From assembly GCA_903930435.1 (NCBI GenBank), contig CAIYYN010000048.1:62001-126000 (forward strand): a DNA stretch of 64,000 bases. Reading direction: 5' to 3'. This document shows positions 1-64,000 of the stretch, piece after piece. The translations under genes and the position numbers were made by a program. Under the pieces are notes generated by a model. It worked only from the letters and a program-made list of their open reading frames with translations, did not search any database and had not been told where the DNA came from. Source of the stretch: an uncultured Hyphomicrobiales bacterium. Its GTDB lineage: Bacteria; Pseudomonadota; Alphaproteobacteria; Rhizobiales; Ancalomicrobiaceae. Every line of letters begins with the position of its first letter. Positions within the stretch are counted from its first letter, which is position 1.

Positions 1-479
1 GGGGCTTCCTGGGTCTCTCCCGACCACGCCGGTTGATAAAACACAGGCATTTCAGGGAGTTGGCGCGCTTTCAATGCCCGACGGGTTGGCTCGTTGGTCA
101 CGGTGAACTCTGTGAAGCCGACCCGCTCCATGTGGGGGATCAGGTCAAGCAGCACATCCCCGACCGCCCGCAAGGGGCCAGTATAGCCATAGCGTTCGCG
201 CAAGAGCCGGGCGATGGAAAATCCACGTCCATCGTTGAACTTCGGAAAATTCACAGCAACAAGCGCCAGATTTGGCAGAAGGTCCGCAACATCGTCCAGA
301 TGATCGCCAGCCTCAATCAGGAGGCCGTGATTGGTCTCTGTCCGCGAGAGCAGGGAAGGATCGCCAATCAACTGAGACTTAGTCCAGATAATCGAGTCAA
401 CGATGCTGTCATCGGTCTCGACATCTGTCAGTTGCCACTGATCTTCTTCGAATTGGCCGTTGCGATAAACGTCCTGCAT
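1..479 (-). CDS. DUF934 family protein, 3' end outside window
   Basis: Reading leftward from an ATG at 477-479, an open frame runs to the window edge without a stop, giving at least 159 residues beginning MQDVYRNGQFEEDQWQL. The body (FNDGRGFSIARLLRERYGY, then GPLRAVGDVLLD) is typical of DUF934 proteins, small proteins encoded next to assimilatory sulfite/APS reductase genes; their biochemical role is not settled. It starts 11 bases after the cysH stop with GAGAGTG upstream, so it is probably the last gene of the cys operon. The C-terminus is missing only because the window ends. Confidence 0.85.
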   Translation of the reverse strand, partial: MQDVYRNGQFEEDQWQLTDVETDDSIVDSIIWTKSQLIGDPSLLSRTETNHGLLIEAGDHLDDVADLLPNLALVAVNFPKFNDGRGFSIARLLRERYGYTGPLRAVGDVLLDLIPHMERVGFTEFTVTNEPTRRALKARQLPEMPVFYQPAWSGETQEA

Positions 480-490
480 GTCTGTCACTC

Positions 491-1282
491 TCAAATGCCG
501 CTACCGGCTTCTTCGTCGGCGACGATCAAGCCGCCGATATGGATACCACATTCCGTCTTGGCCTGCCCACGCCAGCGACCGGCGCGCGGATCTTCGCCCG
601 GTGCCACTGGATCCGTGCACGGCATGCAGCCAATCGACAAATAGCCTTGCGCAACAAGGGGATGGGCGGGAAGTTCGTGCAGATCCGCATAGGCCTGCAA
701 TTCCTTCGGACCCCAATCCGCGAGCGGGTTGACCTTGATCCGGTCACCCTCGGCTTCAAACAGGGGAATGGCCGACCGGGTGGCCGCCTGAAACCGCTTG
801 CGACCGGAAATCCAGGCACCAAAGCCGTCGAGACCGCGCGCCAAGGGTTCCACCTTGCGAATTTGGCAGCAAAGGTCGGTGTTCTTGGCCCAAAGACCAC
901 CTTTGGGGTCGATCTCGGCAAGCCTGACTGGGTCAGGTGTCAGGGTACGAACATTGGTAAGGCCGAACTGCTTCACCAGTTTATCCCGGTAGCGAAGCGT
1001 TTCACCGAACAGCTTGTCCGTATCGACAAAGAGCACGGGAACGGACGGATCCACTTGGGCCAGCAGATGCAACAGGATCGCGGATTCCGATCCGAACGAC
1101 GACACCAGCGCTATCTGGCCCGGAAACAGGTCACGGATCGCTGCTTGCAGAACGGCAAGTGACGTTTGACCTGCAAACCGCTCGCACAGGTCTGCGGCGC
1201 GGACTTCCGCAGGGCTTGGATCGTAGGGGACCGCTTGCGAAGCGATTGATATCGTGGCGGAAACGTCTCTAGTCGGCACCAT
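491..1282 (-). CDS. cysH: Assimilatory adenylyl-sulfate (APS) reductase, thioredoxin-dependent
   Basis: A 263-residue cytoplasmic enzyme that reduces activated sulfate to sulfite. It carries Cys-Cys at 138-139 and Cys-x-x-Cys at 219/222, the ligand set of the [4Fe-4S] cluster that marks the APS-using type rather than classical PAPS reductase, and the catalytic Cys245 in ECGIH. The PP-loop (SSFGSES, about residues 61-67) and the ISGRKRFQ segment are also present. The ATG at 1282 is chosen because AAGGAGG lies just upstream; a longer frame to 1312 lacks this. The start overlaps the 3' end of the cysI-like gene by 14 bases, so the two are probably translationally coupled. Confidence 0.93.
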   Translation of the reverse strand: MVPTRDVSATISIASQAVPYDPSPAEVRAADLCERFAGQTSLAVLQAAIRDLFPGQIALVSSFGSESAILLHLLAQVDPSVPVLFVDTDKLFGETLRYRDKLVKQFGLTNVRTLTPDPVRLAEIDPKGGLWAKNTDLCCQIRKVEPLARGLDGFGAWISGRKRFQAATRSAIPLFEAEGDRIKVNPLADWGPKELQAYADLHELPAHPLVAQGYLSIGCMPCTDPVAPGEDPRAGRWRGQAKTECGIHIGGLIVADEEAGSGI

Positions 1283-2927
1283 AGAGCGCCTCCTTGAATG
1301 GCTTTGGGCCAATCCGCCGGTAGGTATCGATAAAGGCCTCTTCCGGCCCTGAGCGGATATCGCGGTAGGTCTCGACGACGGTCTCTATGGCACCGACGAT
1401 TTCGTCCGTCGTGAACCCGGGGCCGACAATCTCGCCGACGGCTGCCTGTTCGTCTGCCGCGCCGCCAAGTGTGATCTGGTAGAGTTCCTCACCCTTGCGA
1501 TCGACGCCGAGGATGCCGATGTGGCCGACGTGGTGATGGCCGCACGCATTGATGCAGCCGGAAATCTTGATCTGCAGCGGCCCGATATCGTCCTGTTTAG
1601 CCTGTGCGCCAAAGGCTTCCGAGATCCGTTGGGCAACCGGGATCGAGCGGGCGTTGGCGAGCGCGCAATAGTCCAGTCCAGGGCAGACGATCATGTCGGT
1701 GATCAAGCCGATATTGGCAGTGGCCAGCTCGGCAGCGACCAGCCCGTCATAGACGGCCTTCAGGTCATCGCGGGCGACGTGTGGCAAGATGAGGTTCTGC
1801 ACATGGCTGACGCGGATTTCGCCATAGCCGTATTGGTCGGCGAGATCAGCAACCGCATCCATTTGCGCCGACGTCGCATCACCGGCAATGCCGCCAATCG
1901 GCTTCAGCGAGATCGTGACCGAGGCATAACCCGGCACCTTGTGCGCTGTCACATTGGTCGCCACCCAGGCTTCAAACGCGGCGTCTTGTGCAGCAGCTTT
2001 TGCCTCAGCCACACTGACTGCAGGCTTTTCAGCCAGGTCTGGCAAGCGGAAGAAGGCCTTGATCCGGTCGATATCGGACGCTGGCAAGTTCAGCACACCT
2101 GTCCTGATCCGCTCAAATTCCTCTTCGACCTGCGCCCGGACCGTGTCCAAGCCAGCCTCATGCATCAGGATCTTGATGCGTGCCTTGTACTTGTTGTCCC
2201 GGCGTCCGTAGAGATTGTAAACGCGAAGAATGGACTCGGTATAGGCAAGCAGATCGGACTCGGGCAGGAACGCGCGCAGGTGCCAGGCCGTGAACGGGGT
2301 ACGCCCCATGCCGCCGCCAATATAGACGGAGAAGCCGATCTCGCCCGCTGCATTGCGCACCAGTTGCAAGCCGATATCGTGGAAGCGGATCGCTGCGCGA
2401 TCATGGGCACCGCCCGAAATCGCAATCTTGAACTTGCGCGGGAGATAGGAGAATTCCGGGTGCAGGCTCGACCACTGCCGCAGGATTTCGGCATAGGGGC
2501 GGGGATCGGCGATCTCGTCAGCCGCTGCGCCGGCGAAGTGATCCGCCGTCACGTTGCGAATGCAGTTGCCAGATGTCTGGATGGCGTGCATCTCGACCTC
2601 TGCCAGTTCGGTCAAGATATCCGGGATATCCTTCAGGGCCGGCCAGTTGAACTGGAGGTTCTGCCGGGTCGTGAAATGGCCAAATCCGCGATCATAGGTC
2701 CGGCCAATATGCGCGAGTTTGCGCATCTGCCTTGAACTCAGCGTGCCGTAGGGGATGGCGATCCGCAGCATATAGGCATGGAGCTGAAGATAGACACCAT
2801 TCATGAGCCTGAGCGGCTTGAACTGGTCTTCCGTCAGGTCCCCCGACAGTCGCCGGGCGACCTGATCGCGGAACTGGGCGACACGGGCACCGACGAAGGC
2901 ATGGTCAAAGTCATCATAGACATACAT
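1269..2927 (-). CDS. cysI: Nitrite/sulfite reductase, siroheme-[4Fe-4S] hemoprotein subunit
   Basis: A 552-residue ferredoxin-type sulfite reductase that carries out six-electron reduction of sulfite to sulfide. The siroheme/[4Fe-4S] ligands are visible as C415-x5-C421 (CPGLDYC) and C458-x3-C462 (CINAC). The N-terminal half holds the substrate-binding arginine/lysine segments (GHFTTRQNLQFNW, NCIRNVT). Gene order is DUF2849, this gene, cysH, DUF934, the usual alphaproteobacterial assimilatory cassette. It ends in TAG. The family also contains nitrite reductases; the cysH neighbour argues for sulfite. Confidence 0.92.
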   Translation of the reverse strand: MYVYDDFDHAFVGARVAQFRDQVARRLSGDLTEDQFKPLRLMNGVYLQLHAYMLRIAIPYGTLSSRQMRKLAHIGRTYDRGFGHFTTRQNLQFNWPALKDIPDILTELAEVEMHAIQTSGNCIRNVTADHFAGAAADEIADPRPYAEILRQWSSLHPEFSYLPRKFKIAISGGAHDRAAIRFHDIGLQLVRNAAGEIGFSVYIGGGMGRTPFTAWHLRAFLPESDLLAYTESILRVYNLYGRRDNKYKARIKILMHEAGLDTVRAQVEEEFERIRTGVLNLPASDIDRIKAFFRLPDLAEKPAVSVAEAKAAAQDAAFEAWVATNVTAHKVPGYASVTISLKPIGGIAGDATSAQMDAVADLADQYGYGEIRVSHVQNLILPHVARDDLKAVYDGLVAAELATANIGLITDMIVCPGLDYCALANARSIPVAQRISEAFGAQAKQDDIGPLQIKISGCINACGHHHVGHIGILGVDRKGEELYQITLGGAADEQAAVGEIVGPGFTTDEIVGAIETVVETYRDIRSGPEEAFIDTYRRIGPKPFKEALYGAD

Positions 2928-2987
2928 GGCATGGTCTCGAGGTGTTGCTGACTTGCGCGGTCAGGCATCTGCCAAATAGGGGTCGGC

Positions 2988-3329
2988 TCAGGCCGCCTTC
3001 GGTCCTGCTTCAATGGTCGGGCCGTCGGCACGGATGCGTTCGCGCAGAAGCGTCGGAGCGGCGCGACCGTCTGTTAGGGAAACCGAAATCGCATAGGGAT
3101 CAACGATCTCGCCATTGGCTGCCGAAGTCTGGGCGGACTTGATCCCGCCTTCTGCGGAGGCCGGGTCCGGGAAAACCTGCGCATTGCCAAGGTCACTGCT
3201 CCAGGACAGGTCTTGGGTCAGAAACACGACCCGACCGTCGATCAGCCGGTTGGCTGTGATGATCTGACTTGATTTTGGGGGACGTGCCACGCGCTTCTCA
3301 CTCCAACAGGCCGATCCCGGCTCGCTCAT
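2988..3329 (-). CDS. DUF2849 family protein
   Basis: A 113-residue protein with the family pattern QIITANRLIDGRVVFLT near residue 22 and a stretch of small and acidic residues later. DUF2849 genes usually sit directly upstream of cysI-like reductases, as here (60 bases upstream). Function unknown; a role in sulfite reduction is inferred only from position. No clear ribosome-binding site is seen for the ATG at 3329. In many relatives a siroheme synthase gene (cysG) precedes this gene; here the upstream DNA is non-coding. Confidence 0.8.
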   Translation of the reverse strand: MSEPGSACWSEKRVARPPKSSQIITANRLIDGRVVFLTQDLSWSSDLGNAQVFPDPASAEGGIKSAQTSAANGEIVDPYAISVSLTDGRAAPTLLRERIRADGPTIEAGPKAA

Positions 3330-3546
3330 TGAGCCGTGGAGAAATCCGAGTTCATCCTGTTACAGCAAAGACCGACGGGGTGCGCGGTCCCGTATTTCAA
3401 ATTGCGCGATGATTATAGAAAAAAATTTTAAATGAACGGCCGAGTGATCGATCAAGAGTCAAATTGGGGCAAAATTCTGGGCTTTTTGCGCAAATTCAAT
3501 CTCAGGAGGTGGTGGGCCGGTGCTAGTGATTTCGCTCCGAAACGCT

Positions 3547-4281
3547 TCAGGCCGGTGCGTAGGATGCGAAGCTTCCGACATAGGTCTTGCGCAGAGGCGG
3601 TGAATAGCCCCCGAGCCTCGAGGTCTTGAGCCCAACCGACACCAGGGCCTCCGCGAAAGCAACTGCGCAGGCGACACCATCAATGACCGGCAAGCCATGT
3701 TTGGCGGACAGATGCGCCGCCAGATCCGCCATGCCCGCGCAACCAAGCACAATGGCTTCGGCGTGATCGCTTTGTTTGGCGGCTTCGATTTCGGCGGAGA
3801 TCTTGTCGACGGCTCCGGAAGCCGGATCTTCGAGAGCCAGTACCTCGATCCCGGCTGCCCGTACGCGGGCACAGCGCGATGCGAGACCGTACCGGACAAG
3901 ATTATGCTCCATGACGGGGATGGAGCGGGCGAGGGTCGTGACAATCGAGAACTTGCCTGCGATCAGGCTGGCAGCGTGATAGCCCGCCTCACCAATCCCG
4001 ATGACCGGCGCATCGCTGATCGACCGCGCTGCATCGAGGCCTGTGTCATCGAAGCAGGCGATGACATGGGCTGCGACGCCGATGACGTTTGCCTCGCGGA
4101 TACGGGCGAGCATGCCGGGAATGGCATAGGCTTCGTCATAATAGCCTTCGATGGAAACCGGGCCCATGTCGGGCTGCGTCGCCAGAATATCGGTACCAGT
4201 CCGCGCTACCTGACGCGCCGCTGCCGCGATCTTGTCGGTCATGGACGCTGTTGTATTTGGGTTGACGACATGGATGATCAT
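3547..4281 (-). CDS. Aspartate/glutamate/hydantoin racemase family protein
   Basis: A 244-residue cytoplasmic enzyme of the Asp/Glu/hydantoin racemase superfamily. The start motif VVNPNTT and the two cysteines expected to act as acid/base pair, Cys76 (VIACFDDTG) and Cys181 (VLGCAGMADL), are both present, so it should be active. The true substrate (an amino acid, a hydantoin or allantoin-like compound) cannot be read from sequence. The ATG at 4281 begins the family core; a frame extension to 4344 overlaps the permease gene and is not needed. It lies 43 bases after the last ABC permease gene and is probably the final gene of that transport operon. Confidence 0.85.
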   Translation of the reverse strand: MIIHVVNPNTTASMTDKIAAAARQVARTGTDILATQPDMGPVSIEGYYDEAYAIPGMLARIREANVIGVAAHVIACFDDTGLDAARSISDAPVIGIGEAGYHAASLIAGKFSIVTTLARSIPVMEHNLVRYGLASRCARVRAAGIEVLALEDPASGAVDKISAEIEAAKQSDHAEAIVLGCAGMADLAAHLSAKHGLPVIDGVACAVAFAEALVSVGLKTSRLGGYSPPLRKTYVGSFASYAPA

Positions 4282-4324
4282 GACGAATTGCGACCGTTTC
4301 TCTGTTTTTTCAAGGACAAATCGC

Positions 4325-5224
4325 TCACACGCCCTTGCCGGCATCTGATCCGAGGCTGTTCTGCTTTTTCTGGAGCTGCCCGATCACGAACAATGCCAGG
4401 GCGATGACCACGAAGGACACCGCTGTTGTCGATGTACCGAGCGCATAGATGTCGGGGTTGGTCACAGTGGTCGTGAGCCCCTGAAGGTCGAGCGGCAGTG
4501 TGTTGACCGGTCCGATGGCCTGACTGGAGCGGGCGATTTCGTCCCAAGAGAGGGTGAAACCGAAGAGCCCGATGCCGACGACCGAGGGCAGGATGATCGG
4601 CAGTACGACGTAACGGAAGGTCTGCCACGGCGTTGCGCCAAGATCGCGGGCGGCTTCCTCGTAGCGGGGATCGAAGCGATTGAAGATCGCGAACATGATC
4701 AGCAGACCGAAGGGAAGCGTCCATGTCAGATGTGCCGCCAGCCCCGAGGTAAACAGGCCCATGGATGTCTGGAAGTCGCCAAACAGAAATGCTGGAAGCC
4801 AGGACTGGTTCGCCTTCACCCAATCGTCGATAAGTCGGAACTCGAGCGCGATGCCGAGCGATGTGATGATGGATGGCACGATCAGGGACGCGATGGCGAC
4901 ATAGAAGACCAGCGTCTGGCCGAAGAACTTCTTGCGGAATGCCATGCCTGCCGACACCGAAAAGACGACGGTGATCAGCGCCACGGTAAAGCCGAGTTTG
5001 AGAGAGCGGACAAAGGAAACATCAATATTGATGACGCCCGTGCCTTCAAAAAACAGATGCTTGAACCAGTAGATCGACACGCCGTTCATCGGGAAGGTCA
5101 GGCCGCCGTCCGGTCCTTGGAACGACAGGACGAAGATCGCGAACATCGGGCCATAGAGAAAGAGCACATAGGCCGCAAAAAAAGCAGCCAGGATGTAGAA
5201 GGCAGGCGAACGTCCCTCACGCAT
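4325..5224 (-). CDS. ABC transporter permease, spermidine/putrescine (PotC) family
   Basis: A 299-residue inner-membrane permease with about six hydrophobic segments (first at residues 9-33) and the EAA loop that docks on the ATPase (EEAARDLGATPWQTF). It follows the other permease with one base between stop and ATG, and AAGGAGC gives a strong ribosome-binding site. With its neighbours it forms a complete importer of the polyamine/opine class. The family label reflects homology; the racemase in the same operon suggests the cargo may be another small cationic or amino compound. Confidence 0.9.
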   Translation of the reverse strand: MREGRSPAFYILAAFFAAYVLFLYGPMFAIFVLSFQGPDGGLTFPMNGVSIYWFKHLFFEGTGVINIDVSFVRSLKLGFTVALITVVFSVSAGMAFRKKFFGQTLVFYVAIASLIVPSIITSLGIALEFRLIDDWVKANQSWLPAFLFGDFQTSMGLFTSGLAAHLTWTLPFGLLIMFAIFNRFDPRYEEAARDLGATPWQTFRYVVLPIILPSVVGIGLFGFTLSWDEIARSSQAIGPVNTLPLDLQGLTTTVTNPDIYALGTSTTAVSFVVIALALFVIGQLQKKQNSLGSDAGKGV

Positions 5225-5225
5225 C

Positions 5226-6113
5226 TCAAAGCTCCTTGCGGATATCGACGAGCCGCATCATGCCGACGATGATCATCATCGTGGCTATCAGCAGGATCAC
5301 GGCGTTGGCGGCGGCGGCGGGGAACTGGATGGCGTCAAGGCGCGTCTGGATGATCTTGCCTGCCGAGGCGATCTGCTGTCCGCCCATCATGCCGATGGTG
5401 ATGAAATCGCCCATGACGATCGTGATGACGAATATCGACCCGATGACGATGCCCGGCTTCGAAAGAGGCAGAATGACGTTGATCAGCGTCTGCCAGCCGG
5501 TGGCACCTGCGTCGTAGGCCGCTTCGATCAGCGATTTGTCGATGCGGATCATCGAATTGAAGATCGGGATCACCATGAAGAAGGTGAACAGGTGGACAAA
5601 GGCGATGATCACCGAGAATTCGGAATAGAGCAGCCATTCCAGTGGTTCGTTGATGAGGTGCAGTCCGACGAGCACCTGATTGACCACCCCGTTGCGCCCG
5701 AGCAGCGGGATCCAGGCGATCATGCGGATGACGTTCGATGTCCAGAACGGGATCGTGCACAAGAGCGACAGCGCGATCTGCCACGTCTTCGACTTGACAT
5801 GGAACGCGAGGAAATAGGCGACGGTAAAACCGATCAGCAGAGTCAGCGCCCAGACGATAATGCAGAATTTCAGCGTCGAGCCGTAGGTTCTGAGGATCGT
5901 GCAGAACTGCGGCAACTGATCGATGCAGCCTTCAAATGTATCGGTGTAGCCTCGCCCGGAAAACTCGGGGATCATCTCGTAGTCATTGTAATTCCAGAAA
6001 CTGACGATCGTGACGAATACCAGTGGAATGAGAAAAAATGCAAAAAACACCAGAACCATCGGTCCAGCCTGGAGCCATGAGACAATCGTGCGTCTGAGAC
6101 TGGAGACTTCCAT
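5226..6113 (-). CDS. ABC transporter permease, spermidine/putrescine (PotB) family
   Basis: A 295-residue inner-membrane permease. An N-terminal membrane helix (about residues 18-40) is followed by a periplasmic stretch containing two cysteines (GCIDQLPQFC), then the permease domain with the EAA motif IEAAYDAGATGWQTL near residue 190. It pairs with the PotC-type permease directly downstream to form the membrane channel. Its own start lies about 80 bases after the binding-protein gene, behind a strong hairpin. Confidence 0.9.
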   Translation of the reverse strand: MEVSSLRRTIVSWLQAGPMVLVFFAFFLIPLVFVTIVSFWNYNDYEMIPEFSGRGYTDTFEGCIDQLPQFCTILRTYGSTLKFCIIVWALTLLIGFTVAYFLAFHVKSKTWQIALSLLCTIPFWTSNVIRMIAWIPLLGRNGVVNQVLVGLHLINEPLEWLLYSEFSVIIAFVHLFTFFMVIPIFNSMIRIDKSLIEAAYDAGATGWQTLINVILPLSKPGIVIGSIFVITIVMGDFITIGMMGGQQIASAGKIIQTRLDAIQFPAAAANAVILLIATMMIIVGMMRLVDIRKEL

Positions 6114-6143
6114 GCGTCCACTCCAAATCGGGCTGGCGAGGCA

Positions 6144-6169
6144 CCACCCGCGCGCCAGGGCGCGGGTGG
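6144..6169 (-). promoter_or_regulatory. Intra-operon hairpin between binding-protein and permease genes
   Basis: CCACCCGCGC and GCGCGGGTGG form a perfect 10-bp stem with a six-base loop just after the binding-protein stop. There is no T run on the minus strand after it, so it looks like an mRNA-stabilising or partially terminating structure that keeps the binding-protein message more abundant than the permease message. This use is known for other ABC operons; here it is inference. Confidence 0.5.
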
Positions 6170-6194
6170 CAGTCTTGGTGAACTGATCAGGGGA

Positions 6195-7490
6195 TCAGGC
6201 TGCGATGAACTCATTCCACTTGCGGACCATGTAGTCGTTTTCGTCCATGATCGCGTTCCAGCAGGCGACTGAGCCCATGCGGTCCTCGTAGGAACCGCCG
6301 TCGCGAATGGAACCGGCCTTCTCGAGCAGCGTGCCGTTCGGAGCATGGATGTCCTTCTCGGCAGGCTTGCCTTCCATCCAGTAAGCCCATTCGTAGGGTT
6401 CCATGGACTTTTGAGCCGTAGAAAGAACGGCCGAGTAGTAGCCCTGGCGGTTCAGGTAAGCGCCAGCCCAGCCGGACAGGTACCAGTTGACGAATTCATA
6501 AGCGAGTTCGAGGTTCGAGGCCGAAATGCCCTTCGAGACGCAGAAGCCCGAAGCCCAGGAGCGATAGCCTTCCTTGAGCGGCTGGAACGTGCAGGCGATG
6601 CCCTTGGAGCGAACGGCTGTCACAGCCGGCGACCACATCGACTGGATCACGGTTTCGCCCGATGCCATCAGGTTGACCGACTGGTTGAAGTCCGTCCAGA
6701 ACGCGCGGAACTGGCCGGCCTTCTTGGCCTCGGTCATGACCTTCATTGTCAGATCGATTTCGGCCTTCGTCATGTTGCCCTTGTCGGCATACTTGTAGGT
6801 CCCCATCGCTTCGACGACCATGGCAGCGTCCATGATACCGATCGACGGGATGTTGAGCGTGGCGGCCTTGCCCTTGAATTCCGGGTTCAGCAGTTCAGCC
6901 CACGATGTGATCGGGCGCTTGATCAGGTCCGGACGGATACCGAGGGTATCAGCATTGTAGACGGTCGGGATCAGCGTGACGTATTCGGTCGGGGTCTTGG
7001 AGAAGGTCTTGGAGTCCTTGCCTTCGACATACATGACCTTCCAGGGTGCCGTTCCCTGATCGCCGATCTTCTTGCCAGCCGGGCTTACGCCCTTGGTCAT
7101 GATCGGGGTGATGTTGTCGAATTCCTTGATCTTCTTGGCATCGAGCGAGAAGATGTTGCCCGATGGGACAAGCTTCTTCAGCGAGAAGTATTCGGTGTCG
7201 AGCAGGTCGAACGAGTTCGGCTGCGTGATGACGCGCTTTGTCACGTCGTCTGTCGTGGCGGTGATATATTCGAGCTTGATGCCGGTGTCCTTCAGGCACT
7301 GCGCGCCGATCAGATCGCCTTCATCGACGCCCGTGCCGAGATAGCGGAGCACCTTCGGTTCAGCCGATTTGACATAGGGAAAACCGGTGATGGCACCGCT
7401 GCCAGCCGCAACACCGGCAAGGCCAGCAGCGCTCTTGAGAAGATTACGGCGGCTAAGTCCGCCAGCTTTAGTCGAACCAGTCTTGCTCAT
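6195..7490 (-). CDS. Periplasmic substrate-binding protein, PotD/PotF family, Tat-exported
   Basis: A 431-residue extracellular solute-binding protein. The N-terminus carries a twin-arginine signal (LSRRNLLKSAAGLAGVAAG), implying export in folded form through Tat. The rest follows the polyamine-binding family. The start at 7490 is fixed by GGGAGA upstream and by placing the signal peptide near the N-terminus; the frame runs open to 7592. It is the second gene of the operon after the ATPase and should set transporter specificity, which cannot be named from sequence. Confidence 0.9.
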   Translation of the reverse strand: MSKTGSTKAGGLSRRNLLKSAAGLAGVAAGSGAITGFPYVKSAEPKVLRYLGTGVDEGDLIGAQCLKDTGIKLEYITATTDDVTKRVITQPNSFDLLDTEYFSLKKLVPSGNIFSLDAKKIKEFDNITPIMTKGVSPAGKKIGDQGTAPWKVMYVEGKDSKTFSKTPTEYVTLIPTVYNADTLGIRPDLIKRPITSWAELLNPEFKGKAATLNIPSIGIMDAAMVVEAMGTYKYADKGNMTKAEIDLTMKVMTEAKKAGQFRAFWTDFNQSVNLMASGETVIQSMWSPAVTAVRSKGIACTFQPLKEGYRSWASGFCVSKGISASNLELAYEFVNWYLSGWAGAYLNRQGYYSAVLSTAQKSMEPYEWAYWMEGKPAEKDIHAPNGTLLEKAGSIRDGGSYEDRMGSVACWNAIMDENDYMVRKWNEFIAA

Positions 7491-7622
7491 ATCGTAGTTC
7501 TCCCTTTCACCAAGTGATGCCCATCCGGGCGCTGTCACTGCGATTTCCCGTGGGCACCTTGCCCGTCGTGGAAATGTCTTCGGGTCCGGCAAAGGTGCCG
7601 AACCAATTTCTTGGCCCTCGCG

Positions 7623-8615
7623 CTAGCTCAACGGGTGCGCCGTCGCCGGGTTCCAGCCAAACAGAACGTTTTCACCCGGGGTCACGGGCTGGCTGTCGAA
7701 ATCCGCTTCGCTGATTTGCGCAACGAGATCGCCGCCATCGCTGCCGCGCATCGTGATCTGGACGTAGGTTCCCTGATATTCGACGTCGGTGACTTCGGCG
7801 GAGATCGACTGGCCGTCCCACACGGTGCCTGACCGGAACAGCTTGGCGTGATCAGCGCGCACGGCGACTTTTCCGGTGCTGGTCGTGATGACGTTGTGGC
7901 CACCGATGAATTTGGCGACGAACTCGCTGCGCGGCGCATTGAACACCTCGCGCGGACTGCCCTGCTGCTCGATCTTGCCGCCATTCATGAGGACCACGAG
8001 ATCGGCGAGCGCCATGGCCTCTTCCTGGCCATGCGTCACGTGGATGAAGGTGATGCCGAGTTCGCGCTGCAGACGCTTCAACTCCGCCCGCATCTTGACC
8101 CGCAGGAACGGGTCGAGCGCCGAAAGCGGCTCGTCGAGCAACAGCATCTGGGGTTCGGTAATGAGCGCACGGGCGAGTGCCACGCGTTGCTGCTGTCCGC
8201 CCGATAACTGGGTCGGCAGGCGACCCGCGTAGCCATCCATGGCGACCAGCTTCAGGAGATCCATCGCCTTGGCATGCCGGGTGGGCTTGTCCACACCGCT
8301 CATTTTCAGGGCAAATGCCACATTGTCCAGCACACTCAGATGCGGGAACAGCGCATAGGACTGGAACATCATCGCCGTACCACGCTTGGCAGGCGGCAAC
8401 AGCGTCACATTGGTGGCTCCAAGCACGATATCCCCATCGGAGACGCTTTCGTGGCCAGCGATCATGCGAAGTGTCGATGTCTTTCCACAGCCCGATGGAC
8501 CAAGCAGGCAGCAATAGGTCCCGGCAGGAATTTTCAGGTCAATAGCGTCCACGGCCACGGTCGCACCGTAGCGCTTCGTCACCGAGACCAATTCCAGCGC
8601 TGCTTGAACTGCCAT
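7623..8615 (-). CDS. ABC transporter ATP-binding protein, PotA family
   Basis: A 330-residue ATPase with Walker A GPSGCGKTS (about residues 39-47), Q-loop MMFQSYALFPH, signature LSGGQQQR, Walker B LLLDEPLSALD and the H-loop histidine (HVTHGQ), followed by a C-terminal TOBE-type domain of about 90 residues. It powers the importer encoded downstream. The start at 8615 is preferred because GGAG lies six bases upstream; a longer frame to 8705 has no such support. The gene ends in TAG. It is the first gene of the operon and faces a GntR regulator across a 361-base gap. Confidence 0.92.
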   Translation of the reverse strand: MAVQAALELVSVTKRYGATVAVDAIDLKIPAGTYCCLLGPSGCGKTSTLRMIAGHESVSDGDIVLGATNVTLLPPAKRGTAMMFQSYALFPHLSVLDNVAFALKMSGVDKPTRHAKAMDLLKLVAMDGYAGRLPTQLSGGQQQRVALARALITEPQMLLLDEPLSALDPFLRVKMRAELKRLQRELGITFIHVTHGQEEAMALADLVVLMNGGKIEQQGSPREVFNAPRSEFVAKFIGGHNVITTSTGKVAVRADHAKLFRSGTVWDGQSISAEVTDVEYQGTYVQITMRGSDGGDLVAQISEADFDSQPVTPGENVLFGWNPATAHPLS

Positions 8616-8976
8616 GTTTACTCCATGATCAGGCGAAGATCCGAACTCCGCGGCTTGCTGACCCCTCCGACGCAAGGCTTGTGCCAGTCTTGAAAATTGC
8701 CGCAATTCGGCGGATTTGGTGTGGAAATGCTTTGAAAGCGGGGATTATTGGAATGCTGTGCCGATTTCCGGGCTAAAGCGGACGGAAACCAGTCAGCCTC
8801 AAAAACAGGCACATCGAACACGAAATCAGCAATAAACGTATACAATCCGGGCAAGCACGTGCGATGAGTTGCGATATGCTCATGGTGGGTTGTTAAACGA
8901 ATTCCCGGATTGAGATTGGCTGCGGTGCAGTCTAAAGGTCGCTTGTGCGTTAACCGTTCCGGCGAAGAGGGTGAAC
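8616..8976. promoter_or_regulatory. Divergent promoter region, potA-like operon / GntR gene
   Basis: A 361-base non-coding gap between divergently transcribed genes, so it must hold both promoters. The only operator-like feature I can point to is GTATAC with an A/T-rich flank at 8838-8843 (AAACGTATACAAT), which resembles sites bound by FCD-type GntR regulators. It is a single short match and could be chance. No gene is visible in the gap. Confidence 0.3.
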
Positions 8977-9732
8977 ATGAGCGACGGCGCGACAACAGCC
9001 GAAGGTGAGGACCTGGACACCCGTGGCAACGGGCAGACCAGAGTGTCCGTCCCGATGCGTTCCGTCGACCGCTCTGTTCAAATTCACGACGGAATCCTCG
9101 CCGCCATCCTTGAGCATCGATTGCATCCCGGCACCAAGTTGGGCGAAGACGAGATTGGTGCGATTTACGGCGTGAGCCGGACAATCGTGCGCGCTGCGCT
9201 GCAATCGCTCAGCCACGAAGGCATCGTCGTCATCGAGAAGAACCGGGGAGCCTTTGTGGCCAGTCCGTCGCTGGCTGAGGCGGTCGAAGTCTTCGAGGCG
9301 CGCAAGTTGATCGAACCCACGATTGCCCGCCGCGCCGCCGAACGCAGCACATCCACCGATGTGGCCTTGCTCAAACGCAAGATGGACGATGAACATGCCG
9401 CGCTTCACCGTGGCGACGAGAACACCGCCATTCGTCTGTCCGGCGAATTTCATCTCGAAATCGCGCGGATGGCCGATCACAAGACGTTCGAGGCGTTCCT
9501 GCGCGAGCTTGTGGCGCGCTCATCGCTGATCCTGCTGCTCTATCGGCGTCAGAAGGCCCAGGTCTGCGGTACGGATCATCACTTGGAACTGGCAAATGCC
9601 ATCGCGTCCTGCGACGGCAATCTGGCTTCGCGCCTGATGCTTGACCATCTAGCTGATATCGAGTCTGGTCTTGATCTCGTCGAGGAAACCGGCACGCCGC
9701 CGCCACTGGCAAGCATTCTTGGCGGCCTCTGA
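8977..9732 (+). CDS. GntR-family transcriptional regulator, FadR/FCD subfamily
   Basis: A 251-residue regulator with an N-terminal winged helix-turn-helix (residues about 35-95: LGEDEIGAIYGVSRTIVRAA) and a C-terminal all-helical FCD ligand-binding domain. FCD regulators usually sense small carboxylate or amino-acid ligands and repress the adjacent catabolic or transport operon. It is divergent from the PotA-type importer operon and probably controls it together with the racemase. A GTG at 8971 is also in frame, but the ATG at 8977 has AGAGG at the right distance. Confidence 0.88.
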   Translation: MSDGATTAEGEDLDTRGNGQTRVSVPMRSVDRSVQIHDGILAAILEHRLHPGTKLGEDEIGAIYGVSRTIVRAALQSLSHEGIVVIEKNRGAFVASPSLAEAVEVFEARKLIEPTIARRAAERSTSTDVALLKRKMDDEHAALHRGDENTAIRLSGEFHLEIARMADHKTFEAFLRELVARSSLILLLYRRQKAQVCGTDHHLELANAIASCDGNLASRLMLDHLADIESGLDLVEETGTPPPLASILGGL

Positions 9733-9749
9733 TCTCGGCCTTCATCCCT

Positions 9750-10445
9750 TTAAATGACCGCCTTCCAGATGAAACGCAGAAACGGATAGACCTGCTGGGT
9801 CAACTTGACAATCTCTGCAACCAATTCGTTCCCGTCCATGACGATCACTTCGGTCAACGGGCGACGGACGATGAATGACTTGAGCTTCAGAAGTTCAAGT
9901 ACTTCCGGATCCTTGACGTCTTCAAAGCCGCGTGGCGTCTTTTTCAGCGGTTCGTCGTCCTCGAAGGCAAGATCCAGTTTCGTCAGCCCGTGAACGATTT
10001 CGAGGAATTCGTCTTGCCGGTCACGAATTCGGAGCCGCATCTTGTTCAGGATCGGTGGCTCGGGTCGATAGCAGCCGGCTGCAATGAACGACCCCGTCGG
10101 ATCAATGTGGATATAGATCAGGCCCGGCGCGAGTTTCTCGCCGCTGCGGGTGAGCGATGCGCCAATGTGCGTCTTGTAAGGGCGCTTGTCCCTGGAGAAC
10201 CGGACGTCGCGATGAATCCGGAAAATGGCGCGCTTCGGGTCGCAGGCGAGATCGAGTTCATGCACTGAGAAGGCAAAGCCCACCGCCTCGATCAAGGCAG
10301 ACATCGGCTGCTTCAATTCGCTTTCATAAATGGCCTTGTTGGCGTCGAACCATTCCTTGGTCTGGGCCTCTGCAAGGCCAGAGAGGAACGCGAGGCCCTT
10401 TTGCGAAAAGCCGGTGAAGGGACGGGATGTCGCGGGTTCAGCCAT
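9750..10445 (-). CDS. DUF2461 (TIGR02453) family protein
   Basis: A 231-residue protein with the family hallmarks FTGFSQKGLAFLSGL at the start, FRIHRDVRFSRDKRPYKTHIG in the middle and a basic C-terminal part. DUF2461 proteins are widespread and uncharacterised. The start at 10445 fits the family N-terminus; upstream frame to 10556 runs into a palindromic repeat and is not coding. It converges on the GntR gene with 17 bases between them. Confidence 0.85.
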   Translation of the reverse strand: MAEPATSRPFTGFSQKGLAFLSGLAEAQTKEWFDANKAIYESELKQPMSALIEAVGFAFSVHELDLACDPKRAIFRIHRDVRFSRDKRPYKTHIGASLTRSGEKLAPGLIYIHIDPTGSFIAAGCYRPEPPILNKMRLRIRDRQDEFLEIVHGLTKLDLAFEDDEPLKKTPRGFEDVKDPEVLELLKLKSFIVRRPLTEVIVMDGNELVAEIVKLTQQVYPFLRFIWKAVI

Positions 10446-10523
10446 TTTATTGTTCCGGCGCAATGATGTGAGTGACGATGGGCGAGGCTTTATCAATTGA
10501 ATGTGTCTGAACGCATTCAGTAG

Positions 10524-10590
10524 CCCCTCATCCGGCCGTTGGCCACCTTCTCCCAAAAGGGGAGAAGGTGGCCAACGGCCGGATGAGGGG
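10524..10590. repeat. Perfect 31-bp palindrome, REP/RIME-like intergenic element
   Basis: Left arm 10524-10554 and right arm 10560-10590 are perfect reverse complements, separated by AAAAG. Arm ends read CCCCTCATCC and GGATGAGGGG. It lies between the start of the DUF2461 gene and the start of the ABC-F gene. Elements of this kind recur between genes in many Hyphomicrobiales genomes. As RNA it would fold into a very stable hairpin in either direction. Confidence 0.85.
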
Positions 10591-10688
10591 TAATCGACGT
10601 TGTCAGGACAGCATTAGATCACGGAATAACCGGACACAAACCCTGATCGACCATAGCCACGGGGATCGCGTTGCGCTAAACCCGCGCC

Positions 10689-12524
10689 ATGGCAGCACCT
10701 CTTCTCACGCTTCAGAATATTCACCTGACCTTTGGCGGACAGCCCTTGCTGACGGGCACGGAACTGTCTGTGTTTGACAATGACCGCATTTGCCTCGTTG
10801 GCCGGAATGGCTCGGGCAAGTCGACCCTGCTCAAGATTGCGGCGGAACTCATCCAGCCGGACAAGGGCGAACGTGTGGTCAAGGGCGGCGCGACGGTACG
10901 CTACCTGCCGCAGGAGCCCGACCTTTCGACCTTCCCGTCCACGCTTGCCTATGTCGAGGCGGGGCTTACGTCGGGTGATGATCACTATCGCGCCCAATAT
11001 CTGCTCAATGAACTCGGTTTGACCGGCGACGAAGACCCAAAACGCCTGTCAGGCGGCGAGGCCCGCCGTGCGGCCCTGGCGCGGGTGTTGGCGCCGGAAC
11101 CGGACGTATTGCTTCTCGATGAGCCAACCAACCATCTCGATCTGCCGGCCATCGAGTGGCTGGAAACGGAATTGAAATCCCTGCGGTCGGCGCTCGTGCT
11201 GATCAGCCATGACCGCCGGTTTCTCGTCGATCTGTCGCGCGCGACCGTCTGGCTTGATCGCGGTGTCATGCGCCGCATGGACAAGCCGTTCGATGCCTTC
11301 GAGGAATGGCGCGACGAGATACTCGAACAGGAAGAACGCGAACGCCACAAGCTCGACCGCAAGATCGCCATGGAAGAAGACTGGGTGCGCTATGGCGTCT
11401 CCGGGCGACGCAAGCGCAACATGCGCCGCCTCGGTGATCTCTTCCAGATGCGGCAGGACCGGCGCGAAGCCCGCCGTGCCCAAGGCAACGTGCAGATGAC
11501 CGTCAGCGAGGCCGAGGCCTCCGGCAAGCTGGTCGCGGAAGCCACCGGCATTTCGAAGGCGTTTGGCGATCGTGTCATTCTGGACAATTTCTAGATCCGG
11601 ATTGCGCGTGGTGATCGGATCGGCGTGATCGGTCCGAACGGGGCAGGCAAGACGACGCTGGTCCGGATTCTGACCGGTCTGGACAAGCCGGATTCAGGTC
11701 GCATCCGGCTTGGCGCGAACGTCGAGATGGTAACGCTGGACCAGAAGCGCGAGGGACTGCTGCCGACCATGTCGCTGAAGGAAGCCTTGACCGGCGGGTC
11801 CTCAGATATGCTCGTCGTCAATGACCAGAACCGGCATGTCGTCTCCTATATGAAGGACTTCCTTTTCACTGCCGATCAGATCGGGACGCCGGTTTCAGTC
11901 CTGTCTGGTGGGGAGCGCGGTCGCCTGATGCTGGCGCGGGCGCTGGCCAAGCCCTCGAATCTCCTGGTGCTAGACGAACCGACGAACGATCTTGATCTCG
12001 AAACGCTGGATCTTCTCGAGGAAATGATCGCCGACTATCCCGGCACCGTAATCCTCGTCAGCCATGACCGCGACTTTCTCGACCGGATCTGTACCTCGGT
12101 GGTTGCTTATGAAGGGGAGGCCGGACGACCGGCGACATGGCAGGAATATGCCGGTGGTTACTCGGACATGGTCGCCCAGCGTGGTGCTGGCGTCACCGCT
12201 CGCAAGCTCGAAGCGGCAAAGTCGAAGGCGTCGGAAGCCGGGCCAAACCCTGCGCCTGTGGCAGCGCCCCCGGCGGCAGGCAAGCGCAAGCTCAGCTTCA
12301 AGGACAAGCACGCGCTCGATACGTTGCCGGCCAAGATGGCCAAGCTGACGAAGGACATCGAGAAAGCTGAAGCCGACTTTGCCGATCCCGGCCTGTATGC
12401 CCGCGATCCCCAAGCATTCGACCGCCTCGCCAAGACCATCGCCAAGTTGCGCGATGAACTGTCCGCCCATGAAGAAGAGTGGTTGCGGCTCGAGATGCTG
12501 CGGGAGGAAATCGAAGCCGGATAA
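10689..12524 (+). pseudogene. ABC-F (Uup-type) ATPase gene interrupted by an in-frame TAG
   Basis: One continuous 612-codon frame encodes a complete duplicated ABC-F protein, broken only by TAG at codon 302 (11592-11594). Before it: Walker A GRNGSGKST, signature LSGGEARR, Walker B LLLDEPTNHLDL and the charged inter-domain linker. After it: GPNGAGKTT, LSGGERGR, VLDEPTNDLDL and a C-terminal coiled coil rich in Lys and Glu (about 530-610), typical of Uup-like ribosome or branched-DNA-associated ABC-F proteins. The stop falls in the strand before the second Walker A (ILDNF-stop-IRIARGDRIG), where relatives commonly have Ser; TCG to TAG is one base. Restart at GTG 11625 would lack the first strands of the domain. 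Both halves look fully constrained, so the mutation is new, suppressed or a sequencing error. Confidence 0.8.
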
Positions 12525-12701
12525 TGCGATGCGCGGAGCGAACGCTGATTGAAACATTGATTAACAATGTGTTTACTCTTGCGAGAGCGATACCGCAGCG
12601 CTAATGACGGGCAAAGATGTTGCGCGCTTGCAGCGAAACAAGTCATCTCTGAGCCATTGAAACAAGTGGCGAGAGCACAGTCCGATCCGGGGAGGAATTC
12701 A

Positions 12702-14123
12702 ATGCAGAAGTCAACGGCCAAAGCGCTGCCGCACAAGCCGATTTACAAACAGCTTTATGTGCAGGTGCTGTTCGCCATCGTTCTGGGCGGTCTGTTCGGT
12801 GCTTTGTTGCCGGATGCCGCGCACGCCAACAAAACCCTTCAGGGCTTGCTGGGGTCCTACACGCCGTATGCGACATCTGACTGGATCAAGGCGCTCGGCG
12901 ATGGTTTCGTCAAGCTGATCAAGATGGTGATCGCGCCGATCATCTTCTTCACGGTCGTTTCCGGGATCAGCCATGTCCGCGACGCCAAGAGCGTTGGCCG
13001 GATTGGCGTCAAGGCGCTGGTTTATTTCGAGATTGTCTCCACCGTCGCGCTCGTGGTCGGTTTGATCATGGGCAACGTACTATTCCCGGTCATCAATGAC
13101 GCGGTGCAAGGACTGTTTGCCTGGTTCAGCGGCGGCAGCGCCGGCCCGGTGGTTTTTGGGACGCCCGACGCAAAGGCCGTCGCTGCTTTCACGGACCCGT
13201 CGAAGCAAATCCATTCTGTTGACTTTCTGCTCAATATTATCCCGGACAGCGTCGTCGGCGCCTTCGCAAAGGGCGATGTCTTGCAGGTGCTGCTGTTCGC
13301 AATCCTGTTCGGCTTCGCCCTGATGGCGATGGGCGACCGGTCCGCGACGATCCGCAGCTTCATCGATGATGCCGCACAGGCAACCTTCGGCGTCATCGCC
13401 ATCATCATGAAAGCTGCTCCGATCGGTGCCTTCGGTGCGATGGCCTTCACAATCGGCAAATATGGAACGACCGTCTTCGGTAATCTGTTCAGCCTGATTG
13501 CGACCTTCTATCTGACGGCGGCCTTCTTCATTTTCGTCGTGCTGGGCATTGTCGCTGCGATTGCCGGGTTCTCGATCTTCAAGTTTGTCCGTTACATCAA
13601 GGACGAACTCCTGATCGTGCTCGGCACATCATCCTCAGAAAGCGCCCTGCCGCAATTGATGGAAAAGCTTGAACGGCTCGGCTGCTCCAAGCCCGTCGTC
13701 GGCCTCGTGGTGCCGACCGGCTATTCCTTCAATCTCGACGGCACCAACATCTACATGACGCTGGCCACGCTCTTCATCGCCTATGCGATGGGAGTTCATC
13801 TCGATCTGGAGCAGCAGCTTGTCATTCTGGGTGTTGCGATGCTGACATCGAAGGGCGCGAGTGGCATCACGGGAGCTGGCTTCATCACGCTGGGTGCGAC
13901 GCTCGCCGTCGTTGATCCGCGCCTCGTGCCCGGCATGGCGATTGTGCTCGGCATCGATAAATTCATGTCGGAATGTCGCGCGCTTGCCAATATCACAGGC
14001 AATGGCGTCGCCTGCATCATCGTCTCCTGGTGGGAGGGCGAGCTGGACCGCGACAAGCTGCACGCCGCGCTCAATCGCACCGTCGACATGACCGACGTCG
14101 ACAGTGCCACGCGGGTTGGCTGA
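12702..14123 (+). CDS. dctA: C4-dicarboxylate (or amino acid):cation symporter, DctA/DAACS family
   Basis: A 473-residue inner-membrane secondary carrier for succinate, fumarate and malate with protons or sodium. The family signatures are clear: the serine-rich hairpin [14 protein letters not shown], the motif [13 protein letters not shown] and the second hairpin region [12 protein letters not shown], with about eight hydrophobic segments. The ATG at 12702 has GGGGAGGAATTC upstream, so the 45 extra codons of the open frame are not used. The glutamate/aspartate branch of the same family cannot be fully excluded, so the symbol is a family-level call. Confidence 0.88.
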
Positions 14124-14133
14124 TTATCGGCGA

Positions 14134-14853
14134 TCAGCTTCGGTCGCGCGACAGGACATAGCTTTCGATATCGGACGCCTTGCCGAGACCTTCGGCCAGG
14201 CGTTCGTCGCATCTGGGGCTCGCACTGTCCATCGATAACATGTAGGTCAGGCGGTCGGCTTCGGTATCGGACTTGATCGACCAGCTCAGGATCTTGAACC
14301 CGAAGGCCGCCATGCGCTGCCGCAACTCCGCCAGCGAGGGTTCAGCGCTGCGTTTAAAGGTCAGTTCCAGCCGTACAAGCACCTGATGCGGCAGGAGTTC
14401 TTCCAGAAAACGGAATTCGCTCATGATCGCCATCGTCAGCAGCGTCGCGGCGATTGCGGCAACATAAAACCCGATGCCAACCAGAATGCCGACGACAGAT
14501 GTCAGCCAGATCGACGCAGAGGTCGACAGGCCCCGGATGGAAAATCCGTCCTTCAGGATCACGCCTGCGCCGAGAAACCCGATGCCAGTGACAATACCCT
14601 GAATGACACGCGTCGCATCATCCGTCAGGTTGGCGGCACGTTCCGCACCGAACCAGAGCAACGGCCAGCCATGGATCATCAGCAGCATCGCCGATGCCAT
14701 CGAGACCAGCGCATAAGTCCGCATGCCCGCTGCGCGCCCGTGATACGAGCGCTCATAACCGATCATGATGCCGAGAAGCGCTGCACCAAAAATCTTGGCA
14801 ACGAGCAGCAGGTCGACAAACCAATAGGAACCGACGTCAAAGAATCCAATCAT
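14134..14853 (-). CDS. MgtC/SapB family membrane protein
   Basis: A 239-residue protein with four or five membrane segments followed by a soluble domain of about 80 residues. The N-terminal core shows the MgtC pattern GALLGIMIGYERSYHGRAAGMRTYALVS and GIVTGIGFLGAGVI. MgtC proteins are linked to growth at low magnesium and to acid and membrane-potential homeostasis. The ATG at 14853 begins the hydrophobic core; a TTG at 14889 would place the start eight bases after the ada stop and is an alternative. It converges with the dctA-type gene, ten bases apart. Confidence 0.82.
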   Translation of the reverse strand: MIGFFDVGSYWFVDLLLVAKIFGAALLGIMIGYERSYHGRAAGMRTYALVSMASAMLLMIHGWPLLWFGAERAANLTDDATRVIQGIVTGIGFLGAGVILKDGFSIRGLSTSASIWLTSVVGILVGIGFYVAAIAATLLTMAIMSEFRFLEELLPHQVLVRLELTFKRSAEPSLAELRQRMAAFGFKILSWSIKSDTEADRLTYMLSMDSASPRCDERLAEGLGKASDIESYVLSRDRS

Positions 14854-14897
14854 GCCGGTGAGTGTGCCGCCATGTTGGGCTGACCGCAACCCGGTTT

Positions 14898-15983
14898 CTA
14901 TCTCGCTTCGCGCCGGATGAGTTCTGCCTTGCGATCAACGCCCCAGCGATAGCCGCCCGCGCTGCCATCGGTTCGCACGACCCGATGGCACGGAATAAGG
15001 ACTGCGACGCGGTTGGCCCCACAGGCATTCGCCACCGCGCGCATCGAGGATGGCTTGCCGATGCGTGCAGCGATCTCAGCATAAGTGGCTGTTGATCCTG
15101 CCGGAATCTCCTTCAGCGCCTGCCAGACCTGCTCCTGGAAGGCCGTACCCTGGACGTCGAGCGGCAAATCCGAGCGACGCGTCGGGTCTTCCACGAGGCT
15201 CACGACTGTCGCGACGAGGCGCTCGAACGCGGGATCTGCACCGATCAACTCCGCTAAGGGAAAGCGATCCTGCAAGGATCGGATCAGGATCTGCGGATCA
15301 TCGCCAAATTCGACGAGTGCAACCCCACGCTCGGTCGCGGCGACCAGGATGTTGCCGAGCGAGCATTCCCCGATGGCAAAGCGCATCGCCACGCCGGGCG
15401 CACCCCGCGCAAAAAGCCGCGCCGTCATGCCAAGGCGCTCGCCGGATGTTTCGTAAAACCGGCTCGATGAACCATAGCCCGCCCCATAAATCGCCGAGGT
15501 AACACTCTCGCCACTTGCCAGTTCGGCTTTGAGGCGACTCATCCGCTCTGCGTTGAAATACGCCTTTGGCGTGATTCCGGTCGCGGCCTTGAACAAGCGA
15601 TGGAAGTGGAACGGCGACACGCCGAACCGGCGGCTCAGGTCCTCCAGGCGAGGCGCGCTTTCGGCGGACCGAATGATGTCGATGGCTTTAGCGATCATTA
15701 TGTTGTGCGTTTCTCCAACCGCTGACGGGCGGCACCGCTTGCAGGCGCGGAACCCGGCGGCCTCAGCATCGGTCGGGCTTGCAAAGAAGTGCACATTCTT
15801 GCGCAAGGGCTGTCTTGAGGAACAGGACGGGCGGCAAAAGACACCGGTTGTTGCGACTGCATAGACAAAATGTCCGTCAAGATTGCGGTCGCGGCTGACA
15901 ACTGCCGTCCATCTGGCGCTATCGTCATCCGCTCCTTCCATGACGTCCCCCCCGATGACATCCAATTCCGATGTAGCCAACAT
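14898..15983 (-). CDS. ada: Ada: methylphosphotriester sensor/activator and O6-methylguanine-DNA methyltransferase
   Basis: A 361-residue bifunctional protein. The N-terminal zinc domain has Cys50, Cys54, Cys81 and Cys84 (VFCRPSC, ACKRC), where one cysteine accepts the methyl group from DNA phosphotriesters and turns the protein into an activator. An AraC-type helix-turn-helix follows (about 95-190), then the methyltransferase with active-site Cys332 in PCHRV. All three parts are intact. GGAGGG upstream supports the ATG at 15983. Such genes usually activate themselves under alkylation stress; I do not see an alkB or alkA gene beside it. The gene ends in TAG. Confidence 0.93.
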   Translation of the reverse strand: MLATSELDVIGGDVMEGADDDSARWTAVVSRDRNLDGHFVYAVATTGVFCRPSCSSRQPLRKNVHFFASPTDAEAAGFRACKRCRPSAVGETHNIMIAKAIDIIRSAESAPRLEDLSRRFGVSPFHFHRLFKAATGITPKAYFNAERMSRLKAELASGESVTSAIYGAGYGSSSRFYETSGERLGMTARLFARGAPGVAMRFAIGECSLGNILVAATERGVALVEFGDDPQILIRSLQDRFPLAELIGADPAFERLVATVVSLVEDPTRRSDLPLDVQGTAFQEQVWQALKEIPAGSTATYAEIAARIGKPSSMRAVANACGANRVAVLIPCHRVVRTDGSAGGYRWGVDRKAELIRREAR

Positions 15984-16408
15984 ATCGATTGCCCTCCGTC
16001 AATAAAACCCGGATTGACCGGTGGTCTCTTGCCGGTGGTGGCGAACTTAAACGGCCTGCTGGCTGCCGCACTCTGGTTCTTGCGCGGCAATTCGTTTTGG
16101 CTTGAGAGCCGGATTTCCGGTGAAATTTTTTTTATTTGAAGGGTCGGACGAGATTCCGCATGAGATTTTCGGCTGAACTCCGCCCATATTCTGAACTGCA
16201 GTCGCATAATATGGTCTGATTTCCAAAATTCTCCTTGTATCCGGACTGAATAGGGATCATACAACTCGCGTCGATAGATGGCCTGATGACTTGGACTGGA
16301 CCGAATTTATTTCGAACAGCGCCGGAAATCGTCTTACCTGAAAACGCGATTTCGACGGCCTGTGGCGACGCAGGCAAGCAACACACTCGTTCTTAGAAAG
16401 GGGTTTCC
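15984..16408. other. Intergenic region with ada promoter and cold-shock leader
   Basis: 425 bases without a convincing gene. It must carry the leftward ada promoter and the rightward promoter and long 5' leader of the cold-shock gene. Cold-shock mRNAs often have leaders of more than 100 bases that refold with temperature; the length here would allow one, but I cannot identify specific elements by eye. Confidence 0.4.
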
Positions 16409-16621
16409 ATGAATAAGGGAACCGTTAAGTGGTTTAACGCCCAAAAGGGCTTCGGTTTTATTGCTCCAGATGATGGCGGCAATGATGCGTTCGTTCATAT
16501 CAGCGCTGTCGAGCGCTCGGGCTTGAACGATCTGCGTGAAGGCCAGAAGGTGAGCTTCGATCTCGTCTCTGACCGCCGGAGCGGCAAGATGACGGTCGAT
16601 AACCTGAAGCTTCTCGGCTGA
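16409..16621 (+). CDS. Cold-shock protein, CspA family
   Basis: A 70-residue single-domain OB-fold RNA chaperone. Both nucleic-acid-binding motifs are present: KGFGFI (RNP1, residues 13-18) and FVHIS (RNP2, about 28-32). Length matches the family exactly. AAAGGGG upstream of the ATG gives a strong ribosome-binding site. Two hairpins follow the stop, the second with a T run, ending a monocistronic unit. Whether it is cold-induced or constitutive cannot be told from sequence. Confidence 0.95.
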
Positions 16622-16676
16622 TATCTTGAAGGGCAGTTAAGCGCCCTTTCGAATAAAAGACACTCATTGTCTTTCA

Positions 16677-16710
16677 AGCCTCGCATCCGGCGCCGGTTGC
16701 GAGGCTTTTC
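16677..16710 (+). terminator. Rho-independent terminator after the cold-shock gene
   Basis: AGCCTCGCA and TGCGAGGCT make a perfect 9-bp stem around a self-complementary CCGGCGCCGG centre, followed by TTTTCT. A weaker hairpin (AAGGGC/GCCCTT, 16629-16648) precedes it. The element also lies just beyond the 3' end of the convergent hydrolase gene and could serve that direction poorly. Confidence 0.75.
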
Positions 16711-16730
16711 TGTATCTGAATGCTGCAGTG

Positions 16731-18728
16731 TCAGATCGCCCGAGGAATCACGTCATCCCAGGTCCGGGTCACGAAGGGCACGCCATTCGCAAAGGTTCGC
16801 ACCGTGCCAGTCAGGCGATACTCGCTGGCGGTTGCCGACATCGCCGTTTCCGTCTCGATACGGATTTGCCAGCCCTCCCGACCGAGATCGATGGATTGGG
16901 TCAGCTCGAACCGGGCGGACAATGGGTCATTGCCCCGGATCGTCAATTTTCGGGCAAGCGAATGGCCGACCGTCGTGTCGATGTCCCGAAACCGGATCAC
17001 CCCTTCGCCAAAGACGCCACCCTCACCTGACGTGATGTAGGTCGCTTCATCCTTGATCAGATCAAGATAAAAGCTGCGCTTGATCTCGCCCGTCTCCACG
17101 ACCTCGCGCGGCGTAAGGGGGCCGTGCGCGGGAGGCGGGAAGCGAACGGGTGGCTCATTTGCATGCGGCACACGCTGCGGCAGCAGCAACTGGCTCTGGC
17201 GGGTCTGAATGGTCAGGGTGGCGGCCTCGGCGACGGGCCAGATCAAGGGCCAGCAGGTCGTGGCAATCGATAGCCGGACGCGATGACCGACCGGAAACGC
17301 GTGCCCGCAATCGTTTAGTTTCACCGAAATACGTACGGTCTCACCCGGCACCAGCGGAGCGGGATGCTCGTGGCTGTCGCGGTGCGCCAGATTGAGGACA
17401 CCATAGCTGACCCGCTCGGCGGCTCCGTCAGGTGACACATCGGACAGGCGGACGACAATGTGTGCGGCGGGCTTATCCGAGGATAGATCAACAACCAGTT
17501 CCGGTGCGCCGAGGACTTCGAGCCTGTTTATCAGTGGCAGAGTATCGAACACAAGGGAAAAGCCATCATCGAGCCGCTGGTCGCCCGGCCGGTCGCCGAC
17601 GATCCCCATGCCCATCCATTCCCCCATGGAAAAGCCGGCATATTGGGGCGAGCGGATCGAAAGGGGTGCATTTGGCTGCGGTGTTGGTTCAAGACTGCCG
17701 CGACCGAGCGACAGCGCCAGCGGCACTGCGCCTTCAGGTGGCCAGATCCGCTCGCCGACCCAGCGACCCGGGCTCACCGACTTTGACGTTGCCGGGGGGA
17801 CAGCATCTTCGATCCAGGCTCGCAACATCGGCTCATCCATGATGCTGTTTTCGGTTCCCTTCAGCCAATGATCCCACCAGCGCGTCGCCTCCTGCAGAAA
17901 CCCGATGGCGGGCAGGGGGTAGCCATCCTGCGGATAAAGATGCGCCCAGGGACCAATGATTCCCTGACGCGGGACCTGCAAACCTGCCAATAACCGTGGC
18001 ACCGCATTGGTATAGGCATCCGCCCAACCACCGACGGCCATGACGGCGCAGGTGATGGATGACCAATCCTCACAGATCGATCCCTGCTTCCAGTAGGCAT
18101 CGCGATGCTGGTGACGCGCCCAGATGGCCGGGAAGAACGGCAGATGCTCCATCCGTTCGCGCCACATCGTCTCCCAGCGGTCGCCGACGATGGCTGGATC
18201 CGGTGGTCGCGACTGATAGGCCTGCATGATTGTCGCCCACCAGAGATTATCGTTGAGGAGGCAACCGCCCATGTAATGGATATCGTCGGCATAGCGATCA
18301 TCGGTCGAGTTGAGCGAGATGATCGCCTTCAGCGCTGGCGGACGGTGGCTGGCGACCTGCAGACAATTGAAGCCGCCCCAGGATTTGCCGAACATGCCGA
18401 CATTGCCGGAACACCAGGGTTGGGCGGCAAGCCAGGCGATGACCTCGACTGCATCCTGCTGCTCGATCGGGAGATATTCATCGTCCATCAGGCCATCGCT
18501 CTCGCCTGATCCGCGCATGTCGACGCGGACAGATGCATAGCCTGCTGCCGCGAAATAGCCATGCATCGGCTCGTCGCGGGTCCGGGTGCCGTCACGCTTG
18601 CGATAGGGAATATATTCGAGGAGCGCCGGGACTGGCGTTGTTTCGGCAACATCCGGCATCCAGATCCGCGCCGCCAGCCGCGTGCCATCTGAAAGCGGGA
18701 TATAGGTATTCTCGATGATCGTCACCAT
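16731..18728 (-). CDS. CocE/NonD family serine hydrolase (X-Pro dipeptidyl-peptidase-like)
   Basis: A 665-residue alpha/beta hydrolase with the nucleophile elbow GKSWGG (Ser116), the segment YIPYRKRDGT near residue 40, DMRGSGESDG near 70, and a C-terminal jelly-roll domain (about 430-665) as in cocaine esterase, alpha-amino-acid ester hydrolase and glutaryl-7-ACA acylase relatives. No signal peptide is seen, so it is cytoplasmic. It lies 20 bases after the dipeptide-type ABC ATPase and is probably in the same operon, which suggests it cleaves the imported amide, ester or proline-containing peptide. The actual substrate is unknown. Confidence 0.88.
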   Translation of the reverse strand: MVTIIENTYIPLSDGTRLAARIWMPDVAETTPVPALLEYIPYRKRDGTRTRDEPMHGYFAAAGYASVRVDMRGSGESDGLMDDEYLPIEQQDAVEVIAWLAAQPWCSGNVGMFGKSWGGFNCLQVASHRPPALKAIISLNSTDDRYADDIHYMGGCLLNDNLWWATIMQAYQSRPPDPAIVGDRWETMWRERMEHLPFFPAIWARHQHRDAYWKQGSICEDWSSITCAVMAVGGWADAYTNAVPRLLAGLQVPRQGIIGPWAHLYPQDGYPLPAIGFLQEATRWWDHWLKGTENSIMDEPMLRAWIEDAVPPATSKSVSPGRWVGERIWPPEGAVPLALSLGRGSLEPTPQPNAPLSIRSPQYAGFSMGEWMGMGIVGDRPGDQRLDDGFSLVFDTLPLINRLEVLGAPELVVDLSSDKPAAHIVVRLSDVSPDGAAERVSYGVLNLAHRDSHEHPAPLVPGETVRISVKLNDCGHAFPVGHRVRLSIATTCWPLIWPVAEAATLTIQTRQSQLLLPQRVPHANEPPVRFPPPAHGPLTPREVVETGEIKRSFYLDLIKDEATYITSGEGGVFGEGVIRFRDIDTTVGHSLARKLTIRGNDPLSARFELTQSIDLGREGWQIRIETETAMSATASEYRLTGTVRTFANGVPFVTRTWDDVIPRAI

Positions 18729-18748
18729 GCCCGGGCTCCCCGGCGTCC

Positions 18749-20410
18749 TTACGCGCTCGCTGTCGCTGCCCGCTTCGCCAGGACGCTCTCCAGCCAGTCA
18801 GTCCGCATGACCGGAACAGCGGTCACCAGCTTTTCCGTATAGGGGTGATAGGGGCCGTCAAAGATCCGCTGTGTGGAATCAAAGGCGACGAACGAGCCCT
18901 TCAGCATCACGGCTGTCCGATGCGCGATCCGGTGCACGACATCAAGATCATGCGTGATGAGCATGTAGGACAGATTGAGTTCGACCTGCAGCCGCTTCAA
19001 CAGCTTCAACACTTCTTCGGCCACCAGCGGATCAAGCGCAGACGTCGGTTCATCGAGAATGATGAGTTCGGGGTTGGCCGCGAGCGCGCGCGCGACACAG
19101 ACGCGCTGCTTCTGACCACCCGACAATTGCATGGGGCGGCGATCGATGAAATCGGCCGGCAATTCGACGAGTTTCAAGAGTTCCAGCGCGCGCTTGCGGG
19201 TCTCTTCCGCCGATGTGCCGAAATAGAAATGCACGGGACGACCGATGATCTCACCAAGCGTCTGGCGCGGATTGAGCGCGACATCCGGGATCTGGTAGAC
19301 GAGCTGGATGATCCGTTTCTGGTCCTTCGTGCGCTCTTTCAGCGCCTTCGGCAGCGGCTCGCCCTTGAATGCGATACGCCCGGCGATCGGCGGCAACAGG
19401 CCTGTGATCACGCGGGCCAGCGTCGATTTGCCTGACCCGGACTCACCCACAACTGCGACGGTTTCGCCGCGCTGGATCGTGAGCGATACCCCATTGACGA
19501 CGGTGAGCGGACCATAGGCCGCGCTGCAATTCTCAATCGCCAGGATCACGTCGTCCTTGACGGTATCCGGATTGGCGCGCTCGGCTTCTGATGCCCCACG
19601 CACGGCCACGAGGCGGGCGGTATAATCCATCTTGGGAGCGTGCAAGGTGTCGTTGGTCGTCCCTTCCTCGATTTCCTTGCCGTGCCGCAGCACCTTGATG
19701 CGGTCGGCGACCTGCGCGACGACGGCGAGATCATGCGTGATATACAAGCCCGCTGTACCGTATTCCTTGATCAGTCGCTTCAACAGAATCAATACTTCGA
19801 TCTGCGTCGTGACGTCGAGCGCAGTAGTTGGTTCATCGAGCACCAGAATGTCGGGACGGCATGACATGGCCATTGCCGCCATGGCGCGCTGCAATTGACC
19901 ACCCGATGCCTGATGCGGATAACGGAAGCCAAAGGTATCCGGGTTTGGCAGGTCGAGCGCGCGGAACAGTTCCAGCGCCCAGGCCTGTGCCTCAGCCTTT
20001 GTCATCAGTCCGTGGACAATCGGACCTTCGCAGACCTGATCGATGATCTGATGTGCAGGATTAAACGCCGATGACGCGGATTGCGCGATATAGGCGATCC
20101 GACGGCCCCGCATTTCGCGCCGTCCGGCTGCATCAAGATCGCGAACGCTGACCCCGTCGATGACGATGGTGCCACCGGTGATCCGCACACCTGCGCGCGC
20201 GTAGGTCATGGCGGCGAGGCCGATCGTCGATTTGCCTGCACCTGATTCACCAATCAGGCCAAGGACTTCGCCACGCTTCAGATTGACGTCGACATTATCG
20301 ACGATCACATTGCCGTTCAGCGCCTCGATCCGCAGTCCCTTGATCGCCAGGATTCGCTGATCACCACCGGTCACTTCATTCGTTGCACTGGAGCTCATGA
20401 TCGCACTCAC
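18749..20410 (-). CDS. Dipeptide/oligopeptide ABC transporter, fused double ATP-binding subunit (DppD-DppF type)
   Basis: A 553-residue fusion of two ABC domains. Domain 1 has GESGAGKST (about 54-62), SGGQLQRAMAA and LVLDEPTTALD; domain 2 has GESGSGKST (about 323-331), LSGGQKQR and LILDEPTSALD. Each is followed by the short oligopeptide-transporter C-terminal extension. It supplies energy for the two permeases encoded upstream. The GTG at 20410 overlaps the permease stop (GTGA); an ATG at 20398 is an alternative start that loses four residues. Confidence 0.9.
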   Translation of the reverse strand: MSAIMSSSATNEVTGGDQRILAIKGLRIEALNGNVIVDNVDVNLKRGEVLGLIGESGAGKSTIGLAAMTYARAGVRITGGTIVIDGVSVRDLDAAGRREMRGRRIAYIAQSASSAFNPAHQIIDQVCEGPIVHGLMTKAEAQAWALELFRALDLPNPDTFGFRYPHQASGGQLQRAMAAMAMSCRPDILVLDEPTTALDVTTQIEVLILLKRLIKEYGTAGLYITHDLAVVAQVADRIKVLRHGKEIEEGTTNDTLHAPKMDYTARLVAVRGASEAERANPDTVKDDVILAIENCSAAYGPLTVVNGVSLTIQRGETVAVVGESGSGKSTLARVITGLLPPIAGRIAFKGEPLPKALKERTKDQKRIIQLVYQIPDVALNPRQTLGEIIGRPVHFYFGTSAEETRKRALELLKLVELPADFIDRRPMQLSGGQKQRVCVARALAANPELIILDEPTSALDPLVAEEVLKLLKRLQVELNLSYMLITHDLDVVHRIAHRTAVMLKGSFVAFDSTQRIFDGPYHPYTEKLVTAVPVMRTDWLESVLAKRAATASA

Positions 20411-21333
20411 ATTTCTGCCTGGGCACCAGAGGGACGCGCTTCAATCGACAGGAACCAGTCGACGACGAGGTTGACGCCGACGGTCAGCGTGGAAATGGCC
20501 AGCGCTGGCCAGATCGGGGCCAGTACGCCGAAGGAGATCGCGCCGGCGTTGTCGCGCACCATCCCGCCCCAGTCAGCATAGGGCGGCTGGATGCCAAGGC
20601 CGAGGAACGACAGCGCGGCGACAAACAGGAAGTTGAAGCAAAAGCGCAGGCCGAACTCCGAGAACAACGGTGCCGACGCGTTCGGCAGGATTTCCCGGCG
20701 CATGATCCACCAGGTCCCTTCGCCGCGCAGACGTGCGGCTTCGACATATTCGAGCACGGTCAGGTTCATGCCAAGCGCCCGCGCCAGGCGGAACACGCGG
20801 GTGGAATCAAGGAACGCGATTGTCAGCACCAGGACCGGGATCGATGATCCGAAGACGCCGAGAATGATCAGCGCAAAGATCAGCAGAGGGATCGAGAGAA
20901 TGACGTCGACGAGCCGCGACAGGAGAATATCGACCCAGCTGCCAAGAACGGCGGCGGCAAAGCCGAGCGTGATGCCGATGAAGAACGAAATCACCGTGGT
21001 CACCAGCGCGACGCCAATCGTCATGCGCGCGCCATAGATCAGACGACTGAGCATGTCGCGTCCGATCTGGTCAGCCCCGAGGATGAGCGCTCCCTTGGTC
21101 GGCACATAGTCGCCGGGATCGGCACCAAACCAGGGGCCGAATGTGTTCCAGATAAACACGAAGCCGTTATGGATCTCGATTTCGATCAGTCCCTGATCCC
21201 AGGTGTGACCGACCGACTGGCTCTCCGAATAGGGCGCGATGAACGGACCCAGCAGCGCCAGCAGGAGGTTGAAACCGACGATGGTCAGTCCCACCCAGGC
21301 GGTCGTCGGTGGCTTATGTCCAAAAAGCTTCAT
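20407..21333 (-). CDS. Dipeptide-type ABC transporter permease, DppC family
   Basis: A 308-residue inner-membrane permease with an N-terminal membrane anchor, a periplasmic region of about 60 residues and a five-helix permease domain carrying the EAA loop (EYVEAARLRGEGTWWIM). It forms the channel with the DppB-type partner. The gene overlaps the following ATPase gene by four bases. Confidence 0.9.
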   Translation of the reverse strand: MKLFGHKPPTTAWVGLTIVGFNLLLALLGPFIAPYSESQSVGHTWDQGLIEIEIHNGFVFIWNTFGPWFGADPGDYVPTKGALILGADQIGRDMLSRLIYGARMTIGVALVTTVISFFIGITLGFAAAVLGSWVDILLSRLVDVILSIPLLIFALIILGVFGSSIPVLVLTIAFLDSTRVFRLARALGMNLTVLEYVEAARLRGEGTWWIMRREILPNASAPLFSEFGLRFCFNFLFVAALSFLGLGIQPPYADWGGMVRDNAGAISFGVLAPIWPALAISTLTVGVNLVVDWFLSIEARPSGAQAEM

Positions 21334-21408
21334 CGCGTCAGCCCTTTACCGAACTCATCATGTACACGCGACACCAGGCGTCGCAGCGATGTGACTGGAT
21401 GCCGCCCC

Positions 21409-22356
21409 TCAACGCCGATGGCGAAGGCGCGGATTGACTAGAATGGCCAGGATGTCAGCTGACGTATTCAGACCCACGAACACGCCAGAAAACACCAGAC
21501 CGCAGGCCTGAATGACGGGAACATCGCGTTTTGCGACTGCATCCACCATCAACTGACCAATACCCGGATAGGTGAAGACGGCTTCAACCACGACGACGCC
21601 GACAACGAGATAGGCAAGGTTCAGCGCAACGACGGTAATGATCGGGGCGGCTGCGTTCGGCAAGGCGTGATGCGCCACGACGCGGCTGCGGGTCATGCCT
21701 TTCAGGAAGGCCATCTCGATATAGGGGCTCGACATGATGGAGAGCACCGACGTGCGCGTCATGCGCAGCATATGCGCGGCAACCAGCATCGTCAGCGTCA
21801 AGGCGGGCAGCGTCGTATTATACAGACGCTCAAAGAAGCCCATTTCCGGGAACACCGTTGACAGGGACGGGAACCAGCCGAGCTGGACCGAGAAGACCAT
21901 GATCAGAAGATAGCCGATAAAGAACTCCGGCACGGAGATCGTCATCAGCGTCAGAATATTGGAGATCCGGTCAATTGGTCGTCCTTCGCGGATGGCGGCC
22001 AGAATACCAAGACCGACGGACAGCGGGATCGCGATCACGGCGGCATAACCGGCGAGAAACAGCGTATTCTGGAACCGGGGCAGCAGCTCGTCGATGATCA
22101 CATGCTGATTGGTCAGCGAGATCCCGAGATCACCACGCAAGGCTTTGAACATCCAGTCGAAAAACCGGTAATAGGCAGGCTGGTCCAGCCCCAGTTCCTT
22201 GCGGAATACGGCCAGCGTTTCAGCTGTCGCACCTTGACCAAGCACAGCAGACGCCACGTCGCCGGGCAGGATCTGCGTACAGATAAAAATCAGGACGGAA
22301 ACCGCGAACATCGTCACAAGCCCCAGCAAGGCTCGCGTCGCAATGAGCTTCAGCAT
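21409..22356 (-). CDS. Dipeptide-type ABC transporter permease, DppB family
   Basis: A 315-residue permease with the standard DppB N-terminus (RALLGLVTMFAVSVLIF, then LPGDVA and KELGLDQPAYYRFFDWM), five further membrane segments and the EAA-like loop EMAFLKGMTRSRVVAHHALPNA. It is separated by 75 bases from the DppC-type gene and by about 125 bases, with a terminator-like hairpin, from the binding-protein gene. Confidence 0.9.
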   Translation of the reverse strand: MLKLIATRALLGLVTMFAVSVLIFICTQILPGDVASAVLGQGATAETLAVFRKELGLDQPAYYRFFDWMFKALRGDLGISLTNQHVIIDELLPRFQNTLFLAGYAAVIAIPLSVGLGILAAIREGRPIDRISNILTLMTISVPEFFIGYLLIMVFSVQLGWFPSLSTVFPEMGFFERLYNTTLPALTLTMLVAAHMLRMTRTSVLSIMSSPYIEMAFLKGMTRSRVVAHHALPNAAAPIITVVALNLAYLVVGVVVVEAVFTYPGIGQLMVDAVAKRDVPVIQACGLVFSGVFVGLNTSADILAILVNPRLRHRR

Positions 22357-22441
22357 GGTTTCACGCTCCCCAAAACGGTACCCGAACAGTCATGAACGTC
22401 GATCAGGCCTGTTCACCTGATCGAGTCCTTCGCAAAAAGAA

Positions 22442-22470
22442 ACGGGCGGCCCCTTACGAGACCGCCCGCA
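22442..22470 (-). terminator. Terminator-like hairpin after the peptide-binding-protein gene
   Basis: On the minus strand GCGGGCGGTC pairs with GGCCGCCCGT, followed by TTTCTTTTTG. It sits ten bases after the binding-protein stop and before the permease genes, so it would limit transcription into the permeases and give excess binding protein. Confidence 0.65.
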
Positions 22471-22480
22471 CCTTGCTGTC

Positions 22481-24046
22481 TTAGGCGAACCAGCCCTTTT
22501 CAGCGATCCGCTCGTCGTTCAGGTCATAACGGGCGTGTGGCTCACCGCCACGCAGCTTCTTGGAGTAACCGTCGAGATAATCGGCAACGGCGAAGCAGAT
22601 CATGCCGCCGTCATCCGAAATCATCTTCTGGGCATCGGAATACATGTGCTTGCGCTTGGCATCGTCCAGCTCGGCGCGGGCAGCGATGACGAGCTTGTCG
22701 AATTCCGGACGCTTCCAGTGGGTGTCGTTCCATTCGGCGGTCGACAGGAAGGTCGTCGACAGCGTGTCGTCGGCGGTCGGACGGCCACCCCAGTACACGG
22801 CGCAGAAGGGCGACTTCAGCCAGACGTTTGACCAGTACCCGTCACCGGACACGCGCTTCACATTGAGGGATGCACCGGCCTTCTTGAGCGATTCCTGGAA
22901 GAGCTGTGCGCAATCGACTGCTTCGTCGAATGCACCCGGCGAGACTTCGAGGTCGAACGGACCGGTCATGCCTGCCTTCTTGAAGTGGAAGGCTGCCTTG
23001 TCGGGATCGTAAGCACGCTGCGGCAGGCTTGCGTCGAAGTACTTGTTGGTCGGGGCGACGAGATGGTCGTTGCCGACGGTGGCGAAGCCGGAGAAGACGT
23101 TATCGACGATCTTCTGGCGATCGATGCCGTACTTCAGTCCCTGGATGACGTCGTAGTTGTCGAAGGGAGCCGTGTCGCGGAGTGCAACGAAGGCGTAACG
23201 GTTGCCGTTACCCTTGGTGCGGACGACGGAAACGGCGGGGTTCTTGGCAACGAGGTTGGCGGTCTTTGGGTCAAGACGGTTGACGGCGTCAACCTGACCG
23301 GTGATGAGCGCCTGCGTGCGGGCAGCGGTGTCATCGATGTAGCGGATTTCGACAGTGTCGAAGTTGCCACGTCCGGCCTTCCAGTAATCGCCCTTCTTGG
23401 CCTTCAGCAGGATGCGGACACCCGGCTCCCAGGCTTCGAGCGTGTAGTGGCCCGTGCCGTCGGTCTTGGTGAAGTCCTTCGTTCCATTGGCCAGACCGAT
23501 CAGGTGATAGTCGGCGAGGATGAAGGGAAGGTCGGCGTTGCCGCCCGACAGTGTGATCTGGAACTTGTGCGAATCCAGTTTCTTGATTTCGGTGATGGCC
23601 GACAGCAGGCCCTTGGCTGGCGACTTGGTTTCACCGCGATGATAGTTGATCGAATAGATCGCGTCATCGGCGTCGAACTCCTTGCCCGACGTGAAATGCA
23701 CGCCCTTGCGGACATTGAAGATCCATTCTGCCGCACCCGGCTTGGCTTCCCAGCTCTCGAGCAGTTCGCCGGTGGCATTGCCCTTGGCATCGATTTCCAC
23801 GAGGCCGTTCCAGATGGCGAGCGAGTAGGCAATCGGGATCGAGTCAGCATAGGTGCTCGGGTCAAGGCTGTCAGAAGCGGAACCGCCCTTCATGCCAAGA
23901 CGCAGCGTGCCACCCTTCTTCGGGGTGTCAGCAGCAAAAGTGGGTTCCGCAAAGGAAGCGGACAAACCGAGCGCAGCAGCGCCGGCCATCAGCTGGCGGC
24001 GGTCGACAATAAGCGAACTGTTGGACGGATCATTTGTATTCGACAT
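22481..24046 (-). CDS. Periplasmic peptide/nickel-type substrate-binding protein, Tat-exported
   Basis: A 521-residue family 5 extracellular solute-binding protein. The N-terminus holds a twin-arginine signal (DRRQLMAGAAALGLSASF), then the family core GGTLRLGMKGG and SLDPSTYAD. It is the first gene of the importer operon. GGAGG six bases before the ATG at 24046 fixes the start, although the frame opens four codons earlier. It should select the cargo, probably a small peptide or amide hydrolysed by the CocE/NonD enzyme at the operon's end. Confidence 0.9.
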   Translation of the reverse strand: MSNTNDPSNSSLIVDRRQLMAGAAALGLSASFAEPTFAADTPKKGGTLRLGMKGGSASDSLDPSTYADSIPIAYSLAIWNGLVEIDAKGNATGELLESWEAKPGAAEWIFNVRKGVHFTSGKEFDADDAIYSINYHRGETKSPAKGLLSAITEIKKLDSHKFQITLSGGNADLPFILADYHLIGLANGTKDFTKTDGTGHYTLEAWEPGVRILLKAKKGDYWKAGRGNFDTVEIRYIDDTAARTQALITGQVDAVNRLDPKTANLVAKNPAVSVVRTKGNGNRYAFVALRDTAPFDNYDVIQGLKYGIDRQKIVDNVFSGFATVGNDHLVAPTNKYFDASLPQRAYDPDKAAFHFKKAGMTGPFDLEVSPGAFDEAVDCAQLFQESLKKAGASLNVKRVSGDGYWSNVWLKSPFCAVYWGGRPTADDTLSTTFLSTAEWNDTHWKRPEFDKLVIAARAELDDAKRKHMYSDAQKMISDDGGMICFAVADYLDGYSKKLRGGEPHARYDLNDERIAEKGWFA

Positions 24047-24446
24047 GTATGCCTCCACTCGATTTAAGCTCTAACAGTGTTCTCTTGCTGACACCGCTTG
24101 CTTCTTCAGGTTAGATCGAACGTGCAAATCTTTGGACGTTCGAAAAGGACCGGAACAGCCTCAGCTGGGTAAGAATTGAAGATTAGTCTCGACTTTGAGC
24201 GACTGGCAATTCCTGAAACTGCCATTCTCTTGATCAAAAGCGACATTCCCTCACTCAATTTTTTCCAACCGGCTCCCTGCCGTTCCATGTGCCGCCGTCA
24301 TCAGGCAGTCACTCCCCAAGACTTCTCGCAGATCGGGGGTTCTGTAAAGGCTGGCCGAGGTGCAAACGGATGATTTTTGCATCAAATTCAAAGCCGATCT
24401 ATTTATCTGGTTAGCGTGCGTGACGAAGCGAGAGGACACCGCGACG
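24047..24446. promoter_or_regulatory. Divergent promoter region between peptide importer and alanine racemase
   Basis: 400 bases with no credible gene; lower G+C than its surroundings. It must contain promoters for both divergent units. I see no clear operator palindrome or riboswitch-like structure. Confidence 0.35.
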
Positions 24447-25577
24447 ATGCCGATCCCCAATCTGGTGCACTCCGACTTTGGCTCCGCCGATGAAACCGCT
24501 GGCGGACTTCTCACGATCGACCTTGCGGCAGTCGAAGCTAACTGGCGGCATCTGTCCGCGCTTGCAAACGGCGTTCCCTGCGCCGGGGTCGTTAAGGCGG
24601 ATGCTTACGGTGTTGGTGCTGTCGAAGTCACGAAGCGACTGCTTGCGTCGGGGTGCCGTAGCTTTTTCGTAGCGCAATTTGTTGAAGCGCTCGAATTGAA
24701 ACCCTTGCTGCCAACCGATGCGACAATCGCCGTTCTGAACGGACTTTTGCCTGGCTCCGAGAGTGCCTATCAGGCCGCTGGCATCATTCCCGTTGCCAAC
24801 TCATTGGCGCAATTGGTCGCGTGGAGCCGTTTCTGCGCGGATTTTGGCAAACGGCTGCCGGTCTATCTCCAGATCGATACCGGCATGGCACGGCTTGGGC
24901 TGAGCGAGAGTGAACTGCAACAATTGACCGCCAGCCCCGAGCTGTTCGAGGCGGTGTCCCTCGAACTTGTCATGAGCCATCTGGCCTGTGGCGATGAACC
25001 GGATAGCCCGGCCAATCAGGCGCAGCTTGATCGCTTCAACCGCGCCCGCGCGATGTTGCCGAAAGCGCGCGCGTCATTCGCCAATTCTGCGGGCATATTC
25101 CTCGGACCAGACTATCATTTTGATCTCTGTCGCCCCGGCGCGGCCCTTTACGGGATCAATGTCGGGCCTTTGACGGAGGGGATCCGTCAGGTCGTGGCCC
25201 TACATGGCCGGATTGCCCAGATCCGGTCGGTCCCGGCAGGGACGTCGGTCGGCTACAGCCATACTTTTACGGCCACGCAGCCGATGCGACTGGCCACTGT
25301 CGCTGTCGGCTATGCCGATGGCTTGCCGCGGTCCCTCGGCAATGCGGGGAGCGCCTGGGTGGACGGGATCAGGCTGCCGATCGTCGGTCGGGTGTCGATG
25401 GATTCAATGATCATTGATATCACGGCGCTGCCCGATGGCCGTTTGAAGCCGGGCGATTTCGTCGAACTGATCGGGCCGCATCAATGCGCTGACGATCTTG
25501 GTCGCGACGCCGGGACCATGGGATATGAAGTCCTGACCCGGCTTGGCTCGCGCTACCCGAGGGTCTATCGCCGCTAA
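24447..25577 (+). CDS. alr: Alanine racemase, PLP-dependent
   Basis: A 376-residue enzyme converting L- and D-alanine for peptidoglycan synthesis. The PLP lysine is Lys50 in VVKADAYG and the second catalytic base lies in GTSVGYSHTF. RLGLSESEL and GRVSMDSM are also standard. The ATG at 24447 with AGAGGA upstream is preferred over a frame extension to 24360. Its position opposite a peptide importer and a peptidase-like hydrolase raises the alternative that it serves catabolism; sequence does not separate biosynthetic from catabolic alanine racemases. Confidence 0.92.
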   Translation: MPIPNLVHSDFGSADETAGGLLTIDLAAVEANWRHLSALANGVPCAGVVKADAYGVGAVEVTKRLLASGCRSFFVAQFVEALELKPLLPTDATIAVLNGLLPGSESAYQAAGIIPVANSLAQLVAWSRFCADFGKRLPVYLQIDTGMARLGLSESELQQLTASPELFEAVSLELVMSHLACGDEPDSPANQAQLDRFNRARAMLPKARASFANSAGIFLGPDYHFDLCRPGAALYGINVGPLTEGIRQVVALHGRIAQIRSVPAGTSVGYSHTFTATQPMRLATVAVGYADGLPRSLGNAGSAWVDGIRLPIVGRVSMDSMIIDITALPDGRLKPGDFVELIGPHQCADDLGRDAGTMGYEVLTRLGSRYPRVYRR

Positions 25578-25591
25578 CCAGCTGAGCTGTG

Positions 25592-26611
25592 TCAGGCCGC
25601 GCGGAAGCGATAGTCGGTGATCTGCCGATAGGTTTCACCGGGGCGCAAGGTCGCATCGCCGAATTGCGGCTTGTTGGGTGTATCCGGGAATAGCTGCGGC
25701 TCCAGACAGAACCCGGCATTGGCTGCCGTTCGTGTGCGATGAAGCGGCTTGACGGGGACGCCGAGGTAAGAACCGGCATAGAGCTGGACCCCCGGCTCCG
25801 TTGAGAAAACTTGCAGCTCTGTCCGTGAGTCCGGCCCGATGGCGCGCGCCATCAATTGCGGCGTGGCGGCGCGGGTTCGGCTGATGATGTAATTGTGGTC
25901 ATAGGCCGCCCGGCTGCCCTCGTGCATCAGGCCAATCGGTCGCAGTGTGCGGAAATCAAAGGGCGAACCCTCCACTGACCGGATTTCGCCCGTCGGGATG
26001 CGCTTGTCGTCGACCGGCGTGTAGAAATCCGCCGGGATTTCGAGGAGATGATCGAGAATGGTGTCGGTGCCATCGAGATTGAAATAGCTGTGCGCGGCCA
26101 GATTGACAACCGTTGGCGCATCCGTGGTCGCCGTCAGCTCCAGCCGAAGCACGCCGTCGGACGGGATCGAGTAGTGGCAAAAGGCTTCCACGCGACCGGG
26201 GAAGCCCTGGTCTCCGGCCTCTGACGTCAGCGACAGGAGCGCATGATCCGGACCGTGATCGACGAGCGACCAGATCCGCTTGCTGAAGCCGAGCGGCCCA
26301 CCATGCAACTGGGTCGTGCCGCCTTCATTGGGGACGAGGTTGACCTCCTGCCCATCGAGCACGAAATGCGCCCCGCCAATCCGATTGGCATAGCGACCGG
26401 CAATGACGCCCATGTTGGGGGAATGCGTGAGATAATCCTCGAGCGTTTCAAGGCCGAGAACACGCGGGCTTGCGCCCCGACCAATATCGACATTCAAGGA
26501 CCGGATGGCGGCACCAAGGCCGATCACCTCGACGGTCAGGCCACCGCCGGTCAACGTGGCCATGGGCACCGGGGTTCCGTCGGCTGTCTGTCCGAATGTC
26601 GTCGCTGTCAT
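25592..26611 (-). CDS. Aldose 1-epimerase (mutarotase) family protein
   Basis: A 339-residue cytoplasmic enzyme that interconverts alpha and beta sugar anomers. Family landmarks are GRYANRIGGAHFVLDG near residue 75, the catalytic histidines in TQLHGG and NLAAHSYFNL, and the catalytic glutamate region CLEPQLFPD. The start at 26611 fits the family length. It converges on alr with 14 bases between stops. No sugar operon is attached. Confidence 0.9.
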   Translation of the reverse strand: MTATTFGQTADGTPVPMATLTGGGLTVEVIGLGAAIRSLNVDIGRGASPRVLGLETLEDYLTHSPNMGVIAGRYANRIGGAHFVLDGQEVNLVPNEGGTTQLHGGPLGFSKRIWSLVDHGPDHALLSLTSEAGDQGFPGRVEAFCHYSIPSDGVLRLELTATTDAPTVVNLAAHSYFNLDGTDTILDHLLEIPADFYTPVDDKRIPTGEIRSVEGSPFDFRTLRPIGLMHEGSRAAYDHNYIISRTRAATPQLMARAIGPDSRTELQVFSTEPGVQLYAGSYLGVPVKPLHRTRTAANAGFCLEPQLFPDTPNKPQFGDATLRPGETYRQITDYRFRAA

Positions 26612-26879
26612 GGATTGTTCCTGCTCACCTGTTGCCGTGACGGTTTCCCGCGCCGGGCCGACTGCCATCTGGCCTTGGCTTCAACGTAAAGCACGGCAGC
26701 GATGCCTTTGCCAAGAACGCGCCCTCGCTGTTCCCCGCTTTGTTATGCGGCTACATCGATCTGACAGATAACCGGCAAACAAGGTGTCGCGAGGGTTTTG
26801 TTGGTTAACAAACCGTGTTATTTGAGTTGCGGAAGCGCGCTGTGACACGCTTCGTTCTCAACTGCCGGGTACGACCGTC

Positions 26880-27053
26880 ATGCAAAAAGCCAATGAACAA
26901 GGATCGATTGTGGTTCCGGTGTGGGCCTATTGGCTCGCAGCCCTGATCTCGCCGCCCCTCATTGCCATCGGGGCGATCCTCTGTATCGGCTTGAGCCTCA
27001 TCATCGGCCAGGAACCCGCAACCGTCAGATCGCCGAGGGGCTGGCTGTTCTGA
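26880..27053 (+). CDS. Possible 57-residue single-pass membrane protein
   Basis: An ATG-to-TGA frame encodes 57 residues with one long hydrophobic segment (about residues 14-44: VWAYWLAALISPPLIAIGA onward) and a polar tail. The composition is what one expects of a real small membrane protein, but the ribosome-binding site is weak and I recognise no family. It lies alone between the epimerase gene and the DUF4261 gene. Confidence 0.35.
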   Translation: MQKANEQGSIVVPVWAYWLAALISPPLIAIGAILCIGLSLIIGQEPATVRSPRGWLF

Positions 27054-27207
27054 CGAGAGCCAGACCCGCTCAAGCTGGAAACGCTTGCTGGTACGGAAGT
27101 CACCGGCTCGCCTGAGCCCACCCGGCACTGCCAACCACTTAAACGGGAAGCGAAACAGTGTTTACACTGATTTCTTGTCGATCCTGACCGCAATCGAGGC
27201 GATCACG

Positions 27208-27957
27208 ATGATGGTTCTTGTCTTTTCGGGAAGCGATACGCTGCCGGATGCGAAGAAATTGGAAAGGGCGTTGCGGCATGCGATCCCGGATCTGCCTTCG
27301 CAGGCCTTCAGTCAGGATGGAAACACGCAGGCCCTCGCGGTCCCTTACCGGGATTCCTTGATCACAATCATGAATATCGAAGCGCCCGCTCCATTGGCCG
27401 AGTCCGATCCGCAAATCAGAAATGCGTGGTATTGGCCTGCTGCTTGGTCGGAATTGAAGACTCATCGATCGCATATGGTCGTTTCTGTTGGCGGCGGTCT
27501 TGATGGTCAAATGCGGGCACGGTTGCTTGCACGCGTTCTTGTGCCCGTTCTCGCAGCCATGACGAACCCGATTGGCCTCTGCAATGTTGGGTCGGGTACC
27601 CTTTTGTCTCACGCTATGGCGATGTCGCTCATCGGCCAACCCGACTCCGTCGCTCTTCCCCTGTTCATGAGCTGTCATTTTGCGCGTGAAGCCGATGGAG
27701 CGTTCCCGAAGCCTGCGATTTGCGCGTCGACAAAGGGCTTGAGTGATTTCGGGCTGATGGAGGTTGAGGTGCGGGGATACAGGGGGCAAGTACCTGATCT
27801 CTATCAGTTCATCCTCGGATTCGCGGCCTATCTGATTGAGCAACGACCGACCATCGCCGATGGACATACCATTGGTCGTGGTGGCGACGAGCGAATTACA
27901 GTCAAAGTACAGAAATCGATGTACTATGACGCGCAAGTTTATTGTCTGTATTTTTAA
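27208..27957 (+). CDS. DUF4261 family protein
   Basis: A 249-residue cytoplasmic protein. It follows the DUF4261 pattern: an N-terminal MVLVFSGSDTLPDAKKLE segment, a middle tryptophan/histidine region (WPAAWSELKTHRSHMVVSV) and a C-terminal STKGLSDFGLMEVEV and DGHTIG segment. The family has no established activity. The ATG at 27208 has GAGGCG upstream; the frame opens earlier at 27085. Its last 30 codons and the following gene become AT-rich. The next gene is an Imm11-like protein 34 bases downstream, suggesting a transferred pair. Confidence 0.72.
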   Translation: MMVLVFSGSDTLPDAKKLERALRHAIPDLPSQAFSQDGNTQALAVPYRDSLITIMNIEAPAPLAESDPQIRNAWYWPAAWSELKTHRSHMVVSVGGGLDGQMRARLLARVLVPVLAAMTNPIGLCNVGSGTLLSHAMAMSLIGQPDSVALPLFMSCHFAREADGAFPKPAICASTKGLSDFGLMEVEVRGYRGQVPDLYQFILGFAAYLIEQRPTIADGHTIGRGGDERITVKVQKSMYYDAQVYCLYF

Positions 27958-27991
27958 ATATTACAAACTTTTCCTGACAAGGAGTGCTCAA

Positions 27992-28627
27992 ATGAAGACA
28001 AGCTCTAAGAATGACGCGAATATTTATCAGTTGCGTACTCCACTGAATGGCAGTACCGCAGGTTATGACATTGTAAATTTAGATGCATTGCAACCTAATG
28101 TAAGCTCATTGAGAGCCCAGGTACTCTGGCCTGACGGAATTTTATCAACTTTGCGTGGACCATGGACGATCCCTGATTACCTGGAGAATCCCCATATCGT
28201 TGTTGACAAGAGAAAGAAAGCAACCCTCTTGGACTTCTTCCGAAGAGACGGGTTCATTTTTATAACAGCGAAATTAAAGGCCATCTTTGATGAACTTGCG
28301 CCGGGGACGTGTGATTACAGGCTTTGCAAAACTGAGTTCAGTGACGGAACGCCGGGAGTAGAAACATGGATGTGCAGCCCAAATGAAGTATTTAATGATA
28401 TAGTTGATTTGGAGGCTTCAAATATAAGTATTTCACGCTCTGGTTCTTATTCGTTACTTGATGGTGACTGGATGGTGTTCCGGAACGATCTATCGATTAA
28501 AACGCATGTTTTTCGGGTAAATCAAAGTTCTACATCTATATTTTGTGATGAAATATTTAAATCGACTTGTAAATTGCAAAAAATTCGCGGAATTGGCTTT
28601 GAGTTAATTGGCGAACGCTCTCGTTAA
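27992..28627 (+). CDS. Imm11-like (DUF1629) immunity-family protein
   Basis: A 211-residue cytoplasmic protein, markedly AT-rich against its neighbours. The layout matches Imm11: IYQLRTP at the start, ATLLDFFRRDGFIFITAKLKAIFDEL in the middle, and a C-terminal FRVNQSSTSIFCDEIFK followed by a closing beta-strand (GIGFELI). Imm11 proteins are predicted immunity factors against contact-delivered or polymorphic toxins. No toxin gene is visible in the window, so this looks like an orphan immunity gene. ACAAGGAGT upstream of the ATG at 27992 fixes the start. The family call rests on pattern recognition only. Confidence 0.6.
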   Translation: MKTSSKNDANIYQLRTPLNGSTAGYDIVNLDALQPNVSSLRAQVLWPDGILSTLRGPWTIPDYLENPHIVVDKRKKATLLDFFRRDGFIFITAKLKAIFDELAPGTCDYRLCKTEFSDGTPGVETWMCSPNEVFNDIVDLEASNISISRSGSYSLLDGDWMVFRNDLSIKTHVFRVNQSSTSIFCDEIFKSTCKLQKIRGIGFELIGERSR

Positions 28628-28644
28628 GCTGTGGGGATAATGAA

Positions 28645-28764
28645 ATGAACGCCATTCTGGATGAAGAGATCAACGCCATTGCGATCGAATGGCATCATGT
28701 TATCACTCAACAGCTGATCCGAGAATTTCCCGATTTTTCAGGGGCGGACAACGACAGGGTGTGA
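28645..28764 (+). CDS. Possible 39-residue small protein after the Imm11-like gene
   Basis: ATG AAC GCC to TGA gives 39 residues beginning MNAILDEEINAIAIEWHHV. It starts 17 bases after the Imm11-like stop, with GGGG about eight bases before the ATG. No family recognised. It could be the remnant of a longer gene or a small partner of the immunity gene. Confidence 0.3.
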   Translation: MNAILDEEINAIAIEWHHVITQQLIREFPDFSGADNDRV

Positions 28765-28811
28765 TCATTGGACTTTGATCCATGCATCCAGCCAGTCCCT
28801 CGTCCTGGCAC

Positions 28812-29312
28812 TCACGGCTGAGCTCTGCCGGGGCCGAGTTTCCGGATCGTCTCGTTCGGCAATTCTGATAACCGGTCCGAAATCCGAACGCCGGAGATCA
28901 CGAGGTCCGGAGCGATTTCCTTTAAGGGAACTAGGACGAATGCGCGTTCCAGCACATAGGGGTGCGGCAGGGTCAGTTCATCGGTTTGGATGATCGCATC
29001 ACCATAGGCGAGCAGATCAATGTCGATGGTTCTGGGTCCCCATTTCTCGATCCGTTGCCGGCCCAGAGATGTTTCGACCGAAAGGCAGAGCCGCAGCAGC
29101 TCGACGGGCGTGAGCGTGGTGGCAATTTCGGCGCAGACGTTGATGAAGGCGGGCTGATCGAGCTTGCCCCAGGGCGGGGTTTCATAATCCGAGGAACGCC
29201 GAACGATCCGTGCCCCTTGCGCGTCGAGACGCGCCAGTGCGTCGGCGATCGTCGCGGCGGCGTTGCCGAGATTGGCTCCGAGACTGAGATAAGCCGTCGC
29301 TTCAGTCTTCAC
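28812..29312 (-). CDS. folK: 2-amino-4-hydroxy-6-hydroxymethyldihydropteridine pyrophosphokinase
   Basis: A 166-residue folate-pathway kinase that transfers pyrophosphate from ATP to 6-hydroxymethyl-dihydropterin. Signatures are YLSLGANLGN at the N-terminus and WGPRTIDIDLL, holding the metal-binding aspartates, near residue 90. It begins with GTG and overlaps the folB stop by 11 bases, making it the last gene of folP-folB-folK. Confidence 0.95.
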   Translation of the reverse strand: MKTEATAYLSLGANLGNAAATIADALARLDAQGARIVRRSSDYETPPWGKLDQPAFINVCAEIATTLTPVELLRLCLSVETSLGRQRIEKWGPRTIDIDLLAYGDAIIQTDELTLPHPYVLERAFVLVPLKEIAPDLVISGVRISDRLSELPNETIRKLGPGRAQP

Positions 29313-29670
29313 GATGCCGCTCGATGATGATGGCGATCTCGTCGAGTATGGCCGGGATCGGCGCTGACGGCTTGTCGATCCTGACGGTCAGGCTGTTGAT
29401 CGCCTTGAATTTGGCGAGAATATCGGTCGCAATCGCCTCGGCAAAGGCTTCGATGAGCTTGAAACGGCGATTGGCGGAGACCGACGTCACGATTTCAGCG
29501 AGCTGATCATAGGAGACTGTTTTCGAGACGCTGTCCGAACGTCCCGCCGGTCGCAGGTCCAGCCGGCAATCCAGCGAGATGAAAAAGCGCTGGCCCATGC
29601 GCTCTTCTTCGGCGAGCAGTCCGTGATTGGCGTAAACAGCGATGCGTTTCAGGATGATATGATCGGTCAT
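29302..29670 (-). CDS. folB: Dihydroneopterin aldolase
   Basis: A 122-residue enzyme that cleaves 7,8-dihydroneopterin to 6-hydroxymethyl-dihydropterin. Visible landmarks are YANHGLLAEEERMGQRF with the pterin-binding glutamate, TVSYDQL, LIEAFAEAIA and the catalytic-lysine segment VRIDKPSAPI. Length is standard. It lies between folP and folK in one transcription unit. Confidence 0.94.
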   Translation of the reverse strand: MTDHIILKRIAVYANHGLLAEEERMGQRFFISLDCRLDLRPAGRSDSVSKTVSYDQLAEIVTSVSANRRFKLIEAFAEAIATDILAKFKAINSLTVRIDKPSAPIPAILDEIAIIIERHRED

Positions 29671-29748
29671 TCAGGATCCAGACATCGGGGCAGGGTGAAC
29701 GTGCCAGAACAGGTTTCTAGCAGATGAACCGCGCCGGAACGAGGGCCT

Positions 29749-30639
29749 TCAGGCGAGCGAAGGGGTCGCGGCGGATGCCATGATCGCGTCGGTGACCCGG
29801 ATGGCCTCGACATGCGCCCGTACGTCATGAACGCGGATCATGTCGGCCCCACCGGCAATCGCCAGGACGTGCGCGGCAATCGATCCGATGAGGCGATCTT
29901 TCGGCTCGACCTGCGCCACCCCTTGCGTCGCTTCCTGTAACTGAGGCGACGCGATCAATCGTCCGATGAAGCTCTTGCGGGATGCGCCGACCAGAACCGG
30001 ATAGCCGAGTGCTTTCAGGTCGGCAATCCGGTGCAGCGCGTCAAGTTCCTGCTTGCGGCTCTTGCCAAAGCCGATGCCGGGATCGAGGATGATGTCGGTG
30101 TCCCTTATGCCAGCCTTTCGGGCAATGCGGATGGATTGATCAAAGAACCGCCGCATCTCATCGAGAATATCGAGGCTGGCGTCGACGGTCTCACGATTGT
30201 GCATGGCGATGACGGGGGCACCGAAGTCTGCGGCCACATGCGCTATCTCCGGCTCGCGCTGCAGCCCCCAGATATCGTTGACAATTTTTGCGCCCAGCTG
30301 AAGCGCTGCCCGGGCAGTCGCAGCCTTATAGGTGTCGATGGAGATCGGTTGCGAAATCCGCTTCGCCAGCGTGGCGATAACCGGCGAAATGCGTGCGATT
30401 TCAGTCTCGACGGATACTGGCGAATGACCGGGCCGGGTCGATTCCCCGCCAATATCGATGATATCGGCCCCTTCACCGATCATCAGATCGGCATGGGCGA
30501 GGGCTTTGCCCAGCCCGTCAAACTGGCCGCCATCTGAAAAACTGTCCGGGGTGACATTCAGGATTCCCATGATCAGCGTGCGGTGTCCAAGGTCTGGCAG
30601 CACGGCGATCCGGCCTTGTGACAACAGGGGCGTAGGCAT
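29749..30639 (-). CDS. folP: Dihydropteroate synthase
   Basis: A 296-residue enzyme that condenses p-aminobenzoate with hydroxymethyl-dihydropterin pyrophosphate; it is the sulfonamide target. Motifs are MGILNVTPDSFSDGG, DIGGESTRPG and the C-terminal RVHDV. The ATG at 30639 is preferred because GGGAG lies upstream and the family length fits; the frame extends to 30717. First gene of the folP-folB-folK unit. Confidence 0.94.
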   Translation of the reverse strand: MPTPLLSQGRIAVLPDLGHRTLIMGILNVTPDSFSDGGQFDGLGKALAHADLMIGEGADIIDIGGESTRPGHSPVSVETEIARISPVIATLAKRISQPISIDTYKAATARAALQLGAKIVNDIWGLQREPEIAHVAADFGAPVIAMHNRETVDASLDILDEMRRFFDQSIRIARKAGIRDTDIILDPGIGFGKSRKQELDALHRIADLKALGYPVLVGASRKSFIGRLIASPQLQEATQGVAQVEPKDRLIGSIAAHVLAIAGGADMIRVHDVRAHVEAIRVTDAIMASAATPSLA

Positions 30640-30752
30640 GCATCTGGCTCCCGCATTCAAAAGATAATCTCCCGGGTCGGTGGACGCCGGGAGATCATGA
30701 ATAGCCGCAGAGGTCAATCTAGTGCAGTCGCAGGACCCGGCAACTGGATTTG

Positions 30753-31175
30753 TCAGACCAGTCTCAGCGCAACATCAATGTTGCCACGGGTCGCGTTGGA
30801 ATAGGGGCATACGATATGGGCTTTTTCGACGAGATCGAGCGCCACAGCGGGGTCCATGCCGGGGAGCGAAATCTCCAGCGTGGCTTCGATGCCGAAGCCG
30901 TTCGGGATCGGGCCGATGCCGACGTGTCCTGTGATCTTGGCATCTGCCGGCACAGCAATCTTCTCTCGACCCGCGACAAATTTCAGCGCGCCGAGGAAGC
31001 AGGCTGAATAGCCTGCCGCAAACAGTTGCTCTGGATTGGTTCCGCCGCCCGGTCCGCCCATTTCCTTTGGCACGGCCAGCTTGATGTCGATCAGGCCGTC
31101 GGATGAGCGGGCGTGGCCATCACGGCCTCCGGTGGCGGTTGCAAGCGCTGTGTAAACTGTCTTTTCGAGGCTCAT
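30753..31175 (-). CDS. ohr: Organic hydroperoxide resistance protein, Ohr subfamily
   Basis: A 140-residue thiol peroxidase of the OsmC/Ohr family that detoxifies organic and fatty-acid hydroperoxides. The two reactive cysteines are Cys59 (YSACFLGAL) and Cys123 ([12 protein letters not shown]), both in Ohr-specific contexts. It lies next to ohrR, with a candidate OhrR site in the gap. Confidence 0.94.
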
Positions 31176-31220
31176 GGCAGGGTTTCCTGTGTTGGAGGTT
31201 GCTTGAATGATTGTGTGAAA

Positions 31221-31243
31221 TTAAATAGCGCACAATTTAAATT
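31221..31243. promoter_or_regulatory. Candidate OhrR operator upstream of ohr
   Basis: TTAAAT and ATTTAA form an inverted repeat around AGCGCACA at 31221-31240, about 46 bases upstream of the ohr start in a distinctly AT-rich patch. The core GCGCACAAT recurs upstream of ohrR (31791-31810). OhrR proteins bind AT-rich palindromes in such positions; the assignment is inference. Confidence 0.55.
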
Positions 31244-31276
31244 CGCGCAAGCGGTTTTCTCGCCGAAATGCGCTGG

Positions 31277-31720
31277 TCAGGTGTTTTTTGTATCGAGACG
31301 CGTCTTGAGATCGTTCAACGTGTCGCGAAGTGCGATAACCTCCGCCATCGGCATGTCGGCTTGGCCGAGCAGACCGTCCATCACCCGGCAGGCGAGATCC
31401 TGCAGGCCGGTGCCCGCAGCCGTCGGTGCAATGCGGACAATCCGTTCATCCTCGGGATCGCGCCGCCTGACGATAAACCCGCCCGCCTCCATCCGCTTCA
31501 GAAGTGGCGTCAAAGTGCCGGAATCAAGTCCGAGCCGCGCGCCGATTTCCTTGACGGACTGTTCTCCGTGTTCCCACATCACGAGCATGACGAGATATTG
31601 CGGATAGGTCAGCCCCAGCGGTGCCAGCAATTGCTTGTAGGTCCGCGTCACGGCCTGTCCTGCGCGATAGAGCGCAAAACACAGTTGGTCGTCCAGTCGC
31701 GGCGGTGTATGGGCGGTCAT
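31277..31720 (-). CDS. ohrR: OhrR, MarR-family organic-peroxide-sensing repressor
   Basis: A 147-residue winged-helix repressor. The peroxide-sensing residue is Cys14 in [12 protein letters not shown], the hallmark of OhrR; the recognition region [22 protein letters not shown] and the wing [12 protein letters not shown] follow. Oxidation of the cysteine releases DNA and derepresses ohr. The ATG at 31720 matches the usual short lead before LDDQLCF; an ATG at 31747 is also in frame. It is transcribed in the same direction as ohr, 101 bases upstream of it. Confidence 0.9.
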
Positions 31721-31790
31721 GCTGACGTCCGATGCTGAAAGCGTCATGATCAATCCGGGCGTTCATCACCTGAAATCGTAGGCCGTCATT

Positions 31791-31810
31791 ATGTTGCGCA
31801 CAATGTATTG
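31791..31810. promoter_or_regulatory. Candidate OhrR autoregulatory site upstream of ohrR
   Basis: ATGTTGCGCACAATGTATTG contains the near-palindrome TTGCGCACAA and shares GCGCACAAT with the site upstream of ohr. It lies about 70 bases before the ohrR start and abuts the 3' end of the pterin dehydratase gene, consistent with autoregulation. Confidence 0.5.
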
Positions 31811-31813
31811 TCG

Positions 31814-32182
31814 TCAAGTCTTGGCCGCATAATCAATATAGGGAACGTCCTTGGGGTTGCCTTCGAGTGCTTTACCCTCCAATCCTGGCTGCCAGAGGAT
31901 CAGCTCTTCGATCTTGCGGGCAAGCTCGAAATCCTTGTCCGTGATCCCGCCAGCGTCATGGGTGTTCAGCGAGACGGTCACCTTCGCATAACTGACCGCG
32001 AGGTCCGGGTGATGCCAGGCCGCTTCTGCCAGATGGCCGATGGCATTCACCACCATCAGGGTCGCGCGCCATCCGCTTGTCCGGTAGGTCCTGCGGATTG
32101 AGCCCGCCTGCAAATGCCAGGTCGGCAGCTCACGCGACAAAATGTCGTTGATCTCGGTTTCGCCATAGACTCTGTTGCTCAT
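31814..32182 (-). CDS. Pterin-4a-carbinolamine dehydratase family protein
   Basis: A 122-residue protein that dehydrates 4a-hydroxy-tetrahydrobiopterin. The active-site pattern with paired histidines and a proline, AEAAWHHPDLAVSYAKVTV, and the later THDAGGITDKDFELA match the family. No phenylalanine hydroxylase gene is nearby, so the physiological role may be different, for example in molybdopterin or folate metabolism. AGAGGAAACC upstream supports the ATG at 32182. Confidence 0.85.
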   Translation of the reverse strand: MSNRVYGETEINDILSRELPTWHLQAGSIRRTYRTSGWRATLMVVNAIGHLAEAAWHHPDLAVSYAKVTVSLNTHDAGGITDKDFELARKIEELILWQPGLEGKALEGNPKDVPYIDYAAKT

Positions 32183-32409
32183 ACCGGTTTCCTCTTCTTG
32201 TGGACGGCATATTTACCAAGTCGACTGAAGTGCAAGTTGGTGCGCTCGACCGCGTCTCTTGCCCTGACCGTGCAGACGGCTAATATATCTGATATAATAC
32301 AGTGGTGTGCGGGTTTATCAGGACAAGATCGAAGCGGTTGTTTTTCAGGCCGATAGGGTCGATCTTGGTAAACCGGTCTGGGTGTGTTGAACAGAATGGC
32401 GGGAATCTG

Positions 32410-33102
32410 ATGTCCGAACCGATGAAAGAGTCCGATCATTCACCCCGCAAACGCGACCTGAGCGAGGCCCTGCGTCGTGTTCGGCTGGTCAAGACCGAAC
32501 AATCCGACGGGCTTGCTGATCTGCGGGATGCCGAGATCGCCCGGCTTGAACTGCTGGCGGATAGTCTGTCCGATCTGATGGCCGAACTGCCGGATGAGCA
32601 CGATTTCTTTGCCTTCGCGCTGTCGAATGGCGAAACGCCGCGACTGTGGATCGACATGACCTGCCATGTCGCGCTTGGGCGGGACAAACGGACGTACCGT
32701 CTGCTCAAGGATACCCGGCTTGGTCGCACGGTTCTGTTCGAGTCGGCTGATCGCGACGAGATGACAACGCGTGTGACGGATTATGTCGCCGAACGCATTC
32801 TCGACCGGCAGCGGATCATCGAGGGCGACTGGATCGAACTGCGTGCCCGGACCAGCCAGCAACCGGTTGTGGAACCGGCAACGGCGCCTGTGGAGCCTGC
32901 CGGCTTGGTGCAGCCCAAGCCGGAAGATGCCGCAAATGAGGACGTGCCGACGGTCAAGCGCCGCATGCTGAAGCGCCCGCCGGAGAAGGCTGCTGATGCT
33001 GATGCAGTCACAGCCAGCGCGAAATGGATATCCTTTGCGTTCGGTGTTCTGGTGGGTGCCGGAGCTTTGGCGTTCTGGATGATTGCGTCCGGTCGGCTCT
33101 GA
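32410..33102 (+). CDS. Uncharacterised protein with C-terminal membrane anchor
   Basis: A 230-residue protein I do not recognise. The first 135 residues form a charged, mostly helical cytoplasmic domain (RDLSEALRRVRLVKTEQSDG; LWIDMTCHVALGRDKRTYR). A proline- and valine-rich linker follows, and residues about 207-227 are a single membrane helix (ISFAFGVLVGAGALAFWMI), so it is likely tail-anchored in the inner membrane. GGCGGGAA before the ATG at 32410 is a good ribosome-binding site. It stands alone between the pterin dehydratase and the phosphoesterase. Confidence 0.7.
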   Translation: MSEPMKESDHSPRKRDLSEALRRVRLVKTEQSDGLADLRDAEIARLELLADSLSDLMAELPDEHDFFAFALSNGETPRLWIDMTCHVALGRDKRTYRLLKDTRLGRTVLFESADRDEMTTRVTDYVAERILDRQRIIEGDWIELRARTSQQPVVEPATAPVEPAGLVQPKPEDAANEDVPTVKRRMLKRPPEKAADADAVTASAKWISFAFGVLVGAGALAFWMIASGRL

Positions 33103-33107
33103 CGAGA

Positions 33108-34013
33108 TCAAGGAGCATTGAGTTCGGTGCGCGAGAGTTCCTGGATTCCGGTCGCTCCAGGCGCAAATCCGCGTTCGATATGCGCGATCCGCCAGTTATC
33201 TGGGCCTCCCGAAATTTCGAACAGATTCCAGCCTGCGCCGCGTTTGTCTGGTGAGGATTGCAGCGACGCTGCCTGAGTGCCAATGACTGGAACCGGTCGC
33301 TGTGGGCCACCGATCCAATGGGTCGAAGCGCGATGCGTGTGGCCGTGCAAGATCAGTTCGGCACCTGACTTTGAAATGACGACCCGGAACCGGTCCGCTT
33401 GCAGCAGGCGTGACTTCCATTTTGTCAAGCCGTCGATCGGCATGTGATGCAGGAGAAGGATACGGCAGAGGCCATCCCGCCCGGTGTCATGCAACAGGTC
33501 AGCAAGGCGTTTCAGCTGATCATCGTCAACCAGGCCGGTTGCCATGAACGGACCGGTCGCAATGGCCGACGACACTCCGATAAGAGCGATATCACCGCGA
33601 CGCCGCAGATACGGAAACTGGGCCCGCGAGGTCTCTGGCTTGGTGTCGCCTTTTGCGTAATCGCCCCAGGCAGCGAGTGCCGCAGGCAACGTCGATCGGA
33701 CGTACGCATCATGGTTGCCGGGTATTACTGATACAGCGTCAGGCGACCCGACTCGACTGAGCCATGCGCGCGATCTGGCGAACTCCCCGGGCAGGCCGAT
33801 ATTGATCAGATCGCCGGTGACGGTCACATGATCGGGCGCGACCTGATGGATGTCCGCGATGATCGCATCCAGCGATGCCGCTTGCATCATCCCGCGACCC
33901 CGATGCATATGCCAGTTCAGATATCCCAGCACTCGCTTTGAGGCCAGCTCTGACAGTCGCGCCTTCGGCATGGGTCCGAGGTGCGGATCGGACAGGTGGG
34001 CGAGACGAAACAC
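33108..34013 (-). CDS. Calcineurin-like metallophosphoesterase
   Basis: A 301-residue cytoplasmic phosphoesterase with the full set of metal-binding motifs in order: SDPHLG (about 8), GDLINIG, GNHDAY, LLHHMP and GHTHRAS. It belongs to the broad family that includes LpxH- and CpdA-like enzymes; substrate unknown. The GTG at 34013 is chosen because GGAG lies nine bases upstream; the TTG at 34022 sits directly against that GGAG and is less likely. It is divergent from a Nudix gene, with a 7-bp inverted repeat (34033-34050) in the short gap. Confidence 0.87.
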   Translation of the reverse strand: MFRLAHLSDPHLGPMPKARLSELASKRVLGYLNWHMHRGRGMMQAASLDAIIADIHQVAPDHVTVTGDLINIGLPGEFARSRAWLSRVGSPDAVSVIPGNHDAYVRSTLPAALAAWGDYAKGDTKPETSRAQFPYLRRRGDIALIGVSSAIATGPFMATGLVDDDQLKRLADLLHDTGRDGLCRILLLHHMPIDGLTKWKSRLLQADRFRVVISKSGAELILHGHTHRASTHWIGGPQRPVPVIGTQAASLQSSPDKRGAGWNLFEISGGPDNWRIAHIERGFAPGATGIQELSRTELNAP

Positions 34014-34075
34014 GTGGATCAACTCCGGCAGGGTGGACCATCAGGTCCACGCGATCTTCTGACAGGCAAGCGATA

Positions 34076-34555
34076 ATGAACGAGCGATGGCTGCAACGAT
34101 TCAAGCCTTTTATCCGACGTGGCAGTGCCTTCATAGCCTTGTTGCTCAGGCCGATGACGCTGGGTGTGCGCGTGCTTGTCCTGGATGACACCAATCGGGT
34201 GTTGCTGGTTCGGCATGGCTATCTCCCCGGCTGGTATCTGCCGGGCGGAGGCGTTGATTCCGGCGAAACGCTCGGCACGGCTGCCTTGCGTGAGCTGCGG
34301 GAAGAAGCTGGCATGATCGGCGACACCCCGAGGCTTTTGGGGGTCTATAAAAACACGCACGCCTCTCCGCGCGATCATGTTGCGCTGTTTCGGGTGGACC
34401 GCGCGCGTCCGATGGCGGAAGGCTGGAAACCCGGACTGGAAATTCGTGAAATCGGCTTCTTCGCGCTCGATGCTTTGCCGGAGGGAACGACAACATCGAC
34501 ACGTAATCGGATCGCCGAAGTCTTTGAGGGCGCGGCGCAGTCCGAGATCTGGTGA
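34076..34555 (+). CDS. Nudix hydrolase
   Basis: A 159-residue protein with an intact Nudix box, GGGVDSGETLGTAALRELREEAGM, in about residues 58-80, including the catalytic REXXEE core. A basic N-terminus (RFKPFIRRG) precedes it and a membrane helix is possible but not convincing. Nudix enzymes hydrolyse nucleoside diphosphate derivatives; the substrate is not readable here. The start at 34076 gives the family length. It is divergent from the phosphoesterase gene. Confidence 0.87.
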   Translation: MNERWLQRFKPFIRRGSAFIALLLRPMTLGVRVLVLDDTNRVLLVRHGYLPGWYLPGGGVDSGETLGTAALRELREEAGMIGDTPRLLGVYKNTHASPRDHVALFRVDRARPMAEGWKPGLEIREIGFFALDALPEGTTTSTRNRIAEVFEGAAQSEIW

Positions 34556-34774
34556 TCTTGCGTTGCCGCCGACAACGGTGTATCGACCGATCCATGAGTT
34601 ATCCGGCAAATAGTTCGAGGCAATTGCGACGACGACGCGGCTGAGTGCTTGCACTCCTGATTTTCGCGTCCGCAATGCCGTGCGTTGTCGAGGCCCTGCC
34701 AGTGATCTGGCCGCCCGATGGCAGCAAGGCAAGCGGCAACCGCTTGACTTCGCTCCCGGAAAGAATTCCCCCAC

Positions 34775-35281
34775 ATGCTGGCACCTGCCTTTTTCCTGCG
34801 GCCGTTCGAGGAGAACGATGCCCCGCAAATCGAAGCCCTGCACGAACTCGCCTTCGGTCCAGGTCGTTTTGCGCGCACGGCATTTCGTCTGCGTGAAGGT
34901 GTTGAACCCGATCCGGACCTGTCGCTTGTGGCTATGTTCGGTGACCGGTTCGGCGGTTCCGTCACAATGACGCCGATGCGGATTGGCGACGATTCGGCCC
35001 TGCTACTCGGACCACTGGCCGTCCATCCCGACTTTGGCAAACGCGGTGCCGGAAGGGGACTGGTTCGGGCGACGCTTGAGGCGGCAAGGCTCGCCGGACA
35101 CCGCCTCGTGCTTCTGGTCGGAGACGAGCCCTATTACGGCCCGCTCGGGTTTCGCCGGGTTGATCCAGCGCGGGTCTGGCTGCCTGGCCCCGTGGATACC
35201 CGCCGAGTGTTGCTGGCCGAGCTTGAGCCGGGGGCATTTGAGACCGCGAATGGGCTGGCGAAAAACTGGCATTGGGGCTGA
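34775..35281 (+). CDS. GNAT family N-acetyltransferase (YhbS-like)
   Basis: A 168-residue acetyltransferase. The acetyl-CoA-binding segment is GPLAVHPDFGKRGAGRGLV around residues 78-98, followed by the YYGPLGFRRV motif of the YhbS branch. Acceptor unknown. A frame in another register precedes it but no gene is recognised in the 220 bases between the Nudix gene and this start. Confidence 0.85.
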   Translation: MLAPAFFLRPFEENDAPQIEALHELAFGPGRFARTAFRLREGVEPDPDLSLVAMFGDRFGGSVTMTPMRIGDDSALLLGPLAVHPDFGKRGAGRGLVRATLEAARLAGHRLVLLVGDEPYYGPLGFRRVDPARVWLPGPVDTRRVLLAELEPGAFETANGLAKNWHWG

Positions 35282-35372
35282 ACGCTCTCCTCAGCACACG
35301 ACTCGACAATCACCGTTCCAACCAACAGCCGCAGTCGAGGGATTGCGGCTGTGCGTTTATTTGCCTGTTCGT

Positions 35373-35595
35373 TGAAAATAACAAAAACAAATGAAGAATA
35401 AACGAAATAAATAATATTTTGTCAGTGAAAAATATATCGTTATTTCGCGCAATATTGATTTTTGAGAAATAGAATAAAGATATTAAAATTCAAATAACTA
35501 AATGTAAATTGTATTTAATTATATTTTAACGATTTCAAACCTTATTTTATCTTAAGAATGAATAAATCTTATCTTACTCCCATAGGAGTTCTTGC
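35373..35595. promoter_or_regulatory. AT-rich leader upstream of flagellin-like gene
   Basis: About 220 bases of extreme A+T content with runs such as AAATAACAAAAAC and TTTAATTATATTTTAACG, in sharp contrast to the roughly 60% G+C of the window. It contains no gene. It presumably holds the promoter of the flagellin-like gene, possibly with AT-dependent silencing or DNA bending. I see no clear sigma-54 or sigma-28 promoter. Confidence 0.45.
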
Positions 35596-36411
35596 ATGCA
35601 AGCCTATTCATCATCGAGAGGCAGACTGGCTGATCGGCAGGCGGATCTCACGGAAGGTCCGCAAGGGGCGACGAGTCCCGCGCTGCCCACGCATAATGCC
35701 GTCCATTCGATGCAGGCAGTGCTGGCTGAATTCACGAAGACGTCGACGCTCAGTCGGCGGCTTGAGGAACTCGGGCGTGGATTGACCGTCCTCGATGCCG
35801 CGATCACGGCGCTGGATGAGATCGAGCGGCTGGTCAGCCAGGCGCGTCTCGTCGCCTATCAGGCCTTGATCGCTGTCGAGCGTGGTGATTCGGGTGCCTC
35901 TAAGGTCTCGCCCTACAACGCGCTGCTCGCTGAATTAAGCACCGAGGCAACCGATGCCGGTCGGCGCGGCGTGAACCTGCTTCAGGGGCAGACCTTGCAA
36001 CTGGTGTTCAATGAACCTGGCAAATCCACATTCACCCTTGAGGGTCTGTGTGCCGATGCCGAGGGGCTCGAACTGGCAGATGTGACCAAAGCCGATTTTG
36101 CCACGCAGGCCTGCATCGACCCGATCATTGAAACGCTCGATCGGGCGACCGTGACCGTCGGCATGTTCGGACAAAAACTGCGAGCCTCGCATGCCGGCCT
36201 GTCACTCAGCCAGACGTTCAGCGATGGACTCATTGATTCCTTGCTGGCCGCTTCCGGGCAAATGGCGTCGGTGGATACGCACGATGAGGCTGCCCGTGTT
36301 CAGCGGCTTCAGGTGAGCCAGATGCGTGAAAAACCCGCTCAGACGCTCATGCGGGAAGCCGAACGCGGGGTTCTCCAATTCCTCAAGCGGGCTGGTGGCT
36401 ATTACAGGTGA
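35596..36411 (+). CDS. Flagellin-like protein (D1-type core, no canonical N-terminal D0 helix)
   Basis: A 271-residue protein. Residues about 60-160 resemble the D1 part of flagellins (GLTVLDAAITALDEIERLV; DAGRRGVNLLQGQTLQLVFNE), and the same NLL-x-G-x-T pattern occurs in the giant flagellin next to it. The C-terminus has the heptad-like AARVQRLQVSQM in place of the usual ALQTRQ sequence and extends further with basic residues. The conserved N-terminal D0 helix of export-competent flagellins is missing. It may be a filament-associated protein, a divergent paralogue or an assembly factor. AGGAGTT supports the ATG at 35596. Confidence 0.7.
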   Translation: MQAYSSSRGRLADRQADLTEGPQGATSPALPTHNAVHSMQAVLAEFTKTSTLSRRLEELGRGLTVLDAAITALDEIERLVSQARLVAYQALIAVERGDSGASKVSPYNALLAELSTEATDAGRRGVNLLQGQTLQLVFNEPGKSTFTLEGLCADAEGLELADVTKADFATQACIDPIIETLDRATVTVGMFGQKLRASHAGLSLSQTFSDGLIDSLLAASGQMASVDTHDEAARVQRLQVSQMREKPAQTLMREAERGVLQFLKRAGGYYR

Positions 36412-36625
36412 ATGTAAATCCACAATAAAAAATAGAAATATAGAATAAATAGTAATTATTGATATCTGTGTAAAATCATTTTAGTCTATATATTCAAATA
36501 TAAGTATAGAAGAATGTAAGTAAAATTAAAATATTGATCCGCAAATTAACCTACAATTTACCTGCAAGCGTAATGATCAACTCACCTTGCCAGGGGAGGT
36601 CTGGCTTAACTCCAGGAGAGTTGCA
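36412..36625. promoter_or_regulatory. AT-rich leader upstream of the giant flagellin gene
   Basis: 214 bases, very AT-rich until about 36580, then an ordinary leader with CCAGGAGAG before the flagellin ATG. The composition mirrors the leader of the upstream flagellin-like gene, suggesting both genes share a mode of regulation. No gene in it. Confidence 0.45.
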
Positions 36626-39600
36626 ATGAGTTCGATTGTTTTATCTGCTGCGGTTCGCCAGAACCTTCTGTCACTGCAGAACACTGCCCAGATGCTGTCC
36701 GAGACGCAGAACATCCTGTCGACGGGCAACAAGGTGAATTCCGCCCTCGATAACCCGACCAGCTTCTTCATGGCCCAGGGCCTGAACAATCGGGCGACCG
36801 ACCTGACCAACCTGCTTGATGGTGTGTCGAACGGCGTGCAGACGCTGCAGACGGCCAACGCCGGTATCACGTCGATCCAGAGCTACATCGCGCAGGCCAA
36901 GTCGATCGCCCAGCAGGCGCAGCAGGCCCCGAGCGCCTATTCGCAGAAGTCGACCATCACGTCGAACGCGATCCTGAACAATGGTACGGCGATCACGTCG
37001 AACAACCTGCTCGGCACGGGCACGCTGGTAAATCAGCCGCTGGTCGGCTCCGCCCCCTTGGCTGGCGGTACACCGAATTCCGTCAAAGAAGTGAGCGCGC
37101 CGATTGACCTGGCAACCGCCACGGCAACCGGCAACGTTTCGCTGCAGGCTGAACCGCAAAATGCCGGCGTTGGCACGTTGACGGGTGTCACAGTTAACCA
37201 GACCACACCTGCGACGACGGCACCCGGCACCATTTCAAGTGCCAACTTCATTGGTGCAACAGCCATTGATCTCGGTGGTGGTGCAACGCCGACGGCAACA
37301 ACGACAACCTTCAACGGCATCACGCAAAGCGCAGGTGCTGCGACAGGCGCAACAGTACTTAGCGATCTGGGTATTGGTACATCAGGAACAATCACCGTTG
37401 GTGGCGTTGCGGTGACGTTTACGTCAGGAAATACTGTTCCAGCACCAATGCCGGCAACCAATCTTCTGACGATCGGCAATGGGTGTACCCTTACTCAATT
37501 GGCGACTGCTCTCGCATCTGCTGCGACCACTGGCAGCACTGCGACGGTCACAGGTAATACGCTCAAGATGACGACTGTTGCGGCGTCAAGTTACAGCGAC
37601 AGCAGTAATACGGGCTATCTCGCTGACCTTGGATTTACACCAACGACCAGCACATCAGTAACCGGCGCCGCACTCTATGATGCTGCCAACGCAGGCGTCG
37701 CCGCTGCAACAACGCTAATCAGCACCCCGGCTGCCGCCGCCGCTGACCAGGCAACCCCGACAATCGCCAATCCGCTGACCGCAGGCGATACGCTGGTTGT
37801 CAACGGCACCACCCTCACATTTGGCTCGTCAAATCCGAGCATCGTCGGTCCTGCTGATACCGTGCCAGTTGGCGGCGGCTCGTTAGGCACCGGCGCAACG
37901 CTCACTGACCTGAAGAACGCAGTCAACAATATCCTCGCGGCAACGACAGGCGGTACGGTCGCTATTTCGGGTAACAGCCTTCAGTTTGTTACGCCGACGA
38001 CCAAGGATATCACACTGCAGGGCAGCGCTCTGGCAAAGCTGGGTCTTTCAACAAATACCGCTGCAGCCGCGCAGATCGTCATTTCGCCGAAGGCGAACAC
38101 GGCACCAGCAACGGCCATAACAACCACGACGCCGGTAAACTGGTCGACCCGCAGCGCAGCCACGGACGTGCTTTCTGCCCTGGGCGTCGCCGGCGGTAAT
38201 GGAGGCTTGATCACCAGCAATGATACGCTGGTTGTCAACGGCACCACGATCACCTTCGGTGCGTCCACAGCAGCTGGAGCTACCCCGTCTGGCACGCCCC
38301 CAACGCTGGCTGTTGGCCAGGGCGCGGGCAATTCTTCAACCCTTGCCGACTTGGTGACAGCAATCAACACGGCCGCTGGAGGTGGCAGCCCGGTAACCCT
38401 GACCTCATACGCGTCTGGTGCACTCACCATCCAGTCGACTATCCCCTTGACCCTGAGCGGTACCGTTCTGTCAAAACTTGGTCTGGCGGCCAACTCCACA
38501 GCAAACGCCGTTCCGACTGCAATTCCGCAGGTCTCGGCGGATGCATCGATATCGATCCCGACGATTACAACACAAGCAGTCACGGGCGTTGTGACCGCAA
38601 ACAGCCTGCTGCAGAACCTGAGCAGTCCAATCACAGGTACCGCATCAGATACTCTGTATTTCAACGGCACGACTGCGCAATCCGCCTCGCCACTTTCCAT
38701 CAGCTTTGTGCCGAGTTCGAGCACAGTCAACGTCACGGCGAGCGGTGGAACGATCGGAACCGGGGCGACTGTTGGTCAATTGCTCTCAGCGATCAATACA
38801 ATTACGGGCGGTACGGCCTCGGTTAATTCGAATGGCACGATCACTGTTAACACCAAGCAGGGTTCAACGCTCCTCGTAACCGGCGGCGCGCTGAACAAGC
38901 TGGGGCTTTCAAGCCAGAGCGGAGCAAATGCCACTGTGTCGCTTGCCCCGAGCGCAATCAGCGATGTCGGCCCCGGCGTAAACGCTCTGGGTGCGCCGAC
39001 CAGCACCAACCAGCTCACCTACTTGCCTGGCAGCCAGCAGGGCAATGTTATTACAGCTGCCACGAACGATACGACGCTTTTGAGCACTGTTAACGCTGGC
39101 TTCAGCACAGCCGCTCCTCTCGTCATCACATCGGGAACGGTTACGTCAACGATCAGTTTTGGCAATACCGGTTCAAGCTCAACCTCCCTCACGCCTGGTG
39201 GAACGTCCTACTTCAATGCGACAACCGCTACGCTGAGTCAGCTTTTGGGTGCTATTGCAGTTGATACGGGCGGCGAAGCAACCATTGCGGTCACTCCAGC
39301 TGCGGGTGCCGGCTCGATAACGCTAACCAGCAATCCAAGCCAGCAAACCACGATCGTGAACGGGACTGTTCTGGGATATCTCGGCTTCCCGAGCGGTGTA
39401 AACTTCAGCCAGACCGCTTACGCCAGCGGCTCGCCGGCTCTAACAACCACACTGCTCAATTCGGTCTCTGGCATTGCCAATGGCAATACGCTCAGCCTGA
39501 CCGACGTGAACGGAAATACACAGACGATCAGCTTCTCGGCCTCGTCTGGTTCAAATACGGTCACGGCGACGGGTGGAACGCTCAACATGTCGACCGCTAC

Positions 39601-41707
39601 GCTCGGCAATCTGTTGACGGCTATCAATACGGTAACGGGCGGCGTCGCGTCTCTTAACGCAGCTGGTCAACTCCAGATCAACACCAACCCGAATGCCGCG
39701 ACCGTTCCGACAGGCATCGGATTGGCCTACAGCAGCAACTCGCAAGCGCTGCTCAATGGACTTGGACTTGCAAACACGACCGGTGCAAACAATACATATA
39801 CCGGTTCGATCGCCGTGACCCAGTCACCATCATCGCCAATTCAGTCCTCCAATCTCAGCACAACGCTGCTGTCTGAACTGGCCGTTGGCGGCAATGCTCA
39901 AACCCATGCTCTCAACACGGGTATCGGTGCGGGTGATGGCCTGATTGTCAATGGTACGACGATTACCTTCGGCCAGCAGCAGTCGTCTAACCTCGTTCAG
40001 ACGACGGGAAGCAATACGATTTCGTTGAGCAACCAGGCCTCATTGCAGGACCTCTTCAATGCCGTCGGCATTGCCTTGGGTGGTACGCTGAACACGTCGA
40101 CGAATACCGTCTCTGCAACCAACGGCAGCTCAGTATCGCTGAATGCCAATGGTCAGCTACAGATTACTGGAGGCGCTGGTCAGAGCCTGTCTATTGCCAA
40201 CCTGAGTAACAGTGGCACCTCAAACACGGCTTCCAAGCTTGGTTTGTCAACCGGTATCATTGCAGCAGGTCCGACCTCGACCGCAGCATCCACCACGACC
40301 CCACTCGTCAACCTCGGTGCTGTCGGAGCGTCAGGAAATTTGGTGGTCGACGGGACGACGATCACATTCGGCACAGCCAACCAATCCACAACGCTTTCAC
40401 AGAGTTCAGCGGGCATCTCGCTGAGCAACACTGCAACGATGCAAGACCTAATCAACGCCATCGGTGTTGCGACCGGCGGTAACCTTGTCAACGGTACGGT
40501 TACGGGCGGCGCGAAGGTTTCGCTTGGTAACAACGGAACCCTTACCGTCACGTCACCAAATGGCGAAGGTCTGCAATTCGGCGGTACCAATGCAGCGGCT
40601 CTCGGGCTGACCAATATCGCTGCGGCAGCAAGTTCGCCGTCGGCTGGTGTCGTGAACTCCAACACCTACCTGACAAACCTGTTGAACCCGATTTCTGTCG
40701 GATCAACATTGAGCGTAACGGACCAGAGTGGAACAGTTCACTCGTTCAGTTTCGCAGCCAATTCTCTGGGTGGTTTCACCTCCTCGGGCAACAACTATGT
40801 GATCAATGGAGCGGCAACTGTTGGCGATCTCTTGAATGCAATCCAGGCAGCAGGTGGTCCGGGTACGTCGGCCCAACTGAACCCAAGCACGGGTGCAATC
40901 CAGATTTCGACGACCAATACGACGTCCGCAACGCCAATTACCTTGTCGGGCACGGCAACCTACGCACTCGGCCTCAGCAGTGATAAGACGGGTGCAACCG
41001 CCGTCACCGCTGGCCCTGTCGGTGGAACCCTGTCCTTCGGTGCGATCGGTGATGGAACGGCTGTCACTGTTACCTTCGGTACCAATACTGCTGCAGGCCA
41101 GGTCTCGACCCTCAACCAGCTCAACACGGCGCTCGCTGTGGATAACCTCCAGGCAACGCTTGACGCTGCGGGTCATCTCAGTATCTCGACGACCGACAGC
41201 TACGCTTCCTACTCAATCGGCAACGTGGGCGGCTCCGCTGCCTCGCTGGTCGGCGGTGGCTTTACCGGTCAGACGGTCTCGGGTCCGGTCGTTGACACCA
41301 ACGCCATCTCGACCCGCGCCAATCTGGTCAACGAGTATAACTCGATCCTTGCCCAGATCGACACGACCGCTGCGGATGCAAACTATAATGGGTTGAATCT
41401 GCTGACCGGCGACACAATGACGCTGACCTTCGACGAAACCGGCAATTCGCAGATCAAGATCCAGGGTTTCCAGGATACATCCCTGGGCCTCGGTCTCAAT
41501 CCGCTGAATTCGTCGTCAACGGGCTTGAATGACTTCTCGGATAACTCGAAACTCAATGCCATCATCAAGAACCTGACCAACGTCAACACCACGCTGACCA
41601 ACCAGGCTTCTGCATTGAGTTCGCATCTGACAGTCATCCAGTCACATCAGGACTTCGACAAGGCTCTCATCAGCGCATTGCAGACCGGTGCTGCCAACCT
41701 GACCTAG
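36626..41707 (+). CDS. Giant flagellin with ten tandem variable domains, ended early by TAG
   Basis: A secreted filament protein of 1,693 residues up to TAG at 41705-41707. Residues 1-110 are a good flagellin N-terminus (D0/D1: MSSIVLSAAVRQNLLSLQ, ILSTGNKVNSALDNPTSFF, GLNNRATDLTNLLDGVSNG). From about 250 to 1,548 come ten degenerate repeats. Then about 1,559-1,610 (RANLVNEYNSILAQIDTTA, NYNGLNLLTGDTMTLTFDE) is D1 sequence that normally follows the N-terminal helices directly, so the repeats interrupt N-terminal D1. The C-terminal helix reaches ALQTGAANLT before the stop; its conserved end lies after the TAG in the same frame. Common flagellins are 280-550 residues. AGGAGAG fixes the ATG. The extension uses mostly Thr, Ser, Asn, Gly and Ala. 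Confidence 0.88.
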   Translation: MSSIVLSAAVRQNLLSLQNTAQMLSETQNILSTGNKVNSALDNPTSFFMAQGLNNRATDLTNLLDGVSNGVQTLQTANAGITSIQSYIAQAKSIAQQAQQAPSAYSQKSTITSNAILNNGTAITSNNLLGTGTLVNQPLVGSAPLAGGTPNSVKEVSAPIDLATATATGNVSLQAEPQNAGVGTLTGVTVNQTTPATTAPGTISSANFIGATAIDLGGGATPTATTTTFNGITQSAGAATGATVLSDLGIGTSGTITVGGVAVTFTSGNTVPAPMPATNLLTIGNGCTLTQLATALASAATTGSTATVTGNTLKMTTVAASSYSDSSNTGYLADLGFTPTTSTSVTGAALYDAANAGVAAATTLISTPAAAAADQATPTIANPLTAGDTLVVNGTTLTFGSSNPSIVGPADTVPVGGGSLGTGATLTDLKNAVNNILAATTGGTVAISGNSLQFVTPTTKDITLQGSALAKLGLSTNTAAAAQIVISPKANTAPATAITTTTPVNWSTRSAATDVLSALGVAGGNGGLITSNDTLVVNGTTITFGASTAAGATPSGTPPTLAVGQGAGNSSTLADLVTAINTAAGGGSPVTLTSYASGALTIQSTIPLTLSGTVLSKLGLAANSTANAVPTAIPQVSADASISIPTITTQAVTGVVTANSLLQNLSSPITGTASDTLYFNGTTAQSASPLSISFVPSSSTVNVTASGGTIGTGATVGQLLSAINTITGGTASVNSNGTITVNTKQGSTLLVTGGALNKLGLSSQSGANATVSLAPSAISDVGPGVNALGAPTSTNQLTYLPGSQQGNVITAATNDTTLLSTVNAGFSTAAPLVITSGTVTSTISFGNTGSSSTSLTPGGTSYFNATTATLSQLLGAIAVDTGGEATIAVTPAAGAGSITLTSNPSQQTTIVNGTVLGYLGFPSGVNFSQTAYASGSPALTTTLLNSVSGIANGNTLSLTDVNGNTQTISFSASSGSNTVTATGGTLNMSTATLGNLLTAINTVTGGVASLNAAGQLQINTNPNAATVPTGIGLAYSSNSQALLNGLGLANTTGANNTYTGSIAVTQSPSSPIQSSNLSTTLLSELAVGGNAQTHALNTGIGAGDGLIVNGTTITFGQQQSSNLVQTTGSNTISLSNQASLQDLFNAVGIALGGTLNTSTNTVSATNGSSVSLNANGQLQITGGAGQSLSIANLSNSGTSNTASKLGLSTGIIAAGPTSTAASTTTPLVNLGAVGASGNLVVDGTTITFGTANQSTTLSQSSAGISLSNTATMQDLINAIGVATGGNLVNGTVTGGAKVSLGNNGTLTVTSPNGEGLQFGGTNAAALGLTNIAAAASSPSAGVVNSNTYLTNLLNPISVGSTLSVTDQSGTVHSFSFAANSLGGFTSSGNNYVINGAATVGDLLNAIQAAGGPGTSAQLNPSTGAIQISTTNTTSATPITLSGTATYALGLSSDKTGATAVTAGPVGGTLSFGAIGDGTAVTVTFGTNTAAGQVSTLNQLNTALAVDNLQATLDAAGHLSISTTDSYASYSIGNVGGSAASLVGGGFTGQTVSGPVVDTNAISTRANLVNEYNSILAQIDTTAADANYNGLNLLTGDTMTLTFDETGNSQIKIQGFQDTSLGLGLNPLNSSSTGLNDFSDNSKLNAIIKNLTNVNTTLTNQASALSSHLTVIQSHQDFDKALISALQTGAANLT
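37380..41262 (+). repeat. Ten degenerate tandem domains within the giant flagellin
   Basis: Each unit of roughly 110-160 residues has the same order: a strand such as DTLVVNGTTITFG, a helix such as ATLSDLLNAIN, a strand such as GQLQI, and an ending such as KLGLS. Units begin near 37380, 37781, 38214, 38640, 39129, 39478, 39928, 40329, 40696 and 41020. Copies 2, 3, 7 and 8 share the VNGTT or VDGTT form most closely. They resemble flagellin/hook IN-type motif domains and are too diverged at DNA level to be recent duplications. Confidence 0.75.
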
Positions 41708-41827
41708 GCCGACATCAACACAGAAGTGGCGAACACCCAGGCACTCCAGACTCGCCAGTCTCTGGCAGTCTCATCCCTGCAGATCGCCAACCAGTCGCAG
41801 AACGCTGTTATCCAGCTGCTGCGCTGA
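41705..41827 (+). other. Conserved flagellin C-terminal D0 segment beyond the in-frame TAG
   Basis: Reading on in the same frame after TAG (41705-41707) gives 39 residues ending in TGA at 41825-41827: ADINTEVANTQALQTRQSL then AVSSLQIANQSQNAVIQLLR. This is the canonical flagellin C-terminus (ALQTRQ, LxIANQS, hydrophobic end), required for export and polymerisation. Its intactness means the interruption is new, bypassed by amber suppression, or a sequence error. Confidence 0.85.
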
Positions 41828-41862
41828 TCAACGACCGGTAACGGTACAAAACGACAATCGGG

Positions 41863-41888
41863 AAGGCGTCGCTCATGCGGCGCCTTTT
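41863..41888 (+). terminator. Rho-independent terminator after the flagellin gene
   Basis: AAGGCGTCGC and GCGGCGCCTT pair around TCAT with one G-T wobble, followed by TT. It lies 36 bases beyond the TGA at 41827, not after the TAG, which supports the view that the natural end of the gene is the TGA. Confidence 0.65.
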
Positions 41889-41969
41889 CGGCGTTCAGGG
41901 GGGGCGTGTGTTGTTCAGGGGTTGGATAAGCTTTGGCGGGGGCAGTGACCTTGAGACGCCGCTGGCTCG

Positions 41970-44051
41970 CTAGCGGCCTTCTCTCCACCACGACAGCGTG
42001 ATCGCGCCGATCAGCAGGACCACGCCCAGCAATCCGATGAACAAGCCGTAATGGTCGACGCCCTTGAGGACTGTCGCCTCTGTCATTCGGATGCCGATCC
42101 AGTCGGTGCCCGAGAGGGCAGCGCCCGCCCGTTGGGCTATCACCCGCGGGATTGACGCGACGTTACCCCGCATGATGCGACGGATGCTGCCACGTGTCTC
42201 ATCTGCCAGTGGCTGAAGGATCTTTGGCGTCGAGATGACATCCTGAAATTCACGGGGATTGAGCGGACCAATCGAGGCCAGTGCCGTGTGCGTGCCGTCA
42301 CTCGCCCGCCAGAGGCCCAGCTCATGGGCTGGCACTTCGGCGCGCCACAGGCCGGGCTCTGTTTGGCTCAAGGTTTGCGTGGTCTTCACGCCGGTCGGCG
42401 ACGTGAGTTCGACAGGCCCCACGCTTTCTGCCAAGGTCTGCCGCTCGACGACGAGATCGCGGCCATGCGCGGACAATCGCAACGCCTCTTCCTCGAGATC
42501 CGGTGCCTTCATTAGCCAGTGGGCAAGCCGCCTGAGCAGGATACCGTGCGGACCGCCGCCTTCAAATCCGCGCGCCCAGAGCCAGACGTGATCCGACGTC
42601 AGCAATCCGACGCGGCCCTTGCCCTCGCGCGACAGGATCATCAGCGGCTTGCCATGTGGCCCCTGCATCACCGTCGTACCGCCGGATTCATTTACCTCGA
42701 TCATGCGGAACCAGTGGCTCCAGTGCGGAGGATCAAAGTTGCCGCCGGGCAGGTCCCGCGTCACCGGGTGGCGTTTGCCAATCGGACTGACGGCGGCGAT
42801 GAATGGTTCCTCGAACACGGTTCCAGTCGGGTCGGCAGGCAGAACATTGGCGAGGGGCGTGCGGAAAAGGCTGCCGCTGCCGTTGAAGTCGGGGCCGGAT
42901 GCCACGAGCACCGCTCCGCCATCGCGGACGTAGCGCGCAATATTGTCGAAATAGAGCGCTGGCAGAATGCCGCGCCGCTGATACCGATCGAAGATGACGA
43001 GGTCAAAGTCCTTGAGTTTTTCCTGAAACAGTTCGCGCGTCGGGAACGCGATCAGGGACAGTTCGTTGATCGGGGTCCCGTCCTGTTTTTCAGGTGGCCG
43101 CAAAATCGTGAAATGGACGAGATCGACCGAGGCATCCGATTTGAGCAGGTTCCGCCAGGTCCGTTCACCTGCGTGTGGTTCGCCTGAGACCAGCAACACC
43201 CGCAAATGCTCGCGAATGCCGCCGATTGTCGCGATTGCACGGTTGTTGATGGGCGTCAGCTCACCGGGAAGGGCATCGGCTGCGATTTCGATGATATTGT
43301 CGCCCTCATGGGTGACCTTGAACCGGAATTTGACGGGAGCACCCGGTAGCACGGTGCTCTCGGCGATCTTCTCGCCGTCCCGGCTGATCACGACATGCGC
43401 ACGGCCAGCCTTGGTGGGATCGACGCCGTTGTCCGTCACCTTGTAGGTCAGGACCTGTTCAGAGCCCACGAGACCAAATCGGGGCGCATTCTCGATCGAT
43501 ACGCGCCGGTCGATCTCGCCGTCATGCCCGGAGAGAAGGACATGTAACGGAGCGTCGAACCCGAGTTGGGCGCGCGTCTTCGGCGTATCGTGAACCTGGC
43601 CATCCGTCAGCAGGATGACCGCGCCGATCCGATCTGGCGGCACGTCGGCAAGGCCATGCCCGAGGGCTTCAAATGCACGGGTCCCGTCTGCGCCGGGCGT
43701 ATCGTCGTCGCTCGTCACATTGACTTCGCGAATGTCGACCCCGCGAATCGCGCCCAACTGCTTGAGAAGGTCCGTGCGTGCGGTTTCGGTCTCCTGCGCG
43801 CGATCCCCTAGGCTCTGGCTCTGGCTGCGATCGGTCACGACGGCGACGACTGTGGGCAAGGGCTCGCGATTTTCGCTGACGATGGCGGGGTCAAGCAATG
43901 CGAGCAACAGGAGCACCGCCGACATGAGCCGGAGCCATGACCCCGGCAAGCGGCGCAGGATAGCAACACCACACAACAGCAACGCGGCACAGGCTGCCAG
44001 TGAAATCAGCCAGACCGGCAGGATCGGCGAGAAATCGATGAGCCAGTTCAT
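41970..44051 (-). CDS. Large membrane protein with VWA/glutamine-amidotransferase-like region
   Basis: A 693-residue protein with two N-terminal membrane helices (about 8-60), a von Willebrand-like segment (VVAVVTDRSQSQSLGD, then AVILLTDGQVHDT), beta-rich middle domains, a segment resembling class I glutamine amidotransferase folds (YVRDGGAVLVASGPDF) and a final membrane helix (GLFIGLLGVVLLIGAITL). It begins one base after the DUF4159 gene and ends in TAG. Last gene of the MoxR operon; role unknown, probably part of an envelope complex with the BatA-like protein. Confidence 0.85.
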   Translation of the reverse strand: MNWLIDFSPILPVWLISLAACAALLLCGVAILRRLPGSWLRLMSAVLLLLALLDPAIVSENREPLPTVVAVVTDRSQSQSLGDRAQETETARTDLLKQLGAIRGVDIREVNVTSDDDTPGADGTRAFEALGHGLADVPPDRIGAVILLTDGQVHDTPKTRAQLGFDAPLHVLLSGHDGEIDRRVSIENAPRFGLVGSEQVLTYKVTDNGVDPTKAGRAHVVISRDGEKIAESTVLPGAPVKFRFKVTHEGDNIIEIAADALPGELTPINNRAIATIGGIREHLRVLLVSGEPHAGERTWRNLLKSDASVDLVHFTILRPPEKQDGTPINELSLIAFPTRELFQEKLKDFDLVIFDRYQRRGILPALYFDNIARYVRDGGAVLVASGPDFNGSGSLFRTPLANVLPADPTGTVFEEPFIAAVSPIGKRHPVTRDLPGGNFDPPHWSHWFRMIEVNESGGTTVMQGPHGKPLMILSREGKGRVGLLTSDHVWLWARGFEGGGPHGILLRRLAHWLMKAPDLEEEALRLSAHGRDLVVERQTLAESVGPVELTSPTGVKTTQTLSQTEPGLWRAEVPAHELGLWRASDGTHTALASIGPLNPREFQDVISTPKILQPLADETRGSIRRIMRGNVASIPRVIAQRAGAALSGTDWIGIRMTEATVLKGVDHYGLFIGLLGVVLLIGAITLSWWREGR

Positions 44052-44052
44052 G

Positions 44053-46929
44053 TCATTGGCCCAACCGTTCCAGCAACGCCGGGACATGCACCTGATCGGA
44101 CTTGTAATTGCCGGTCAACGTGTACATGACGATATTGATGCCCACTCTGTAGGCCATCTCCCGTTGCCGCTGATCTGGCGGTACCGTCGGCAACAGGTAA
44201 TCTCCGGAGCCTGTGATCGCCCAGGCGCCTGCGAGGTCGTTTGATGTGATGATGATCGGCGAAACACCGTCACCTGTCCGCACCGGTCGGTCATTGGCAT
44301 CGCTGGGCTTCCGCGGCGGTGTCGCCTCGACCCATAATTGCCCGCCTTCAAATCGACCCGGATAATCCTGCAATAAGTAGAATGATTTGGTCAGAACGTG
44401 ATCGCTCGGGACCGGCTCAAGTTCGGGAATATCGAGACCCGCCAGAATACGCCGCAAGGCCGCCGTTGCCGGCGAAACCCGAGCCGTGCCATTCAACACA
44501 GATGCCTCCAGGGCATCGCGTGTGTCGAACAGGATCGTACCGCCGCCCTTCATGAAGGCGTCTATGCGCGTCAGAGCAGCCGGGCTTGGCGGAGGCGTGC
44601 TGGCATCAACGGCCCAGTAGAGAAGCGGAAAGAAGGCCAGTTCGTCGCGTGCGGGGTCGACACCGACCGGATCGGCTGCGTCGAGCGACGTCCGATCGCG
44701 CAGAACCCGCGTCAGGCCAACCAGCCCATCTCTGGCGATATCATCCAGATCTGGCTTTCCGGACAAGATGAAGGCAAGCCGGGTTCCATTGGCGGCCTGG
44801 AGATTGAAGGCGTCGGCCGTCGTCTTGTCGTTGATGGCAGGCGTTGTCGCAGCCGACTGGGCGAAGGCGTTGTCAGGGCCAAGAGTAGCATTGACCGCAG
44901 CAAACCCAAGGCCGCAAACCAGCACAGCCATTGCGACCGACCGTTTCAATAGAAATCCGCCGGACAGGATGAGTACTGCCGCTGTATCGAGGATGAGAAA
45001 CAGCACAGCCAGCGCGAACGTCCAGGGTTTCAAATCGACAGGCTGGTTGGAGCTGTAGGGCCTGATCGCCGCAGACTTGACGGGATCGAGATCGAGCAAT
45101 GTGATTCGGTCGTCAGGTCGCATCGGTTCGAGTGCCACAAATGCCTCGTCGGTCCCGTAGAGACCCGGCGGATGCTCGCGGCTTGCCGCGGTAGCAGGGA
45201 CGGCGTCGGACAGTGGCTTGGCATCGCCGGACGGACTGGTGCTGTGGCCGAAGCCGTCCAGCAATCGCAACGGTGGCAGGACTGTTTGGGCAGGCGAGGT
45301 TTCCTCGTTCGTTGCCGACTCAGTCTTGGAAGACGTCGCAACCGAAAACGACATCACGCGCCGCAGCATTTCGACGAAACTGCCTGAAAGTGGCAGGTTG
45401 GACCAACTGGTGTCAGCCGTGACGTGGAACAGCACCAGCCAGCCATTGCCGAACCGGCTGGCTGTGACAAAGGGTGTGCCATCGGCAAGGCTCGCCCAGG
45501 TCTTGCGCGTCAGATCCGGCCGTTGCTCGGCAAGTACCTGACGTGTGACTGTCACGTCCTTCGGCACAGTCAGCGACGCAAAGGGACCATTGGCTGAAAA
45601 ACTCGCCAACGCCTGCGGGGTTGACCAGGACATCGCCCCGCCGAGAGTCCGTTCGCCTTGTCTGAGTTCAACCGGGATCAGCTTGTCACTGCCCTTGATC
45701 GCGGCCAGCTTGGGTCCGGCAAAGCGAATGAAGACACCGCCACGGCTGACCCAGCCTTCAAGCGCCTTTTCGGTCTCGCCCACAAGCGTACCGACATCTG
45801 CCGTCACGATGACAGAAACATTTGCCTTCAGCAGATCCGTAATTCCCTGGTTGATATTGTCGCCACTGGGTTGCCGGACATCGGCAAATGGCTTGAGCGC
45901 CGTCTCAAGATAATGGGCCGGGGACAGCAAAGGTTGGTCAACATCACTTGTTGTCCCCGAGATCAGCCCGACGGTCCGCCTGCGCCAGCGCTCATCAAGC
46001 AATTGCACCGCTGCCGCATGTCCTTCTCCAACGATGTCAACGCGGGAGATTTCATTGCGCAATTCCGTCGGAAGTTCGAACTTCGCCGTCGTCTCGGAGG
46101 AATCTGCATCAAACGTAAAGTCGGTTGTCGCAATCTCGCGGCCCTTCTGGTCCAGCGCGCGCAGTTTGCCGGGGAGGGGTGCACTTGGGTCCACGCATCT
46201 GATTTTGACATCAAGTGATTTGAGGCCATTTTCGGTGGAGACGAGGACGAGAGGCACAGATTTCGGGCTGAAATGGACGGTGAGTGTAGACGCCTCGACA
46301 AGGTTGGCCAACGCACTACCGAAGGCGTGGCTGTTGCCGTCATCCAGGTTGTCGCTAAGCCAGTCGATGGAACCAGGCGACGTTTTGTCCGCAATCTGTT
46401 TGATCGGAGCAATCAGGCTCGCGCGATCAGGCGTCCAGCTACGCGGCTCCAGCGATTGCAAACGCGACCGGGCTTCCGGCGCGCTCATTGGCTGCAACGG
46501 TTGCGCCGGACCATCCGCTGTCGCGACGAGCACGATTGGGCGGTTGGCGCTACCGGCATCATCGATCAGATCCAGCGCGAGTGTCTGCCGGTCCTTCCAA
46601 TAGGGTGCGGCCGCCCAGCCATTGTCGATGACAAGCCAGAACGGCCCCTGCCGGGTGGGACCCTTGTTGATATTCGGCTGCCAGATCGGACCGGCCAATC
46701 CGATGATCAAGGCCGTTGCCAGCAGAAGCCGGAGCAGCGTCAGCCACCACGGACTGCGGTCAGGGGTTAACTCTTTTTCCTCGATATCCGCGAGCAGGCG
46801 CGTTGGCGGGAAGGCGATCTTTTGAGGGCGCGGGGGAAGCTTGCGCAGCAGCCACCAGATGATTGGCAGCAGCAGTAGCGTGCCCAGAACCCAGGGCACG
46901 GAAAATCCGAGTGCGAGGAAACCGCTCAC
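44053..46929 (-). CDS. BatA-like N-terminal / DUF4159 C-terminal membrane protein
   Basis: A 958-residue protein. Residues 1-90 form the BatA (aerotolerance N-terminal) domain with two membrane helices (VPWVLGTLLLLPIIWWLL; LLRLLLATALIIGLAGP) around the FPPTRLL motif. A periplasmic region follows, then two further helices near 620-680, and a C-terminal DUF4159 domain (about 700-958; RLAFILSGKPDLDDIARDGL; GGTILFDTRD). The start is GTG, overlapping the DUF58 stop (GTGA). With MoxR and DUF58 it forms a conserved alphaproteobacterial module of unknown function, thought to resemble MoxR-VWA chaperone systems. Confidence 0.88.
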   Translation of the reverse strand: MSGFLALGFSVPWVLGTLLLLPIIWWLLRKLPPRPQKIAFPPTRLLADIEEKELTPDRSPWWLTLLRLLLATALIIGLAGPIWQPNINKGPTRQGPFWLVIDNGWAAAPYWKDRQTLALDLIDDAGSANRPIVLVATADGPAQPLQPMSAPEARSRLQSLEPRSWTPDRASLIAPIKQIADKTSPGSIDWLSDNLDDGNSHAFGSALANLVEASTLTVHFSPKSVPLVLVSTENGLKSLDVKIRCVDPSAPLPGKLRALDQKGREIATTDFTFDADSSETTAKFELPTELRNEISRVDIVGEGHAAAVQLLDERWRRRTVGLISGTTSDVDQPLLSPAHYLETALKPFADVRQPSGDNINQGITDLLKANVSVIVTADVGTLVGETEKALEGWVSRGGVFIRFAGPKLAAIKGSDKLIPVELRQGERTLGGAMSWSTPQALASFSANGPFASLTVPKDVTVTRQVLAEQRPDLTRKTWASLADGTPFVTASRFGNGWLVLFHVTADTSWSNLPLSGSFVEMLRRVMSFSVATSSKTESATNEETSPAQTVLPPLRLLDGFGHSTSPSGDAKPLSDAVPATAASREHPPGLYGTDEAFVALEPMRPDDRITLLDLDPVKSAAIRPYSSNQPVDLKPWTFALAVLFLILDTAAVLILSGGFLLKRSVAMAVLVCGLGFAAVNATLGPDNAFAQSAATTPAINDKTTADAFNLQAANGTRLAFILSGKPDLDDIARDGLVGLTRVLRDRTSLDAADPVGVDPARDELAFFPLLYWAVDASTPPPSPAALTRIDAFMKGGGTILFDTRDALEASVLNGTARVSPATAALRRILAGLDIPELEPVPSDHVLTKSFYLLQDYPGRFEGGQLWVEATPPRKPSDANDRPVRTGDGVSPIIITSNDLAGAWAITGSGDYLLPTVPPDQRQREMAYRVGINIVMYTLTGNYKSDQVHVPALLERLGQ

Positions 46930-47846
46930 GACTGGCCTCCTGCCTTCGGTGCGCTGAACGCAGACAGTTTGGCTGAAGCATTTCCGGTCGCGGAAAGTCG
47001 GGCATGCAGCGCCAGAAGCGGTTCGGTTGCCGGACGATCAGTATGATGTGCGAGAAAGCTCCAGCCAAAACGGTCTGCGAGCTGCCGTATTCCATCGCGA
47101 TGTGCTGCGAGCCGGGCGCGATAGGCAAGCCCCCAACGTTCCGCGCGGCTTGACGTGATGCGCTGACCTGTCTCGGGATCGCGAAACTCTGTTCGCCCTG
47201 AAAAGGGAAAAGTCTCTTCTGCGGGATCAAGCACCTGCAACAGGTGTCCACGCACGCCCGACGCAGCGATGATCCCGAGCCTTTGGGACAACGGCTCCAA
47301 AGGATCGAGAAAATCGCCGATGAGGATCACATCCTGGAACCGGCGGATCGGACCTCCGTCCGGCATCGCGTCTGACGTTGCCATCAACGCAAGTGCATTT
47401 GCCACGCGTTCGGCGGCCTTTCGGTCCGGTGTAGGTGTCAGGATGCCGGGTAACCCGATGCGTTCCCCGCCGCGCGACAGCAGATCGGCGATGGCAAGGG
47501 TCAACACGACGGTCCGGTCACGCTTGGTGACCGTTGAGAGCGCGGACCTGAAATCCATCGAAGCCGACAGGTCGGGCCACAGCCAGATCGTATGTGCGCT
47601 TTCCCATTCTCGTTCCCGGACGTGGAGGCTGTCATCCCGTGCTGATTTGCGCCAGTCGATCCGCGTCACGGCTTCGCCGGCTGAAAACGGGCGGAATTGC
47701 CAGAAGGTTTCGCCAGGACCCGCCTGACGTCGACCGTGCCAGCCCGATGCGACTGTTGCGGCGATGCGATGCGCCTCGACAAGCAGGTCCGGCAACGCCG
47801 AAGACAGGGTCTTGGCGGAGGTGACGAGATTGATCTCGCCGCTCAT
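46926..47846 (-). CDS. DUF58 family protein
   Basis: A 306-residue cytoplasmic protein with the DUF58 hallmark GPGETFWQFRPFSAGEAVTRIDWRKSARDDSLHVRE around residues 42-78, followed by a VWA-like fold (IWLWPDLSASMDFRS). DUF58 proteins are usual partners of MoxR ATPases. The ATG at 47846 is used rather than a GTG two codons upstream. It overlaps the next gene by four bases. Confidence 0.9.
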   Translation of the reverse strand: MSGEINLVTSAKTLSSALPDLLVEAHRIAATVASGWHGRRQAGPGETFWQFRPFSAGEAVTRIDWRKSARDDSLHVREREWESAHTIWLWPDLSASMDFRSALSTVTKRDRTVVLTLAIADLLSRGGERIGLPGILTPTPDRKAAERVANALALMATSDAMPDGGPIRRFQDVILIGDFLDPLEPLSQRLGIIAASGVRGHLLQVLDPAEETFPFSGRTEFRDPETGQRITSSRAERWGLAYRARLAAHRDGIRQLADRFGWSFLAHHTDRPATEPLLALHARLSATGNASAKLSAFSAPKAGGQS

Positions 47847-47928
47847 TGTCACTGCGACACCCTCACGCGCTTGATCCGAACCAGCGGGATAGCGAAGCCT
47901 GCTTGCAACCGGTACACCCCTTCAACGA

Positions 47929-48939
47929 TCATACAATCCGTTTTTTGGCCAGACGGATGACATCCTGAACCGTGACGCCGTCTGCGCGCGCCGCGAATGT
48001 CAGCGCCATGCGATGTTGGAGGACGGGTTCAGCCAGTGCCAGCACATCCTCAACGGAAGGAGCCAGTCTGCCATCATAGAGCGCGCGGGCACGCGCCGTG
48101 AGGGAGAGCGCTTGGCTGGCACGCGGGCCTGCGCCCCAGGCAACATGTTTGGTGATCTCGCTCGGTTGGCCCTCATCCGGACGTGTCGAGCGGACCAGCT
48201 CCAGGATCGCATCGACGACTGCCTGAGACACGGGCATCCGCCGGACGAGCTGCTGGATCCTGACAAGTTCGCTTTCTGTCAGCACCGCCGGGGTCGAAGC
48301 CAAGCCTTCTCCGGTCGTCTCCAGCAGGATGCGGCGCTCGGAGGCCAGATCCGGGTATTGAACATCGATCTGCATCAGGAACCGGTCGAGCTGCGCTTCA
48401 GGTAAGGGATAGGTGCCTTCCTGCTCGAGCGGGTTCTGCGTGGCCAGGACATGGAACGGACGCGGCAAGTCGTGGCGCTGTCCGGCGACGGTCACATGAT
48501 ATTCCTGCATCGATTGCAGCAGGGCCGACTGCGTGCGCGGGCTGGCGCGATTGATTTCATCGGCCATCAATAATTGCGCGAACACCGGCCCGCGAATAAA
48601 CCGAAACGACCGTGAGCCATCAGGCGCCTGATCGAGCACTTCGGAACCCAGAATATCTGACGGCATCAGGTCCGGCGTGAACTGCACGCGCCGCGCATCC
48701 AGCCCGAGCACGGTTCCAAGTGCTTCGACGAGACGGGTCTTGGCCAGACCGGGTACGCCGACCAGCAGCCCGTGCCCGCCCGCCAATATCGCGACCAGTG
48801 ACCGTTCGACGACGCGCTCCTGTCCGAAGATGACCTCGGCGACACCGGCCTTTACTTGCCGCAGGCGCTCAACAGATGCTTCGGCCTCCGCCACGATCGT
48901 GCTGGAGTCAAAATCGGCAGTCGGAACTGTTACCGTCAT
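47929..48939 (-). CDS. MoxR-family AAA+ ATPase
   Basis: A 336-residue AAA+ ATPase with Walker A GVPGLAKT (about 61-68), Walker B LLMADEINRASPRTQSALLQ, sensor region VLATQNPLEQEGTYPLPEAQLDRF and the C-terminal lid. MoxR proteins act as chaperones that mature or activate partners with VWA domains; the next three genes encode candidates. The ATG at 48939 has AAGGA upstream; a TTG five codons earlier is less likely. Confidence 0.92.
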   Translation of the reverse strand: MTVTVPTADFDSSTIVAEAEASVERLRQVKAGVAEVIFGQERVVERSLVAILAGGHGLLVGVPGLAKTRLVEALGTVLGLDARRVQFTPDLMPSDILGSEVLDQAPDGSRSFRFIRGPVFAQLLMADEINRASPRTQSALLQSMQEYHVTVAGQRHDLPRPFHVLATQNPLEQEGTYPLPEAQLDRFLMQIDVQYPDLASERRILLETTGEGLASTPAVLTESELVRIQQLVRRMPVSQAVVDAILELVRSTRPDEGQPSEITKHVAWGAGPRASQALSLTARARALYDGRLAPSVEDVLALAEPVLQHRMALTFAARADGVTVQDVIRLAKKRIV

Positions 48940-49200
48940 GTGGTCCTTGTCCAATGTGGGGCATCGTAAATGTGCTTATAGTCCAGTCTGGCAGGAAGTT
49001 GATCGCAGTGCACTCTCTATTTCGCGGGCGCAAGTCATTGAGGCGCGCGATTAATAGCCGATCTGTGACCGAAATTGAGGTGGCAAGATGACGTATCTGT
49101 GGATCACACTGGACGTCTTGGCAGAAATACGCGATGGGTGGCACCAGATTTTGAAACACACCACCGCCCGCACCCGATTGCGGGCCTGAAAGGATCACCC

Positions 49201-49470
49201 ATGACCGATACACAGTCAGACACCACCGAATCGGCCCCGATCCAGCTGCCGGACCGTCTCAGCGTTGACCAGATGAGCCCTTACTACAATCCGGATCTTC
49301 TGGTGCGTGGTGTCGGCGTGAAGATCAACGGCGTGGAAAAGACCAACGTCGAGGAATATTGCATCTCCGAAGGCTGGGTGCGTGTGCCCGCCGGCAAGGC
49401 GCGGGACCGCAAGGGCAACCAGCTGACCCTGAAAATCAAGGGCGATGTGGAAGTCTGGCTGAAGGGCTGA
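49201..49470 (+). CDS. DUF3297 family protein
   Basis: An 89-residue acidic-to-basic small protein with the DUF3297 signature LPDRLSVDQMSPYYNPDLL, then GVGVKINGVEKTNVEEYCISEGWVRV. The function of the family is unknown; some database entries call it glutathione peroxidase-related without support. AAAGGAT precedes the ATG. Upstream, 49075-49200 is open in frame but looks non-coding. Confidence 0.85.
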   Translation: MTDTQSDTTESAPIQLPDRLSVDQMSPYYNPDLLVRGVGVKINGVEKTNVEEYCISEGWVRVPAGKARDRKGNQLTLKIKGDVEVWLKG

Positions 49471-49576
49471 TTGCACTCAAAGGGAAAACCCATCCGGCAC
49501 GTTAAGACCGTCATCGGTTGGCAGTATTTCGTCCCTAAGCCTTGTGTTCTGGCGCTCGCTTGCACACATTGACGCC

Positions 49577-50185
49577 ATGTCGACCGACCCGTCACCGCCC
49601 AATCATTCGCCGGATGGCCTTGCCGCGCTCTTTGCCAATGCGGGCAAAGCCGGTGGCGTGGGCAAGGGGCCGGCACCCGTCGAAAAGTGGGATCCGCACT
49701 ATTGCGGCGTGATCGACATGCGGATCGCAGCCGACGGCACTTGGTTCTATATGGGGTCGCCGATCGGGCGCGAGGCAATGGTGCGTCTGTTTGCCTCCGT
49801 CCTGCGCAAGGATGCGGATGGCGAGACCTATCTGGTGACGCCAGTCGAACGGTGTGGCATTCGGGTTGATGACGCCCCGTTCGTCGCAGTCGAGATGCAC
49901 GTGAGCGGCGAGGGTAGGGCGCAAAGCCTGACCTTCCGCACAAATGTTGGTGACATCGTCGCTGCTGGACCAGACAATCCGATTCGATTTGTCATTGATC
50001 CTGACCATGGCGGCGTGAAACCCTATATAGGTGTGCGCGGGCGGCTTGAAGCACGTGTCAACCGGACCGTGACCTACCAGCTGTTCGATCTGGGCGTCGA
50101 TGAACTGCACGAAGCCGAACGCTGGTTTGGCGTCTGGTCTGGCGGCGTCTTTTTCCCCATTCAGCGGGCCGATGAAATTGCATGA
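49577..50185 (+). CDS. DUF1285 family protein
   Basis: A 202-residue cytoplasmic protein with the DUF1285 pattern PVEKWDPHYCGVIDMRIAADGTWFY and GSPIGREAMVRLFASVLRKDADG. The family adopts a two-domain fold of unknown activity. The following CoA pyrophosphatase gene overlaps its stop by four bases (ATGA), so the two are coupled; this pair is conserved in Hyphomicrobiales. Confidence 0.88.
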   Translation: MSTDPSPPNHSPDGLAALFANAGKAGGVGKGPAPVEKWDPHYCGVIDMRIAADGTWFYMGSPIGREAMVRLFASVLRKDADGETYLVTPVERCGIRVDDAPFVAVEMHVSGEGRAQSLTFRTNVGDIVAAGPDNPIRFVIDPDHGGVKPYIGVRGRLEARVNRTVTYQLFDLGVDELHEAERWFGVWSGGVFFPIQRADEIA

Positions 50186-50922
50186 TGCGACCTGATCCGG
50201 ACCCCTTGCACGAGCGTTATTCGGCCTCGCAGTTTCGGGCGCTGGCCGCGCCGCACGTCTTGACCGATGCGACCGAGAATTTTGATCGCCCGCATTTCGG
50301 CGATTTCGCCTGGCAACAGCAGTTGGGCGAGGCTGTTGCCGCCGGTCGGCGGACGGGACGCATCCGTCCTGCGCCGCGACTGAAAAATGATCCGCGCCGG
50401 TTTCGGGACGCGGCTGTCCTCATGGGGATCGTCGATCATGGCGATGAGGCAAGCCTCATCCTGACCCAGCGGACGGCGCATCTGAACGATCATGCCGGTC
50501 AGATCGCTCTACCCGGCGGCAAGATCGACGAGGCGGATTCCGGACCGATTGCCGCTGCCCTGCGCGAGGCTGAAGAAGAAATCGGCCTTGATCGCCAGTT
50601 CATTGAACCAATTGGCCTGTTCTTCCCGTATCTGTCCGGCACCAATTTTCGCATCGTGCCGGTGCTGGCCATTGTGCGACCGGGCTTTCAACTGACCCCG
50701 AACCCCAATGAAGTGGCCGATGTCTTCGAGGTGCCGATCCGCTTCCTGATGGACGATGCCAATCACCGGATCGGCAGTCGCGTCTGGGAGGGCAAGGAGC
50801 GGTATTTCTATGAAATGCCGTATCAGCAGCGCTATATCTGGGGCATTACGGCGGGCATCATCCGACAAGTGTTCGAATTGCTTTATGCGCCCGTGTTTGG
50901 CGTCGGCGAGGCGGAAACGTGA
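50182..50922 (+). CDS. Nudix hydrolase, coenzyme A pyrophosphatase type
   Basis: A 246-residue Nudix enzyme. The CoA-specific upstream motif LNDHAGQIALPGGK leads into the Nudix box GKIDEADSGPIAAALREAEEEIGL (about 112-136), the arrangement of NudL/NUDT7-type enzymes that cut CoA and its derivatives to phosphopantetheine and 3',5'-ADP. It is coupled to DUF1285 upstream and overlaps the DUF6111 start downstream. Confidence 0.88.
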   Translation: MMRPDPDPLHERYSASQFRALAAPHVLTDATENFDRPHFGDFAWQQQLGEAVAAGRRTGRIRPAPRLKNDPRRFRDAAVLMGIVDHGDEASLILTQRTAHLNDHAGQIALPGGKIDEADSGPIAAALREAEEEIGLDRQFIEPIGLFFPYLSGTNFRIVPVLAIVRPGFQLTPNPNEVADVFEVPIRFLMDDANHRIGSRVWEGKERYFYEMPYQQRYIWGITAGIIRQVFELLYAPVFGVGEAET

Positions 50923-51188
50923 TTAGACTGATTGCCGTTCTGGTGCTGGCGTTTTGCGTCCCGTTTGTCCTGCACGGACTTTTGACGCTGTTGCGTGGAC
51001 GCGGCTTCGTCCCCTTGCCGACATCGCTGCGCGGCAAGCTGTGGCTCATCGCTGCTGGGCTTGTCCTAGCCGTTATCACGCTCGTCAGCCTGATGGGCCA
51101 AGCGCCCAGAGCGCTCGGCGAGCGCTATATCCCCGCCCATCTGGAGAATGGCGTGCTCGTACCCGAACGGTTTGAGAAGGCGCAGTAG
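50919..51188 (+). CDS. DUF6111 family small membrane protein
   Basis: An 89-residue protein with two membrane helices (about 3-25 and 40-60) and a short soluble tail (YIPAHLENGVLVPERFE). It starts with GTG overlapping the Nudix stop (GTGA) and ends in TAG. Such proteins lie between the CoA pyrophosphatase and CCA-transferase genes in relatives; here the cca gene is about 9.5 kb away. Function unknown. Confidence 0.82.
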   Translation: MIRLIAVLVLAFCVPFVLHGLLTLLRGRGFVPLPTSLRGKLWLIAAGLVLAVITLVSLMGQAPRALGERYIPAHLENGVLVPERFEKAQ

Positions 51189-51229
51189 CTCTGCGCTTGC
51201 CGGACGATGCGTGCGGCCAGTAATGGCAT

Positions 51230-51355
51230 CCCTCCCCGATACGGGGAGGGTCCGGCGCTAGCCGGGGGTGGGGCTATATCAAGATCGCGGGGTGAGTTTC
51301 AGGCGCACCCCACCCGGTCCGCTATGCGGCCCGACCTCCTCTTCAAGGGGAGGTA
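51230..51355. repeat. Composite palindromic intergenic repeat (REP-like)
   Basis: A chain of palindromes between converging genes: CCCTCCCCG/CGGGGAGGG (51230-51250), CCGGC/GCCGG (51252-51265), GGGTGGGG paired with CCCCACCC around 51268 and 51307, GGTCCGC/GCGGCC and CCTCC/GGAGG (to about 51353). This arrangement of nested hairpins is typical of dispersed REP/BIME-like elements of Hyphomicrobiales. It may also work as a bidirectional terminator for DUF6111 and efp. Confidence 0.7.
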
Positions 51356-51381
51356 TGGGCTCCAGTGCGATCTTGATTGGC

Positions 51382-51957
51382 TTACATCTTGCCTTTTTCA
51401 GCGCGTTCGACGTAGGCGCCGTCTTCAGTCTGGACCACGATCTTGATGCCGGCGGAAATATGCGGGGGAACCATAGTGCGCACGCCGTTTGAGAGCACGG
51501 CCGGCTTGTAGGATGACGAGGCGGTCTGGCCCTTGGTCGTCGGTTCGGTTTCGACGATTTCGAGAATGACGCGCGGCGGCAGTTCGATGGCGACCGGTAC
51601 ATCCTGGTAAAGCGACAGCTTGACGTCCATTTCTTCCTGCAGATAGACGATCTGGTCGCCGATGACATCGCGTGGCACGATGACCTGCTCGTAGTTTTCC
51701 TTGTTCATGAACGTGATACCTTCCTCGTTGGTATAGAGGTAGGTGTAGGTACGTTCATCGAGGAAGGCGCGCTCGACCTGTTCAGTCGTCTTCCAGCGTT
51801 CCGACACCTTCACGCCATCGGAAATGCGACGCATGTCGATCTGGGTTGTCGGAGTGCCTTTGCCAGGATGGAAGCTTTCAGCTGAGAGCACGACATAGAG
51901 TCGGCCATCCATCTCGACGACATTGCCTTTGCGGAGCGACTGTGCATTGACCTTCAC
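51382..51957 (-). CDS. efp: Translation elongation factor P
   Basis: A 191-residue three-domain factor that rescues ribosomes stalled at polyproline. The GTG at 51957 is chosen because the protein then begins [14 protein letters not shown] like all EF-P and AAGGAAA lies upstream; the longer frame to 52146 overlaps the epmA start. The loop lysine that is modified, Lys33 in HPGKG, is conserved. The EpmA ligase gene diverges from it, 110 bases away, so modification by beta-lysylation is expected. Confidence 0.95.
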
Positions 51958-52067
51958 GGGGATTTTTCCTTCAAGTCCTGACGAATGGAATGCGCCACAG
52001 CAACGGTGCGCGGCGGCTTTCGGCGTCTCCTCTGACATTTTCGTGGCATAAAGGGAAGTAGATTTCG

Positions 52068-53135
52068 ATGAACAAGGGGGCGGATGGCGGCAAAATTGAT
52101 AAACCGCGCTGGTGGGAGCGATCAGTTCACGCGGATCGCCGACCATTTCTGATCGCTCGCGCCCGGATCAAGGCGGCGCTGCGGGGCTGGTTTGACGCCC
52201 AAGGCTTCACGGAGGTTGAGTGTTCAGCCCTCCAGGTCTCGCCCGGCAATGAGGCTCATTTGCATGGGTTTGCGACCGACCTGATCGGACCCGATGGCCT
52301 GCCGCAACGCCGTTATCTGCATACGTCCCCGGAATTTTCAGCCAAGAAGCTGCTGGCGGCAGGCGAGGCGCGCATTTTCGATTTCGCCCGTGTGTTCCGC
52401 AATCGCGAGCGGACCGCGCTGCATCATCCCGAGTTCACGATGCTGGAATGGTACCGGGCCGGGGAGACCTACGATGTCCTGATGGCCGATTGCGCGGTGA
52501 TCCTGAGCATCGCGGCAGACACCTGCGGAACGCGACTGTTGCGTTTTCGCGGGCTGGAATGCGATCCCTTTGCAGTACCAGAGCGACTGACGGTCGCCGA
52601 TGCGTTCACGCGATTCGCTGGAATTGATCTTCTGGCAACAATCGGGTCGGATGGTGCTGTCGATGTCGGGGCCTTGCGTGCCTCTGCCGAGGCGGCTGGT
52701 ATCAGGTCGGGTGCAGATGACACCTGGACCGATATTTACAGCCGGGTCCTTGTCGAGCGGATTGAACCGCATCTTGGTATCGGGCGGGCGACGATCCTTC
52801 ATGAATATCCGACCCATGAGGCGGCGTTGGCCCGGCCATGCGCACATGACGGCCGGGTCGCCGAACGCTTTGAGCTCTATGCCTGCGGCGTCGAACTGGC
52901 CAATGCCTTTGGTGAACTCACCGACCCCAGGGAACAGCGCGCCCGCTTTGAAGCCGAAATGGATGAAAAAGCCCGCGTCTATGGCGAGCGCTATCCGATT
53001 GACGAGGATTTTCTCGCCGCGCTTGGCCAGATGCCCGACGCTAGTGGCTCAGCTCTCGGTTTTGAGCGATTGGTGATGCTCGCGGCGGGCGCGCAATCCA
53101 TCGATCAGGTGATCTGGACGCCGGTGGCGGAGTGA
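52068..53135 (+). CDS. epmA: EF-P--(R)-beta-lysine ligase (EpmA/GenX), class II synthetase paralogue
   Basis: A 355-residue homologue of the lysyl-tRNA synthetase catalytic domain without the anticodon-binding domain; it attaches (R)-beta-lysine to EF-P. Class II motifs are seen: motif 1 with [11 protein letters not shown], motif 2 [24 protein letters not shown] and motif 3 [16 protein letters not shown]. It is divergent from efp. The partner EpmB (lysine 2,3-aminomutase) is often adjacent in other bacteria but is not in this window. Confidence 0.93.
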
Positions 53136-53226
53136 ACGCGTGTTTGGATAGCAGCCAGCAGTGGTTCACACTGGTGAAGCCTGACACTTCACCCTAAAAG
53201 GGCTGACCCTGTCAGGACAAGTCCGC

Positions 53227-54111
53227 ATGAAGCCCTTGCATATCGTTCTCGCTGTTACATTGACCGTGTTCTGGGGGCTGAATTTCGTCCTGATCCGGAT
53301 CGGGCTGGACCATTATCCCCCGATTCTCTTTGCTGTTCTGCGGTTTCTGGTGGCCGGATTGCCCGTGCTTCTGGTCAAGCCGCCAAAGGTCCCGTTTCCT
53401 CAACTGATTGCGATTTCGCTGGCGTTGTTCGTCGGCCAGTTCGGCTTCCTGTTTCCAGGCATGACTGCGGGATATCCGCCCGGTCTCGCCTCGCTCACCT
53501 TGCAGGTGCAGGGCTTTTTTACGGTGATCCTGGCCACGATGGTTCTGGGTGAACGTCCGAAGCCGCGCAATATCATCGGGCTGATCATTGCGTTCGCAGG
53601 ACTTGCGCTAATCGCAACGACGGTCGGCTCGAACGGTGTGACGCTGACGGGCCTCGCGCTGATTCTGGCGGCGGCCCTGAGCTGGGCGACGGGCAATGTG
53701 TTACTGCGCGGCGCGGGCAAGGTCGACATGTTCGCGCTGACCGCATGGATCAGCGCCATCGCGGTGCTGCCGCTTGCGATTCTGTCGCTGGTATTTGAGG
53801 GAATCAATGCCGACTGGGCCGCGATTGCCGCGCCAACATGGGCCGGAATCGGGGCCATCGCTTATGTGTCGATCCCGACGACAGTCATTGGCTACTGGAT
53901 CTGGGCAGAACTCTTCAAGCATTACCCGGCGGCAATGGTCGCGCCCTTTTCATTGTTGACGCCGATCACCGGCGCGCTTTCAGCCTGGTTGCTGCTGGGC
54001 GAACGTTTCGGCTCGCTCCGATTGGGCGGCATGGCCCTGATCCTCGCCGGATTGGTGGTCAATACGGTTCCATGGGGTGAGTGGTCTGGTCGCCGCGAAA
54101 AGGCTCAATGA
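53227..54111 (+). CDS. EamA/RhaT-family drug/metabolite exporter
   Basis: A 294-residue inner-membrane protein with ten predicted membrane segments in two EamA repeats (residues about 5-135 and 145-285). Start motif [21 protein letters not shown] and the second-repeat [21 protein letters not shown] are typical; several relatives export amino acids such as cysteine or threonine. AGGACAAG supports the ATG. Its last seven bases overlap the 3' end of the convergent apt gene. Confidence 0.9.
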
Positions 54112-54632
54112 CCCGCGAATTCAACGAGCGTCCTCACCGGTACGTCCATCGCCCGGAGTTTGTCCGCGCCACCAAGCTCCGGCAAATCGACGATGAACAC
54201 GGCGGCTTCCACGATGGCACCGAGATTGCGCAAGAGCTGGCAGGCCGCCGTCGCGGTTCCGCCGGTTGCGATCAGGTCATCGACCAGAATGACCCGCTCG
54301 CCCGACAGCACGCCATCGGCATGGATCTCCATTTCGTCGACGCCATATTCGAGCGAATAGGCAATCGAAACCGTGGTATGCGGCAGCTTGCCCTTCTTGC
54401 GGATCGGGACGAAACCGGCGGACAATTGATGCGCTATCGCCCCGCCGATGATGAAGCCACGCGCCTCGATCCCGGCGATCTTGTCGACCTTGAGCCCGGC
54501 ATAGGGTTGTACCAGCTCGTCAACCGTCTGCCGGAATGCGCGCGGGTCCCCGAGCAGCGTCGTGATATCGCGGAAGAGAATGCCGGGTTTGGGATAATCC
54601 GGGATGGTGCGGATGGCGTCGATGAGGTTCAT
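54105..54632 (-). CDS. apt: Adenine phosphoribosyltransferase
   Basis: A 175-residue purine-salvage enzyme forming AMP from adenine and PRPP. The PRPP loop is [14 protein letters not shown] (about 118-131); [14 protein letters not shown] and [15 protein letters not shown] are the usual upstream motifs. It overlaps mtnP by four bases (ATGA), coupling adenine release from methylthioadenosine to its salvage. Confidence 0.95.
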
Positions 54633-55516
54633 GGATGGGAAACCTTGTTGAGCACCCGCCCCGCAATGGCGTCGAGCTTGGCGATCAGCGCGGGGTCGCG
54701 CTTGTCGGGGGCGGTCATGATGGCGAAATCGAGCGAATGGTCAGAGCCGATCGGGCAGGGCGGATGCTCGGGCGGGAAATCGGCGGCGATGCGGGCGACG
54801 AGCCGACGTGCGTTATCGGCATTGGCCAGCAGCACCTTGATCACCTGCGCCACGTCGACATGATCATGATCCGGGTGCCAGCAATCGTAATCGGTGACCA
54901 TGGCGACCGTCGCATAGGGGATTTCGGCTTCGCGGGCGAGCTTTGCTTCGGGCATGTTGGTCATGCCGATAACATCGAACCCGGCTGATTTGTACCAGAG
55001 GCTTTCGGCCATGGTGGAGAACTGCGGCCCTTCCATGCAGACATAGGTGCCGCCGCGTTGGTAACGGATGCCTTCGGCTTGGGCCGCTGCCTCGATGCGA
55101 TCCATGAGGCCAGGCGAGGTCGGGTGGCCAAAACCGACATGGCCGACGCAGCCAGCGCTGAAGAAGGATGACACGCGCTGCGTCGTCCGGTCGACGAACT
55201 GGTCGACGATGACAAAGGTGCCTGGCGACAGTTCCGCCTTGTAGGAACCCGTTGCCGAGACCGAGAGGATATCGGTCACCCCGATCCGCTTCAGGCCGTC
55301 GATATTGGCGCGGTAGTTGATATCGGAGGGGGCATATTTGTGTCCGCGCCCGTGTCGCGGCAGGAAGGCAATTTCGGTTGACCCGACGCGCCCGCGCAGC
55401 ACGGCGTCCGACATCTCGCCCCAGGGCGACGCAACCGTCTCCCAGCGTGCTTCTGTCAAACCGGGGAGGTCATAGAGGCCGGAGCCACCGATAATGCCAA
55501 GCATCGATTGGGTCAT
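54629..55516 (-). CDS. mtnP: S-methyl-5'-thioadenosine phosphorylase
   Basis: A 295-residue phosphorylase that splits methylthioadenosine to adenine and methylthioribose 1-phosphate. Family landmarks are [35 protein letters not shown] and [11 protein letters not shown], plus the C-terminal substrate residues [11 protein letters not shown]. Apt directly downstream salvages the adenine. A 313-base repeat-containing gap separates it from petC. Confidence 0.94.
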
Positions 55517-55636
55517 GAAGGACTCGCGTCAGGAGAAGCGCCGCGGCGATGGCGGAAGCGATGGGTATGTCGTCTTTGTAAGGGCGGCGATGGAACGCTG
55601 CAAGTGCGGTGACGTTTGAACCGGGGAAAAGCCACG

Positions 55637-55755
55637 CCTGTCATCCCGGCGCAGGCCGGGATCCATCCTTAGCGTCGAAACAGTCGTTCGAGTGAAAAAT
55701 CGGTCCGTGTCAAAGATTTGCGCCGGTGGATCCCGGCCTGCGCCGGGATGACAGG
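55637..55755. repeat. Spaced inverted repeat with palindromic arms
   Basis: Arms 55637-55665 and 55727-55755 are perfect 29-base reverse complements (ends CCTGTCATCC and GGATGACAGG) separated by 61 bases. Each arm also contains its own palindrome (CCCGGC/GCCGGG). Dispersed elements with the core GTCATCCCGGC occur in many proteobacteria. It lies between mtnP and petC and no gene is needed to explain it. Confidence 0.8.
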
Positions 55756-55768
55756 GCTGGAACAACAA

Positions 55769-55799
55769 AAAAGGCCCCGATGATGAATCGGGGCCTTTT
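55769..55799 (-). terminator. Rho-independent terminator after petC
   Basis: AAAAGGCCCCGA and TCGGGGCCTTTT form a perfect 12-bp stem with a seven-base loop; on the minus strand it is followed by more T residues. It ends the petA-petB-petC unit 30 bases after the petC stop. Confidence 0.88.
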
Positions 55800-55829
55800 G
55801 ACGTGTGGATGGACGAATGTCCGTTTGCA

Positions 55830-56690
55830 TCAATGAGCGACGTTTGCCCAGATCTTGCGCTTGGTGAAATAGAGCAAGGAGGCGAACACGATCAGGAAGA
55901 TGATGACCTTGAAGCCGGTTTCCTTGCGCTCTTCGAGCTTGGGTTCCGCAGCCCACATCAGGAATGCCGAAACGTCACGCGAATACTGCTCAACGGTTTC
56001 CTTGGACCCGTCGTCATAGGTGACCTGTCCATCGCTGATCGGCTTGGGCATCGCGAAGCACGGGCGCGAACCCAGGTACGCGGTGTTGTAATAGCCTGTT
56101 TCGCAGACCTTGGAGTCCTCGGGACCGTAGTGGTTCAGCAGCGAATAGATGTAGTCGGGGCCGTATTCCTGATACTGGAGCAGCCAGTTGATCGGCCAGG
56201 TGTAGATCGACTTTTCAGCCGAACGGGCCTTGGCGAGCAATGACATGTCCGGCGGAACAGCGCCGTTATTGGCTGCCTTGGCTGCCTCAGGATTGGCGAA
56301 CGGCGACGGGAAACGATCCGATGCCTTGCCGGGACGCTCGAACATTTCGCCATTGTCGTTGGGGCCGTCCTGAACCTTGACGGTTGCGGCGAGGGCCTTG
56401 ACCTGCTCTTCCGTGAAGCCCGGACCGCCTGCCTGCGACAGGTTGCGGAACGAAACGAACTTCATAGAATGGCAGTTCGAGCAGACTTCCTTGTAGACCT
56501 TGTAGCCACGCTGCAACTGTGCCTTGTCGAACTTGCCGAACGGACCGGCAAAGCTCCACAGCTGCTTAGTGATTGCGGGCTCATAGGCTTCTTCGGCCGC
56601 TGTTGCCCAGGTGGATCCGGCGACGAGGATCAGACCGGCAGCCAAAACCGCCTGACGAACCAAGGCCGCACCCTTCGAGAGAGATGTCAT
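55830..56690 (-). CDS. petC: Cytochrome c1 of the ubiquinol-cytochrome c reductase (bc1) complex
   Basis: A 286-residue periplasmic heme protein with an N-terminal signal peptide (about 1-32), the heme-binding C70-S-N-C73-H74, a methionine ligand region (CFAMPKPISDG) and a C-terminal membrane anchor (VIIFLIVFASLLYF). It passes electrons from the Rieske protein to soluble cytochrome c. It is a separate gene here, unlike the fused fbcH of Bradyrhizobium. AAGGAG before the ATG. Confidence 0.96.
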   Translation of the reverse strand: MTSLSKGAALVRQAVLAAGLILVAGSTWATAAEEAYEPAITKQLWSFAGPFGKFDKAQLQRGYKVYKEVCSNCHSMKFVSFRNLSQAGGPGFTEEQVKALAATVKVQDGPNDNGEMFERPGKASDRFPSPFANPEAAKAANNGAVPPDMSLLAKARSAEKSIYTWPINWLLQYQEYGPDYIYSLLNHYGPEDSKVCETGYYNTAYLGSRPCFAMPKPISDGQVTYDDGSKETVEQYSRDVSAFLMWAAEPKLEERKETGFKVIIFLIVFASLLYFTKRKIWANVAH

Positions 56691-56709
56691 GAGGGGGACT
56701 CCTTCAGTT

Positions 56710-57954
56710 TCAGGTGTGGGCCGGTTGATGGCCGTTTTTAGCCAGTACGGCTTCGCTGATCGATGTCGGCAACGGCTTGGGTGTCTCGATGAGGCCCAGC
56801 AGCGGCAGGATGACCAGGAAGTGGATGAAGTAATAGGCCGTGAACAACCGCGAGGCGATCACATAGCCACCTTCCGGCGGCTGCGCACCGAGCCAGCCGA
56901 GGCCGACCGACACGATCACCAGGATCCAGAAGAACTGGCGATAGAGGGGACGATAGGTTGCCGAGCGCACCTTCGACGTATCGAGCCATGGCAGCACGAA
57001 CAGCACGGCAATAGCGCCGAACATGCAAAGCACGCCACCAAGCTTGTCCGGGATCGACCGCAGGATCGCGTAGAACGGCAGGAAGTACCATTCTGGCTCG
57101 ATGTGCGCAGGTGTCGCCAGCGGATTCGCCTCGATGTAATTGTCGGGGTCGCCGGTGTAGTTCGGAACGTAGAAGATGAACCAGGCGAAGATCACGAAGA
57201 ACACGACGGTGGCAAACACGTCCTTCGAGGTGGCATAGGGCGTGAACGGAACCGTATCTTCCGTCGACTTCGGCTCGATGCCCGCCGGATTGTTCTGGCC
57301 GACCACATGCAGTGCCCAGACGTGCAGGATAACAACGCCTGCGATCATGAAAGGCAGCAGATAATGCAGCGAGAAGAAGCGGTTCAGCGTTGGGTCACCA
57401 ACGGAGAAGCCGCCCCACAACCATGTGACGATCGATGAGCCGACCAGCGGGATGGCGCTGAACAGGTTCGTGATGACGGTCGCTCCCCAGAAGCTCATCT
57501 GCCCCCATGGGAGAACATAGCCCATGAAACCCGTGGCCATCATCAGCAGGAAGATGATCATGCCGAGGATCCAGAGAACCTCGCGCGGCTCCTTATAGGA
57601 CCCGAAGTAGAGACCACGGAAGATGTGGATGTACACCGCGATGAAGAAGAACGACGCGCCGTTGGCATGTCCGTAGCGCAGCAGCCAGCCGTAGTTCACG
57701 TCGCGCATGATGTGCTCGACGGACGCAAAGGCGACAGCGTCATTGGCTGCATAGTGCATGGCAAGCACCATGCCGGTGAGGATCTGCCAGCCGAGCATGG
57801 CGGACAGGATGGCACCGAACGTCCAGAAGTAGTTCAGATTCTTCGGCGTCGGGAAGGAGACGAAGGAATCATGCACGAGGCTGATAATGGGAAGGCGCTT
57901 TTCGAGCCAGCGCTCAAATGCAGTTCCCGGAACATAGGTCGAATGACCTGACAT
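56710..57954 (-). CDS. petB: Cytochrome b of the bc1 complex
   Basis: A 414-residue inner-membrane protein with eight membrane helices, two pairs of heme-ligating histidines ([22 protein letters not shown] and [23 protein letters not shown]) and the Qo-site [13 protein letters not shown]. It binds ubiquinol and ubiquinone and couples electron flow to proton movement. Middle gene of petABC with short gaps. Confidence 0.96.
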
Positions 57955-57983
57955 GGTTGGGTTCTCCTAGATAGCGTCGCGCG

Positions 57984-58514
57984 TCAGCCGATCTTGATGG
58001 TCTTGTCGTTCAGGAATGCATACTCCGGAACCGCGAGGTTCAGCGGAGCCGGTCCTTTGCGGATGCGTCCCGAAGCGTCGTAAACCGAGCCGTGGCATGG
58101 GCAGAACCAGCCATCGAAGCTGCCCGAATGGCCGAGCGGAATGCAGCCAAGATGGGTACAGACACCGACGACGACCAGAAGATTTTCGTGGCCCTTCTTC
58201 ACGCGCGCCGAATCCGGCTGCGGATCCTTCATGTCACCGGGCGGCGTGTTCTTGAGCTCGGCCATTTCCTTGTCGGTGCGGTTGCGGATGAACACCGGCT
58301 TGCCGCGCCATTTAACCGTGACGATCTGACCAGGCTGGATTTGTGAAATATCGACCTCGATCGAGGACAGGGCCAGCGCCGAAGCGTCCGGTTCCATCTG
58401 ATCGATGAACGGCCAGGCGAGCGAGCCAACGCCGACTGCACCGGTCGCGATCGTAGCGATGGTCAGGAAATCGCGGCGTGACGGCTCGGGCGTATCGTGA
58501 GTTGTTGTAGCCAA
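57984..58514 (-). CDS. petA: Rieske iron-sulfur protein of the bc1 complex
   Basis: A 176-residue membrane-anchored [2Fe-2S] protein. A Tat-type signal anchor (SRRDFLTIATIATGAVGVG) is followed by the cluster-binding boxes C119-T-H-L-G-C124 and C138-P-C-H141-G-S. The start is TTG at 58514, supported by GAGAGGA eight bases upstream; no ATG fits. First gene of the operon. Confidence 0.95.
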   Translation of the reverse strand: MATTTHDTPEPSRRDFLTIATIATGAVGVGSLAWPFIDQMEPDASALALSSIEVDISQIQPGQIVTVKWRGKPVFIRNRTDKEMAELKNTPPGDMKDPQPDSARVKKGHENLLVVVGVCTHLGCIPLGHSGSFDGWFCPCHGSVYDASGRIRKGPAPLNLAVPEYAFLNDKTIKIG

Positions 58515-59030
58515 GGTCTAATCCTCTCGATGCGTCTAACCAGTGACGTATAGTCCAATTCTGAGGCTCTGGCCGGTCCGATGACATCGGTGCCAGACGA
58601 TCGGTTTGCTATCGACCAGCCGGCTTCCCAATCGGGATGGCCTGTGCCTGATCGGCAGTTCAAGTGGGAGCTTTTGGCTCCTAGCCCAGTTATCACGCCC
58701 GACACGCTTCTCAGTAAACCGGGCAAACGCCTCGAATCACAAAACATGCGCATTCAAGCATAGTCGGGGCATCAGACGAAACGTCCAATTGCGCGGTGTT
58801 TTACACCACTTCGACTTATTGTCCAGCACGGCGAAAGTGGAGTTTGTCGGATTTTTCGATCACGATAGGCTCTTGTTTCGACATGGGGAGACGGCTATCG
58901 GCAACCCGGTAGCCGTGGGTTCACTTTATGCAGGCAACTATATCGGTTCTGACCGGCGTCAAGGACCTTCCTGGGCCGACATTAAAGTCGCACACCGATG
59001 ATTATATGACGGCAGCGAAGGAAGCAAAGA
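58515..59030. promoter_or_regulatory. Non-coding gap with divergent promoters of petABC and trmL-hemF
   Basis: 516 bases between petA and trmL. A 131-residue frame is open on the plus strand (58606-59001) but has no ribosome-binding site or recognisable sequence. The region should hold both promoters; I see no specific operator. Confidence 0.4.
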
Positions 59031-59504
59031 TTGCGGCTCGCACTTTATGAACCCGATATCGCGCAAAATGCAGGCACGATGCTGCGAATGGCGGCCTGTC
59101 TGGGCATTGCGGTCGATTTTATCGAACCGGCGGGCTTCGCTCTCACCGATAAGGGCCTGCGTCGCGCCGGCCTTGACTATTTGCCCGCGGCCTTGATCAC
59201 CCGTCACGAATCCTTTGCGGCGTTCGAGACGTGGCGAAGGTTACAAGGTTTCCGGCTGGTTCTCTTGACCACCAAGGCGCAGGTATCGCATCTTGAAGCG
59301 ACCTATCAGCCATCGGACATCCTGATGGTTGGGCGGGAATCGGCTGGCGTGCCCGACCATGTGCAGGCAATTGCCACGCTCGCAGTGCGCATTCCGATGG
59401 TCGCGGGAATGCGTTCGTTGAATGTGGCGGTTTCGGCTGCGATGGTATTGGGCGAGGCCTTGCGGCAGACAGACAGTTTTCCGCAGATATCGGTGGGGGA
59501 GTAG
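59031..59504 (+). CDS. trmL: tRNA (cytidine(34)-2'-O)-methyltransferase, SPOUT family
   Basis: A 157-residue enzyme that methylates the wobble ribose in some leucine tRNAs. SPOUT knot motifs are [32 protein letters not shown] and [24 protein letters not shown]. The start is TTG with AAGGAAG upstream. It ends in TAG, five bases before the hemF start. Confidence 0.92.
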
Positions 59505-59508
59505 CGGT

Positions 59509-60390
59509 TTGAGTGATCTCGAAACACGTAAGGCGACAGCGAAGGCCTGGTTTGAATCATTGCGCGACCAGATAACGTCGGCCTTTGAAGCCGTGGAAGA
59601 CGATCTTCCGGCAGGCGTTCCGTTCTCGGATCAACCGGCGGGACGGTTTGTCCGCACTCCCTGGGAGCGTACCGACGGCAATGGACAGCCGGGCGGCGGT
59701 GGCGTCATGGCCATGATGTCGGGCCGCGTGTTCGAGAAGGTGGGCGTTCATGCCTCCACCGTCTATGGCGAATTTGCACCGGAGTTTCGCGCCCAGATAC
59801 CGGGCGCTGCCGAGGACCCGCGTTTCTGGGCCTCCGGCATTTCCCTGATCGCCCATCCGCAGAATCCCAATGTGCCAGCCGTGCACATGAACACGCGAAT
59901 GGTTGTGACGACAAAGCAATGGTTTGGCGGTGGTGCCGACCTGACGCCAGTGCTCGACCGCCGTCGCACCCAGGAGGATGCCGATACGATTGCCTTTCAT
60001 GCCGCGATGAAAGGTGCGTGCGTTGCACACGGCGCCGACTACGAGCGATACAAGGCCTGGTGTGATGAGTATTTTTTCCTGAAACATCGCAACGAGATGC
60101 GCGGCGTCGGGGGGATCTTCTACGATTATCTGGACTCCGGCGACTGGCATGCTGATCTGGCGTTCACGCAAAGCGTGGGCCGGTCCTTTGCGGACATCTA
60201 CCCGGCGCTGGTTCGCAAGAACATGGCGACTGGCTGGACCGAGGAGGACCGCGAGGAACAGTTGGTCCGCCGTGGCCGCTACGTTGAATTTAATCTTCTC
60301 TACGATCGGGGCACGATTTTCGGATTGAAGACCGGCGGCAATGTCGCCTCGATCCTCTCATCAATGCCGCCCGTGGTGAAATGGCCGTGA
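59509..60390 (+). CDS. hemF: Oxygen-dependent coproporphyrinogen III oxidase
   Basis: A 293-residue heme-pathway enzyme that decarboxylates two propionates using oxygen. Signatures are [24 protein letters not shown] and [15 protein letters not shown]. The TTG at 59509 with GGGGGAG upstream is the best start; the longer frame to 59422 would overlap trmL. It forms a unit with trmL and lies opposite the cytochrome bc1 operon, linking heme supply with heme-protein synthesis. Confidence 0.94.
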
Positions 60391-60461
60391 TCGCTGACAA
60401 GACAGTTTAAACTGACTACCATTTGGGCAACTGATTCGAGCCAGTTCGAAAGGGACGTTTC

Positions 60462-60671
60462 ATGGCTAAAGTGGGTTTTGATATCGGTGCCGTCGTCATG
60501 TTGAAATCCGGCGGCCAGACAGCAACCGTGACCAAGATTGAACGAACCGACGTGACCGTGACCTGGTACTCGGAGGTTGCCGGAGACTTCAAGACTGCCG
60601 TTCTGCCGGCTGCAATCCTGGAAGAAGTCGACTTCGCTGATGATGAAGACGACGAACTGGACGACGACTGA
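60462..60671 (+). CDS. DUF2158 (YodC-like) small protein
   Basis: A 69-residue cytoplasmic protein with the YodC-type pattern DIGAVVMLKSGGQTATV and a very acidic tail (EEVDFADDEDDELDDD). Function of the family unknown. AAAGGGAC precedes the ATG at 60462. Its stop lies two bases from the convergent cca stop. Confidence 0.82.
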   Translation: MAKVGFDIGAVVMLKSGGQTATVTKIERTDVTVTWYSEVAGDFKTAVLPAAILEEVDFADDEDDELDDD

Positions 60672-60673
60672 GG

Positions 60674-61966
60674 TCAGTCACTCCCGCATTGAAGACCTGA
60701 TAGAAGGTCTGCTTTTGTCAGCGTAAAGTCGCTGTCAATCCATCGCTGCGTCATTTTGCCGAGCGTGCTGCCAAGCGCGGGGCCGGGCTGAACACCGCGC
60801 TCGATCAGGTCTTGGCCCGTAACCGGCTGGGCAGGTCGGGTGAATTCGGCCGCCGTCGCCAAGGCAGTTCGCAGTGTCTCGATCTGGATGACTTGTGGCG
60901 CGATGCTGGCCGCGAGCATCAAGGCGTCGGCAAATCCGTCACGTCCGAATTTGTAGACCTGAACCCGGATCTGTTGCGCGCTCATTGTCAGGTCAAATTC
61001 GCGGGCAAGGCTCCGGGCACGTGCAATCCGGTCTCGCTGGGCGTTGGACAGGCGCAATCTCTCGGCCAGGAACCGGACACCGTCGACTTCCCCAGGTGCG
61101 AGAACACCCAGCAGCAATTCGCTCGGGGCCGAAATGGCGGCTTGCGTTTGGCCGTTTCCGATCTCGCTTAGGAGTGCGTGCAATCGTCGGAACCATTCGA
61201 TATCGAGAGGTCTCAGATCCGGATCCAGACCTAGCGACAATTGGAGGATACCAGCGTCTTGCATGATCTCCAGAACGTCCGGGGCGAGTTTTGAAGCGAC
61301 GAGCTTCAACAATTCCCGGCCGATCCGTTCGGATGACAGGGTTGTAACGCCCTCGCGCAAGCGGATGCACGCCGCGAGCCCCTCGGGGTCGACTGGCCCC
61401 TTGCCGAAGGCTGCATGAAACCGGAACAGCCTCAGGATACGGAGATAATCTTCCCGGATCCGTGTGTCGGGATCGCCGATGAACCGGACCCGCTGATGGG
61501 CGATATCCGCGATACCACCGACGAGGTCGATGATGTCGCCGTCCTTCGTTGCGTAAAGCGCGTTGACGGTGAAGTCGCGTCGATGCGCGTCGGCACTCCA
61601 GTCGCGACCAAACGCGACTGTCGCATGGCGTCCGTCCGTTGCGACATCGCGCCGCAGCGTCGTGATTTCGAACGGTTTGCCGTCAGCAATCACAGTGATC
61701 GTTCCATGGTCGATCCCCGTCGGAATGGCACGCAGCCCCTGACGCCTGGCGCGGGCTATGACCGTTTTTGGCAGGGCCGTCGTTGCCAGATCGACGTCCG
61801 CGACCTCGCGACCAAGCAGCCAGTTGCGAACCGCTCCACCAACGACCCTGATGTCTTCGTCGGTTCCGGCTATTGCATCCATCAATCGCTGAAGGCGCGC
61901 ATCCCGGAGCCACTCGGCAGAGGCGAGCGATGATTGGTCTGCGTTCTGGGTGACTGACGCACTCAT
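60674..61966 (-). CDS. cca: CCA tRNA nucleotidyltransferase / poly(A) polymerase family
   Basis: A 430-residue class II nucleotidyltransferase that adds or repairs the 3' CCA of tRNA. The head domain has VVGGAVRNWLLG and the metal aspartates in DVDLATT, then RRDFTVNALY and the RxxRxxRF segment EDYLRILRLFRFHAAFG. The ATG at 61966 has AGGATG upstream; the open frame extends 15 codons further. Poly(A) polymerase activity cannot be excluded. Confidence 0.92.
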   Translation of the reverse strand: MSASVTQNADQSSLASAEWLRDARLQRLMDAIAGTDEDIRVVGGAVRNWLLGREVADVDLATTALPKTVIARARRQGLRAIPTGIDHGTITVIADGKPFEITTLRRDVATDGRHATVAFGRDWSADAHRRDFTVNALYATKDGDIIDLVGGIADIAHQRVRFIGDPDTRIREDYLRILRLFRFHAAFGKGPVDPEGLAACIRLREGVTTLSSERIGRELLKLVASKLAPDVLEIMQDAGILQLSLGLDPDLRPLDIEWFRRLHALLSEIGNGQTQAAISAPSELLLGVLAPGEVDGVRFLAERLRLSNAQRDRIARARSLAREFDLTMSAQQIRVQVYKFGRDGFADALMLAASIAPQVIQIETLRTALATAAEFTRPAQPVTGQDLIERGVQPGPALGSTLGKMTQRWIDSDFTLTKADLLSGLQCGSD

Positions 61967-61994
61967 GGAGTCATCCTGTTTGACCCGCGAAACG

Positions 61995-62028
61995 AAAGGG
62001 GCGGAAACCAATCGGCTTCCACCCCTTT
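61995..62028 (-). terminator. Rho-independent terminator after the outer-membrane protein gene
   Basis: On the minus strand AAAGGGGTGGAA pairs with TTCCGCCCCTTT (one G-T wobble) around a ten-base loop, followed by CGTTTCG. It lies 42 bases after the stop of the barrel gene and just before cca. Confidence 0.65.
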
Positions 62029-62069
62029 ATCATGTCATGCACTTGCGACCAATCGTCAGGGGCCGGTGC

Positions 62070-62756
62070 TCAGAACCTGTAGCCGGCGCCAATCCGGATC
62101 AGGCCGGACGAGATATTGGTATTGATGCTTTTTCCGGCAACATTGTGGGTCTGGTCGCCGAAACCTTCGTAAATATACTCGCCGCGCACGACGATGCGGT
62201 CGGTGGCGAAACCTTCGATGCCAGCGCCGAGCGCGTAGCCGATCTGGGTTGTCGAGTCCTGGGCCCCGTTCAGGTTGAGCGTATTATTGCCGAACGCAAG
62301 TCCGGCAGTGACATACGGCATGTAGCGGTCGTAGCTTGCGCCGAGGCGACCGCGCACCGAACCGTTCCAGTTGGAGGATGCCTTGTAGAAATCGGTTCCA
62401 TTTGTCTGGGCGTTGTGCTGGTCGGACAGGTTGAGATCACCTTCCGCGCCAACGATCAGGTTGTTCATGATCAGGGCATTGACGCCACCGTAACCGCCGA
62501 TGCTTGCGCCGTTGATGGAGGATTTCAGCGCACCGACGCCGGGTACCTTGTTGGTCAGGCTACCCAGCGAATAGCCCGGCGTCACGCCCAGGTAGGCCCC
62601 AGCCCAGTTGGCAGCAGGCGATTGGTTGGAAAATCCGCCGTAGCCTTGTGCGGGCGCGGGTGGCTGCTGGCCGTAGAGATCAGCGGCGTAGGACGTGTCA
62701 GCAACAGCAATCGACATGGCGAGGAATGCTGCGCGAGCGAACAAGACTTTAGACAT
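62070..62756 (-). CDS. Outer-membrane beta-barrel protein, Omp25/31-like family
   Basis: A 228-residue outer-membrane protein. A signal peptide of about 24 residues (MSKVLFARAAFLAMSIAVAD) is followed by a Pro/Gln-rich stretch and an eight-strand barrel ending in phenylalanine (GLIRIGAGYRF), as in the porin-like Omp25/31 family of Hyphomicrobiales. NWAGAYLGVTPGYSLG is the typical first strand pair. GAAGGGAA precedes the ATG. Own terminator, so monocistronic. Confidence 0.9.
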   Translation of the reverse strand: MSKVLFARAAFLAMSIAVADTSYAADLYGQQPPAPAQGYGGFSNQSPAANWAGAYLGVTPGYSLGSLTNKVPGVGALKSSINGASIGGYGGVNALIMNNLIVGAEGDLNLSDQHNAQTNGTDFYKASSNWNGSVRGRLGASYDRYMPYVTAGLAFGNNTLNLNGAQDSTTQIGYALGAGIEGFATDRIVVRGEYIYEGFGDQTHNVAGKSINTNISSGLIRIGAGYRF

Positions 62757-63008
62757 GACATGTTCCCTTCGTGTATCTAACGTGACTCGATATTAGCCGT
62801 CGAACCAGTCTGAATGGAGCCGTCTCAGGCGACCGATCATTCAGTCATTTCACTCGGCACCCATAGACGGCAGTCCGGCGGTTTCCCGGTCGCGTTGCTC
62901 TACAGGTATTGGTAACCTTGATGACTCCTCTACGGTTAAGACGCGGTTTGGAAACAAGGTTAACGAACGTATTCAGACTGATTTAATGTTGATGTCCGGA
63001 GGACACGG

Positions 63009-64000
63009 ATGCGTATTCTGATTCTCGCTGATCAAAGAACGGGCCACGTCAGGCAATGCCTCGGGCTCGTCCGCCAGATTGAGCGGGAAAGACCTGTGGA
63101 TCTCGTTCAGCTTCCAGTTCAGCCGCGCGGGTTTGCACCTGATCTGGTCCGGCGGCTTGTTGCCCGCTGGCCCGGACTTTCGCCCAAGGCCTTGCTGATG
63201 CGGTTCTATGGACTATCAGCAGAGGAGGTGTCCGGGTTTGATCTGGTCATCGGGTCGGGACGCCCCACGATCCTGGCTGGACTTCTGATCAGCCGGTTGA
63301 CATCGGCAAAATTTGCCTACCTCGGACGCGTACCCGGCTACGATCCGGCTGCGTTCGATCTGATCCTGGTGCCTTATCGATCAGAAGGCGACCAGTTGAA
63401 TCACGCGTTTGCGCCGATACCGTCCCCGGTTAACCCGGATGGGTTTGCGCCGCCGCGCGAACTGCGAACGCTTGAAACGCTGAAAGACGCCAGGTTGACC
63501 CTGCTGGTTGGCGGGCCGTCTTCCCGACGGAACTGGTCGATGCGCGACTGGGCGCATCTTGGCTATTTTCTCATCGCCTCAGAGCACGAACTCGGGATCA
63601 ACTGGTCGGTTGCAACGTCGCCGCGCACCCCGGAAGCCGGGCGAGGCGTTTTGGCCGGTGCCTTTTCATTGTTGGAAAAGGGCGGTGAGTTTGTCGATTT
63701 TCACGTCGCAGGTCCTGGGTCTGCCGATCATCTGTTGGAGGCAGATGCCATTTGCGTGACATCTGATTCAACCAGTATGATTGCCGAGGGGCTGGCGGCC
63801 ATGCGGCCTGTGATCGGGATCGCCACGCGCGGGCTCAAGGTATCCCGCGACGAACGTCTGCTGGCTGATCTGGCTGAAGACGGTCATTTTGCAGATCTGC
63901 CTCTCGCGAGCCTGACGCCTGCGAGCTTCGCCCGGACCCTGATGCAATTGACGACACCGACAACGGATCCGCGTACGGTTCTTGGCCCCCTGCTAGCCGG
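63009..64000 (+). CDS. Mitochondrial fission ELM1 family protein, 3' end outside window
   Basis: From the ATG at 63009 an open frame runs to the window end (at least 330 residues). It begins MRILILADQRTGHVRQCLGL and contains SGRPTILAGLL, LLVGGPSSRRNWSM and VTSDSTSMIAEGLAA, the glycosyltransferase-like arrangement of the ELM1/GtrOC1 family. In bacteria these are probably sugar or envelope-polysaccharide transferases; the activity is not established. GGAGGAC before the ATG fixes the start. Confidence 0.85.
   Translation, partial: MRILILADQRTGHVRQCLGLVRQIERERPVDLVQLPVQPRGFAPDLVRRLVARWPGLSPKALLMRFYGLSAEEVSGFDLVIGSGRPTILAGLLISRLTSAKFAYLGRVPGYDPAAFDLILVPYRSEGDQLNHAFAPIPSPVNPDGFAPPRELRTLETLKDARLTLLVGGPSSRRNWSMRDWAHLGYFLIASEHELGINWSVATSPRTPEAGRGVLAGAFSLLEKGGEFVDFHVAGPGSADHLLEADAICVTSDSTSMIAEGLAAMRPVIGIATRGLKVSRDERLLADLAEDGHFADLPLASLTPASFARTLMQLTTPTTDPRTVLGPLLA

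Follow-up and report, generated by a model that had tools for sequence, protein, structure and literature searches.

The host of the flagellin gene described here is a relative of Bradyrhizobium. In the window, i.e. the whole stretch of 64,000 nucleotides that was analysed and to which all coordinates refer, this gene was found as one open frame on the forward strand (36626-41704), which starts with an ATG at position 36626, a few bases downstream of CAGGAGAG, and codes for 1,693 amino acids. The product thereby belongs to the giant flagellins, defined by a length of more than 1,000 residues (PMC6248924). The parts of the gene and its immediate surroundings are as follows.

35596-36411, forward strand: neighbouring insert-less flagellin-like ORF of 271 amino acids, with its own exact promoter box at 35515-35530
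36546-36561, forward strand: predicted CtrA-like box TTAA-N7-TTAAC, one mismatch, 64 nucleotides before the ATG of the giant gene
36626-36925, forward strand: ND0 and ND1a (residues 1-100), 72% identical to the paralogue with a 571-amino acid frame; Flagellin_N, 34.9 bits
36926-37375, forward strand: insert head of about 150 residues that precedes unit 1 and contains no assigned unit
37376-37777, forward strand: unit 1, distal type according to the tree; jackknife score 19.8 bits versus 7.2 for the best shuffle
37778-38212, forward strand: unit 2, distal type; 50.2 versus 11.1 bits (jackknife versus best shuffle, also below)
38213-38635, forward strand: unit 3, distal type; 52.5 versus 7.1 bits
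38636-39094, forward strand: unit 4, distal type; 63.7 versus 10.6 bits
39095-39475, forward strand: unit 5, distal type; 26.1 versus 8.8 bits
39476-39925, forward strand: unit 6, distal type; 36.6 versus 7.5 bits
39926-40321, forward strand: unit 7, distal type; 36.2 versus 7.5 bits; modelled
40322-40693, forward strand: unit 8, distal type; 47.9 versus 10.2 bits; modelled
40694-41020, forward strand: unit 9, distal type; 27.3 versus 6.2 bits; weak DUF1522 match
41021-41284, forward strand: unit 10, stem-proximal type; 13.8 versus 5.8 bits
41315-41704, forward strand: ND1b, D1 hairpin and CD1 (residues 1564-1693)
41705-41707, forward strand: in-frame TAG
41708-41827, forward strand: CD0 tail, 39 conserved codons after the TAG, followed by a TGA (41825-41827)
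41850-41895, forward strand: terminator-like hairpin 3' of the TGA (fold of the 61-nucleotide stretch 41840-41900, -27.2 kcal/mol, z -4.85)

The N-terminal D0/D1 region was recognised by the Flagellin_N profile in the genome search (cut-off 26.6 bits); a Pfam hmmscan of the 1,693-amino acid protein listed no flagellin family. Between ND1a, which ends at residue 100, and ND1b, which starts with RANLVNEY at residue 1564, lies an insert of 1,462-1,463 residues, consisting of the head and ten related units (starting at residues 251, 385, 530, 671, 824, 951, 1101, 1233, 1357, and 1466). The initial annotation had located ten tandem domains at 37380-41262, which is almost exactly the array delimited here. 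It had also counted about 1,450 inserted residues between the first D1 helix and its continuation; the site stands and the length is corrected to 1,463. Its chain of 1,733 residues equals the 1,693 residues plus the TAG codon and the 39 codons up to the TGA, and so runs past an in-frame stop that it did not mention. The masses of the truncated product and the full-length form are estimated at about 164 kDa and 168 kDa, respectively.

The relatedness of the ten units was borne out by the profile self-alignment that had been proposed to check it. Indeed, when each unit was scored against a profile of the other nine, 13.8-63.7 bits were reached and every unit exceeded all of its 200 shuffles (best shuffle 5.8-11.1 bits, depending on the unit). 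The array looks old, since the unit pairs listed are 18-43% identical at the amino acid level, Tandem Repeats Finder reported no tandem array in the DNA of the insert, and the strongest likeness between units at the DNA level is a 44-nucleotide stretch of units 2 and 3 (86% identical). At the borders of the insert, no direct repeats longer than 8-mers were found. These properties bear on the explanation that the ten-unit array is an assembly artefact, either a chimera or a false expansion. The genome is a draft in which other flagellin genes end at contig ends, but the frame continues uninterrupted to the TAG, the units are divergent, a DNA tandem array is lacking, and unit 10 occupies the expected stem position, and this explanation deserves hardly any credence.

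Two types of unit were distinguished in a tree, displayed without support values, that included 20 of the 127 distal and 20 of the 109 stem units of relatives. Unit 10 grouped with the last (stem) units of the relatives, with 62% identity to that of flagellin L073, so that the giant, like its lineage, carries a stem unit adjoining ND1b. Units 1-9 grouped with the other (distal) units, with 7/8 and 4/6 as pairs. One unit of genome G002 (G002_uA1) fell outside this split, and unit 1, distal in the tree, yet had its best single identity (36%) with a stem unit. Profile comparison with hhalign related the units of the giant to the distal units of relatives (98.3%, E 2.6e-14, with six hand-picked rows) and to the pair of DUF1522-type units in a Bradyrhizobium flagellin, L095 (95.1%, E 3.1e-8). 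The single stem domains of relatives, compared with the units of the giant, gave 79.4% (E 1.5e-5). DUF1522 (PF07482) is the fourth entry in a list of flagellin hypervariable-region domains (PMC5595980). Its relationship to the units of the giant is remote, the best direct match being that of unit 9 (40781-40984), with 15.8 bits below the Pfam cut-off of 25. Other families were considered as well. Flagellin_IN was rejected as unit family, as it gave no match at E<=5 in seven single-unit stretches of the ten or at E<=1 in the whole protein. OTU1_UBXL (PF21403) scored 35.7 bits on the whole protein (cut-off 22.7), with no single stretch passing, and was read as a sum of weak repeat matches rather than a genuine UBX-like domain. 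FlgK_D1 matched the unit-4 stretch at E 0.0028 (17.7 bits, below the cut-off of 28.6). A search for the metallopeptidase domain of flagellinolysins returned no peptidase family in the giant (Pfam, E<=1, with HMMER filters, by which weak matches can be lost).

The position of the insert was examined in 148 distinct flagellins, the giant included, using profiles for three core segments; this sample leans to Bradyrhizobium and its kin, with 78 loci from a search with the N-terminal flagellin sequences of this genus (best 80 of 553). In 138 of the 148, at least 80 residues were present in the ND1a/ND1b loop and 19-27 in the loop after the D1 hairpin. The giant, with 1,462 residues at the former site and 25 at the latter, canonical one, has this lineage architecture. 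The placement between the first and the next N-terminal D1 helices instead of after the D1 beta-hairpin, as given in the initial annotation, is therefore upheld by sequence, in agreement with a structure model of L048 (see below), but an exceptional status of this position is not supported, the site being used by 138 of the flagellins compared. Nine flagellins, from four genomes in the genera g2 and g3, which belong to the same family, had 5-7 residues at ND1a/ND1b and 123-128 at the canonical later site. A domain of the latter size is borne by L017, L018, L019, L023, L027, and L030, from two sister genera, and one family thus has two attachment sites. The remaining sequence was the neighbouring 271-amino acid ORF, with neither site filled (6 and 20 residues), and none of the 148 had both D1 sites occupied. 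Probed for a possible common origin, the domains from the two loops gave hhalign values of 42.6%, 12.7%, and 2.0%. The comparison of the flagellins suggests a rule, namely that outer domains are carried on one of two D1 loops, not on both, and grow in unit steps. Among the matches listed in a literature search (titles and openings of abstracts, mostly without subscription journals), no publication was found that deals with an insert in the ND1a-ND1b loop of a flagellin or with two sites as alternatives.

Among the closest known counterparts are the Bradyrhizobium-type flagellins, represented by the NCBIfam models PRK12688 (752 positions) and PRK14708 (888 positions), which, judging from the named loci, appear to cover Bradyrhizobium. 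They share with the giant the D0/D1 core, the ND1a/ND1b site, and related units. The giant scored 340.1 bits against PRK12688 and 276.2 bits against PRK14708, short of the curated thresholds of 614 and 1384, respectively. It differs from this type by its TAG and by its 1,463-residue insert, whereas the inserts of the 148 others among 149 distinct complete flagellins, as measured with the first profile, span 120-874 residues. The latter lengths cluster at 120-175, 241-303, 389-405, and 460-532 residues, with single cases at 212, 355, 614, and 874; a three-segment pass with more genomes added inserts of 937 (L130) and 759 (L131) residues. The insert of the giant is thus the longest among those compared, the next one being 937 residues long.

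Units in the relatives were counted with the window's own profile at E<=0.01, which is insensitive in relatives. Among inserts of 100-199 residues, no unit was found in 28 of 33 and one in five. Inserts of 200-299 residues had two units in 31 of 36 cases, one in two, and none in three, and those of 300-399 residues had no unit in two cases, one in one, and three in one. For 400-499 residues, three units were counted in 42 of 69 inserts, four in 18, two in two, five in one, and none in six, and for 500-599 residues, four units in three of four and none in one. The inserts of 614 and 874 residues had four units each, and the giant has ten. Insert length thus appears to rise in rough steps of about 120 residues, although this ladder is approximate, since the heads, in which no unit was recognised, differ in length as well. 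The survey of relatives for repeat-number variation, which had been proposed beforehand, hence showed that insert length and unit counts vary in approximate steps, with the giant as the longest. The outer-domain chain may have grown unit by unit at the usual ND1a-ND1b loop of the lineage, yielding nine distal units and one conserved stem unit. As such, the giant illustrates the reach of outer-chain growth in flagellins, with ten units on a non-textbook attachment point, a number that none of the relatives compared reaches. In 297 genomes of the order of the host, 195 had an N-terminal flagellin match, and the longest frames among the matches listed measured 1,725 (the giant, from stop to stop), 1,235, 1,176, and 1,040 residues. 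Within the genus (three genomes), no flagellin of like length was found; G002 has the 1,176-residue frame and the flagellins of G001 lie on contigs too short for a judgement.

Structure prediction for a relative places the attachment point in the same loop. The AlphaFold2 model of L048 (527 amino acids, same architecture; 40 sequences) had a pLDDT of 83.9 and a pTM of 0.63, and in it the outer domain leaves between helix 50-100 (ND1a) and helix 356-382 (ND1b). The D1 core of this model matches solved flagellins, for instance 6xky_A (Z 19.0, rmsd 2.2, 181 residues). A second model, of residues 1101-1693 of the giant (43 sequences; mean pLDDT 73, pTM 0.36), displays units 7-10 as separate beta-alpha-beta domains, followed by the ND1b and CD1 helices. 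Low-confidence stretches (pLDDT <50) occur between or near units, at model positions 111-134, 188-193, 215-222, 235-249, and 354-361. This model fits linked beads, and the packing between units is beyond it at this pTM. The units of the giant would project from D1 as a string of beads. Foldseek returned no match at E<=0.001. Below the safe level of the tool, similarity was seen between the hook protein FlgE2 (5npy; Z 7.6, rmsd 2.9, 114 residues) and unit 9 taken together with the end of unit 8, and between FliD (5h5v; Z 4.8, rmsd 3.4, 81 residues) and unit 10.

Giant flagellins of more than 1,000 amino acids have been described in Bermanella and Oleibacter, where repeated outer domains arose by duplication (PMC6248924). 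The present giant shares their length class and the repeated outer domains. In those proteins, as described, a central insertion replaces D2/D3 and contains two DE regions, whereas the present giant carries ten units of another kind at ND1a/ND1b. The tree of the same study includes a giant flagellin of Methylobacterium. Giant flagellins form thick filaments in two marine gammaproteobacteria (PMC6248924), so an intact form of the present giant would plausibly thicken the filament.

The genome contains four N-terminal flagellin loci, the giant included, and three C-terminal loci above the cut-off; besides the giant, one other flagellin gene is complete in the assembly, a draft of 73 contigs. The flagellin genes L001, L003, L005, and L006 (contigs C24, C2, C66, and C65 of this genome) are cut by contig ends within similar middle stretches, and the flagellin set of the genome is thus only partly assembled. 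In a phylogenetic tree, the giant grouped with the paralogue with the 571-amino acid frame from the same genome (support 0.87) and then with G002 (0.58). As the giant groups with a paralogue of its own genome, native duplication is a more likely origin of the segment than acquisition of a foreign gene. The branch of the giant is long (0.395) beside that of its sister. At core positions common to at least 90% of the relatives, the giant departs in 18 of 108, compared with 4 of 131 for the sister and 8 of 131 for G002; eight same-site flagellins of more distant genera (L025, L032-L034, and L128) depart as much or more. Even before the stop arose, the giant may thus have evolved fast or under relaxed constraint or, alternatively, have been specialised, which counts against the simplest account of a flagellin that was fully functional until recently.

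As to expression, TTAA-N7-TTAAC, which we take to be the CtrA box, occurs as a predicted site before several of these genes. Besides the giant, it was found 65 nucleotides before the 271-amino acid ORF (no mismatch), 68 and 70 nucleotides before two paralogues (no and one mismatch, respectively), and 64 nucleotides before the gene of G002 (one mismatch). Paralogue L039 is without such a box, its best candidate having two mismatches at a distance of 130 nucleotides. Among 122 flagellin upstream regions of 150 nucleotides, 34 contained the exact box and seven a box with one mismatch; in mononucleotide shuffles (20 for each region), the frequencies were 0 and 1.1%, respectively. In the named relatives, a box with at most one mismatch was located 90-99 nucleotides upstream in 23 of 37 cases. 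Across the window, the pattern with at most one mismatch occurred seven times, against a shuffle mean of 1.78, and 1 of 100 shuffles reached seven. Sites resembling those of sigma-54 were not found at 36000-36700 with a loose search pattern. While intact, the giant would have shared the regulation of the other flagellins, undergone export, and entered filaments as a bulky subunit beside shorter flagellins.

The frame as sequenced ends before CD0, and the in-frame TAG bears on how the gene is to be read. At the same position, a sense codon is present in the three other C-terminal flagellin sequences of the genome and in G002. Compared with these four sequences, the 39 codons past the TAG had 69-72% identity, pS 0.47-0.58, and pN 0.19-0.21, and the 125-126 codons before it 49-56% identity, pS 0.55-0.63, and pN 0.30-0.33. 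Although 39 codons are few and synonymous sites are near saturation, the tail appears at least as constrained as the part before the stop, which suggests constraint until recently or still. This conservation indicates that the stop is young, an error, or tolerated; as it is also expected from read-through or error, it is not specific to recent inactivation. The sequenced product lacks the 39-residue CD0 helix, and Flagellin_C gave no match to it; with an X at the stop, 16.8 bits were obtained (cut-off 23). The C-terminal profile covers positions 1-132 of 170 in the giant. According to PMC8306008, the flagellin monomer has disordered termini, which are critical for polymerisation, and the C-terminal region of flagellin binds the chaperone FliS; in Caulobacter, the flagellin secretion chaperone is FlaF (PMC7591256). 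As the C-terminal region is needed for these functions in the flagellins studied, the truncated giant should not assemble. The large repeated outer domain announced by the initial annotation is thus present, but the filament that it was to decorate is less likely, as the sequenced frame stops before CD0, and adhesion, sheath formation, or immune or phage evasion, which it named as possible roles, would be hypothetical functions of an intact form.

The preferred reading, with a probability of about 0.6, is that the giant, a native paralogue, belongs to a known kind of flagellin, that its outer chain grew to ten units, and that the TAG probably inactivated it recently. Loss of the CD0 helix would leave the product unassembled, and the gene would most likely be an allele that lost its function recently, while the cell retains at least three further genes for flagellin. 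Any direct biological claim is limited, since the gene as sequenced is probably dead.

Alternatively, the TAG may stem from a fault in sequencing or assembly, and the gene may be intact in the living organism, encoding a working giant flagellin in thick or mixed filaments. The TAG is the single disruption in a frame of 5.2 kb, the CD0 tail is conserved, the promoter box and the terminator-like hairpin flank the complete reading frame, the assembly is a draft of many contigs with other flagellins running off their ends, and the two marine species provide a precedent for such filaments (PMC6248924). Mis-assembly of the array, for its part, is made unlikely by the differences between the units at the DNA level, and an error at the stop is a minor, though tangible, possibility. 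Disrupted frames in several relatives show that broken-looking flagellins are not rare in drafts. Indeed, among 33 N-terminal frames without a C-terminal part, seven entries (six distinct genes) did not simply run off the locus end, with runs of N in three (L117, L102 at 2461, and L115) and a frame disruption without N in the printed stretch in two (L102 at 5152 and L123). The remainder, L028/L023 (G005:C239), from a fragmentary genome, has an in-frame TAG near the end of ND1a, amid sequence that looks poor and divergent.

Read-through of the TAG would yield a small dose of full-length giant subunit, sparse in the filament, and would account for the conserved tail. However, TAG is an ordinary stop here, ending 9 of 49 mechanically selected ORFs of the window, the giant included; a search for suppressor tRNAs returned seven CUA-type pattern matches and no tRNA, with a pattern so narrow that absence is unproven; and among 149 distinct complete frames no other one has such an ending, four other C-truncated rows stopping at the end of a locus or contig. 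Read-through is accordingly very improbable. Neither is it likely that the truncated product is itself functional, i.e. exported by the flagellar system without being assembled, so as to form a large extracellular domain chain. By description, this would be comparable to the flagellin-homologous proteins of Vibrio, which are reported to act in the biofilm matrix and may not assemble (PMC6692518). The intact N-terminal region and the adjacent insert-less ORF, which is also off the standard plan, would suit such a role, but constraint seems to persist in the tail past the stop, although a truncated product with a long-standing function would have no need of it. As a more speculative combination, to which little probability is assigned, the flagellins of the order would use one of two D1 loops and never both, the ND1a/ND1b chain would evolve in whole units, and the giant would be dosed into filaments made mainly of short paralogues, its full-length dose being kept low by the TAG, provided that the latter is real and tolerated.

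The giant and its neighbour lie between genes coding for a GNAT protein and a DUF7408 protein. Neither the ends of the giant nor the 271-amino acid ORF gave a tblastn match (1e-6) in the loci beside the DUF7408 gene of eight relatives. The matched ends of GNAT and DUF7408 are 12, 294, and 271 nucleotides apart in G002, G011, and G013, respectively, and 6.7 kb apart in the genome of the giant, where this distance holds two flagellin-type genes. In G001, G014, and G048, they are farther apart (1.3-3.7 kb), and GNAT was not found in the searched stretches of G007 and G004. Adjoining the flagellin pair, the reverse strand (41970-48954) codes for a MoxR-type ATPase, a DUF58 protein, a BatA/DUF4159 protein, and a DUF7408-like protein (weak, below the cut-off).

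The 271-amino acid ORF, with its exact box 65 nucleotides upstream, has little recognisable ND0. It matched PRK12688 at 5e-27, below the cut-off, and among 61 genomes, of which 37 had a match, the matches other than the ORF itself were all 22-36% identical. It is possibly a regulatory or secreted flagellin-like protein. The regulatory flagellin FljJ of Caulobacter, a divergent paralogue beside structural ones, was likened by description mainly to this ORF, although FljJ does enter the filament (PMC7591256). Finally, very AT-rich intergenic stretches occur at 35400-35600 and 36400-36500 (19-24% GC in 100-nucleotide blocks, in a region of about 60% GC), and the 150 nucleotides before three paralogues are AT-rich as well (34-41% GC).
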